Position numbers and translations under genes: made by a program. This document shows, one piece after another, positions 1-40,977 of a stretch of 40,977 nucleotides of DNA. The notes under the pieces are model-generated. The model saw nothing but the letters and a program-made list of their open reading frames with translations, had not been told where the DNA came from and ran no database searches. Position 1 is the first letter of the stretch; the number at the start of each line of letters is the position of its first letter. This DNA is from Candidatus Hydrogenedens sp. (GTDB lineage Bacteria; Hydrogenedentota; Hydrogenedentia; Hydrogenedentales; CAITNO01), in assembly GCA_012522755.1 (NCBI GenBank), contig JAAYJV010000051.1:1-40977 (forward strand), in the 5' to 3' direction.

Positions 1-163
1 AGTTGCACTGTCTATCCTCAAAAAGGATAGCACGGCAAAAGTGGGGATTCAAGGAAGAAGGCTCAAAGCTGCATGGGATTATAAATACCTCGTAAGACTA
101 TTAAGACTTTAGATGCGATTGCCCTGATAAGGAAGGGTGTTTTCTGGAGATTTTGGGCGAGTT

Positions 164-199
164 ATGGACTGAATGGACGGAAAGGACGGTATGGACGCG
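164..199 (+). repeat. 9-base tandem repeat, four units
   Basis: Four consecutive 9-mers in phase: ATGGACTGA, ATGGACGGA, AAGGACGGT, ATGGACGCG. The period of nine and the GGAC core are visible directly. A related GACC-core 9-mer repeat occurs at 23916-23933. Confidence 0.75.
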
Positions 200-204
200 C
201 CCCC

Positions 205-234
205 GCGTCATTCCTGCGAACGCAGGAATCTTAA
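205..234 (+). repeat. Hairpin repeat family A, copy 1
   Basis: A 30-base unit beginning GCGTCATTCC and ending ATCTTAA. Its core is a perfect palindrome with arms ATTCCTGCG and CGCAGGAAT around AA. It pairs in inverted orientation with the copy at 414-443. Confidence 0.8.
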
Positions 235-413
235 CACGAGCCACAGTACCCATAAACTAAATGACGACCGTCCTTTTCGCGCTATTAATGCAGGTTAAGC
301 GTTATCAGAAAGATCAAAGGAACTTTGGAATGCCCCTGGAAAAATAAAACAAGATACAAGGATCAAAGCCGCGGGCACAAAGCTTTCAAATGCCCATAGA
401 CAATTCTATCGCA

Positions 414-443
414 TTAAGATTCCTCCTTGCGAAGGAATGACGC
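414..443 (-). repeat. Hairpin repeat family A, copy 2 (inverted)
   Basis: Read on the minus strand it begins GCGTCATTCCT and ends AATCTTAA, like the copy at 205-234, with changes confined to the hairpin core. The two copies enclose about 180 bases with no gene. Confidence 0.7.
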
Positions 444-483
444 TGTTATGGCGTGGATCTCAAGGCAATAGCCGGGGAGGCTT

Positions 484-511
484 CGGGCGAAAGATTTTTC
501 GCCCCTACCGA
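484..511 (+). repeat. Hairpin repeat family B, solo copy
   Basis: A 28-base unit containing the stem GGGCGAAA/TTTCGCCC around loop GATT, followed by CCTACCGA. It is identical over 28 bases to the reverse complement of the copy at 26361-26388. It lies about 50 bases beyond the panD stop. Confidence 0.85.
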
Positions 512-557
512 CCAGATACGCACCGCCTGACCTGCCACTATGGTGAAAAAACTACCT

Positions 558-917
558 TCACGGCCCTGTCGAAACAATCTTGTTATTCCCGTCCACAAAG
601 ACCGCGCAGGGCTTATATTCTTTGGCTTCTTCCGCATCCATCTGGGCATAGGTGATGGCAATGATCAGATCGCCGGGATGACCCATTCTGGCGGCTGCAC
701 CGTTGAGGCATATTTCACCGCAGCCCCGTTCGCCTTCAATGACATAAGTCACAAAGCGGTCGCCTGTATTGACGTTGAGAACATGAATCTGCTCATAAGG
801 GATCATATGGGCCGCATCCATGAGATCGCGATCCACAGTCATGCTGCCTTCATAGTTCAAATTGGCTTCTGTAATGGTTGCCCGGTGTATTTTACTTTTC
901 ATCACAGTTAACAACAT
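558..917 (-). CDS. panD: Aspartate 1-decarboxylase precursor PanD
   Basis: Makes beta-alanine from L-aspartate for pantothenate synthesis, in the cytoplasm. The 119-aa length is close to the family's usual size. The self-cleavage site YEGS is present with Gly24-Ser25 at the same positions as in the E. coli enzyme; cleavage there produces the pyruvoyl cofactor at Ser25. The chosen ATG at 917 puts the site at the canonical position, and an AGGATGG ribosome site lies about 9 bases upstream. It follows panC by 51 bases and ends the folK-panB-panC-panD run. A family B hairpin repeat sits just downstream. Confidence 0.95.
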
Positions 918-968
918 CTTGCTGAACCATCCTATCTTTGTTGATCAACGACGAAACTGTTTTTACTT

Positions 969-1823
969 TCAGGACACAGTGTTTTCTGTCGGATCATAGA
1001 TAATATTGTCAATAAGTCTGGCTGTGGGCAGCAGTGCCGCAACAGCCAATACCACTCGGCCTTCAACACGGCTGACGGGCTGCATGGTATCTGCATCCGC
1101 CAGCACCACATAATCAATCTCAACTTCCCGCATTGCTTCACGGACGGACTCCAACATAACGGCCGCTTCTCTTTCACCCTGACGCAGCCTTTCTCCAACT
1201 GCAAAGAGCGCCCGGGAAAGGCACAAAGCCCGCTCCCTGTCATCATCTGTCAGATAGGCATTGCGCGAGCTCATGGCGAGGCCATCGGCTTCGCGAACAA
1301 TAGGCATTTCCACAATATCAATGCCCATATCCATATCCCGGACCATGCGTCTGATGACGGCGCATTGCTGGGCATCTTTTTGACCGAAATAAGCGCGCTG
1401 CGGTTTTGTCGCATGAAACAGTTTCATGACCACCGTCGCCACTCCTCTGAAAAAATGGGGACGGCTTCCGCCACACAATCCTTCACTCACCAGTTCCACA
1501 TCAACCCAGGTGGAGAAATCCTGAGAATACATCTCTCCGGCCGTGGGCGCATAGACGCAGGCCACTCCCGCTTCTTTCAGGAGTTCGCAATCTTTCTCAA
1601 AAGTACGGGGATAGTGATCAAAGTCCTCATGGGGCGCAAACTGGGTCGGATTCACGAAAATACTGGCCACAGCCATATCGTTTTCGCGGACAGCCGCCTC
1701 CACCAGGCTCATATGTCCGCGATGGAGAGCCCCCATGGTCGGCACCAGACCGATAGTATTATTCGTGGCCCGTTTCTGATCCGCCCAGCGGCGCATCTCC
1801 AACGGGCTCTTGATGATTATCAT
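969..1823 (-). CDS. panC: Pantothenate synthetase PanC
   Basis: ATP-dependent ligation of pantoate and beta-alanine to pantothenate. At 284 aa it has normal family length. The nucleotidyltransferase signature PTMGALHRGH (HRGH at 34-37) is intact, as are FGQKDAQQ near residue 150 and the MSSRNAYL loop in the second half, which plays the KMSKS-like role. The ATG at 1823 overlaps the panB stop in an ATGA junction, implying coupled translation. The final residues after the conserved core (DPTENTVS) are a short variable tail. Confidence 0.96.
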   Translation of the reverse strand: MIIIKSPLEMRRWADQKRATNNTIGLVPTMGALHRGHMSLVEAAVRENDMAVASIFVNPTQFAPHEDFDHYPRTFEKDCELLKEAGVACVYAPTAGEMYSQDFSTWVDVELVSEGLCGGSRPHFFRGVATVVMKLFHATKPQRAYFGQKDAQQCAVIRRMVRDMDMGIDIVEMPIVREADGLAMSSRNAYLTDDDRERALCLSRALFAVGERLRQGEREAAVMLESVREAMREVEIDYVVLADADTMQPVSRVEGRVVLAVAALLPTARLIDNIIYDPTENTVS

Positions 1824-2611
1824 TCGAAGCTGTGCTCCTCTGAAGGAAAGGTTCCTTGACGCACTTCCTCAGCATAGGTACTGAAGGCTTCGAGCATTTC
1901 AGAACGCACATCTTTGAAATTTTTTGTGAATTTGGTGCGTCCCCATCCGACCATGTCATACCAGACGAGCACCTGACCATCACAACCCGCTCCGGCGCCT
2001 ATGCCGATGGTGGGTATGGCGAGATTGTTGGAAATCTGGGCGGCCAGCTCAGAAGGTATGCATTCAAGAACTAGGGCGAAACATCCCGCATTCTGCAAAT
2101 CCATGGCATCAAGTTGCAATTGCCGGGCCTGCTCATCGCTACGCCCCTGTATTTTGTAGCCACCGAGCTGATGGATATACTGGGGAGTGAGGCCCAGATG
2201 TCCCATGACGGGGATACCGGCGCGGACCAGTCCCTGGATCACATCGCCGAAGAGTCGGGCTGATCCCTCCAGTTTCACGGCCTGGGCGCCACCTTCCATG
2301 ACAAGACGCCCCGCATTGCGGATAGCCTCTTCCCGGCTCACCTGATAGGAAAGGTAGGGCATATCAGCAATGAGCATGGCACGGTTGAGCCCGGCCCGAA
2401 CCATTTTCACATGGTGGAGCATCACTTCCATGGTCACATTGAGTGTGTTGTCCAGGCCCATGACAGCATTGCCCAGAGAATCCCCCACCAGAACAGCGTC
2501 TATCCCCGCTTCGTCCATGAGCATGGCTGTGGGATAATCGTAGGCGGTGAGAAGAGCGATCTTTTCCCTCTTCTCCTTCTTTCGTTTCAGACTATGCGTT
2601 GTTATCTGCAT
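1820..2611 (-). CDS. panB: Ketopantoate hydroxymethyltransferase PanB
   Basis: Transfers a hydroxymethyl group from 5,10-methylene-tetrahydrofolate to alpha-ketoisovalerate, the first committed step to pantothenate. I chose the ATG at 2611, giving 263 aa, close to the E. coli length. It has AGGAAAG about 8 bases upstream, while the longer reading frame to 2680 adds 23 non-conserved residues. TAYDYPTA, VGDSLG (metal-binding Asp) and VLECIP (catalytic Glu region) are present. It lies 65 bases after folK and overlaps panC by four bases. Pairing with folK is sensible because this enzyme uses a folate cofactor. Confidence 0.95.
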   Translation of the reverse strand: MQITTHSLKRKKEKREKIALLTAYDYPTAMLMDEAGIDAVLVGDSLGNAVMGLDNTLNVTMEVMLHHVKMVRAGLNRAMLIADMPYLSYQVSREEAIRNAGRLVMEGGAQAVKLEGSARLFGDVIQGLVRAGIPVMGHLGLTPQYIHQLGGYKIQGRSDEQARQLQLDAMDLQNAGCFALVLECIPSELAAQISNNLAIPTIGIGAGAGCDGQVLVWYDMVGWGRTKFTKNFKDVRSEMLEAFSTYAEEVRQGTFPSEEHSFE

Positions 2612-2676
2612 GGCGTGTTCTTTCCTGAACCGTGACGAACCCGTCCCGGTCCCTGTTGGGCTCCAAGCGGAGCGGT

Positions 2677-3183
2677 TCAAGAGTAGAGGGGACCTGTTAT
2701 CTGTACGAGACCCCGGCTGTCCAGCCTGTCGGCCAGAGCGGTTACAGTCATTCCGCTTTCCGGGTCAACGGCGGCTGGCGCAATTTCCGCCAGAGGCATC
2801 AGTACAAAAGCCCGATCCCTGAAATATTCATGGGGCAGGGTCAGCTCCGGAGTACGCATGCAGTGGTTACCCCAAAGGATGAGATCGATATCTATGGATC
2901 GGGGCCCCCATCTTTCTGAGGGTTCCCGTCCCAGACACTGCTCCATATCTTTGACTGAGTTCAGGAGTTCAAGCGGCGTGAGTGCCGTCTCAATCTCCAC
3001 AACTATATTAAGGTATTTCGGCTGCTCTGTCAATCCCCAGGCGTCACTTTCGTAGACAGACGAACTGCGCAACACCCGGATGGACTCATGGATATCCAGA
3101 GCACGGATCGCCTGTTTCAACATATGCAGACGATCGCCCATATTGGATCCGAGACAAAGCAGTACTATTGAAACACTGTTCAT
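2677..3183 (-). CDS. folK: HPPK, 6-hydroxymethyl-dihydropterin pyrophosphokinase FolK
   Basis: Transfers pyrophosphate from ATP to 6-hydroxymethyl-7,8-dihydropterin in folate synthesis. The 168-aa protein starts with the family motif CLGSNMGDR. It carries RWGPRSIDIDLIL at 91-103, where Asp98 and Asp100 match the two magnesium-binding aspartates of the family, and LPHEYFRDRAFVL after it. The start codon has only a distant AGGA upstream, so its exact position is a little uncertain. It heads the vitamin run and follows the kinase gene by 51 bases. Confidence 0.93.
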   Translation of the reverse strand: MNSVSIVLLCLGSNMGDRLHMLKQAIRALDIHESIRVLRSSSVYESDAWGLTEQPKYLNIVVEIETALTPLELLNSVKDMEQCLGREPSERWGPRSIDIDLILWGNHCMRTPELTLPHEYFRDRAFVLMPLAEIAPAAVDPESGMTVTALADRLDSRGLVQITGPLYS

Positions 3184-3234
3184 GGGGAAGAGTATTTCCT
3201 TTCTTTACTGCTTTGTCCCGTCCACAGGAAACTG

Positions 3235-4632
3235 TTATCTGGAAATGTCGGGCAGGCTCGCCGCTGCAATGGACTGGCCCACACGCCGGCTTTTCTCGTC
3301 AGGGAGCTGAACGCAGATTTTTTCCGCCAGTTCGGGAAATTCTTTTTTCAGCACATTCTGAGCGCCGGTGAGGAGCAGATCGCCGCCTTTTCCGGAGGTA
3401 ACACGTCCGAGAATGAGGGCATGTCTGATTTCATAGAAGTCCGCATAATGGGCGAGCGTATAACCCAGATAAACGCCCATACTGTGCCAGATATTCGTTG
3501 CACCTTCGTCACCGGCTTCCATTTTATCCTGGATAATTTTGAGCTTTTCAGCGTTCAGAATATCGTCGGGCAGGCTGATGCCCACCTTGGGAGCGAGACG
3601 GAAGGCACATTGCTGTGAGAAATAAAGGGCGCCGACACCATAATCTCCGGACCATTCATCCACGGCCGCCTGGGGATTATAGTCCACAGGGCAGAAAGCC
3701 AGTTCATTGAGCCAGCCGGTGATATTGCCTTCGAGATTCACATAGCCTCCGGCTTCACTCGTACCCATGGCAATGCCCAGCACGCCGTTGTCTTCCAGAG
3801 ACATGGACCCGGCCAGGGCGGTCACTTCACCATCATTGACCATGACCAGGGGCACACCCATTTCTTTGCTGATACGGGGAAAGAGTTCGTGAACTTCGTG
3901 ATAGCGATCTTTGGGAACAGCCCGGAAAAGGGAAGCGATGCGTGCGCGGTTATTGACATAGACACCGGCTGCACTGCCACCGATGGCATCAAGCCTGGGC
4001 ATTTTGGAGGCCGCTGTTTTGATGGCCGTCATGACTTCATTGTAGTGATAAGAGGGATCGGCCGTTTGAATGGGGTTCCACATGACCTCTTCGCTGTAAA
4101 TGGCTTCACCGTTGACAACAGCACTTACTTTTCTGTCGGAGCCGCCCAGATCAAAACCGATGCGGTAGCCTTCCAGATGACGGCCCAGAGCGCTGGTATC
4201 TTCTTTTTCAGCGGGTACTTCGTCGGCGCTGCAGACCACGACAGTAAATTTCTTGTCATAGACCGATTCGCCCATGAATTCGAAGTCAAAGGCCCGGGTG
4301 CCATCGGCACTGTAACAGCGTTGAATATGCTCGCCAATGGCTTTGGGGCCACCCACATAAATACGCCAGCCGCCACGTTGCCAGAGCAGGAATTTAACGA
4401 GCCGCTCAATATAAAATCTGGAGGCATCGAGACGCTCATCGCTTTCTTCAAAAACACGGGTTTCATAGCGGGAAAGGGAACCATCGCCCCGCTCCAGCCC
4501 CAGAACCAGCGGCACACCGCCTCCGGCATCTTTTACAGCCTGAAGATAGCTTCTGTGGGCAAGTACAGGCGGTTTAAAATCAGGATCCAAAGCCGGAAGA
4601 ATAGAGGGGCGTGACAACATCCAGTCAATCAT
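3235..4632 (-). CDS. ROK-like sugar kinase with long N-terminal extension
   Basis: Predicted cytoplasmic sugar kinase of the ASKHA fold. The core begins around residue 157 with the phosphate-loop motif GFDLGGSDRK. It continues with VNDGEV, whose Asp267 is the likely catalytic base, and GIAMGTSEAGGYV in the adenosine region. The first roughly 150 residues are an extension not present in ordinary ROK kinases, which run about 300 aa; this protein has 465. AAGGAAA precedes the ATG by seven bases. The substrate cannot be read from sequence; a hexose or N-acetylhexosamine is plausible. A 253-base gap precedes it. Confidence 0.75.
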   Translation of the reverse strand: MIDWMLSRPSILPALDPDFKPPVLAHRSYLQAVKDAGGGVPLVLGLERGDGSLSRYETRVFEESDERLDASRFYIERLVKFLLWQRGGWRIYVGGPKAIGEHIQRCYSADGTRAFDFEFMGESVYDKKFTVVVCSADEVPAEKEDTSALGRHLEGYRIGFDLGGSDRKVSAVVNGEAIYSEEVMWNPIQTADPSYHYNEVMTAIKTAASKMPRLDAIGGSAAGVYVNNRARIASLFRAVPKDRYHEVHELFPRISKEMGVPLVMVNDGEVTALAGSMSLEDNGVLGIAMGTSEAGGYVNLEGNITGWLNELAFCPVDYNPQAAVDEWSGDYGVGALYFSQQCAFRLAPKVGISLPDDILNAEKLKIIQDKMEAGDEGATNIWHSMGVYLGYTLAHYADFYEIRHALILGRVTSGKGGDLLLTGAQNVLKKEFPELAEKICVQLPDEKSRRVGQSIAAASLPDISR

Positions 4633-4791
4633 TGCTCGTTTCCTTTAAAGTAATGGGGTTTCAGATACTTTCCACCTGCAGAGGGAAGCCTGTTTTCTTT
4701 GGTTCTGCAGTCTTTTCCTGAAAAACTCTCGGGTAAAATCCTGAGAACAAACAGTGCAGCGCTGCTTTCTGCAGGGGAATGGTGTTACCAG

Positions 4792-4821
4792 ATGATACCC
4801 GATCAAGAGTCAATTAAACAA
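4792..4821 (-). promoter_or_regulatory. Possible promoter of the ROK-like kinase gene
   Basis: On the minus strand TTGTTT (4816-4821), an 18-base spacer and TATCAT (4792-4797) lie in the 253-base gap before the kinase. The match is moderate and the leader would be about 155 bases. No terminator was seen in the gap. Confidence 0.3.
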
Positions 4822-4885
4822 ATGTTTTACTTTTTAAGCCTTGGAATCACTGGTTATCTGTCAATTGCCCAAGCCCTGAAAGCTG

Positions 4886-6700
4886 TCACCAACTGTCAAT
4901 CTTCAGATTGTTTTTCGGATCAGCCACCAGAAAGCGCAAAAACCAGTCACCCCGATTGTTCACTGTCTTGATGGACAGGGTATTCCAACCTTCTTCCAAT
5001 CGGAGCGGCACATAGACAAAGGGCGAAGGGCCTCGCAGTGCCTGTCCTTCTTCCACCAGTACCCCGTTGAGATAGAGCTGGGCGAAGTTGTCCGCATACA
5101 TGATTCCATGAGTCAATTGCGCTGCAGGAGAAAAGATGCGGCTGCTGCTGAAGGTTGCCGCCAGATCCAGGGTTCCGAGAAGCCCGTTGAGATTGATCAG
5201 TCCCCGTGCACAGCTCTCCGCCCGATGCCATCTCTGACCGTCTGCATAGACAGCCTCTTTTTCATAGCCCTTTTCCGGGCCCAGGGCTTTCACGAACCAG
5301 GGATTCGCTTTTTCAGGATTGTCCGGCAATTGACTCACATCTATATCACCGATGATGAAAGCTTCAGTCTGCTGCCAGGAGGGCACCATTTTCCAGGCTT
5401 TCGCCGGATAGAGAGGCAACGCATTTTCTTCTTCCATGGACATGACTTCTTTTTTGAGCCAGTATCCATCGTATTCCACTTCCAAGTGCAATACAGGAGG
5501 CGTTCCGATTTTCTCATAAGGCGCTTGGGCCGCAAGATCGATACGCTCTTCTTCTCCGGGCTGGAGCCGCACTTCCACAGAGGCATTGCCATCATCGGGA
5601 TCAACGGACCAGGGTGCTTTCGTCATATCTCTTTTCAGTGTCCAACCGCTGGCCTCCAGAGCCTGAACAACCAGACGCACGGAAATTTCTTTTTCAAAGG
5701 GGTTTTTCAGAAGCACAAAAGAGCCTGTATGAAAGAAATCAGGATCTGAAAAGTCGGGATCGTCAGCATCAGGAAAAACAACGGCGTTGTTGATTTTTTT
5801 TCTGAAAGATGCCGGGGAAACATCGACAGAATGAATGGTCCCATCGGGCTCCATAATGGATACATGCGCCTTTCCGTTGCGTACCGTTACAGGAGCGAAG
5901 GCATGAAAGCCACCGAATTCTTTCACTTCGCTGTCCCGCACACCCGCAGCTGTGGCATTCATGACCATAAGCAGATTGCCTTCATGACGGGATACGGAGA
6001 GATAGTGTTCATGCCCTGCCACAGCCGTGAAGGCTCTGTCACCGAGACTGTGGAGAATACGCAGCCAATCACGGAGGAAACGGGGATCATCCCACATGGG
6101 CTTATGAAAAAAGAGGAAGGTATGCGATCTGTCCTTTTCTTTATCCAGAGTCTGTTCCGCAAACTGCATCATGGCTTCCCAGCGGGGCCCCCGGCCGTCA
6201 AAGCGTTCTTCTTCCGTATTCAGTATCAGAAAAAGACAGTCTTTCCAGATGAATTGAAAATAGGAGGCACCGAAATCATCGAGCCAGAACTGATGGCACT
6301 GGATATTGGATATATCGTGATTTCCCGGAGTCAGAATGAGTGGACACTGGAGTCTTTCAGCATGCTCCCAATATTCCGCCCATTCAAGATCCCATTGTCC
6401 CCGCTCTTCCATATGGCCGGGGATATGATCGCCTGTGGTGATGACGAAATCAGGTGCGAGCAGGTTGATGCTGTCCACAGCCTGATCAAAAAGATCCCAG
6501 AGCTCTTCACCGCCACTGGTCTTGTCGCCCAGAATCACAAAGTGGAAACTGTCTCCCTCCTCTTCGGGAAAAGAACCCCGGATCGGTATCCGATCGGGAA
6601 CGGAGAGGGGCCCATTCGCAAAGGCAAGGGATGAGAGTACAAGCACGAGAAGGCTTAAAAACAGAAACTGTAATTTCTTTATGGAAACAAAGGAAAGCAT
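4886..6700 (-). CDS. Secreted metallophosphoesterase
   Basis: Predicted exported calcineurin-like phosphoesterase of unknown substrate. I chose the ATG at 6700 (604 aa), which has AGGAG seven bases upstream. A GTG 18 bases earlier is possible but less well placed. A hydrophobic signal segment (about residues 11-28) ends near SSLAFA. Metal-site motifs follow in order: ILGDKTSG, TTGDHIPGH, TPGNHD, LFFHKP and AGHEHYLS. In the first motif the usual D-x-H reads D-K-T. The second half (about 300 residues) is beta-rich and probably made of sandwich domains. It lies 74 bases after the heparinase-like gene and is probably cotranscribed with it. Confidence 0.82.
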   Translation of the reverse strand: MLSFVSIKKLQFLFLSLLVLVLSSLAFANGPLSVPDRIPIRGSFPEEEGDSFHFVILGDKTSGGEELWDLFDQAVDSINLLAPDFVITTGDHIPGHMEERGQWDLEWAEYWEHAERLQCPLILTPGNHDISNIQCHQFWLDDFGASYFQFIWKDCLFLILNTEEERFDGRGPRWEAMMQFAEQTLDKEKDRSHTFLFFHKPMWDDPRFLRDWLRILHSLGDRAFTAVAGHEHYLSVSRHEGNLLMVMNATAAGVRDSEVKEFGGFHAFAPVTVRNGKAHVSIMEPDGTIHSVDVSPASFRKKINNAVVFPDADDPDFSDPDFFHTGSFVLLKNPFEKEISVRLVVQALEASGWTLKRDMTKAPWSVDPDDGNASVEVRLQPGEEERIDLAAQAPYEKIGTPPVLHLEVEYDGYWLKKEVMSMEEENALPLYPAKAWKMVPSWQQTEAFIIGDIDVSQLPDNPEKANPWFVKALGPEKGYEKEAVYADGQRWHRAESCARGLINLNGLLGTLDLAATFSSSRIFSPAAQLTHGIMYADNFAQLYLNGVLVEEGQALRGPSPFVYVPLRLEEGWNTLSIKTVNNRGDWFLRFLVADPKNNLKIDSW

Positions 6701-6774
6701 GAGCAATCTCCTGAGCACAGCCGTTGTTGCTGATCGAAAAAAAGGATTCTTCTCTTGGAAACGCCGGACGATGT

Positions 6775-8649
6775 TTACTTATTGCCCCATTGCGACAAGG
6801 GCTGGCTGGGCGGCATATCCCGGGTCTTTTCACCACCGGGCTGGAAGAGGACGCGGCAAGTCTGTTTTTCATCCGGGGCGAGTTTCATGAAAAATCCCAC
6901 CTGACTGAGATGGGTCATGGGTCTGTCCCACTCCAGCCATTCATATTCGGGGAGAGTCTGCAAGTCCCCGTCCAGAGACGCATCCACCGTCATATGCAAT
7001 GTTTTTTCCTGGTGACGGAGCCAGCCTTTTGCCGCAGCTTCCACTTCCAGAGTGGCCGGTGTGCTCATGGCCCAGCGGACGGAAGATTCCTGGCCGTTGT
7101 TGGTCAGTTCATCCTGAATGAGCACACTTCCATCAGGCCGCAGCGCCACGCCCCGTTGAGCCTGGACGAGTTCATCTGCATAGACAGCGCTCATATCAAT
7201 AATGGCGAATGAGAAATCCGGATCATCGGAAAAGTGAAGGATCGGCGCTTCAGCCTGTACCAACTGTCCTTTGCCGTCTACAACCAAAGTATTGTGGCTG
7301 TTGTTGTGATAAGCGAAAATCTTCCAGCGGTCGGATTCCTGTTTTCTGTTCCAGATACCCAGGTCCATGGCTTCCAACTCGCCATAACCTTTGCCCATCA
7401 CATCCACGGCCCAACGGACCCCGTCGGCTTCCAGAACAAAGGAGCCTATATCCATATGCCCGTGGTTTGCCCAGGGAGTCCCGCCTTTGAAAGCCAGCCA
7501 GGTGGCATCGGAATTATCCCAGGATGTCCGGAGTATGGCAATGGGGTTCTGACCTTCTCCATACCAAGTCAGCGGTTTCTGCGGAACTTGAGGCTTTTCG
7601 CCAGACCACCAGTAGAGAGCCAGAGGAAGAAAACGTCCGGTACTCACACGTTCTCCGCTCAACAGCCGTTGCAACCACAGCTCCTCTGGCCAGGCGAGCC
7701 CCGGATCTTCCCAACGTCGGGCAAACCAGTAGACGGCCGGGAAAAGCTGGTGCTTGGATCCGCAGTCACTGAAAGTGAAATGATCACCTGTGGGTCCGGT
7801 CATATACAGCGGAAAAGCACCTGTTTCCTTGAAACCGGGAAAATCCGCCAGACCGAAAGAAGTGCCCAGAGCGGACTCCAGCGCTGCGATACACAGGACG
7901 TTATAGGTGGTTCCATATTCCCAATAGGAAGGGCCTTCCACATAAATACCATCGGGCTGATAGGTACGCATGGCATAGGGAAGGCCGTCAATGGTTCGCA
8001 AGATCACCCGCTTCGCAAGCTCCGTCTCCTCGTCCGCCAGAGCCAGGGCTCCGAAGAGCATGCCTCCGTTGCAAACCTGATTCCAATTGTTGTCCCGCCT
8101 GGCCCAGCTGTCATGGCCTGCAAAAGAGGGAGCAATACCCAGATCCAGAATAGCCCTTCGTATGATCACTTTTTCTTCTTCTGACAGCACATGAAAGAAC
8201 CAGTCATAGCCAAGAGCAAAGGCTGTGGTCATTTCTGCGACATCGAGAAAGTGCGACGGATTCCAATCTGAAAACTTCGCCACGGCGAGCATTTCTTCCA
8301 CAGCACGCTTCACATAGCGCTCATTGTCCGTGAAGTGAAAAGCTGTCCCCAGATAGAGAATGCGACGCAATACCTCACGCGATACAGACAAAAGCCGCTT
8401 GCCCTTTTGGATCCGTTCGGAAGGCGCTTTTTCGAAAACCGTATCAGCTTCTCTGATTACAATTTCCAGAATTTTCGCTTTATCCGGGTGCTCTGCAACC
8501 GAAGCCTTCAGCATCTCTATTTCCGCTGCGTTGACAAGCAGGCGGGGATGGTCGCAGAGAGAAGCCAGAGCTTCGTCAATGGCCTCTTCCGTGGAAGTGC
8601 CAATCAGAGAAAGGAGACAAAGGAGCGTGGCTGTCATCATTGTGGTCAT
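6775..8649 (-). CDS. Secreted heparinase II/III-like polysaccharide lyase
   Basis: Predicted exported polysaccharide lyase or related enzyme acting on uronic-acid glycans. The 624-aa protein opens with a short signal peptide. An alpha-helical toroid follows, including DNNWNQVCNGG and YWEYGTTYNV with a candidate catalytic Tyr. A beta-sandwich half starts near NPIAILRTSW and contains WANHGHMDIGSFVLEADGVRW and NNSHNTLVVDG, the usual His-bearing region of the heparinase II/III C-terminal domain. AAGGA precedes the ATG. It starts one base after the sensor kinase stop, so the kinase probably shares its transcript. Substrate specificity cannot be assigned. Confidence 0.8.
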   Translation of the reverse strand: MTTMMTATLLCLLSLIGTSTEEAIDEALASLCDHPRLLVNAAEIEMLKASVAEHPDKAKILEIVIREADTVFEKAPSERIQKGKRLLSVSREVLRRILYLGTAFHFTDNERYVKRAVEEMLAVAKFSDWNPSHFLDVAEMTTAFALGYDWFFHVLSEEEKVIIRRAILDLGIAPSFAGHDSWARRDNNWNQVCNGGMLFGALALADEETELAKRVILRTIDGLPYAMRTYQPDGIYVEGPSYWEYGTTYNVLCIAALESALGTSFGLADFPGFKETGAFPLYMTGPTGDHFTFSDCGSKHQLFPAVYWFARRWEDPGLAWPEELWLQRLLSGERVSTGRFLPLALYWWSGEKPQVPQKPLTWYGEGQNPIAILRTSWDNSDATWLAFKGGTPWANHGHMDIGSFVLEADGVRWAVDVMGKGYGELEAMDLGIWNRKQESDRWKIFAYHNNSHNTLVVDGKGQLVQAEAPILHFSDDPDFSFAIIDMSAVYADELVQAQRGVALRPDGSVLIQDELTNNGQESSVRWAMSTPATLEVEAAAKGWLRHQEKTLHMTVDASLDGDLQTLPEYEWLEWDRPMTHLSQVGFFMKLAPDEKQTCRVLFQPGGEKTRDMPPSQPLSQWGNK

Positions 8650-8650
8650 A

Positions 8651-10864
8651 TCATTCCTTTTCGAGCAAATTGTTTATCCGTCTGAGAATCTCATCGGTTT
8701 TGAATGGTTTTTCAATCACCTCAACGGTATTGGGTAACTTTTCCAAGGACGGATCGCAGATGTTACCGAGCGTTGACATGAGCAATAACTTTGCCTGAGG
8801 GTGCTTTTCGAGTAACACGTCGGTCAGTTCAGGCGCTTTTTTATGGGGGAACAGGTTGTTCATGACAAACAGATCTATGGGAGTCTCTGAACTCGAGACC
8901 AGTTTCATCGCTGCTTCAGGGGAAGAGGCTGTAAACACCTGATAGCCGTTTTTCAAAAGCAAGGTGCTCAACCATGCCAGAAGTTCCGCTTCACTCTCAA
9001 TGATAAGAAGGGATTTGTCTTTCTCTTCAACAATTTTTTCTTCAGATTCCAGACAGGAAACACAAGGATCTGTTTCGCTGCATGCGGGAAAATACATACA
9101 AAGCTCCAGCCCTTCGCCGGGCCTGTTCCGAAGGTCGAGAAAGCCGTGGTTCTGTTTGACAGTCCCATAGACAACCCACAGCCCCAGGCCCGTTCCCTTC
9201 CCGTCTGCTTTGGTGGTGAAAAAGGGATCGAGCACTTTTGACTCCAAAGCCGGATCAATACCCGGGCCTGTGTCTCGGATGGAAATTTTCACATACTCAT
9301 CAGCCGTTGTTTTCATCCCTGCGAGGAAACTGTCGTCCCGGATCTGCACCTTTTCAGTGGTGATATACACTTCCCCCAGCCCCTGCATGGCATCCATGGC
9401 ATTTATCGTAATATTGGTGACAATCTGCTTGAATTGTATCTTATCCAGACAGACCTGCGGCAAATCATCGCCGGGCTCACAATGTATTTTCAAGCCCCGA
9501 GTGAGAAAGGACTGGAGCATGCGGACAGTGTCAGAGACCAGCTTATTCATATTCAGGATTTGAGGTTGCGCTTTCTCGTGACAGGCAAAAGTCAGCAACT
9601 CCCGGATCAGATCGTCACTGTGCCCTACGGCTGTCTGAATGGCCTGTAAATGGAAAAGGGCATCCGAAGGCAAACCAGGCTGGCTAGAGGCCCGCTCCAC
9701 ACGCATCAGTATGATGGAAAGCATATTCTTGAAATCGTGGGAAAATACGCTGGCCATGCGTCCGATGGAATCCAGTTTCTGAATCTTCAGAAGTTCTTCA
9801 CGGAGCGCTTCACGCTCAATCTCCATCTCTTTGCGGCTGGTGATATCCTGCCCTATACTCAGAATCTCCAGATCCGGTGAAATCTCATCAGAACTGACAC
9901 TGTGCATCCAGGAAACCCAGGCTGTCGTTCCGTCTTTGCAGACAACCTGGCGGATACTTTCCAGACGGCGGGAAGGATTTTCAAAAAGACCCTGCACCAC
10001 ATCACCCATGGAATTTTCAGAAGAGAGACTCAGAAGGGTATCCTGCACTCTCTTCCCGATAATCTCTGCTTCATCATATTTGAAAAATTGCAGGCCGTAG
10101 CTGTTCAGAAAAGTGATGGTTCCATCCTGTTGCCAGCGGATAATGATGCTGTTGGCATTTTGCACCAGAGAACGATATTTTTCCTCGCTGCTGATGAGAG
10201 ATTGGGCAATAGATTTCCGTTGCTCAATTTCGTCCTGAAGACGTTGGTTCGCATTGGCCAGATCCTCAGTACGTTGTTCCACCCGCAGTTCCAGCTCCAT
10301 ATTCATGCGATTGAGAGAATCTTGCGATTTCTGCAGAGCCTCCTCAATTCGCCGCCGCTCCTCAATCTCACTCTGCAGGCTGGCATGCTCTTTCTGCAGA
10401 AGCCGGTTGAAACGAACGCTTTCAAACAAGGCCAGATAAAAACCACTGAGCATTGCAGCCAGTCCGGCGACAAAGGTGCCTTCCTGAAATATATTCTGAA
10501 TAGCCTGAAAATAAGATAAAGCGTCAGGAACCAGCGTGTAATAAGCCACAGTTTCTTGAATAAGAGAGAATAAAATCAGAACTGTACCGGCAAAAACAAG
10601 ACGACAAATCCAAGTACGGCCCTGAAGCCGGCGAATCACATAAAAAGAAACACTGGTCCAGATGGACACGGCCACCAAGGTGCAATTGACTCGAACCCCA
10701 TAATAGGACGAACCCATATTCAGGAAAACAATGCGCCCTACAGTCTCCACCAGAGCCGCAAGTACAATACCGACCATCTGAATGATGATCAGCCGGCGGA
10801 TTTGAAGATTCGTCACCACTCGTCTCTCAGCCAACCCGCTTTGGTCAACTTCCTTCTCACTCAC
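8651..10864 (-). CDS. Membrane hybrid sensor histidine kinase with degenerate receiver
   Basis: A 737-aa membrane sensor. In order: about four membrane segments (24-150), a coiled coil (155-225), a PAS domain (about 227-342) and a histidine kinase core. The core has phospho-acceptor His376 in FSHDFKN, N-box Asn488, DTGPGI at 531-536 and GKGTGLGL at 555-562. A three-Cys linker (594, 601, 604) leads to a receiver-like domain (617-737). There the phospho-acceptor Asp is Asn669 and the acidic pair reads Glu623-Ser624, while Ser697 and Lys719 are kept. So the kinase looks active and the receiver looks non-phosphorylatable. The start is GTG at 10864. No separate response regulator lies nearby. Confidence 0.9.
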   Translation of the reverse strand: MSEKEVDQSGLAERRVVTNLQIRRLIIIQMVGIVLAALVETVGRIVFLNMGSSYYGVRVNCTLVAVSIWTSVSFYVIRRLQGRTWICRLVFAGTVLILFSLIQETVAYYTLVPDALSYFQAIQNIFQEGTFVAGLAAMLSGFYLALFESVRFNRLLQKEHASLQSEIEERRRIEEALQKSQDSLNRMNMELELRVEQRTEDLANANQRLQDEIEQRKSIAQSLISSEEKYRSLVQNANSIIIRWQQDGTITFLNSYGLQFFKYDEAEIIGKRVQDTLLSLSSENSMGDVVQGLFENPSRRLESIRQVVCKDGTTAWVSWMHSVSSDEISPDLEILSIGQDITSRKEMEIEREALREELLKIQKLDSIGRMASVFSHDFKNMLSIILMRVERASSQPGLPSDALFHLQAIQTAVGHSDDLIRELLTFACHEKAQPQILNMNKLVSDTVRMLQSFLTRGLKIHCEPGDDLPQVCLDKIQFKQIVTNITINAMDAMQGLGEVYITTEKVQIRDDSFLAGMKTTADEYVKISIRDTGPGIDPALESKVLDPFFTTKADGKGTGLGLWVVYGTVKQNHGFLDLRNRPGEGLELCMYFPACSETDPCVSCLESEEKIVEEKDKSLLIIESEAELLAWLSTLLLKNGYQVFTASSPEAAMKLVSSSETPIDLFVMNNLFPHKKAPELTDVLLEKHPQAKLLLMSTLGNICDPSLEKLPNTVEVIEKPFKTDEILRRINNLLEKE

Positions 10865-10885
10865 TGCTCTTGTATCCTTTTGGTT

Positions 10886-10901
10886 CTGGATCAGAATCCA
10901 G
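10886..10901 (-). promoter_or_regulatory. Leader hairpin before the sensor kinase
   Basis: Perfect 6-base arms CTGGAT/ATCCAG around a 4-base loop, in the short leader between the predicted transcription start (about 10932) and the GTG at 10864. It could be an operator or an RNA hairpin; nothing shows which. Confidence 0.35.
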
Positions 10902-10938
10902 CCAGATTTGGGGGTATGAATCAGATAGCATTCTTACC

Positions 10939-10967
10939 AGAGTAACACAGGTTATGGCAGGTGTCAA
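10939..10967 (-). promoter_or_regulatory. Promoter of the sensor kinase operon
   Basis: Minus strand: consensus -35 TTGACA (10962-10967), exact 17-base spacer, weak -10 TACTCT (10939-10944). This would serve the kinase, the lyase and the phosphoesterase. Confidence 0.5.
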
Positions 10968-11406
10968 CTTTTTTGCAGGATTAATTTCGGAAAGGGATAG
11001 GACAACCAAATGATGCTTTCTTTTTTCATCACAGTGGCTGGGAGAAATACTTCTTTAACCGAAGAAATGGCACGGACACCAGATCCCTCAGAACCACAGA
11101 TGCACACTGATAAATTAAAGACCTTGGGTCGCGCAGCCTGGGAACGACACTCAACGTCTTTCAGAGTTCTTTGGAGACTATTGACAGCCGAAGATTTCTA
11201 ATCTGTCCCAAAATCCACCTGCGCCACTTGGAGATCCTGCAGACTCCCTGACAGCACTGATCCCTTCAAGTCTCTTCTCCCCCACGCCGGATTATTCATT
11301 TGCCTGCCGGTGTTGACCACAGGTACTATAATCAGACTTCATTCAACAGAGATACGCCCCGGGTCGTGATTTACTCCAGCCGCCGGGGCTCTGAAGGAAA
11401 TAATCC
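10968..11406. other. Long gene-free stretch before ispH
   Basis: About 440 bases between the kinase promoter and ispH. A 63-aa ORF at 11010-11201 has no domain-like sequence and no ribosome site that I can see. A fragment reading AACCACAGATGCACAC near 11091 resembles decayed intergenic repeat text. A TATAAT at 11327-11332 may serve ispH. No structured RNA was recognised. Confidence 0.55.
11327..11332 (+). promoter_or_regulatory. Possible -10 box of ispH
   Basis: Consensus TATAAT about 75 bases before the ispH ATG. No convincing -35 lies at 16-18 bases: TTGACC is only 8 bases upstream and TTGCCT is 21 bases upstream. Confidence 0.35.
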
Positions 11407-12321
11407 ATGGATATTATTCTTGCCCGGCCCCGAGGATTCTGTGCCGGTGTGGATCGCGCCATCAAGGTGGTCGAACGGGCTCTGGAACGCTATGGTGCTC
11501 CCGTGTACGTGCTCAAGCATATTGTCCACAATGCCCATGTGGTGGAACAGTTGCGCAAGCAGGGAGCCGTCTTCGTCAAGACCCTTTCAGAGGTACCCGA
11601 AGGTGAGCATTTGCTGTTCAGTGCCCATGGCGTCTCTCCAGCCTGCTGGGAAGAGGCCGAAGACCGGCGTCTCCAGGTCATCGATGCCACCTGTCCCCTC
11701 GTTGCCAAAGTACATCAGGAAATCCGCCGTTTTGCCCAGAAAGACTACACAATCCTCTATATCGGTGATGCGGGCCACGATGAAACCCTGGGTGCCATCG
11801 GCTGGGCTCCGGAACATATTCAACTGGTTCGCACCAAAAAAGACGCGGAAAGCGTAAGCGTCCCTGATCCTGAGCGGGTGGCCTATATCACCCAGACCAC
11901 CCTGAGCCTTCTGGACTGCGAAGAGGTGGTGGCGACGCTTCAGGCACGTTTCCCCGCCATCGCCGCTCCGAAAAAACCGGATATCTGCTATGCCACGAGC
12001 AACCGTCAGATGGCGGTGGTCTCTCTGGTTCCCGAAGTGGACAAGGTGCTGGTCGTGGGCGATCCGGAGAGTGCCAATTCCTGCCGACTGCGCGACATTG
12101 CTCTCAAGCTGGGAAAACCCGCCTACCTCATTCAGGATGCCTCCACCATTGACAAAGAATGGCTTGCAGAGGAAGATACTATCCTGCTCACGTCCGGTGC
12201 ATCAGCTCCGGATCATCTGGTTCTCGGGGTTATTGAGTTTTTATGGAGTCATTTCAGCTGCAGCGTGGACGAACGAAGCTTCGCAGAGGAAGATGTCCAC
12301 TTTCAGCTTCCGCCTATCTGA
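11407..12321 (+). CDS. ispH: 4-hydroxy-3-methylbut-2-enyl diphosphate reductase IspH
   Basis: Last enzyme of the MEP isoprenoid pathway; an iron-sulfur enzyme converting HMBPP to IPP and DMAPP. The 304-aa protein starts with the family motif ILARPRGFCAGVDRAI. The three cluster cysteines are Cys12, Cys96 and Cys194, and the catalytic glutamate is Glu126 in GHDETLGAIG. GAAGGAAA sits just upstream of the ATG. It is the only plus-strand gene between two minus-strand blocks and has a long leader of over 500 bases. Its 3' end is convergent with the small ORF at 12332-12484. Confidence 0.96.
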   Translation: MDIILARPRGFCAGVDRAIKVVERALERYGAPVYVLKHIVHNAHVVEQLRKQGAVFVKTLSEVPEGEHLLFSAHGVSPACWEEAEDRRLQVIDATCPLVAKVHQEIRRFAQKDYTILYIGDAGHDETLGAIGWAPEHIQLVRTKKDAESVSVPDPERVAYITQTTLSLLDCEEVVATLQARFPAIAAPKKPDICYATSNRQMAVVSLVPEVDKVLVVGDPESANSCRLRDIALKLGKPAYLIQDASTIDKEWLAEEDTILLTSGASAPDHLVLGVIEFLWSHFSCSVDERSFAEEDVHFQLPPI

Positions 12322-12331
12322 GCACCTGTCT

Positions 12332-12484
12332 TCAGTCACTGTCAGAAGGTGTGGAAGGCTTGAAGAAATCGATGAGCCGGATAAGCGTTTCCAGCAGACT
12401 GAACACGCGGAGAATAATATCCAGAATCTGCAGAACCTGTCCTGGAGCGGGGCGCTTGATCTTGGCAATGTTTTTCATGGTCAT
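12332..12484 (-). CDS. Small amphipathic-helix protein, 50 aa
   Basis: Not recognised as a known family. The ATG at 12484 has AAGGAAA upstream, with nine bases between AGGA and the ATG, and a second ATG lies two codons on. The protein has a basic start (MTMKNIAKIKRP) and then about 26 residues of a strongly amphipathic or hydrophobic helix containing ILDIILRVFSLLETLIRLI. It ends in a short Pro/Ser/Asp tail. It lies 78 bases after the hydrolase in the same direction and could be its distal operon partner. Membrane association or a coiled-coil role is possible. It could still be a chance ORF; the ribosome site and clean helix pattern are the support. Confidence 0.45.
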   Translation of the reverse strand: MTMKNIAKIKRPAPGQVLQILDIILRVFSLLETLIRLIDFFKPSTPSDSD

Positions 12485-12562
12485 GAGCGTGTTTCCTTGA
12501 AGGAAGGGTTGTGGGGTTTGTCCGACAGCATCGCTGCAGAACTTGTAATGAAGCCTGTCTTT

Positions 12563-13108
12563 TTATTCTTTGATAAGGGGCAATACCTTTTTGAATTCGG
12601 GCGTTCCCCCCTGACGCAGCAACTCAAAAATGGACATTTCAGTCGTCGTGATTTCAGCGCCTCCACGGGCCAGCCGTTCCAGACCTGCTTTATATTCTCT
12701 TTCACGGGTGGAGACCACTGCATCACGGACAACATAAACTTCATAGCCTTCGTCCAAGGCTTCCAAAGCGGTCTGCATCACGCAAATATGGGTCTCCATC
12801 CCGATAATGAGCAGTTGCTTGCGACCTGTCTTTTCCAGTGCTTCACGAAAAGCCGTGTTAGCCAGGCAGCTGAATTCAATCTTGGGCTGTCGGGGAGTAT
12901 CACCGAGAAGCGACAAGAGCTCCTCATTGGTCGCTCCCAGACGATCGGGATACTGCTCTGTAACAAGTATGGGCACTTCCAGAGCCTGCATCACACGAAT
13001 CAGACGGGAGCATTGCTTCAGATAGTTCCGGCTCACCTTTTCATTCTCAGGCATGAGAACATCCTGAATATCAATAACGAGCAAGACGGTGTTTTCTTTA
13101 CGCAGCAT
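12563..13108 (-). CDS. Isochorismatase-like cysteine hydrolase
   Basis: A 181-aa member of the isochorismatase-like hydrolase superfamily, which hydrolyses amides or related bonds with an Asp-Lys-Cys triad. Here the triad is Asp13 (VIDIQD), Lys76 (QPKIEFS) and Cys109 (METHICV). Substrate is unknown; nicotinamidase-specific metal ligands are not evident, so a general YcaC-like hydrolase is the safer label. CAGGAA precedes the ATG by nine bases. It lies between the recombinase-domain gene (81 bases upstream) and the 50-aa ORF. Confidence 0.87.
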   Translation of the reverse strand: MLRKENTVLLVIDIQDVLMPENEKVSRNYLKQCSRLIRVMQALEVPILVTEQYPDRLGATNEELLSLLGDTPRQPKIEFSCLANTAFREALEKTGRKQLLIIGMETHICVMQTALEALDEGYEVYVVRDAVVSTREREYKAGLERLARGGAEITTTEMSIFELLRQGGTPEFKKVLPLIKE

Positions 13109-13189
13109 GACTCTGTTCCTGAGCGTTGGGTTATGGGATCTTATATCTGAGAGAGGAAGGTGCCCGGTCGGCCCGGACAGTGAGAAAAA

Positions 13190-13654
13190 TCAGCGACGGC
13201 TTTTCTCCTCCTTGATGGAATTGGCTTTGTAAAAAGTCGCCGGATCTATAATGGCCTGATGTTTCCCTTCGGTCTCAATATCACCATAAGAAACACGGCC
13301 TCTGTAGGTACGGTTGGAAATAATGATCGCAATCGCCTGGCGGGACCATCGGTTACCTTTACGCGTCAATATATTGCGATCATGGAGCATATTCACCACT
13401 TTGCCCGTACTTTTCAGACGCACATATTCACGGAAAATCATACGGACAACCTCAGCTTCACGATCGTCTATTGCCAGAGAACCACTGCTGTTTTCCAGAC
13501 GCCTGTATCCGTAAGGAGCCGGTCCCGTTCCATAACGGCCCTGTTGAACAGCCACGCGTTGGCCACGTTTAACCCGTTGCCCATGGCTGCCTCCGGGATG
13601 CTGCACCTGATTTGCCGGCAAGAAGCCGGATCCTTTTTCCGAGTGAGAATCCAT
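13190..13654 (-). CDS. Stand-alone serine-recombinase 'recombinase' domain protein
   Basis: 154 aa from the ATG at 13654, with AGGA about ten bases upstream; a GTG at 13690 is an alternative. The sequence matches the second (DNA-binding 'recombinase') domain of large serine recombinases: PAPYGYRR, LAIDDREAEVVRMIFREY, ILTRKGNRWSRQAI, then NRTYRGRV and HQAIIDPATF. The N-terminal catalytic resolvase domain with its nucleophilic Ser is absent, and the DNA upstream does not encode it. No zinc-ribbon or C-terminal coiled coil follows. It is either the remnant of an element or a domesticated DNA-binding protein. A near-consensus promoter drives it. Confidence 0.75.
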   Translation of the reverse strand: MDSHSEKGSGFLPANQVQHPGGSHGQRVKRGQRVAVQQGRYGTGPAPYGYRRLENSSGSLAIDDREAEVVRMIFREYVRLKSTGKVVNMLHDRNILTRKGNRWSRQAIAIIISNRTYRGRVSYGDIETEGKHQAIIDPATFYKANSIKEEKSRR

Positions 13655-13787
13655 GACAATTTTCCTGTACGGAAATTCCGAATCGGGCACTGACAGAAGT
13701 GCCTCAGCCTTGACTGGTCAGCGTAAAAGACATCCTGAATCCTGTCTTCCAAACGCTCGTGCTGCAAGCCCAAAGCGCAGCAACTAT

Positions 13788-13816
13788 ATTCTACGCCATA
13801 TTCTCAAAAATGTCAA
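13788..13816 (-). promoter_or_regulatory. Near-consensus promoter of the recombinase-domain gene
   Basis: Minus strand: TTGACA (13811-13816), exact 17-base spacer, TAGAAT (13788-13793). The predicted start near 13781 gives a leader of about 127 bases to the ATG at 13654. The leader includes a GGCAC/GTGCC hairpin. This is one of the strongest sigma-70-type matches in the window. Confidence 0.75.
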
Positions 13817-13997
13817 GAGTAAACCTCTTCTTCTCTATTTTCGCGATCAGGAAACAGTTCTCAATTCATGCAGCATCAATATGTTATAAATTTTATATCT
13901 CTGAATATCCTAAAAAATAATTCAAAAGTGCTGTCTGAGCAAGAGGCGAATAATAATGAAAAAGCACCATCGCAGGAAAGCGGGAAAAAAGAGACGG

Positions 13998-14759
13998 TTA
14001 AAATGACTCATCCCGATCCAGAAAGCGCCACTGGCCATAGGGAAGCGCATCCAGGCGGACTTTGCCGATGCGAACCCGTTTGAGATTGGTCACTTCCAGG
14101 CCGACCAGAGCACACATGCGCCTGATCTGTCTTTTTTTTCCTTCCCGCAACACAAAATGAAGAAGACCCGGTTCAAGTATTTTCACTTTCGCCGGGCGCA
14201 AAGCCTGTCTATCCAGTTGCAGGCCATGGTTCAGCAGCCGCAGTGCTCTTTTGGTGATATCGCCGGAAACACGGACCAGATATTCCTTGTCAATGGTTGA
14301 ATGCTGGCCGATGAGCTCTTTGGCGATACGCCCGTCCTGGGTAAGGACGAGCAGTCCGTGCGAGTCGATATCGAGTCGACCGGCGGGAGCCAGCCCTTGC
14401 AAGTGACAAGGCTGTAAAAGAGGAATATCCGGTCTGGGCCGAAAATGGTTTTCCCGTGAAAGCACCTCTATAGCCGCTGTGTATCCATCTTCGGCCTGTC
14501 CCGATACGATGCCCACAGGCTTGTTGAAAAGGATGGTCACGGCTTCATTGAGCCATTTCTTTGCCTTCGGATCGAGCGTGATCTCTGAATGGACAGCAAC
14601 CCGGGTAGCGGGTGTCTCCACTTTTTCGCCATCGAGAAAGACCCAGCCCTCGGCAATGAGTTTTTCCGCTTCCCGACGGGAACACATGCCTCGACGTGCC
14701 ATAAGCTTGGCGATACGCATGCTTTCCCCATCCTGATGGGTGTCCCTGGATGAATTCAT
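13998..14759 (-). CDS. RsuA/RluF-type 23S rRNA pseudouridine synthase
   Basis: Converts a specific rRNA uridine to pseudouridine. An S4 RNA-binding domain occupies about residues 14-60 (KLMARRGMCSRREAEKLI). The synthase domain holds AGRLDIDSHGLLVLTQDG with catalytic Asp130, then REGKKRQIRRMC typical of the RsuA/RluB/RluE/RluF branch. RluF or RluB is the likely subtype, but the target uridine cannot be fixed. The ATG at 14759 overlaps the previous stop as ATGA, so translation is probably coupled to the O-antigen ligase-like gene. AT-rich DNA of about 180 bases lies downstream, ahead of the recombinase promoter. Confidence 0.9.
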   Translation of the reverse strand: MNSSRDTHQDGESMRIAKLMARRGMCSRREAEKLIAEGWVFLDGEKVETPATRVAVHSEITLDPKAKKWLNEAVTILFNKPVGIVSGQAEDGYTAAIEVLSRENHFRPRPDIPLLQPCHLQGLAPAGRLDIDSHGLLVLTQDGRIAKELIGQHSTIDKEYLVRVSGDITKRALRLLNHGLQLDRQALRPAKVKILEPGLLHFVLREGKKRQIRRMCALVGLEVTNLKRVRIGKVRLDALPYGQWRFLDRDESF

Positions 14760-16516
14760 CGCTCAGCCTCCCCTTTCTCTTTTGGTTTCGTCCTCATAAA
14801 GTTCAGCCGGTGGCTTTCCCACAACTCCCTCTCCTCTTCAGGACAATATTGAAGAAGAATATCCCAGGCATGCACATCATCAGGCCAGCGGTAGAGGCAT
14901 TTTCGGGCTGTGGCGTAAAACATTTCCTCATCGCCCAGCCCTTCCATACAATACAGAATCAGTTGATGGACGGAATGGGTATCCAGTCGCCTGGCTGCAG
15001 AAATGAGATGGTCCATCGCCCTCTCATACTGTCCTTCCCGCATGAAGGCCGCCGCACAGCTTTCATCCAAAGCAGGGCCATGCCACGGCCAGTAAAAGGC
15101 TGCGGCACAGGCTTCTTCCGCTGCAAGCCCGGCTTCCATCCGGTCTTCCGCCCTGCACTTCAGAAAAGAAGGTACGCCAATAACCAGAAGATAGCACAGG
15201 GCACTCAGAGGAAGGGCCATAAGAACCCGGGGACGGGAGGAAGAAGCCCGCTCCTCCTCTTCTGTTCCATTGGGATCCAGTGCGAGCAAAAGAAAAGCCA
15301 GGGTGTGAGGCGGACTGTGTGTGAAATTATTGACCAGAGCAAAAGCCCCCATGCAAGCCAGCACGGGCAAGGCTGCGGGACGTTGCCGCAGGGTGAGTAT
15401 CAGAAAGAGCAGCCAGAAAAGGATCCCTGCAAAGCCCGTCTCGGCCAGCCATTCCAATGGTTCCGAATGAGCATGATCCGTATGGAGTTCATTACGAAAA
15501 TATCTTTCGCCACCCTGTTCCCACAGTGCCTTTCCCTGATAGACGGAACTCCAGCGCGGATAATTGCCCAGACCCACACCCAACCACGGATGGTCACCAA
15601 TCATCCTTTCAGCTCCCGCCCAGAACCAGAGTCTGGCCGGGCCACCCACATCTTTTTCGCTGAAGCTGCTTCTGATGCGATCATTGAAAAGGACACCGCC
15701 CCAGAGCAGAAGAAGGAGGGTTCCCACCGTCGCTACACTCCGGAGCAGCCTTTTCCCCGGGAAAGGCAAGGCTTTGACAGTATCATCCTCTTTTTGCTTC
15801 TTAAAATGCCGCAACACAGTCAGAAACACCCACACAGCACCGCCCACCAGAGCAGCCAGCCAGGCGGAGCGCGTTCCTGAAATAATGAGTGCGGCGAGAA
15901 GAATCAGCCAGGCGATAACACGAAGAAGGAGGGTCGAAATTTTCCGGGGAGGATCCAGCCGATGAAGTACAGGCAAGAGAATCAAAGCCATAGCCATGTA
16001 TCCGCCCAGCAGGTTCTGGTTGCCGAAGACGGAATAAGCGGGCTGGCTGTATCCCGGGAAGACAGGAAAAAGAAAAGTCAGAAGCCCCCCATATTGCATA
16101 AGCGCGAGAAGGGCAACGAGAAGTGCCGAATAGAGGAGGCTTCCATACAGGAAAAGACGCCCTCCGGGAACGGAAAAAGCGGCTGTGGCCAACCACAGCG
16201 CCACGAGATAAAGTTGCCAGCGAACCAGATTTTCCACCACAAAACCCGGCACTTTCGCCACAAAAAAGCCCGTCACAGCCCAGAAAATCAATCCCGCAAG
16301 CAAGGGAAAAAGGAAAGGCTGTGCCGGGGCACGAAGGATGCCTGTTTTCCATTGTATGGGTGCGGCAAAAAGAACTCCGAGGAGAAGACAGAGCTCTTTG
16401 GCTTCCATGAAGGATGTTGTGCGGAAAGACCAGGCTGCGGCTGTGAGACAGAGCACGGCCCCCCAGATACTTGCCGGGACAAGAGATACAGTGCTGTCAT
16501 GCTCCGTTACGGTCAT
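14756..16516 (-). CDS. O-antigen ligase-like membrane protein with C-terminal repeats
   Basis: Predicted inner-membrane polysaccharide ligase or polymerase of the Wzy_C/WaaL type. I chose the ATG at 16516 (586 aa), which has CAGGAAA upstream. The longer frame to 16609 lacks a ribosome site. Ten or more hydrophobic segments fill about residues 12-440. The family signature SGTRSAWLA lies before a large periplasmic loop with HPWLGVGLGNY and HTDHAHSEPLEWLAETG. The last 130 residues are soluble and helix-rich, like tetratricopeptide repeats (EGQYERAMDHLISAARRL). No LPS cluster surrounds it, so it could also glycosylate proteins. Confidence 0.82.
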   Translation of the reverse strand: MTVTEHDSTVSLVPASIWGAVLCLTAAAWSFRTTSFMEAKELCLLLGVLFAAPIQWKTGILRAPAQPFLFPLLAGLIFWAVTGFFVAKVPGFVVENLVRWQLYLVALWLATAAFSVPGGRLFLYGSLLYSALLVALLALMQYGGLLTFLFPVFPGYSQPAYSVFGNQNLLGGYMAMALILLPVLHRLDPPRKISTLLLRVIAWLILLAALIISGTRSAWLAALVGGAVWVFLTVLRHFKKQKEDDTVKALPFPGKRLLRSVATVGTLLLLLWGGVLFNDRIRSSFSEKDVGGPARLWFWAGAERMIGDHPWLGVGLGNYPRWSSVYQGKALWEQGGERYFRNELHTDHAHSEPLEWLAETGFAGILFWLLFLILTLRQRPAALPVLACMGAFALVNNFTHSPPHTLAFLLLALDPNGTEEEERASSSRPRVLMALPLSALCYLLVIGVPSFLKCRAEDRMEAGLAAEEACAAAFYWPWHGPALDESCAAAFMREGQYERAMDHLISAARRLDTHSVHQLILYCMEGLGDEEMFYATARKCLYRWPDDVHAWDILLQYCPEEERELWESHRLNFMRTKPKEKGEAER

Positions 16517-16642
16517 GGAAATTTCCTGCAGTGGATCTGTCTGAACACTCGTTAAAAAGCGGGGCCCGATGCGTTTTATGATAGCACATCCGTCGGGCAG
16601 ATGAATCATGACAATAAAGCGTCTCTCTTCATCACCCGGCTT

Positions 16643-17689
16643 TTACGGATGCTCCCTTTTCGTCTCTTTTTCTCTGGTGGAAAGGCTGTAACGGCGGATC
16701 TCATGGATCCCGGACTCAGCCGCCACTTCCGCATAAACCCAGATCTCTTCATCCACCCAAAGCCAGTCGGAATAGCGCCAGGTATGAGCCGTCTTTGAAG
16801 GCGTACTGCTCAGAATCAAGGGGGATTCAACAGTGAGATCCTGTATATGATGAAGATCAAAACTGAAGCCCAGTCCGGTGCCGATGTTATAGACGGGCTC
16901 ATACCAGTTCACGCTGGCCCCTTCATAAATGAAGAGATAGCCCACCCCCAGAGGAAGCACGGAAGCGGGCCGGACAAAAAAATCATGCCAGTGCTGCAGC
17001 TCCATCACAGATTCATAGGGAGAGCCCACAGGCTCCCAGTGTTCACCGTCCTGACTGGTGAAATGATAGATCCGTTCATTCTTCCTCAGATAACCGATGA
17101 CATGGCAATGCCAGGCTCCTTCGGCATGCAGGATGACAGGGTCTTTATATTCCACAGGGATGATATCGTGTTCATAGCTTTTTTCAAATGGCGCAATGAC
17201 GACCCGGGCCGTGGAGGCTTTGAACTGATCGGGCGCGGGAGCATCATCAAACTTGATAATGGACCAGGGGCCACCCCGCCAGGGACCACAGGCATACAAC
17301 TTGGCTGCTCTGCTCTGAGGATCCTGCAACAGGGCTGGCCGTTCAAATCCGGGGATGGGCACTTCTTCCCGCTTTATTGAATGCACTTTTTCAAACTGGA
17401 TGCCGTCCTCACTTTTCAGAATCCGGATTTCGTAGCCTCTTGTACCCCGGGCGTCCGTGGCATTGCGCATGCGGCAAGCCATCCAGAAAACACCGGCATC
17501 GTCACGATACACGGAAGGTGCCCCGGCCCACCAACCTGCTTCCAGAGTATCGGGCTGCAGGATCAGATCATATTCTTCAAAGTGGCTGGGGATGTTTCCG
17601 AAGACTTCCGCGACTCCGGGTGTGATTCCGGCAAAGTTCTGAGGGATTTCGGCGGGAAGAGAGAGGATCAGCAACAGACTGAAGACCAT
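16643..17689 (-). CDS. Secreted beta-propeller glycosidase-like protein
   Basis: A 348-aa exported protein with an N-terminal hydrophobic signal segment ending around PQNFA. AAGGAG lies eight bases before the ATG. The body looks like a five-bladed beta-propeller of the GH43/GH32/GH130 type: GAPSVYRDDAGVFWM, ILKSEDGIQFEKV, GFERPALLQDP, YHFTSQDGEHWEP and RPASVLPLG. The repeated S-x-D-G-x-x-(F/W) turns resemble Asp boxes. I cannot place it in a named family or identify catalytic residues with confidence. It lies 66 bases after the coiled-coil gene and 126 bases before the O-antigen ligase-like gene. Confidence 0.6.
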   Translation of the reverse strand: MVFSLLLILSLPAEIPQNFAGITPGVAEVFGNIPSHFEEYDLILQPDTLEAGWWAGAPSVYRDDAGVFWMACRMRNATDARGTRGYEIRILKSEDGIQFEKVHSIKREEVPIPGFERPALLQDPQSRAAKLYACGPWRGGPWSIIKFDDAPAPDQFKASTARVVIAPFEKSYEHDIIPVEYKDPVILHAEGAWHCHVIGYLRKNERIYHFTSQDGEHWEPVGSPYESVMELQHWHDFFVRPASVLPLGVGYLFIYEGASVNWYEPVYNIGTGLGFSFDLHHIQDLTVESPLILSSTPSKTAHTWRYSDWLWVDEEIWVYAEVAAESGIHEIRRYSLSTREKETKREHP

Positions 17690-17755
17690 GGATACATCTC
17701 CTTTATGATGGGGAATCCGGAAGATCGGGTATCAGGGACTCTCAGGAAGAAGGCC

Positions 17756-19258
17756 TCAGTTTGTGTAAAAGCGTTCGATGGCTGCTGTGATCTCATCGCT
17801 CGTGGCCACAGCGGGCTCCACAATCAGTCCCGTGGCGAGTTCAATGTTTTCGATGGCAATCAGATCCAGAGGATTTTCCATGGCCAGTTGCAGGCGATCT
17901 CCTTCTTTCTGCAAGGGGAGACTCCGGTGGTTCTTGATGAGATGGGGCGGAACAAGACGGATGGCTTCCGTACTGGCGCGGTTCTCCAGCTTGTCCACAA
18001 AAGGCAGATGCAATTGGGCCGCCAGTGCCGCCGCAATGACTTCCGCCGTCGCATAACCCAGCTCAATAAAGACGGTTCCGATACGACGCTTGAAACCGGA
18101 AGCCTTGAATCGCAGTGCTTCTTCCAGCTGTTCAGGAGTGACCACACCGGCCTCGCACAGAATTTCACCGAAAAGCTTGCGCTGTGTGGTAGGGGTAAAA
18201 GTGAAAGTCTTTTCTTCCGCAGGAGGCACGGTGCTCTGCAAGCTTTCCGTTGGCTGGGGCCGGGATGGCTGGGCTGTTGTGGCCGCAGGTGCCCGCCCGG
18301 AAATAGCCATTTGCGCATGAAGACGCACAATAGCGGCTCTTTCGTTTTGCAACGCCTCTTCACTCTTTTTCAACTGGTCGCGCAACTCGCTCAGCTCTTC
18401 ACGCTGCTGCTGATAATTTTCCAGCTGATCCAGAAGAAGCTTGGTTTGGACTTCATATTTGTCACTGCTCTCCGCGGCCTGCTGCAATGCTTCTTCCAGC
18501 CCGGCAATATGCTTGTCCTTGTCCTCCAGGGCATGGAGCGACTCTTCCACCTTCTGACGCATGGTGGTGAAGGAGTCAATCTCAGCGCTGAGTCGGATGA
18601 CCTCCTCTTCCTTTTCTTTCAAAAGAAGCTGCTGTTTTTCCTGCTCCTCTTTCAATCGCACAATTTCTTCCATGAAGGCATGATGATTCGCCCGCAGCAG
18701 TTCGAGTTCTTCGTTGCCTGTGTCCCGGGCTTCCTGAAGCTTTGTCAATTCCTCTTGACTGCTGAGTAATTCAGCTTCCTGCTTTTCCAGAGCAGCATCT
18801 TTATCATGAATGAAGGATTCCTGCTCCTGAAGCTTCTCCTCTTGTGCGGCAAGATTCTCCTCCTGGCTGCGGATGGTGTCCTCCAACTCCTGAATCGCCT
18901 TTTCTCTGGCGTCCAGCTCCTCCTGTTTCTGCGCACTGCTTTCTTTCAGCGCTTCATAATCAGCCAGCTTTTCAGCCAGAGCATTACGGTCGGCCACTGC
19001 AGCCGTGAGTGTTTCAATCTCAGCCTTCAACAGTGATTCTCTGGATTCAGCCGCATCACGCTCCGTGGCAAAGACAGCCTGTTGCTCTTCCATGGTGGAG
19101 GCTGTCTCTTTGGCGGAAGCCTCTTCACGGCGGACAAACATGAGCTTTATCTTCTCAAGACCTTCAACGATGTTCGCAATGGAATGGGTACGCTGCTGAT
19201 CCAGTTCATCCAGGGCCGCATTGACTTTTTCAAGAGCATGTTTCGCCTGAGCATCCAT
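17756..19258 (-). CDS. Coiled-coil protein with C-terminal MshEN-like domain
   Basis: I chose the ATG at 19258 (500 aa), which has AAGGAG six bases upstream; the GTG at 19285 is less likely. About 300 residues form a long Glu/Gln/Leu-rich coiled coil, followed by an Ala/Pro/Thr linker. The C-terminal 140 residues (361-500) match the N-terminal domain of type II secretion and type IV pilus ATPases (T2SSE_N/MshEN). Two repeats resemble the cyclic-di-GMP-binding motif: one around FGEILCEAGVVTPEQL, and a better one, RIGTVFIELGYATAEV, ending AALAAQ. No ATPase domain follows. It may link cyclic-di-GMP or a secretion or pilus machine to a filamentous partner. It has its own strong promoter. Confidence 0.8.
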   Translation of the reverse strand: MDAQAKHALEKVNAALDELDQQRTHSIANIVEGLEKIKLMFVRREEASAKETASTMEEQQAVFATERDAAESRESLLKAEIETLTAAVADRNALAEKLADYEALKESSAQKQEELDAREKAIQELEDTIRSQEENLAAQEEKLQEQESFIHDKDAALEKQEAELLSSQEELTKLQEARDTGNEELELLRANHHAFMEEIVRLKEEQEKQQLLLKEKEEEVIRLSAEIDSFTTMRQKVEESLHALEDKDKHIAGLEEALQQAAESSDKYEVQTKLLLDQLENYQQQREELSELRDQLKKSEEALQNERAAIVRLHAQMAISGRAPAATTAQPSRPQPTESLQSTVPPAEEKTFTFTPTTQRKLFGEILCEAGVVTPEQLEEALRFKASGFKRRIGTVFIELGYATAEVIAAALAAQLHLPFVDKLENRASTEAIRLVPPHLIKNHRSLPLQKEGDRLQLAMENPLDLIAIENIELATGLIVEPAVATSDEITAAIERFYTN

Positions 19259-19341
19259 GAGCAACTCCTTTATCTCGGCGGACACAGGAACCCGTTCAGC
19301 CCTTCTCTCCAGGCTTTCACGCCTCCTGCACCCTTATGGCA

Positions 19342-19370
19342 TTATACCGAAGTGCGGGGCGGTCCGCAAG
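19342..19370 (-). promoter_or_regulatory. Promoter of the coiled-coil/MshEN gene
   Basis: Minus strand: consensus TATAAT (19342-19347), 17-base spacer, TTGCGG as -35 (19365-19370). Start near 19336 gives a leader of about 78 bases. Confidence 0.6.
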
Positions 19371-19408
19371 GGTTTTTCCTGTCACAAACCCGGTTTTGTC
19401 AGCCACTT

Positions 19409-20794
19409 TTATTTTTTCGGGCGGGAATGAATGCTCCGTCCGTAATAATCTTCCGCTGCTTCCCAGAGAGCTTCGCTCAAGGTGGGATGGGTATGAACCG
19501 TAGAGGCGATTTCTTCCAGGGTCCCTTCTATGCGCATGGCCAGCGCACCGATGGCGATCATTTCGCCCGCTTCGGGACCGAGGATGTGAACACCCAGAAT
19601 TTCATCTGTGGATGCATCGCCGATGAGTTTGACCATCCCTTCCGCAGAGCCGATCGTATGAGCGCGACCGTTACCGGCGAAGAGGAATCGGCCCGTCTTC
19701 ACCGTATAGCCCTGCTCTTCGGCCTCTTCTTCGGTCAGACCCACGCTGGCGAGTTCGGGCGAACTGAAGTTACAGGCGGGCAATACCCGGTAATCCATGG
19801 TTGCGGAGCCTCCACTGCAGTTTGTCGCTGCAACAATGCCTTCCGCCGAAGCACCATGAGCCAGCCAGGTCCGGTCGATGACATCGCCAATGGCATAAAT
19901 ACCGGGGATGGGCGTTTCCATCCTGTCATTCACAGGGATGCCGCCCCGTTTGCCCAGTTCCAGTTTGAGGGGACTTTCCGAGACGATTTCAGAATTGCAT
20001 TGCAGGCCGACAGCCACAAGCACCAATTCCGCTTCCACAGTTCCGGCTTTTTTCCCGTCAAGATGAACCACCACGGAAGACTCTTTTTTCTCTATCTTCG
20101 AAACGGAGGTCTCCGTACGGACATCCACTTTTTTCTTCTTCAGTATACGCTCAAGCAGCTTCGCCGGCTCAGCATCACTCCGGGGAAGAATGGTGGGCAT
20201 CATTTCCACCAGAGTCACCTTCGATCCGAAGGCATTCCAGATGCAGGAGAATTCAGTACCCAGCGCACCGGCTCCGATGACAACAACACTCTCGGGAACC
20301 CGATCCAGGTTCAGCGCATCCGTGCTGCCTATGACAAGTTTGCCATCAAATTCCAGACCGGGCAACTGGGCCGGTCGGCCGCCTGTGGCGATGATGGTGT
20401 TTTTCGCTGTGAGGATTTCGCCATTCACTTCCACCTGGCCCGCAGCGGGTAAAGAGGCCTTGCCTTCATACAGATCAATGCCATTGGCTTTCAACAGAGC
20501 CGCAATGCCGCCCGTATTCAGGCCGATGACCGTTTCTTTGCGCTTGAGCAGCTTCGGAATATTCACACGCACATCGCTGACTTCAATACCGAATTCCTCC
20601 GCATTCTGCAGCTTGCGGTAGAGCTCCGCCGTATGGATGAGCGTTTTCGTGGGGATACAGCCTTCGTTCAGGCACACGCCCCCGAGGTTTCTGTATTCCA
20701 CCACGGCTGTTTTCGCACCACGCTGTGCGGCTCGGATGGCCGCCACATAACCGCCGGGGCCTGCACCAATCACAACAAGATCATACTGTTTCAT
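19409..20794 (-). CDS. lpdA: Dihydrolipoamide dehydrogenase (E3)
   Basis: FAD-dependent E3 of 2-oxo acid dehydrogenase complexes; reoxidises dihydrolipoyl groups and reduces NAD. The 461-aa protein has the N-terminal FAD motif VIGAGPGGYVAAIRAAQRG, the redox pair in GGVCLNEGCIPTK, and a second nucleotide motif VVIGAGALGTEF. The C-terminal active-site stretch HTHPTLSEALWEA supplies the His-Glu pair. GGGAGT precedes the ATG. It starts 25 bases after the E2 stop and ends the three-gene run. Confidence 0.95.
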   Translation of the reverse strand: MKQYDLVVIGAGPGGYVAAIRAAQRGAKTAVVEYRNLGGVCLNEGCIPTKTLIHTAELYRKLQNAEEFGIEVSDVRVNIPKLLKRKETVIGLNTGGIAALLKANGIDLYEGKASLPAAGQVEVNGEILTAKNTIIATGGRPAQLPGLEFDGKLVIGSTDALNLDRVPESVVVIGAGALGTEFSCIWNAFGSKVTLVEMMPTILPRSDAEPAKLLERILKKKKVDVRTETSVSKIEKKESSVVVHLDGKKAGTVEAELVLVAVGLQCNSEIVSESPLKLELGKRGGIPVNDRMETPIPGIYAIGDVIDRTWLAHGASAEGIVAATNCSGGSATMDYRVLPACNFSSPELASVGLTEEEAEEQGYTVKTGRFLFAGNGRAHTIGSAEGMVKLIGDASTDEILGVHILGPEAGEMIAIGALAMRIEGTLEEIASTVHTHPTLSEALWEAAEDYYGRSIHSRPKK

Positions 20795-20819
20795 CGTTAT
20801 ACTCCCGGGACCGGCTTTA

Positions 20820-22142
20820 TCAAAAAGCGCCCTCTTCGAGAATGGATTTCAAATGACTCATGAACTGCGCCGCAACGGCACCATCGATCATACGATGATC
20901 GCTGGAGAGGGTCAGCTTCATGACAGGACGGATATGGATGCCGCCATCAATGACCACAACCCGGTCTTTCATCTGGCCCACAGCAAGAATCGCGCTGTCA
21001 GGCTGGTTGATGATAGCGGTAAACTGATCTACACCGAAGGCACCCAGATTGGACACGGTGAAGGTATTGCCCTCGTAATCATCAGGGAGCAGCTTGCCTC
21101 CCTGCGCCTTCGCAGCCAGGTCACGGGCTTCCGTCGCCAGGCCTTCCAGAGACAGCAGATGGGCATTGCGGATGACGGGAACAATAAGCCCCGCCGGAAG
21201 CGCCACGGCCATGCCCAGATTCACTGATCCCTGCTCTTCAATGAAATCACCGCACCAGCGGGCGTTGACAGCGGGAAAACTTCTCAAAGCTTTGGCCGTC
21301 GCGAAGAGAACCAGATCATTGTAGGACACTCTGAAGCCCTGATTGGCTGCACGGAAGGCTTTGACTGCGCTCATATCCACTTCCACGGTTATGTAATAAT
21401 GGGGCGCTGAAAACTTGCTCGAAGACATGCGCTCGGCAATGATACGGCGCATGGGAGTCAGCGGGAGGGCCCGAACGCCTTCCCCCCCTTCTCCACAGGA
21501 ACAGGGCTGGACGCCTCCGTCGAGTGTACGGGAAACATCAGCCTTGGTGATCTTCCCGCCGATGCCCGTACCGCTCACTGTTGTCAGAGGCAGGCCCGCA
21601 TTCTCAGCCATACGCCGTGCTGTGGGCGTCACTTTCACGGCGGCCACAGCCAGGACATCCTGCTCCATAACCCGACCGCCCACGCCCGAGCCGCTCAGCT
21701 TTTCAGGATCAATACCCCGTGTCAACGCTGTTTTCCTGGCTCTGGGAGAGACGGCGTTTTTACCGGAGGCCCGGGGAGACACTGCAGGCGCAGGGGTCGC
21801 CGCCGGGGCTGGTGTGGAAACAGCCACTGGAGCAGCTGAGGGCGCCGACACTTGTGTAGCCGACGGGACTGGCGCGCTGTAATGCCCGGGAATGGCCTCA
21901 TCGGCTTCACCCACGAGAGCGACCACCGTCAGGACGGGCACTTCCACCCATTCAGGAACGAGAATCTTCCGCAGAATACCGGAGGCCGTGCTCTCACACT
22001 CCACTTCCGCCTTATCTGTTTGTATGGAAAAGAGGGGCTCGCCCGTGGAAACCGGATCCCCTTCTTTTTTGAACCATTTCACAATCTCCGCTTCTTCCAC
22101 GGAGTTACCCATTTTCGGGAGCAGAATTTCATGCATGAACAT
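20820..22142 (-). CDS. Dihydrolipoamide acyltransferase (E2) with two peripheral-subunit-binding domains
   Basis: Core acyltransferase of a 2-oxo acid dehydrogenase complex. A single lipoyl domain (about 1-80) carries the lipoylated Lys44 in TDKAEVE. An Ala/Pro-rich linker leads to two tandem peripheral-subunit-binding domains (about 131-165 and 171-205), both with the GxGxGG(R/K) turn. A short Cys/Gly segment follows, and then the catalytic domain ending with DHRMIDGAVAAQF. The ATG at 22142 follows the mtlD stop directly; an ATG two codons on is better spaced from AAGGA. E1 subunits are not in the window, so the substrate (pyruvate, acetoin or branched-chain) is open. Confidence 0.93.
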   Translation of the reverse strand: MFMHEILLPKMGNSVEEAEIVKWFKKEGDPVSTGEPLFSIQTDKAEVECESTASGILRKILVPEWVEVPVLTVVALVGEADEAIPGHYSAPVPSATQVSAPSAAPVAVSTPAPAATPAPAVSPRASGKNAVSPRARKTALTRGIDPEKLSGSGVGGRVMEQDVLAVAAVKVTPTARRMAENAGLPLTTVSGTGIGGKITKADVSRTLDGGVQPCSCGEGGEGVRALPLTPMRRIIAERMSSSKFSAPHYYITVEVDMSAVKAFRAANQGFRVSYNDLVLFATAKALRSFPAVNARWCGDFIEEQGSVNLGMAVALPAGLIVPVIRNAHLLSLEGLATEARDLAAKAQGGKLLPDDYEGNTFTVSNLGAFGVDQFTAIINQPDSAILAVGQMKDRVVVIDGGIHIRPVMKLTLSSDHRMIDGAVAAQFMSHLKSILEEGAF

Positions 22143-23327
22143 TTATCCTTCAATTGAAAAATTGGCTGTGTAAAAATATTTTTTGATCAAAAGTGCAGCC
22201 ACAGAGTCGGGATCCAGGCCGCAAACCTCCTGGAGCACCGCATCCAAACCGGATGCCTGCATGCGGGCTCGCAACACTTCCGCAAGGGGATCCGAAGCTT
22301 CAGTATAAGCCAGAGCACGGGCTGTTACAAAGGCAATATACTCCCCTTCAGTTCCCTGATCCAGGCAAAGACGCAAAGCGCCGACAAGACGGTCATCCCG
22401 GCCCAGCTTTCGCAACGGATCCCGGGCGACTCGCTCCACCTGATCGGCCAGTGCACGGTTATGATAACGCCGGATCAGATCCAGACGATGCGCTTCCAGA
22501 TCGTCCGCATCCAGATCGTGCTTCTTCACCAGAGCACGGCTGCTTTCCAGACCGGCGCCCTCCACAACATGGCATATTTCCGGATCGCGGATGGCTTCCC
22601 AGATATAGGTATATCCGTGATCATGACCCAGATAGGCCGTTGCCGCATGGGTCAGGTTGTGAACAAAGAGCTTCCGTTCCACATAGCCCTTGAAATTTCC
22701 CGTCGGCAACAGATGATGGATCACGGGAAGTGCCCCCCGGAAAGCACCCCGATCCACTGGCAATTCGCAATAAGGTTCCACAGCCACAGCAAGGATGTCC
22801 TCCGCCTGCTGCGCCGCTGTGCGCGTAGGAACCATGCGGCCTATGCTCGCCTCCACAAAGCCCACTTTCTCTTCAAGTATGTCATGCCATTCCGGCGCAA
22901 GATGAGTACGGACCAGCCCGCGCATCAACGCTTCGCCGTCATGAAGGTTTTCGCAGAGAATGATATCCAGAGGTGGGGCATCAGGATCAGAAAAACGCAG
23001 GGGAATGGCCGCCGCAATGACCGGTGCAATATGCGGCAGGGCATGCATGCCCACGGCTGTGGAGGCTATGGCGGCCTCGGCCAGAACAGAAGCAGCTCCG
23101 TCACGATCAGAAGCATGGACAGCACGGACAGCGCCAATGGTCAAACGCTCGGAACCCTCGTCAGAAACAAGATCCAGCGGATAACAGCCCCGGGCGTTCA
23201 ACGCATCCACCACCTCGGAAACCACATCAATAAAAACGGTGGCATACCCGCTCTCAAAGTACAACTGACCGAGAAAACCACGGCCTATATTACCGGCACC
23301 AAAATGAACGGCTTGTGGAAGCAACAT
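22143..23327 (-). CDS. mtlD: Mannitol-1-phosphate 5-dehydrogenase-like protein
   Basis: NAD-dependent oxidation of mannitol 1-phosphate to fructose 6-phosphate. The ATG at 23327 (394 aa) has AAGGA upstream and begins at the nucleotide-binding motif VHFGAGNIGRGF; the longer frame starts before the predicted transcript start. Also visible are ILCENLHDGEALM, EASIGRMVPTRT and KLFVHNLTHAATAYLGH, where the Lys, Asn and His belong to the polyol dehydrogenase active site. No mannitol phosphotransferase gene lies nearby. It is the first gene of the mtlD-E2-lpd run, an unusual pairing. The last codons overlap the E2 ribosome site. Confidence 0.88.
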   Translation of the reverse strand: MLLPQAVHFGAGNIGRGFLGQLYFESGYATVFIDVVSEVVDALNARGCYPLDLVSDEGSERLTIGAVRAVHASDRDGAASVLAEAAIASTAVGMHALPHIAPVIAAAIPLRFSDPDAPPLDIILCENLHDGEALMRGLVRTHLAPEWHDILEEKVGFVEASIGRMVPTRTAAQQAEDILAVAVEPYCELPVDRGAFRGALPVIHHLLPTGNFKGYVERKLFVHNLTHAATAYLGHDHGYTYIWEAIRDPEICHVVEGAGLESSRALVKKHDLDADDLEAHRLDLIRRYHNRALADQVERVARDPLRKLGRDDRLVGALRLCLDQGTEGEYIAFVTARALAYTEASDPLAEVLRARMQASGLDAVLQEVCGLDPDSVAALLIKKYFYTANFSIEG

Positions 23328-23404
23328 ACTATCCTTGTGCTGAGGGAAAAAGGGATACACAGGCGAAGAACAGCCCGGACGTCTGCAGCATGAGAACAAA
23401 CACC

Positions 23405-23413
23405 AGTATAACA
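23405..23413 (-). promoter_or_regulatory. Extended -10 promoter of mtlD-E2-lpd
   Basis: Minus strand TGTTATACT is an extended -10 (TGn plus TATACT). The predicted start near 23399 gives a leader of about 72 bases and excludes the upstream in-frame start at 23420. Confidence 0.45.
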
Positions 23414-23614
23414 ATTTCACCGGCAGCCATGAAAATCAGGGCGGATTTTATTTCACCACGGAGGCAAAGAGGACCACCGCGCAGCACAGCCGCAACCGGA
23501 TGATGCTTTTTTCTAACCACGAAGTCAGGTCGGACAGGTCTGTTCACTAAGAAAGAAGAGGAGAAGGGCTGATGTCTTTCCAATACCCATCAGAACCGTC
23601 AAGAGAACACTCTC

Positions 23615-23649
23615 GCCTGCGTCATTCTTGCGAAAGCAGGAATCTTATT
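23615..23649 (+). repeat. Hairpin repeat family A, copy 3
   Basis: Begins GCCTGCGTCATTC and continues TGCGAAAGCAGGAATCTTA. Same unit as at 205-234, with a few changes in the stem. Confidence 0.8.
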
Positions 23650-23671
23650 GCGACATGAGGACTTGAATATA

Positions 23672-23706
23672 CGCAAAATTCCTGCTCTCGCAGGAATGAT
23701 GCAGGC
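23672..23706 (-). repeat. Hairpin repeat family A, copy 4 (inverted)
   Basis: On the minus strand it begins GCCTGCATCATTCCTG and continues CGAGAGCAGGAAT, matching copy 3. The pair forms a roughly 92-base element with inverted ends. Confidence 0.8.
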
Positions 23707-23730
23707 GCCGGCCAGTCTTTTCAATATGTT

Positions 23731-23750
23731 CACATAAAAGGATTTATGTG
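23731..23750. promoter_or_regulatory. Perfect 8-base dyad, possible operator or hairpin
   Basis: CACATAAA, loop AGGA, TTTATGTG. No T-run follows on either strand, so it is not an obvious terminator. No adjacent gene explains it. Confidence 0.35.
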
Positions 23751-23915
23751 GCTTCTTGAGTAAACCACTTCGAAAAAATAATGGAAGTTGACAGGTAGTA
23801 ACACAAAGTCAGGTCGGGTGCGAAGGAATAAAAGAGAAAGACTTTTTCCTTTTTGGAGACTATATAATGGACGAGGCTCTCTTATCTGTCCGACGACATG
23901 CCCGCACTCCTCGCA

Positions 23916-23933
23916 GACCCGACCGATCCGACC
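23916..23933 (+). repeat. 9-base tandem repeat, two units
   Basis: GACCCGACC then GATCCGACC, followed by a partial GACTCC. Same period as the repeat at 164-199. Reverse-orientation relatives (GGTCGG) occur near 23528 and 23813. Confidence 0.5.
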
Positions 23934-24127
23934 GACTCCCGGAGACTGTTGATGCCTTCGAGTATCTTAAATCCTCCCACCCCATCACGCTCCCGTCTTC
24001 CCCAGTCTGCTGCTTTTCAAGGTCAAAGGGCCTGTCAACACCATATAATACAAACGATCAGTATGCTGTACACTTGAAAAGTGCGGTTCAAACATTACAA
24101 TAATTTCTTTCTCTCTGCGGGAATCTG

Positions 24128-24133
24128 TATAAT
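24128..24133 (+). promoter_or_regulatory. Possible -10 box of the Ser/Thr kinase gene
   Basis: Consensus TATAAT about 52 bases before the GTG start. The -35 region at normal spacing is T-rich but not consensus. Confidence 0.35.
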
Positions 24134-24184
24134 GGCAATGAAAAATCGGCCTTTTAAAAAGACCCTTGAAGTGGAGACAGGATA

Positions 24185-25105
24185 GTGTCACAAGTATCCG
24201 AACCGGAACACAGGATTATTGCCGACCGGTATATTGTCCGGCAAAAGCTTGGGCGAGGAGGCATGGGTGCCGTCTATCTTGTGCAGGACAAGCAAACAGG
24301 GAAGCTTGTGGCGCTGAAAATGCTCCACGACAAATATGCCAACAGCAAGCATGCCATCGCCCGCTTTATCCGGGAAGTGAATACCTCACGACGGCTCAAC
24401 CATCCGGGTATCGTGAAAGTTTACGAAGCGAGCAAGTGGAATAATACGCTCTTTTATACCATGGAGTACATTGAGGGGAGATCGCTGCGGCGGTGGTTGC
24501 AGGCCCGGCATCGTCTCGAATTCAATTCAGTGGTACGTGTGCTCTGTCTGGTGGCTGATGCCTTGACCCATGCTCATCAGATCACCATCCACCGTGACCT
24601 GTCTCCCGAGAATATCATGGTCCTTCCCAATGGCTCCATCCGTCTGTTGGATTTCGGGCTTGCCAAGCTGGATGATCAGTTTAAAGGCTTGACCGTGGTA
24701 GGTGCCAATCTGGGCAAAATCCATTATATGGCGCCGGAGCAGCAGTTGAATCCGGCTGGCGTGGATTACAGAGCGGACATTTTTTCTCTCGGCGTCATGT
24801 TTTATGAACTGCTTTGCGGACGCTCGCCCCAGTCGGGATATAAAATCACGGAGATCCGGCCTGAACTGCCGCCGGAATGCAATGCCTTCGTGGAAAAAGC
24901 AACCCATCCCGATCCCAATCTCCGCTATCAGTCGGCTCAGGAATTTCGCCAAGCCCTGTTGAGTCTCTATCATATCTCAGAAGCCAGGCGTCAACGGACT
25001 GTTCAGAAACCGGCGAGCTTCATGGATAAGGTCAAAGCTTTCTTCCAGAATCTCCTGCCGCAACGTGGCAAAGCGCGCCAACCTCAAAAGAGGCGCAGGA
25101 GATAA
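24185..25105 (+). CDS. Serine/threonine protein kinase, soluble
   Basis: Hanks-type kinase of 306 aa, starting with GTG behind GGAGACAGG. Motifs: glycine loop GRGGMG (23-28), ATP-anchoring Lys45, helix C Glu64, catalytic loop HRDLSPEN (136-143) with Asp138, DFG at 156-158, and MAPEQ in the activation segment. The catalytic loop has Ser140 where most Ser/Thr kinases have Lys. There is no transmembrane segment or sensor domain. The kinase domain is followed by a basic tail of about 30 residues ending in four arginines, perhaps for nucleic acid or membrane contact. The esterase gene starts one base after its stop. Confidence 0.93.
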   Translation: MSQVSEPEHRIIADRYIVRQKLGRGGMGAVYLVQDKQTGKLVALKMLHDKYANSKHAIARFIREVNTSRRLNHPGIVKVYEASKWNNTLFYTMEYIEGRSLRRWLQARHRLEFNSVVRVLCLVADALTHAHQITIHRDLSPENIMVLPNGSIRLLDFGLAKLDDQFKGLTVVGANLGKIHYMAPEQQLNPAGVDYRADIFSLGVMFYELLCGRSPQSGYKITEIRPELPPECNAFVEKATHPDPNLRYQSAQEFRQALLSLYHISEARRQRTVQKPASFMDKVKAFFQNLLPQRGKARQPQKRRRR

Positions 25106-25106
25106 G

Positions 25107-25799
25107 ATGAATCGTCTGTCTTTGATGACGAGCCTTTCCTTCGGGCTCATGCTCTTTCTTTGTCTGATGTCATCACCCCTCGGCTGGGCTGAGAGCGATG
25201 AGATTACGGATCATTACAGGCGGATGATGATCTATCATGAATATATGGACGGCAACGTGCCGGAAGGGGCTGTGGTTTTTATCGGCGACAGTATCACCCA
25301 GGGACTTTGTGTATCTGCTGTAGCTCCTCTGGCCATTAATTACGGTATTGGCAGTGACACGACCTATGGGGTATTGAAACGGCTTCCCAAATACAAATCA
25401 CTGGAACGCTGTGGAGCTGTGGTCTTCGCCATAGGCGTAAATGATCTTTCACGACGCAACAACAAAGAAATTGTGAGCCAGTGGCAAGAGATCATGGAGC
25501 GCATCCCGGCCGGTACTCCCGCCGTCTTCAGTGGAATTCTTCCCATGGATCCTGTTTCTCAAGGGCGTACGAGCAACTCCAATGAACGTATTCTGGAGTT
25601 GAATGCCACACTGGCTGAACTCTGTGCGGAAAAGAATCATGTTTTTGTGAATGCCGGACCGCTCATCACAAATGAGGAGGGAAATCTGGATTCGGCATAT
25701 CATACGGGCGATGGCGTTCATCTGAACACGGCCGGTTACGAAAAGTGGATCGCTGTTCTTCGTGAGGGTCTGGAAAAGATCATCCCCAGCGCTGCATAG
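25107..25799 (+). CDS. Secreted SGNH/GDSL esterase
   Basis: Exported hydrolase of the SGNH fold, probably an esterase or sugar deacetylase. The ATG at 25107 (230 aa) has AGGAGATAAG directly upstream and starts a signal peptide ending near LGWA. Block I is FIGDSITQG with nucleophile Ser. Then come NYGIGSDTT (Gly), AIGVNDLS (Asn) and DGVHLNTAGY, which supplies the catalytic Asp and His. Family members of this kind often act on acetylated glycans or lysophospholipids; the substrate is not evident here. It is cotranscribed with the kinase, one base apart. Confidence 0.9.
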   Translation: MNRLSLMTSLSFGLMLFLCLMSSPLGWAESDEITDHYRRMMIYHEYMDGNVPEGAVVFIGDSITQGLCVSAVAPLAINYGIGSDTTYGVLKRLPKYKSLERCGAVVFAIGVNDLSRRNNKEIVSQWQEIMERIPAGTPAVFSGILPMDPVSQGRTSNSNERILELNATLAELCAEKNHVFVNAGPLITNEEGNLDSAYHTGDGVHLNTAGYEKWIAVLREGLEKIIPSAA

Positions 25800-25965
25800 C
25801 TGCAACCAATTGTTCTTTCTCCACAGAAGCACAGAATCCAGAGGTCGGGGCGTGCCCATTCAGTCCGCCTGGTTCCCCCTGTCCACGGACCCCGCATCAA
25901 TTCCCTGACACCCGCCCCGGCTGTCAAGCCTCGTTCTTTTAGCGTCCTTTTCCAAAAAGATGGAG

Positions 25966-25971
25966 TATAAT
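25966..25971 (+). promoter_or_regulatory. Possible -10 box of the ACBP gene
   Basis: Consensus TATAAT about 54 bases before the ACBP ATG. No clear -35 at 16-18 bases. Confidence 0.4.
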
Positions 25972-26024
25972 AAGACTGTCCCTGTACTTATGGTCTTTGC
26001 TCATTAAAAAAGGAGGATTCCGTC

Positions 26025-26294
26025 ATGTCCGATGATCTGCAGGCAAGATTTGAGTTGGCAAGCCGTGAAGTCACTGAGCTCTCTGAAGCTCCGGACAGTT
26101 CTGTACAACTTCAGTTGTATGGGTTATTCAAACAGGGCAGTACCGGCGACTGCGAAGGGGAACGGCCGGGCATGCTGGATTTTATCAAACGTGCCAAATT
26201 TGATTCCTGGGCCGTCCACAAAGGGATGTCGCAGGATGAAGCCAAAGAACAATATATCGCTCTGGTGGAAGAGCTGAAAGCAGCGGACAAGTAA
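26025..26294 (+). CDS. Acyl-CoA-binding protein
   Basis: An 89-aa single-domain acyl-CoA-binding protein, the typical length of the eukaryotic family. Visible family signatures are LYGLFKQGSTGDCEGERPG and MLDFIKRAKFDSWAVHKGM, followed by the final helix QYIALVEELKAADK. It binds long-chain acyl-CoA esters in the cytoplasm and buffers their pool. AAGGAGG lies eight bases before the ATG. It stands alone, with its own promoter and no fatty acid genes next to it. Bacterial ACBPs are patchily distributed, so this gene may be useful for placing the organism. Confidence 0.95.
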   Translation: MSDDLQARFELASREVTELSEAPDSSVQLQLYGLFKQGSTGDCEGERPGMLDFIKRAKFDSWAVHKGMSQDEAKEQYIALVEELKAADK

Positions 26295-26358
26295 GGAAGA
26301 ATCCAGTCTTTTTCCGCTATGAAGAAGAGAGATGAGGGACTATTAAAACTATACACTT

Positions 26359-26388
26359 CCTCGGTAGGGGCGAAAAATCTTTCGCCCG
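26359..26388 (-). repeat. Hairpin repeat family B, left arm of pair
   Basis: Starts CCTCGGTAGGGGCG. The unit at 26361-26388 is the exact reverse complement of the solo copy at 484-511. Contains the stem GGGCGAAA/TTTCGCCC. Confidence 0.85.
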
Positions 26389-26443
26389 TTTTTGCATTCG
26401 GGTGCACCAAAGTCAATGAGCTGTTTATGGTCTATACAGTTTT

Positions 26444-26475
26444 CGGGCGAAAGATTTTTCGCCCCTGCCGAGGGA
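26444..26475 (+). repeat. Hairpin repeat family B, right arm of pair
   Basis: Inverted partner of 26359-26388, with one difference in the 28-base core (CCTGCCGA instead of CCTACCGA). The 55 bases between the arms have no recognised function. Confidence 0.85.
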
Positions 26476-26625
26476 GTGCTCAACGCGTAATCAAGTCTTT
26501 TATTTAAAGCTTTACGACATACTCGCATCCCTCCAAGATTCGTCGATGATCTCCTCTTTGTCGACTGCGGACCGCCCCTCCCCCGCCCCTCATCAGAGTT
26601 TTTATTTTATCGCACTTTCTTTCCG

Positions 26626-26660
26626 TGGTATCATTGTAGGGGTGACCATCATAAGGTCAC
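26626..26660 (+). promoter_or_regulatory. Extended -10 promoter and dyad before the SNase-PDZ gene
   Basis: TGGTATCAT (26626-26634) is an extended -10. Right at the predicted transcript start lies GTGACC, seven bases, GGTCAC (26642-26660). That position suits a repressor operator, or the dyad may form a 5' RNA hairpin. Confidence 0.4.
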
Positions 26661-26682
26661 AGCAGCTCTGAAAGGAAATGCC

Positions 26683-27705
26683 ATGTTGACAACTTTTTCC
26701 CGACTTACAATACTCCTGGCTGTATGGATGCCGGTATTCACAGTTGTTGCTTTCGCACAGGAGGCGAACACACAACTCCCTGACGATTCGCTTTTGAACA
26801 GCGTGACTGTGAACGATATTCTGGAGGCTGTGAAAGGACCTGTCATCGAAACATTCACAGGACGGCTGGAGACTTTTGAGAGTGGCGATGTGGTGGTACT
26901 GCTCAAGAATGGTGCTCCTCTTACAGTTCGTTTGTATGGCATCGATTGTCCCGAAGAAGGTCAACCCTTTTATGAGGCCGCGATGAAATACGGACAGGAA
27001 ACTTTCGGCGGGAGTCAGGTGGAGGCAAATGTGGTGGCCCGTGACAACCACGATCTGCCCGTGGCATTCATCCTGAACACGGATCGGAAAAGCCTCAATC
27101 ATGAACTGGCCGCCCAGGGTCTCGCCTGGTGGGATGAGCGTAATGCCCCGAAAGACGGTCTGCTCCGGCGACTGAGTGCGGAGGCTGTGGTGAACGAACG
27201 GGCCATTTTCTCCGACCCGACACCTCTGGCACCCTGGGACTACAGACCGAGTCAGGAAATAGAAGACTTTTTTTATACGTTAGAAGAAGTAAAAGAGACA
27301 GCACCGGCGGCACGTGCCCCCCGTGCTTCAGAGAAAGATGATGAAAAAACTCTGAGCATGAAGGGGGATATGGTGGAAAGCACTCCACGTTCCGCACCGG
27401 TACAGCTGCAGAAGATGGATGAAAAGATTGATGCCGGTGCGTTGATGATGCGTCATGCGCCCCGTATCGCCAAAAACAGTTCCGGTCAGCCTATAGGTCT
27501 GACAGCGACAGACATCAGCGCCATCCCCTATGCAGCACAGCTGGGCTTTCAAAATGGAGATGTCATCTCCCGTGTGAATGGCATCGCCATTGAAAGTGAG
27601 GCTCAGATCTGGAGTCTGATCCCTCAATTTCAAAATGTAAAACGATTCCAGGTGGAGGTGATCCGGAACGGTCAAGCCATGACCATTCCGATCTCCATCC
27701 CCTGA
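26683..27705 (+). CDS. Exported SNase-like domain fused to PDZ domain
   Basis: A 340-aa protein with a signal peptide ending near VVAFA. The first domain (about 55-185) has the staphylococcal nuclease fold: VRLYGIDCPE supplies Arg83, Asp88 and Glu91, equal to Arg35, Asp40 and Glu43 of the model enzyme. The loop expected to read DxxGR reads DNHDL, so Leu125 replaces catalytic Arg87; nuclease activity is doubtful. A charged linker (about 186-255) leads to a PDZ domain (about 262-340) with LGFQNGDVISRVNGIAIES, like GspC-type PDZ domains. AAAGGAAA precedes the ATG. A binding or scaffolding role in the envelope is possible. Confidence 0.8.
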   Translation: MLTTFSRLTILLAVWMPVFTVVAFAQEANTQLPDDSLLNSVTVNDILEAVKGPVIETFTGRLETFESGDVVVLLKNGAPLTVRLYGIDCPEEGQPFYEAAMKYGQETFGGSQVEANVVARDNHDLPVAFILNTDRKSLNHELAAQGLAWWDERNAPKDGLLRRLSAEAVVNERAIFSDPTPLAPWDYRPSQEIEDFFYTLEEVKETAPAARAPRASEKDDEKTLSMKGDMVESTPRSAPVQLQKMDEKIDAGALMMRHAPRIAKNSSGQPIGLTATDISAIPYAAQLGFQNGDVISRVNGIAIESEAQIWSLIPQFQNVKRFQVEVIRNGQAMTIPISIP

Positions 27706-27735
27706 TTGCTGGCTTGGATTCATTCTTTGTCAGCG

Positions 27736-27744
27736 TGATATAGT
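27736..27744 (+). promoter_or_regulatory. Possible extended -10 promoter of thrS
   Basis: TGATATAGT is an extended -10, giving a leader of about 117 bases. The leader starts with a GT-rich run (27745-27771) and has a CTCTT/AAGAG hairpin at 27813-27827. No T-box was recognised. Confidence 0.35.
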
Positions 27745-27867
27745 GGTGGTAGTGTGTGCGTGTGTGCCTGGATATCTCTCAGCCGGGCGGTTTTTGTGTT
27801 CCCTTTCTTCATCTCTTTTCGCAAGAGAACTTTATCGGGAGCATATTTTACAGCAGGATCGTATTCT

Positions 27868-29694
27868 ATGAATAACTCTTCAGTTGCAACGGCGGAAAAA
27901 AAAGAGACCGCCTTATATCGTATGCGTCATTCCCTGTCCCATTTACTGGCTGCGGCCGTATTGGAAATAAGACCTGATGCCAAGCTGGCTTTCGGTCTCC
28001 CTGTGGAAAACGGCTTTTACTATGACTTTGATTTCGGGGATACACCCATAGGCGAGGCGGATCTGACCGATATTGAAAATCGGATGAATGCGCTCATTAA
28101 AAAAAGAATCCCCTTTGTCCGTTCAGAAATGCCTTTGGATGAGGCGCTGGCTCACCTGGAAAAGGGTGGCGAAGTCTACAAGATGGAATATGCCCGGGAA
28201 CTGGAAGAAAAAGGATTCGCCGAAAATGGCAATATTTCTTTTTATACCATGGGCGATTTCATCGACATGTGCGAAGGCCCTCACCTGGAACATACAGGTG
28301 AGGTACCCAAAAAATCTTTCAAGCTGGATCGTATTTCCGGAAGCTACTGGCGTGGTGATGAGACACGGCCCATGCTCACGCGTATTTACGGGCTCGCCTT
28401 TGAATCCGGCGCAGAATTGAAAGAATATCTGGAAATGCGGAAACGCGCCATGGAACGGGACCACCGCAAACTGGGCGATGAACTGGACCTTTTCATCCAG
28501 GATCCCGAGGTGGGTGTGGGCCTTCCTTTGTGGATGCCCAATGGAACGATTATCCGGGACGAACTGGAGAAATGGGCCCGTGAAACGGAATTTCTCGGAG
28601 GATACCAGCGGGTCTCCACTCCCAGTGTGACGCGCAAGGAACTCTACATCCGCTCCGGCCATGTGCCTTATTACGAAGACAGCATGTATCCTTCCATGCC
28701 CGTTGATGAACACGACGATTATTATCTGCGGCCCATGTGCTGTCCCCATCATCACAAGATTTATGCTTCCCGTCTGCGGAGCTACCGTGAACTGCCCGTG
28801 CGGCTCTGTGAATATGGTGATGTATTCCGCTATGAAAAACACGGATCTCTCTCCGGTCTGCTCCGGGTTCGTGCCATGTGCATGAATGATGCGCATATTT
28901 ACTGTACGCCTGAGCAGGTGGAAGAGGAATTCCGGGCTGTCATCGATATGTACCTCATGTACTATGGACATTTGCGCATGGGTAATTTCCGGGTCCGTCT
29001 GTCTCTCCATGACAAGAGCAGCGACAAATTTGTGGACAACTATGAAGAATGGGAACGGACGGAAGCCATCGTCCGGAATGTGCTGGATAATCTGGGAGTC
29101 ACCTACGAAGAAGAAAGCGGCGAAGCGGCTTTCTACGGACCCAAAGTGGATATTCAGGTGAAGAATCTCATGGGCCGTGAAGAAACCGTCTCCACCTGTC
29201 AGCTCGACTTTGTCATGCCTGAGCGTTTCGATCTCACCTACGTCGATGCCCAGGGAGAAAAACAGCGGCCCTTTATTCTGCATCGTGCCCCCCTCAGCAC
29301 CCACGAGCGCATGATCTCCTTCCTCATCGAACTCTACGGCGGCGCTTTCCCCACCTGGATGGCACCGGAACAGGTCCGTCTGGTTCCTGTCAATGATGAA
29401 GTCATGCCCTACGCGCAGGAGCTTGAGGAGAAACTTCGCAATGCTTTCGTCCGTGCGGAGATTGATACGAGCAGCGAAAGCTTCAACAAGAAGATCCGCA
29501 ATGCCATCACCCGGAAAATCCCGAATATCTGGATTCTGGGCAAGCAGGAACAGGAAAGCGGGAGTGTCACCTGGCGGCGATATGCCGTGAAAGAACAGCA
29601 GTCCGTCTCTTTCGACCGGGCATTGGAAGCTCTGGAAACACTCCGTGACAAACGGATGATGGATAATTTCGCTGACGTTGATCTGCCGCTCTGA
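27868..29694 (+). CDS. thrS: Threonyl-tRNA synthetase without TGS domain
   Basis: Charges tRNA(Thr) with threonine. From the ATG at 27868 it is 608 aa, against about 640 for E. coli. The N-terminal TGS domain is missing and the protein starts directly in the editing-type domain (RMRHSLSHLLAAAV, which holds the HxxxH pair). The catalytic domain keeps the zinc ligands Cys292 (MCCPHH), His343 (DAHIYC) and His472 (ILHRAPL). The anticodon-binding domain closes the protein (VRLVPVNDEV...). The upstream in-frame extension to 27754 is not domain-like, so the TGS loss is not a start-site error. CAGGAT lies about ten bases before the ATG. Confidence 0.95.
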   Translation: MNNSSVATAEKKETALYRMRHSLSHLLAAAVLEIRPDAKLAFGLPVENGFYYDFDFGDTPIGEADLTDIENRMNALIKKRIPFVRSEMPLDEALAHLEKGGEVYKMEYARELEEKGFAENGNISFYTMGDFIDMCEGPHLEHTGEVPKKSFKLDRISGSYWRGDETRPMLTRIYGLAFESGAELKEYLEMRKRAMERDHRKLGDELDLFIQDPEVGVGLPLWMPNGTIIRDELEKWARETEFLGGYQRVSTPSVTRKELYIRSGHVPYYEDSMYPSMPVDEHDDYYLRPMCCPHHHKIYASRLRSYRELPVRLCEYGDVFRYEKHGSLSGLLRVRAMCMNDAHIYCTPEQVEEEFRAVIDMYLMYYGHLRMGNFRVRLSLHDKSSDKFVDNYEEWERTEAIVRNVLDNLGVTYEEESGEAAFYGPKVDIQVKNLMGREETVSTCQLDFVMPERFDLTYVDAQGEKQRPFILHRAPLSTHERMISFLIELYGGAFPTWMAPEQVRLVPVNDEVMPYAQELEEKLRNAFVRAEIDTSSESFNKKIRNAITRKIPNIWILGKQEQESGSVTWRRYAVKEQQSVSFDRALEALETLRDKRMMDNFADVDLPL

Positions 29695-29705
29695 GTCGCT
29701 TTCCG

Positions 29706-30638
29706 TCAGCCTTGAACATAGCCTGATTCGGGCAGGCCCGTGGTACGCATATATGCCACGGCCTGCCCTATTTCTTTGAGCAGAGCCTCGGCATTGGCCG
29801 TCTTGTGTTCAAAGTGCAGCGAGATGGGTCCGCTGAAATCAGCTTCCTCCCGGAGCAGCGCGAGAAAAGCCGGTACATTCAGCACACCTTTGCCCAGAGA
29901 AGTCCATTGAGGATAATTGCCTGTAAAGGTGAAATCTTTGAGGGAGACCATATGCACCCGGGGCGCCAGGAGCCGGGCTGCAATACGCCAGTTCCCCAGA
30001 GGGCTTTCCACGAGGGCATGGGCCGCATCAAGATTGGAGCCCAGGCTCATCGGCTGGTTGTCTTCAAAGATCTGATACAAATCCCACATGGGAGCACCCA
30101 CGTTATTGATCCCTGAATGGTTATGGTAGCCCATCCGCATACCGTGCACCTCGGCGATGTGCGCCATGGCACGCAGTTCCTCACTGATACTTTTGAGCTG
30201 AGACTGAATCGCTTCCCCTCTTCTGTATTTATGATTGCCGATGCGCATGAAAGAAATACCGCATTGCGCAGCCGTTGCGACCACTTCAGAGAATCCCGGA
30301 TCGCTGCTGCTGCAGAACAGGGTTGTGATCATGGGCACTTCCAACCCTTCCGCGCGGATCTGATCGACAGCCAGAGGCAATGCTTCCACCACTTCTTCCG
30401 TGGCAACATGTCCCCCATCCCGCACGGTCAGGTCTATGCCATCAAGACCCAGAGAACGGCATGCTTTCGCCATCTCAGGGACACTCATGAATTGCAGATG
30501 TTTGGAAAATATGCACAGGGGCGGTCGGGTATTTTTTGAGGGTTTCTTTTCCGAAGAAACGGCTCCGCAGAAGGCGTTGGGTGCCAGAGTTGCCAGGGTC
30601 ATTGAACCGAGAAAGTAACGGCGATCCATAGCGCTCAT
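29706..30638 (-). CDS. Exported sugar phosphate isomerase/epimerase-like protein
   Basis: A 310-aa TIM-barrel protein of the xylose-isomerase-like superfamily. It begins MSAMDRRYFLGSMTLATLAP, which looks like a twin-arginine export signal. The barrel is visible as LGLDGIDLTVRDGGHV, MRMGYHNHSG, LGSNLDAAHAL and MVSLKDFTF, with likely metal or substrate residues in the His-Asn-His and Asp stretches. Such proteins are frequent in glycan-degrading bacteria, but exact reactions are rarely known. AAAGGAAA lies six bases before the ATG. Divergent from the ferredoxin gene; its stop is 11 bases from the thrS stop. Confidence 0.82.
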   Translation of the reverse strand: MSAMDRRYFLGSMTLATLAPNAFCGAVSSEKKPSKNTRPPLCIFSKHLQFMSVPEMAKACRSLGLDGIDLTVRDGGHVATEEVVEALPLAVDQIRAEGLEVPMITTLFCSSSDPGFSEVVATAAQCGISFMRIGNHKYRRGEAIQSQLKSISEELRAMAHIAEVHGMRMGYHNHSGINNVGAPMWDLYQIFEDNQPMSLGSNLDAAHALVESPLGNWRIAARLLAPRVHMVSLKDFTFTGNYPQWTSLGKGVLNVPAFLALLREEADFSGPISLHFEHKTANAEALLKEIGQAVAYMRTTGLPESGYVQG

Positions 30639-30674
30639 GAAATTTCCTTTCTTCTTTTTTATAAGCTGTTTTTC

Positions 30675-30703
30675 ATTGTAACATGCCTCCTTTTATTTCC
30701 AAA
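30675..30703 (-). promoter_or_regulatory. Possible promoter of the isomerase-like gene
   Basis: Minus strand: extended -10 TGTTACAAT (TACAAT at 30675-30680), 17-base spacer, weak -35 TTTGGA (30698-30703). The region is AT-rich. Confidence 0.4.
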
Positions 30704-30733
30704 AGAAAAGATTATTCAATTATTTTTGGATAT

Positions 30734-30747
30734 TTGACTTAAGTCAA
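30734..30747. promoter_or_regulatory. FNR/HcpR-type operator before the ferredoxin-hcp pair
   Basis: TTGACTTAAGTCAA is a perfect 14-base palindrome. A -10 box TATACT at 30770-30775 implies a start near 30782, which puts the palindrome centre at about -41.5. That is the class II position for Crp/Fnr-family activators. Known sites of the family (TTGAT-N4-ATCAA for FNR; related TTGAC-type sites reported for HcpR) have this shape. The regulator itself is not in the window. Confidence 0.7.
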
Positions 30748-30769
30748 GGTATTTCTTTTTTTAAGAAGC

Positions 30770-30775
30770 TATACT
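30770..30775 (+). promoter_or_regulatory. -10 box of the ferredoxin-hcp transcript
   Basis: TATACT 22 bases after the palindrome, with no good -35 other than the palindrome itself. This is the expected arrangement for an activator-dependent promoter. Confidence 0.55.
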
Positions 30776-30817
30776 GTGATCATCAACAGGGGCAAAACAG
30801 TTAAAAAGGAAGCTATC

Positions 30818-31639
30818 ATGGCAATCAGACAGATCATTAAAATTGACGAAGACAAATGCGACGGCTGCGGTCTGTGCATTGTGGACTGTGAAGAAGGTGC
30901 TCTGGCCATTGTGGATGGAAAAGCAAAGCTGGTGAAAGACAGTTATTGTGATGGTCTGGGCGCATGTATCGGAAGCTGTCCCACAGGCGCACTGACCATT
31001 GAAGTGCGTGAAGCGGACGAATTCTGTCTGCCTCCTGATCATCCTGCAGCACAATCGGCGGCTGCGGCCGTTGCGGCGGCCGCTGCGACTGCTGCTGCAA
31101 CGCCTCCGGCTTCAGGCTGTCCCAGTGGTGGAACCGGTACGCGCATGCCGGCATTTTCAGGGGGATGTCCCGGTGCGGCCTCCCGACAGTTTCAGGCGGC
31201 TCCTGCACCGGCTCCGGCGCCGGCAACTGCGGCCTCTCCGCAGACAGCTGCACACAGCCCTTCCGCTTTGACGCACTGGCCTGTTCAGTTGCATCTTGTC
31301 AACTTCAACGCACCGCAGTTTCAGCAGCGGGAAATCCTGATCGCCGCCGACTGCAGTGCTTTCGCCTGCGGCGCTTTTCATCCCAGACTGCTTCAGGGGA
31401 AAGCCCTGGCCATTGCCTGCCCGAAGCTGGATGATCCCACAGGCTATATGGAAAAACTTGTGGCCATGTTCCAGAACACAGGCTCGCCGAAAGTCACGGT
31501 AATCCGCATGGAAGTGCCCTGCTGCCGTGGTATCACCCAATGGGTCGTTTCGGCCCGCGAACAGGCTGGCGGCAATACGCCCATCGAAGAAATCGTCATG
31601 GGCGTTGAAGGCGATCTCTTGAGCCGAAATACCTATTAA
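30818..31639 (+). CDS. Hcp-associated ferredoxin-domain protein
   Basis: A 273-aa protein that probably passes electrons to Hcp. The ATG at 30818 has AAGGAAG upstream. The N-terminal ferredoxin domain has a complete first motif (Cys14, 17, 20, 24). Its second motif has Leu47 where a Cys is usual (Cys44, Leu47, Cys50, Cys54), so the second cluster may be three-iron or otherwise ligated. A long Ala/Pro-rich linker with two GCP motifs follows. The C-terminal domain contains ILIAADCSAFACGAFH and EVPCCRGI, a Cys-rich unit seen in proteins encoded beside hcp. hcp follows 69 bases later, probably on the same transcript. Confidence 0.88.
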   Translation: MAIRQIIKIDEDKCDGCGLCIVDCEEGALAIVDGKAKLVKDSYCDGLGACIGSCPTGALTIEVREADEFCLPPDHPAAQSAAAAVAAAAATAAATPPASGCPSGGTGTRMPAFSGGCPGAASRQFQAAPAPAPAPATAASPQTAAHSPSALTHWPVQLHLVNFNAPQFQQREILIAADCSAFACGAFHPRLLQGKALAIACPKLDDPTGYMEKLVAMFQNTGSPKVTVIRMEVPCCRGITQWVVSAREQAGGNTPIEEIVMGVEGDLLSRNTY

Positions 31640-31708
31640 GTCTTGATTTAGTGTATCCTATATGTCCTTGGTTAAAACTTTAGGCAACCTGTTTAGAGGA
31701 GAAAAACA

Positions 31709-33343
31709 ATGTCGATGTTCTGTTATCAATGCGAGCAAACCGCACGCTCCACCGGATGTACCGCCCATGGTGTATGCGGAAAAGATCCGGAAACTGCAGC
31801 TCTTCAGGATCTGCTTGTGTATCTGGCGAAAGGCATCAGCCAATATGCCGACAAACTGCGTGGATCCGGGGTCAAAACCCCCAAGGCTGATCATTATGTG
31901 ATTAAAGCGCTCTTCACCACGGTCACCAACGTGAATTTTGATCCCGAGACACTGGCCACTCTGATCTCCGCAGGCGTAGACATTCGCAATGAATTGCGTG
32001 AATCCTGCAAGACCATGGATTGCATCAATGAACTGACGGGACCGGCTGTCTTTGAAATTGCTGAGAGCACCGACGAAATGATCCGTCAGGGCGAGACAAT
32101 CGGCATTGAAGGCCGTCTTCAGAAGTTCGGCTCAGACGCAGCCGGTCTGCAGGAGCTTATTCTCTACGGATTGAAAGGTATGGCTGCTTACGTTGATCAT
32201 GCCTGTATTCTGGGCGTTGAAGACGACGACATCTACGCCTTCACCCACGAAACCATGGCTTTTCTGGCTGATGAAGTGGATGATGTGGACGCTCTTGTCG
32301 GCCGTGCACTGGCTGTAGGCGAAACGAACCTGAGTGCCATGGAAAAACTGGATGCAGCCAATACAGGCGCTTATGGTCATCCTGAGCCGACCCGTGTCCG
32401 TGTGACGCCCGTCAAAGGAAAATGCATTCTTGTCTCCGGTCATGATCTGAAAGATCTGGATGCACTCCTTCAGCAGACGGAAGGTAAGGGAATCAATGTC
32501 TATACGCATGGTGAGATGCTTCCCTGTCTGGCTTATCCCGGATTGAAAAAATACAGCCATCTCGTGGGCAACTACGGTGGTGCCTGGCAGGATCAGGCCA
32601 AAGAATTTGATGCTTTCCCGGGCTCCATCCTCATGACCACCAACTGCATTCAGCGGCCCAGACAGAGCTATCAGAGCCGGATCTTCACAACAGGTCTGGT
32701 ACAGTGGCCCGGCGTTGAGCATGTGACCAACGACGATTTCAGCGCTGTCATTGATGCGGCACTGGAAGCGGAAGGTTTCGCGGAAGACGGACCCGAGCAG
32801 TACATCACCGTCGGTTTCGGTCATAATGCGGTCATGAATGTTGCCGACAAAGTTATCGAGGCTGTGAAAGCCGGTCAGATCCGTCGCTTCTTCCTCATCG
32901 GCGGGTGCGACGGTGCCAAATCCGGCCGTGATTACTATACTGATCTGGCCACAAGCGTTCCTGATGACTGTGTGATCATGACGCTTGCCTGTGGTAAATA
33001 TCGCTTCAACAAACTTGAGTTCGGTGATATCGGCGGTATCCCCCGGCTTCTGGATATCGGACAGTGCAATGATGCTTACAGTGCCATTCAGATCGCTGTG
33101 GCTCTGGCCAATGCCTTTGAATGCGGCGTCAATGATCTGCCTCTGTCCATCGTCCTCAGCTGGTATGAGCAGAAAGCCGTTGCCATTCTGTTGACCCTCC
33201 TTCATCTGGGTCTGCAGGGCATGCGCATCGGACCTTCTCTGCCGGCCTTTGTGGGACCCAATGTCCTCGATGTGCTTGTCAAAAACTTCGGGTTGACTCC
33301 CATTGACACGCCCGCAGGTGATCTGGCCGCCATGCTTGGCTGA
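31709..33343 (+). CDS. hcp: Hydroxylamine reductase / hybrid cluster protein
   Basis: Iron-sulfur-oxygen enzyme that reduces hydroxylamine in vitro and nitric oxide in current models; protects anaerobes from nitrosative stress. At 544 aa it has normal class I length. The N-terminal cluster motif is CYQCEQTARSTGCTAHGVCGK, with the class I spacing of anaerobes (Cys-x2-Cys-x8-Cys-x5-Cys). Downstream cysteine and glutamate ligands of the hybrid cluster occur around YTHGEMLPCLAYPG, TTNCIQRP and GGCDGAK. GAGGAG lies nine bases before the ATG. Regulated, by inference, from the palindrome at 30734-30747. Confidence 0.97.
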   Translation: MSMFCYQCEQTARSTGCTAHGVCGKDPETAALQDLLVYLAKGISQYADKLRGSGVKTPKADHYVIKALFTTVTNVNFDPETLATLISAGVDIRNELRESCKTMDCINELTGPAVFEIAESTDEMIRQGETIGIEGRLQKFGSDAAGLQELILYGLKGMAAYVDHACILGVEDDDIYAFTHETMAFLADEVDDVDALVGRALAVGETNLSAMEKLDAANTGAYGHPEPTRVRVTPVKGKCILVSGHDLKDLDALLQQTEGKGINVYTHGEMLPCLAYPGLKKYSHLVGNYGGAWQDQAKEFDAFPGSILMTTNCIQRPRQSYQSRIFTTGLVQWPGVEHVTNDDFSAVIDAALEAEGFAEDGPEQYITVGFGHNAVMNVADKVIEAVKAGQIRRFFLIGGCDGAKSGRDYYTDLATSVPDDCVIMTLACGKYRFNKLEFGDIGGIPRLLDIGQCNDAYSAIQIAVALANAFECGVNDLPLSIVLSWYEQKAVAILLTLLHLGLQGMRIGPSLPAFVGPNVLDVLVKNFGLTPIDTPAGDLAAMLG

Positions 33344-33376
33344 GAATCGAAGCGTTAATCAGGACACTATGAATAA

Positions 33377-34111
33377 ATGAGTTCTTTTCACGCAGCTGAA
33401 TATTATGAACTGTTGGGAAATCGTGGCGGGCGTCTTGAGCGGGAAGGTCCCTTCCTCCTTGAGGCGCTCGCCGGCGCCCCTTCCTCACGGGTGGTGGATC
33501 TGGCGAGCGGGCTGGGACTCCATGCCCATTATCTGGCGGAGCAGGGTGCTGAGGTGGATGCTCTGGACTTGAGCAGCGGCATGACAGACCATGCGCAGAA
33601 ACAGCGCCCCCATGCCCGGATCAATTACAGAGTAGCGGACATGCGCCACCCTCAGGGCGGTCCCTACGGACTTGCCCTTTGTCTGGGAAATTCCTTGTGT
33701 CTTCTTGAGGGCAAAGATGACCTGAAGCTATTTTTTCAGGGGGTGGCGGAGGTATTGCAGCCCGGCGGCCTGTTGATCACGCAGACGCTGAATTATGACA
33801 AGCCCGTCATGAAAAAGTCCCGTATCCGTGTGGAGCAGGAGAGCCGGGACAACATGCAGCTGGTGGCTGTGAAGACTTTCCAGCCCGAGGCAACGCGGAC
33901 CCGTCTGACCATTCATTATTATGAGGCGACGCCGGAGCTGCTCCGGGAAAGCCGGGAAGAGTCATTGTTGCAGCATTGGACGGCGGAGGAACTGATCAAC
34001 TGTGCAACTGAGGCTGGAATGAAAGTGGAATCCAGCCGGGGCGCCTATGATGGGGCACCTCTGACACCGGATTCCACTGATATTATTTTTCTTTTTCGCA
34101 AAGAGCAGTAA
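33377..34111 (+). CDS. Class I SAM-dependent methyltransferase
   Basis: A 244-aa cytoplasmic methyltransferase of the Rossmann type. SAM-binding motif I reads VVDLASGLGLHAHYLA (about 39-54) and the acidic residue after strand 2 is in VDALDLSSGM. Motif IV lies near LALCLGNSLCLLEG, and LQPGGLLITQTLNY follows. The substrate is unknown. The ribosome site is weak at the ATG. A three-codon reading frame (ATG AAT AAA TGA at 33369-33380) sits behind AGGA and its stop overlaps the methyltransferase ATG, so re-initiation is possible. It starts 33 bases after hcp and may share its transcript. Confidence 0.85.
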   Translation: MSSFHAAEYYELLGNRGGRLEREGPFLLEALAGAPSSRVVDLASGLGLHAHYLAEQGAEVDALDLSSGMTDHAQKQRPHARINYRVADMRHPQGGPYGLALCLGNSLCLLEGKDDLKLFFQGVAEVLQPGGLLITQTLNYDKPVMKKSRIRVEQESRDNMQLVAVKTFQPEATRTRLTIHYYEATPELLRESREESLLQHWTAEELINCATEAGMKVESSRGAYDGAPLTPDSTDIIFLFRKEQ

Positions 34112-34124
34112 AGCGTTTTCGTCG

Positions 34125-34871
34125 TCAGTCTGCTTTGCCCTGGTTCGCTACGGCTTCGGCCGCTTTGCGGATGGCTTCGGGATCACCCAGATAGCGATGG
34201 CCCAGAGGTTTGAGGTTCTCATCAAGATCATAGACCAGCGGAATTCCCGTGGGAATATTCAGACTCAGAATATCCTGTTCGGAAATGCCGTCCAGATATT
34301 TGACGAGTGCACGGAGGCTGTTGCCGTGGGCGACGATGAGAACACGCTTGCCGGCTTTGACCTGAGGAGCAATCTCTGATTCCCAGTAAGGAATGAAGCG
34401 GGCCACTGTTTCTTTCAGACTTTCCGTAAGCGGAACCTGATCGGCTGTCAATCCTGCATAACGCCGGTCATGAGCCGCATTTCTTTCATCCGTCGCTTCG
34501 AGGGGCGGCGGCGTAATATCATAGGAACGACGCCAGATTTTGACCTGTTCTTCGCCGTGCTTCGCTGCTGTCTCAGATTTGTTGAGCCCCTGCAAGGCGC
34601 CATAATGCCGCTCATTGAGTCGCCAGTCGCGGACTACGGGAAGCCACATCTGGTCCAATTCGTCCAGAACATGCCACATGGTGCGAATGGCGCGTTTCAA
34701 TACAGAAGTGTAAACCAGGTCAAACTCAAAGCCTTCAGCCTTGAGGACTTTCCCTGCTGAAGCCGCTTCCTGACGGCCCTGCTCGCTGAGATCCACATCT
34801 GTCCAGCCCGTAAAGCGATTGTCCAGATTCCAGGTGCTTTGACCATGTCTGATCAATACCAGTTTATGCAT
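34125..34871 (-). CDS. gpmA: 2,3-bisphosphoglycerate-dependent phosphoglycerate mutase
   Basis: Interconverts 3- and 2-phosphoglycerate in glycolysis. 248 aa, the normal length. The phosphohistidine motif [18 protein letters not shown] (His9) opens the protein. [24 protein letters not shown] and the second catalytic His in [14 protein letters not shown] are all present. TAAGGAAA precedes the ATG. It converges with the methyltransferase gene (13 bases apart), with no terminator hairpin visible between them. The 262 bases upstream, to the sialidase, contain no recognised element. Confidence 0.97.
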
Positions 34872-35133
34872 TTGTTTTTCCTTATTTTATGGGCACAGCC
34901 CGACCTTGAGTGCCAGGTTATTGTTGCAGCGACGCAAGCCAAGGCTCCGGAGCAAAGCCGGAAGAACGCTGCGGCCGGAGTCTATCAAAAAGTACTGATT
35001 ATCAAGGCTAAGAGCTCGCTTCTTTCCAGACTCCAGCCCGCAACTGACCGCCAATGGCAAAAATCAGCTCTCCGTGCAAGAGTATACCACAGCACGGAAA
35101 GTCATAGGAAACGCAGGTTTCAGCCCGGCTGAA

Positions 35134-36273
35134 TTATTTCCCAAACGCATCCAGAGGGATTCGTACAAAAAAGATGGATTCGTAAGGACTCTTCTCTCCG
35201 CCTTCAAAGAGACATCCGAGCCAGCCCTGAGGCAATTGCGCCAGAGAAGAATAGGCACTGGGCCCCGGATGAAGTAAAAGCGCATGATCCCAGCTTTGCC
35301 CTTCGTCACTGCTTCTCCGTATTGTCATGGCAATGCGGCGCTTCTCATGAGCGGGATTTGAGAAAAAGAGGAGGCGCTTCTCAGCCGATTCTTTTCCTTG
35401 ATACCGGATCAGGGAGGCCTGGCAGATGGGCTCAATAAGCGCCCTGTCGAAACGCTGATTCTCCCAGTGCATTCCTCCATCTGAACTGAAAGCAATTTGA
35501 CGGGCTTTACAGTTCTGGTCGTAATTGCGCATGTTCAGAAGCAGGTGCCCCTCCCCCACTTCAACGACACAGCATTCATTAACCTGATCCTGAGGACTTC
35601 GTCCGCCCAGGTGCCAGCTGACTCCATGATCATCCGAATAAATAATGTGTGAATAATAGCTTTTCGTCTCGGCTTCAATATGATCGCAAGGAATGATGAG
35701 CCGACCGCTGAAAGGCCCTTTCTCAATCTGAATGCCATTTCCCGGGCCGGTTGCATACCAGGTCCATTCTTTCTTTTTAACGCTCCCGGTAATCTCATCG
35801 GGAGTACTCCAGGATTCGCCATCGTCTGAAGATGAAGAAAGGAAGATGCGACGGGTATCGCGGCTTTCCTGACGAATGATCTGCTCTTCACGGTCTTCGC
35901 CCAGGTTCCAGGTCATGAGCAGCCAAATCTTGCGGGTATGAGCATCCACCACAGGGCAGGGATTGCCGCAGGTGTTCCCGGGATCATCCCAGATAATGCG
36001 CAAAGGACTCCAGTTTTGCCCGTTATCTTCCGATGTTTTCATGACCAATGCAATATCGCCCGTGTCACTGGTGGCGTGTTTTCTCCCTTCACAAAAAGCC
36101 AGAAGTCTCCCGCCGGGTGTCACAATCAGTGCCGGAATCCGGAAGCAGTGGAATCCTTCTTCCCCTTCCGCAAAAAGGGTTTTCTTGTTCAGTTCGCCAT
36201 ATCCGGACAAGTGAGGCATCATCAGGAAGAGGAACAGCAAAGCACTGATTATTTTCAAGTTGCGAAGACACAT
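35134..36273 (-). CDS. Secreted exo-alpha-sialidase
   Basis: Releases terminal sialic acids from host-type glycans. The ATG at 36273 (379 aa) has CAGGAGA upstream and starts a signal peptide (KIISALLFLFLMMPHLSG). The six-bladed propeller is shown by the catalytic FRIP motif near residue 44 and by five Asp boxes: SEDNGQNW, SSDDGESW, SDDHGVSW, SSDGGMHW and SSDEGQSW. Arginines in FCEGRKH and LNMRNY fit the substrate triad. It lies 84 bases after the AraC-type regulator, which may control it. No sialic acid uptake or catabolic genes (nan) are in the window. Confidence 0.93.
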   Translation of the reverse strand: MCLRNLKIISALLFLFLMMPHLSGYGELNKKTLFAEGEEGFHCFRIPALIVTPGGRLLAFCEGRKHATSDTGDIALVMKTSEDNGQNWSPLRIIWDDPGNTCGNPCPVVDAHTRKIWLLMTWNLGEDREEQIIRQESRDTRRIFLSSSSDDGESWSTPDEITGSVKKKEWTWYATGPGNGIQIEKGPFSGRLIIPCDHIEAETKSYYSHIIYSDDHGVSWHLGGRSPQDQVNECCVVEVGEGHLLLNMRNYDQNCKARQIAFSSDGGMHWENQRFDRALIEPICQASLIRYQGKESAEKRLLFFSNPAHEKRRIAMTIRRSSDEGQSWDHALLLHPGPSAYSSLAQLPQGWLGCLFEGGEKSPYESIFFVRIPLDAFGK

Positions 36274-36357
36274 GAGATTTCTCCTGCAGTCTGGTATTAT
36301 CTTCGATCCAAGACAGAAAGGCACGGGCACAAGAAGATAAGTACTTTTTCTGTCGTA

Positions 36358-37593
36358 TTATTTGTCCCTGTTATATTTTTGCTGATAGCGGCCGGGCGTG
36401 ATCCCCGTATATCGTTTAAAGAGTTTCGTGAAGTTGCTCTGATCTCTGATGCCCACGTGGGGCGCTATCTGTGCAGCGGAAAGCCTTGTGCGCCGGAGAA
36501 GGCGCTGGGCATGGATCACCCGGATCCTTCCCAGAAGTTCCGCGAATTTCACGCCTGTCATTTTTTCGATCCTTCGCGTCAGGGTCGCCGGCTGCAGATT
36601 GCTTTGCCTGGCAAAATCACGCAGCTCCAGATCCTCGACATGATGATTGTAAAGCCTGTCGAGCATGGTTGAAAATTCCGAGCCGTATTTTTCTTCCATT
36701 TTTGCAGAAGAAATTCTCTTGAAAAACCAGCTCGCATGGCGCAATAAAGCGCGCCGGTCTTCCAGACCCTGAATGGAAGCGACAAAGTCCGGAAAACGCT
36801 GGACGCAACTGTCCACTTCACCACCGCAAAACCGGGCATGATCGAGGATTCGGGAAATACTTTCAATGAGACAGCCCGGCTGTGTACGCGGGTAATCATC
36901 CATCTCTTCGAGACAATCTTCCAGGACAGCACGGACGACCGCTCTTTGTCCAAAGAGGAGATAAGTGGCGGCAATCTGCAGACGTATTTCCTCCCCCCTC
37001 TTTTCGAAGACACTTTTCTTTTTGATATGCTGTTCAGGGACACGTTCTTCAGGCTGGGTTTTCGGCGCCTCCTGGTCCTCCCACTCATAGCGCTCATAGA
37101 GATCCGCGATTCCTTCAACGAGCCACTCCGCCGCCGCCACAACGCTTCCTGCGGGAGCACGGCGGATGTCATTCAGTGCAAAGGGAAGTTTGTCATCAGG
37201 CCGGGCCGTGTCCAGAAACAGCGAAACAGCGCGCTTCACTTCCTCTTCTATAGCGGCACTGGCATCGTCGGGAAGATAGGGTCCGAAGGTGAAGACATAC
37301 TCTTCGCCCGGAAGTGCAATCAGAGACACACAGGAAAAACCCAGGTGACAGCTGAAAGTCACAGGCACAGTACTGCGGAGAGTCAGCCTGCTGGCCTGAA
37401 GCCTGTTTTGCATACAGGTCTCTCGACCCTGAGAATATTCCTGAACATAGTGACAGGCTTCACATCCTCCTTCATTCTGGAGGGGCCAATTACTGATATG
37501 GTGCAGGCTGAGGGGAACAGCGGTTGTTTGAGCAGCACGGCTGATCATCAACCGGACTCGGGGATCCTGAAAAAACATGAGCGCCCGATTCAA
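36358..37593 (-). CDS. AraC-family regulator with PocR-type sensory domain
   Basis: A 411-aa transcription regulator. The N-terminal part (about 15-135) resembles the PocR ligand-binding domain, with Cys44, Cys47, Cys60, Cys82-His83 and Cys88, possibly a metal or redox site. A helical middle region follows. The last 100 residues are the double helix-turn-helix of AraC proteins (LELRDFARQSNLQPATLTRR and SAAQIAPHVGIRDQSNFTKL, then FKRYTGITPGRYQ). The start is TTG at 37593, behind GAGGTG, overlapping the previous stop as TTGA. An ATG five codons on is the alternative. Its place before the sialidase suggests local control of glycan use. Confidence 0.9.
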   Translation of the reverse strand: MNRALMFFQDPRVRLMISRAAQTTAVPLSLHHISNWPLQNEGGCEACHYVQEYSQGRETCMQNRLQASRLTLRSTVPVTFSCHLGFSCVSLIALPGEEYVFTFGPYLPDDASAAIEEEVKRAVSLFLDTARPDDKLPFALNDIRRAPAGSVVAAAEWLVEGIADLYERYEWEDQEAPKTQPEERVPEQHIKKKSVFEKRGEEIRLQIAATYLLFGQRAVVRAVLEDCLEEMDDYPRTQPGCLIESISRILDHARFCGGEVDSCVQRFPDFVASIQGLEDRRALLRHASWFFKRISSAKMEEKYGSEFSTMLDRLYNHHVEDLELRDFARQSNLQPATLTRRIEKMTGVKFAELLGRIRVIHAQRLLRRTRLSAAQIAPHVGIRDQSNFTKLFKRYTGITPGRYQQKYNRDK

Positions 37594-38408
37594 GGATGCA
37601 CCTCAAAAGTGGGCGTGGCACGGTCGGGCGGGGCTACATGCACTTCCACATCATAGCCTTTAACGGCTTCCTGCGCCAGAGCCAGTGCTATTTCCGGACG
37701 GTTGTTGTCGCGGCTGATATGAGACAGTACGACAAGTTTCAATGACTCATCCCGGATGTCCCTGAGCAGGTGCTGAACATCCTCATTGGACAGATGACCC
37801 ATGCGACCCCGTATCCGCTGCTGAAGTTGGGGCGGATATTTGCCTGTACGGAGCATATGGGGGCAATAATTGGATTCCACTATGAGGGCATGCACGCCCC
37901 GGAGCCGTGCCCGGGCGAGTTGCGAACAGTGACCGAAGTCTGTTGCCAGTCCCAGACGCGCTTTACCTGCGGAAAAGACATAGTTCACCGGGTCAGCCGC
38001 ATCGTGGGTCACAGAAAAGCTGGTAGCGGAGAGAGAGCCGAAAGCGAGAGTCTCGCCCGATTCAAAAAAGCGGAGCTCAGGAATCTCGCCGACTCTGTCC
38101 CGAGCTGCATGAGCACAACCACGGGTCATGTAGACAGGAACTTTTGTGCGCCGTGCCAGAACACCGACACCTTTCACATGATCCCCGTGTTCATGAGTCA
38201 CCAGAACGGCCTCTATATCCTCGGGTTTCATATCAATGCTATTCAAGGTTTCCGTTAATTTTTTAAGGGTAAAACCATTATCCACAAGAATGCGGGCATC
38301 AGAACTTTCCACAAGAATGGCGTTTGCTGAGCTGCTGCTTCCTAAAACTGTAAAGCGAATCAAAGCTGTTTCTTTCTTTATTAAAGAGCTTGGAGCGAGA
38401 GTTGTCAA
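37590..38408 (-). CDS. Metallo-beta-lactamase-fold hydrolase, WalJ/YycJ-like
   Basis: Predicted metal-dependent phosphodiesterase or nuclease of the WalJ/YycJ group. Motifs: FTVLGSSSSANAILVES at the start, the metal site THEHGDHVKG, VTHDAADPV, GLATDFGH, VESNYCPHML and VLSHISRDNN. I give the TTG at 38408 (272 aa), because it overlaps the upstream stop as TTGA, like the next junction. No ribosome site is well placed, though. A TTG at 38363 (257 aa) would start right at the conserved core. It lies inside the fdxA-to-sialidase run; its role there is not evident. Confidence 0.87.
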   Translation of the reverse strand: MTTLAPSSLIKKETALIRFTVLGSSSSANAILVESSDARILVDNGFTLKKLTETLNSIDMKPEDIEAVLVTHEHGDHVKGVGVLARRTKVPVYMTRGCAHAARDRVGEIPELRFFESGETLAFGSLSATSFSVTHDAADPVNYVFSAGKARLGLATDFGHCSQLARARLRGVHALIVESNYCPHMLRTGKYPPQLQQRIRGRMGHLSNEDVQHLLRDIRDESLKLVVLSHISRDNNRPEIALALAQEAVKGYDVEVHVAPPDRATPTFEVHP

Positions 38409-39715
38409 TCCTCTGCGCTGATAAATTCATAATACCGGCCCATCCAATAAGCGAGCAGATAATCATGCCCATTATATTCCATCCGGGAATCACTGTCACG
38501 GGTACCAGCCTCATGATAGGGATCCTGAACCCAGGCTGACCAGGTGCGCATCCGTCTGTCAATGGGATAAATCTGTCCTTCCACAGGCTCCGGGCTTTGT
38601 ATGGGCATTGTCAGAGAGTATTGAAAGTATTCTTCATAGCGCTGGCGGGTATCCTGATTCCATTTCATATCAAAAGGAAACCAGCGCAGTGTATTGACGG
38701 CATCCTGAAGGCCGGTACTTTCTCCGGCGAATCTGGCTGCAATAAATGTATACACGGGATTGGCTTCAGGGCTGACCCCGGGAAACTTGCCGTCTCCCTT
38801 CCAGGAACGGTCCACGCTTTGCAGATACAACGGCCTGATCTCAGGATCCTCTTCAAAAACAAGCAGGGGAAAATAACCCAGAAAGAGAAGTACATCATCG
38901 CTGTGATTGACAATCCCTTTCAGCAGCGGGTTCAAAGAACGGCGAGCCTTCAGAGCGGACTTGGCATAGCCTTGATCCATGGCCCAGAAACGATACAACT
39001 TTTCCATCTCTCCCGAAGCATTGGTATGGGCCGCCACCTTCAGAGCCTGTAACCACAAAAGAGCATTGAGCGGCTCAATCCTGCTGGCATATTTGGGATC
39101 ATAGCGGCCCCATTGGGTGGGTTTTCCATCCACGTCGCGGATACGCATTCTGTTGTTCAGGACATGCTCAACCAGCGCACTTGTGGTTGCAGCGATACGG
39201 GCTTTCTGCTCCTCGTCGGCAATCAGATCGTAGGCCAGAGCAAAACCGAAGATGGCGCCGCACACCTGATCGGTGCTCACATCGCCGCGCCACTGATACA
39301 AGCCATCGGCTGAAGGGCGCCAGATGCCGTCATCACCCACGGGCTGCTCTGCGGGAAGTGCTGCACGGGCCCATAATCCGGGAACACCGCTCACCGAAGA
39401 GAGCAAATGCAAGGCCTCCAGAGACTGGAGAGCCGCCGCCCTGTCCTGCTCTTTCCCGGTAACAGCGTATTTCATGGAAAGGGTGCCCAGATAAATACCG
39501 GTCATATAGCAATTGTCCGGCATATTGTAGGTAATGGGATCGCCTTCCTTTTCAGGATGTCGGAGCTTGCACAGAGCCTGACCATTCAGCAAAAAGCGTG
39601 TTTCCATATCATACTGAAACACAGCAGCCTTTTCATGCAGAGAAAGACCATGGGCCTGACCGATAACGAGCAGTCCAAGGAGAATTGCCGGGTAAAAAAA
39701 GAGATGTCTTTTCAT
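38405..39715 (-). CDS. Secreted alpha-helical toroid protein, unknown function
   Basis: A 436-aa exported protein (signal MKRHLFFYPAILLGLLVIG, ending AHG). It is rich in amphipathic helices with aromatic and acidic patches (MPDNCYMTGIYLGTLSMKY, WRGDVSTDQVCGAIFGFALA, VYTFIAARF). This pattern resembles six-hairpin glycosidase or AGE-type toroids. I cannot assign it to a family. CAGGAA precedes the ATG. It starts 44 bases after fdxA and its stop overlaps the next start. Given the nearby sialidase, a role in glycan processing is plausible but unproven. Confidence 0.6.
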   Translation of the reverse strand: MKRHLFFYPAILLGLLVIGQAHGLSLHEKAAVFQYDMETRFLLNGQALCKLRHPEKEGDPITYNMPDNCYMTGIYLGTLSMKYAVTGKEQDRAAALQSLEALHLLSSVSGVPGLWARAALPAEQPVGDDGIWRPSADGLYQWRGDVSTDQVCGAIFGFALAYDLIADEEQKARIAATTSALVEHVLNNRMRIRDVDGKPTQWGRYDPKYASRIEPLNALLWLQALKVAAHTNASGEMEKLYRFWAMDQGYAKSALKARRSLNPLLKGIVNHSDDVLLFLGYFPLLVFEEDPEIRPLYLQSVDRSWKGDGKFPGVSPEANPVYTFIAARFAGESTGLQDAVNTLRWFPFDMKWNQDTRQRYEEYFQYSLTMPIQSPEPVEGQIYPIDRRMRTWSAWVQDPYHEAGTRDSDSRMEYNGHDYLLAYWMGRYYEFISAED

Positions 39716-39759
39716 GGAATCATTCCTGAGATGAAGATTGAAAAAAGGGGCCGACGGAA

Positions 39760-40101
39760 TCAGGAGCCTTTACCGGCTTCAGGACTGAACTCAGAGCGTT
39801 TGTTTTCTTTGCTGCTCCATTCTTCGGCTGTGGGCAAGGGCTCCTGGCCGTCACGAAGAACAGGCCACTTAGGTGCATAGGTGGCATTCAGTTCTATGTA
39901 TTCCTGCCACTTTTCAGGAACTTCTTCATCACAATAGATGGCCCGAACCGGGCATTCCTCCACGCAAACGCCGCAGTCTATACATTCCAGAGGATCAATG
40001 ACCAGCATGGTCTTGCCCTCATGAAAGCAATCAACAGGGCACACAGTCACGCATTCAGTATATTTGCATTTGATGCAAGGTTCACAGACAACAAAAGCCA
40101 T
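39760..40101 (-). CDS. fdxA: Seven-iron ferredoxin FdxA
   Basis: Small cytoplasmic electron carrier with one [3Fe-4S] and one [4Fe-4S] cluster. The start [18 protein letters not shown] is diagnostic. Expected ligands are Cys9, Cys17 and Cys50 for the three-iron cluster, and Cys21, Cys40, Cys43 and Cys46 for the four-iron cluster, all present. 113 aa, typical length. AAGGAGA precedes the ATG. It is first in a minus-strand run with the helical toroid protein 44 bases on. The C-terminal tail ([16 protein letters not shown]) is not conserved in character. Confidence 0.95.
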
Positions 40102-40126
40102 GGATAGAGTCTCCTTTATAAGCTAT

Positions 40127-40132
40127 AGTATA
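40127..40132 (-). promoter_or_regulatory. Possible -10 box of fdxA
   Basis: TATACT on the minus strand about 26 bases before the ATG, with no clear -35. The -35 zone overlaps a 10-base-pair imperfect hairpin (AGCTC-T-GGAGA at 40155-40165 with TCTCC-GAGCT at 40186-40195). Confidence 0.35.
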
Positions 40133-40200
40133 TCAGGAACAGGGTATGATGGGGAGCTCTGGAGAAATAAATGGGGACTGTCGCCTCTCCGAGCTGCTTG

Positions 40201-40246
40201 TCTCTCCAAAACAAAGGGCCAGCCACTCAACAGGAGCAGCTGGCCC
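40201..40246 (-). terminator. Rho-independent terminator of the surface protein gene
   Basis: On the minus strand GGGCCAGC (40239-40246) pairs perfectly with GCTGGCCC (40216-40223) and is followed by TTTGTTTT. It begins 22 bases beyond the stop of the surface protein. Confidence 0.8.
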
Positions 40247-40268
40247 ACACTTATATCAGGGTCCAGAC

Positions 40269-40977
40269 TCAGATCTTGGGCGGACGAATCGCACCGCCAC
40301 CGAAGAGAGAGGAGAACAGCATGGCGAGGAAGGCCAGGATTGTCGTGAACAAGGTCCCGGCACTCCAATCGAAGCCGCCGCAACCAGTCTCTTCCGTATC
40401 ATCCAGAACGACCGTGGCATTGCCCTGGGCTTCCACAACTTCGTCATCCAACGTTACGGAGGTGGCACGGGCAACGTTCAGCACTTCACCGGCATCCAGA
40501 TCTTCTTCAGTAATCGAGTACTCAACAGTGAAGCTTTCGTCTTCACCCGGTGCCAGTTCGCTGATGGTCGTATCAAAGGCCACCAGCGGGTCAGTCACAC
40601 GAACCTTCGTCAGAGAGACATCACCGGTATTGCTGACGGTAATGGTGTAGGTAATCACTTCACCTGCTTCGGAGAAGCGTTCCGGATCGGCAACTTTCGT
40701 CAGACCGATACCGGGTGTACCCGTCTCTTCATCGCCTTTCACTTCTATGGTGATCGTCGCTGTGTCGCAGTTCGTCGGGTTCAGATCCTCACAGACCTGG
40801 TATTCGATCTCGTAGCTGCCTTCAGGCGTATCCGCAGGCACGCTCACAGTACCTGTTGTCGGATCCAGTGTCGGTACAGGAGCACCGGGCGTAACAGGAT
40901 CAGCAGGTGTCACAACCGTGATTGTAACGTCATCAATGTCAACAGGCTCGCCATTGAGCGTGTCGTTATCAAGCACA
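40269..40977 (-). CDS. Surface protein with DUF11-like repeats, C-terminal part
   Basis: The 5' end lies beyond the window; 235 residues are visible. The first part (TGTVSVPADTPEGSYEIEYQV...) resembles repeated Ig-like units with Asp/Thr/Pro-rich strands. The next (about 90-175) is a DUF11-type domain: GEVITYTITVSNTGDVSL, VTDPL and LAPGEDESF. The end is a possible anchor: GCGGFDWSAG, a hydrophobic segment of about 18 residues, and GGGAIRPPKI. A Cys-Gly-Gly stretch before a membrane segment resembles C-terminal sorting signals, but the tail has little positive charge and no named signal fits well. Likely a secreted or cell-surface adhesin-like protein. Confidence 0.82.
   Translation of the reverse strand, partial: VLDNDTLNGEPVDIDDVTITVVTPADPVTPGAPVPTLDPTTGTVSVPADTPEGSYEIEYQVCEDLNPTNCDTATITIEVKGDEETGTPGIGLTKVADPERFSEAGEVITYTITVSNTGDVSLTKVRVTDPLVAFDTTISELAPGEDESFTVEYSITEEDLDAGEVLNVARATSVTLDDEVVEAQGNATVVLDDTEETGCGGFDWSAGTLFTTILAFLAMLFSSLFGGGAIRPPKI

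Follow-up and report, generated by a model that had tools for sequence, protein, structure and literature searches.

A predicted HcpR1-type class II promoter and an unlinked candidate regulator for the frdX-hcp locus of a Candidatus Hydrogenedens genome

The window, i.e. the whole stretch of 40,977 nt of DNA analysed here, lies on contig C12 of a 4.0 Mb genome (199 contigs, 95.2% complete) and carries a probable three-gene operon on the plus strand. The first gene (30818..31639) encodes a protein of 273 aa whose N-terminal part is a [4Fe-4S] ferredoxin and whose C-terminal part is conserved; the label FrdX-like is provisional and derives from its place before hcp, as no family model so named matched. 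It is followed by hcp (31709..33343), specifying a hybrid cluster protein/hydroxylamine reductase of 544 aa (NF003658, 813 bits against a cut-off of 367), and by a class I SAM methyltransferase gene (33377..34111), the probable third member, which lies directly 3' of hcp in all seven relatives fetched from the window's family (f1). Since no terminator-like sites were detected in 30500-31750 or on the plus strand of 33200-34300, a single frdX-hcp-methyltransferase transcript is predicted as likely. A Shine-Dalgarno-like AGGAAG (30807..30812, plus strand) is the likely ribosome site of the first gene. On the minus strand, a divergent TIM-barrel gene with a weak IolE match (29706..30638) separates frdX from a gene that by eye resembles thrS; in the seven fetched f1 relatives, where about 1 to 1.6 kb upstream of frdX was covered, it was not detected, so it was likely gained in the window's lineage.

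The 179-nt intergenic region before frdX contains the perfect palindrome TTGACTTAAGTCAA (30734..30747, centre 30740.5), a predicted HcpR1-type operator, and the -10 hexamer TATACT (30770..30775, plus strand), which begins 22 bases 3' of the palindrome's end. Counted rather than mapped, the predicted transcription start falls at 30782 (plus strand), 7 bases past the hexamer, which places the palindrome centre at -41.5. Furthermore, a scan of the plus strand of 30500-31750 detected no -35/-10 pair of sigma-70 type, and the spot 17 bp 5' of TATACT is occupied by the hexamer AGGTAT. All ten half-site bases are identical to those of the published HcpR1 consensus wyTTGACnnnnGTCAArw, and among the four flanking bases, the final G does not fit w. 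The original prediction, which had described this palindrome, a TATACT at 22 bases, a centre at -41.5 from a predicted start, the lack of any other -35 and a closeness to HcpR sites, is thus borne out in each of these respects. A T-run at about -59 to -55 (30723..30727, plus strand) is partly conserved 5' of the palindrome, with T at 30723, 30724 and 30725 in 11, 14 and 13 of 15 f1 promoters, respectively, and may be contacted by the alpha C-terminal domain of RNA polymerase.

The identity of the palindrome, rather than its mere presence, is what sets it apart. When the intergenic region was simulated 40,000 times with a first-order Markov model, some perfect 14-bp palindrome arose in 1,491 runs, so that a palindrome as such is unremarkable in this A+T-rich stretch; TTGACN4GTCAA arose in only three, which makes its occurrence here striking. 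It is also the sole mismatch-free match to the motif within the window, where the only other perfect 14-bp palindrome is GGGCATGCATGCCC (23039-23052). A promoter-pair scan did detect a sigma-70-like TTGACT-17-AATAAT pair overlapping the palindrome on the minus strand (30719..30747; 10/12 matches), by which the palindrome could be read as the -35 of a promoter for the divergent TIM-barrel gene. However, the palindrome and its 22-nt gap are kept in the seven fetched relatives in which this gene was not found upstream of frdX, and the -10 of the pair is not kept in relative G001 (by eye, locus L016), so that the pair is itself probably a chance match. With neither gene nor -10 conserved, the divergent promoter was rejected, and an explanation by either such a promoter or chance (three in 40,000) is extremely improbable.

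Conservation of the site was assessed in a search for FrdX across 60 genomes of the window's order, its own among them, which yielded 28 loci judged to be true FrdX (L015-L042, one per genome; weaker ferredoxin matches excluded). The palindrome (up to two mismatches over ten half-site positions, at most 150 nt upstream) was present in 18 of these 28 frdX promoters, namely the full set of 15 from family f1, which includes the window's, together with those of G025, G031 and G053. One locus, L038, in whose genome (G032) hcp precedes frdX, was left out of the frdX promoter alignment by hand. In every one of the 18 promoters with a site, a hexamer having A at position 2 and T at position 6 follows at a gap of exactly 22 nt; among other gaps between 14 and 30 nt, such a hexamer was met in 10/18 at gap 24, which overlaps the same hexamer, and in at most 4/18 at each of the remainder. 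The four divergent hcp promoters (G032, G047, G057 and G058) all have the 22-nt gap as well. Across the 15 f1 promoters, information content is highest in the half-sites (1.91 bits per position), followed by the -10 (1.29) and the spacer (0.51). At class II CRP/FNR promoters, direct contact between activator and polymerase is established, and a constant distance with a freely varying spacer is the expectation from such contact.

This geometry also bears on the possibility that the same regulator acts from the same site as a repressor, bound without nitric oxide and leaving when nitric oxide damages its cofactor. Repressors tolerate many operator positions, whereas the fixed -41.5 arrangement is what activation needs; moreover, 22 nt separate the site from the -10, on a strand where no -35 was detected, and the two cysteines of the candidate regulator (see below) are too few for an FNR-type cluster. 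Although repression has been proposed for the HcpR2 of D. desulfuricans (PMC5701242, in excerpt), it is an improbable account of the present promoter. Activation from a class II site is the preferred reading; at the level of sequence, site, -10 spacing and regulator co-occur across relatives. Support for the DNA part of an HcpR1 switch is strong; activation, nitric oxide sensing and the involvement of heme are what we infer.

A Crp/Fnr-family regulator, the existence of which had been predicted from the palindrome, is present in the window's genome. In a Pfam search, three proteins exceeded the cut-off of the sensor model PF00027 and one that of the HTH model PF13545; the only protein passing both (C118:2709-3410; locus L011 1387-2088) is 234 aa long, scores 83.6 bits for PF00027 (cNMP_binding) and 57.3 bits for PF13545 (Crp-type HTH), and hence has the Crp/Fnr architecture. 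The same genome also encodes a 142-aa stand-alone cNMP-binding domain protein without HTH (L012 1396-1821, G000:C129). The regulator gene lies on contig C118 and the operon on C12, so the two are unlinked in this genome. None of the 14 NCBIfam models listed was passed by the regulator, the best being FtrB with 108 bits against a cut-off of 211; thus, no curated name fits it. Among PDB sequences, M. tuberculosis CRP chains matched best and DNR next (phmmer E 1.7e-28 for DNR). The predicted structure (mean pLDDT 90) retrieved Crp/Fnr structures with Foldseek: by E-value, GlxR and mycobacterial CRP came out on top; by query TM-score, DNR (3dkw) ranked highest at 0.63 among the 50 matches listed, and the Porphyromonas gingivalis HcpR (9day) also appeared among those listed, at 0.55. 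The recognition helix reads AETLSR in the genome's own regulator and PETLSR or SETLSR in most of its kin, that is, A, P or S at position 180, E181 and R185, with no R180 (CRP numbering, set by eye). The protein holds two cysteines in 234 aa and lacks the FNR-type cysteine motif; as two are too few, an FNR-type cluster is improbable. In G010 and G005 (L067, L068), a different Crp/Fnr paralogue is located directly 5' of the HcpR1-like gene on the same strand.

Orthologues of this regulator (E < 1e-40, the next-best match being about 1e-22) were identified in 23 of the 60 genomes. In six genomes from three families other than f1, the orthologue is divergent from hcp (G032, G047, G057, G058) or from frdX (G025, G031), and in all six the palindrome with at most one mismatch lies between the two genes. 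In counts tallied by hand, the site (up to two mismatches) occurred in 21/21 genomes having an orthologue and a readable hcp or frdX promoter; G014 and G015 were omitted, as they have the orthologue and no readable hcp or frdX promoter (for G014, an end piece of hcp). Among nine genomes without an orthologue, one had a site in the frdX promoter (G013, 82% complete; Fisher p 1.5e-6, kinship ignored), and two did when hcp promoters, readable in seven of the nine, were added (p 1.8e-5, kinship ignored); G052, which has no orthologue, carries a loose two-mismatch site before hcp. At one mismatch or fewer, the contrast was 20/21 with an orthologue against 1/9 without (p 1.3e-5, kinship ignored). 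As a separate observation, seven genomes lacking the orthologue (G018, G036, G017, G052, G034, G029 and G022; L274-L280) encode a different, shorter Hcp with frames of about 440-470 aa, a start of ..CDQCEQT.. and about 50% identity to the window's Hcp, and the type of Hcp appears to follow the presence of the regulator.

Since a single base in each half separates TTGACN4GTCAA from the FNR box TTGATN4ATCAA and Hcp is common in anaerobes, the site might instead serve an FNR-like regulator responding to oxygen or redox state, with no link to nitrogen oxides. However, the motif is the published HcpR1 one, the orthologues are associated with hcp, frdX and nrfHA, and the candidate regulator has only its two cysteines, which renders this alternative quite unlikely. 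An HcpR1-type regulator thus remains the preferred occupant of the site. Very probably, it would activate frdX-hcp-methyltransferase from the class II site under nitrosative stress. In the proposed sequence of events, an HcpR1-type Crp/Fnr dimer encoded at G000:C118:2709-3410 would bind the palindrome at -41.5, stand in for the missing -35 and recruit RNA polymerase to TATACT by class II activation. The frdX-hcp pair, and probably the methyltransferase gene too, would be turned on upon sensed nitric oxide or nitrite stress. Such a signal is suggested by the targets, namely hcp, frdX and, in relatives, nrfHA; sensing of nitric oxide would probably be heme-based, and Hcp with FrdX would serve the reductive detoxification of nitric oxide or hydroxylamine.

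More copies of the palindrome were also sought in the genome: TTGACNNNNGTCAA without mismatch does recur, with four places listed, which is not above chance (about three by a hand estimate from base composition). The mismatch-free count is therefore not enriched, and it is placement, not number, that matters. With up to one mismatch allowed, 109 forward matches stand against 86 for the reversed control, without clear excess. One mismatch-free place, C113:12191, was rejected as a target because it lies inside a long open frame. Two places, C79:97 and C131:97, share the first 127 bases of their contigs, which suggests a single repeat placed at contig starts. The strict class II pattern TTGAYN4RTCAA-N22-YANNNT was found once in the window's genome, at frdX, and no wider regulon is claimed there. 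Across 17 f1 genomes, it was listed at 28 places, comprising 14 at frdX, one before nrfHA and 13 elsewhere; in nine of these genomes, the window's included, frdX is the only place. Two genomes match only elsewhere: G009, whose frdX site has a mismatch, and G014, in which frdX was not detected. The reversed control gave one match across all 17 genomes. A pattern with wrong spacing (N3) matched at 22 places, of which two lie in the window's genome and none at frdX, so that a single genome-wide strict match is not in itself significant, whereas its place is.

The one nrfHA-side strict match belongs to G007, the one relative in which such a site was seen: here, a further perfect palindrome that also keeps the 22-nt gap (L186/L227, G007:C5:317-358) precedes nrfH (TIGR03153, 163.5 bits) and nrfA, and a small open frame separates it from nrfH. 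The gene nrfA occurs in 15 of the 17 f1 genomes, and the window's genome, one of these, encodes the ammonifying nitrite reductase NrfHA (L223, G000:C11:104040-106140). Its own nrfHA was rejected as a second target, as it has no site with at most one mismatch and its sole two-mismatch candidate falls inside the nrfH open frame; for minus-strand nrfHA loci, the nrfA start used in the site search was approximate.

The methyltransferase offers a further lead. The gene order frdX-hcp-methyltransferase is kept in 7/7 fetched f1 relatives, and the nearest PDB entries to the protein (33377-34111) are sugar N-methyltransferases (E 5.8e-12). Among 68 genomes from the order, 34 have a homologue (E <= 1e-20); when 30 homologue loci were read for up to about 1.5 kb per side, 13 adjoined hcp (all f1), six nrfA, one frdX and ten none of these. 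In the six cases with nrfA, spread over as many genomes from families f3, f5 and f10, the homologue lies directly 3' of nrfA. Furthermore, G006 displays the order hcp-methyltransferase-nrfH-nrfA, while G025 and G031 have a site-led operon frdX-nrfH-nrfA-methyltransferase without hcp (nrfA confirmed; nrfH by eye). Because homologues adjoin hcp in f1 and nrfA in f3, f5 and f10, and one is placed between hcp and nrfHA in G006, the enzyme may, tentatively, be an unrecognised working part of an HcpR1-controlled nitrogen-oxide defence that methylates a product or cofactor of nitrite or nitric oxide reduction. If so, methylation may repair or protect this compound or make it exportable, and a methyltransferase travelling with Hcp and the ammonifying nitrite reductase would be a lead on what else cells need under nitric oxide. 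TehB is a methyltransferase, and no TehB model matched the window's methyltransferase in the family-model search. A tehB homologue is mentioned in NsrR regulons in the excerpted part of PMC1274295. No literature linking hcp or nrfA with a methyltransferase was found by title or abstract start, in a search that lay outside most subscription journals.

Beyond the order, a FrdX alignment search of named genomes was evaluated for the best 80 loci among the matches listed. A site with at most one mismatch within 250 nt before frdX was observed at 18 of these 80 loci, against 7 of 1,600 shuffled regions, and a Crp/Fnr frame (E <= 1e-5 to the regulator profile) flanks 18 of the 80 (19 frames, some HcpR2-like). 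Of the 80, TTGA-N6-TCAA (up to two mismatches, within 170 nt) was present at 22, exact GTAACN4GTTAC at six (five labelled Bacteroidota-type, one Bacillota) and exact TGTGAN6TCACA at three. A -10 at gap 22 accompanies the site in 13 of 22 named loci and is absent from the other nine; in L114, L117 and L124, a regulator is near frdX and a frdX-side site is lacking. The motif classes set out in the excerpted part of PMC1274295 thus recur among named frdX loci. In a tree of 51 regulators, the f1 group (100/99) stands beside hcp/frdX-linked regulators and is separate from the order's own Crp/Fnr paralogues; support for the inner forks that unite the f1 and linked regulators is moderate (82-86% bootstrap), and the sequences include no experimentally studied HcpR1. 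Searches that left most subscription journals outside found no literature on HcpR in Planctomycetes or Verrucomicrobiota-type groups and, on HcpR class II promoters, none beyond PMC5701242. In sum, a raw-sequence reading has been turned into a tested regulon prediction, with one regulator and one strict target operon in the window's genome, a promoter spacing conserved to the exact base across families and a clean natural case of a predicted activator gene separated from its operon.

Comparison with known systems, for which the published accounts were available in excerpt, places the regulator with the HcpR1 kind. HcpR1 regulons of delta-proteobacteria other than Desulfovibrio have the motif wyTTGACnnnnGTCAArw and the targets hcp and frdX, joined by nrfHA in Desulfuromonas/Geobacter, and their regulators have a residue other than Arg at position 180 (Ser or Pro reported), Glu181 and no FNR cysteine motif (PMC1274295, Rodionov et al. 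2005). The window's operator, its hcp and frdX targets, the non-Arg residue 180, Glu181 and the absent cysteine motif are all alike. In contrast, the f1 regulator is unlinked to its target, the third gene is a SAM methyltransferase, the own nrfHA lacks a strict site, and the Ala180 of the own regulator goes beyond the Ser/Pro given in the excerpted account. In Clostridioides difficile, hcpR protects from nitric oxide, and among genes with altered expression in the hcpR mutant, a putative HcpR site occurs only at the frdX-hcp pair (PMC12915319); the target is shared, but hcpR there lies with frdX-hcp, unlike in the window's genome, and that HcpR is treated as an HcpR2 with a deviating motif (PMC1274295). 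The HcpR2 branch, including the HcpR of P. gingivalis (PMC12750200), has the Crp/Fnr fold and the hcp target in common with the window's system, and most of the branch is described with the motif GTAACnnnnGTTAC and Pro181. This combination was found at Bacteroidota frdX loci, where recognition helices read RPSLSR, RPSLAR or RPALAR, and is absent from the window and from its genome's regulator. Binding of heme and nitric oxide has been shown for some HcpRs only (PMC12750200). DNR of Pseudomonas aeruginosa, the structure with the highest TM-score of the 50 matches listed, controls denitrification genes from the FNR-type box TTGATnnnnATCAA, and the HcpR1 and DNR branches cluster (PMC1274295). Set against these systems, the regulator of the window's genome belongs to the HcpR1 kind, and its novelty, which is modest, resides in an unlinked regulator and an added methyltransferase.
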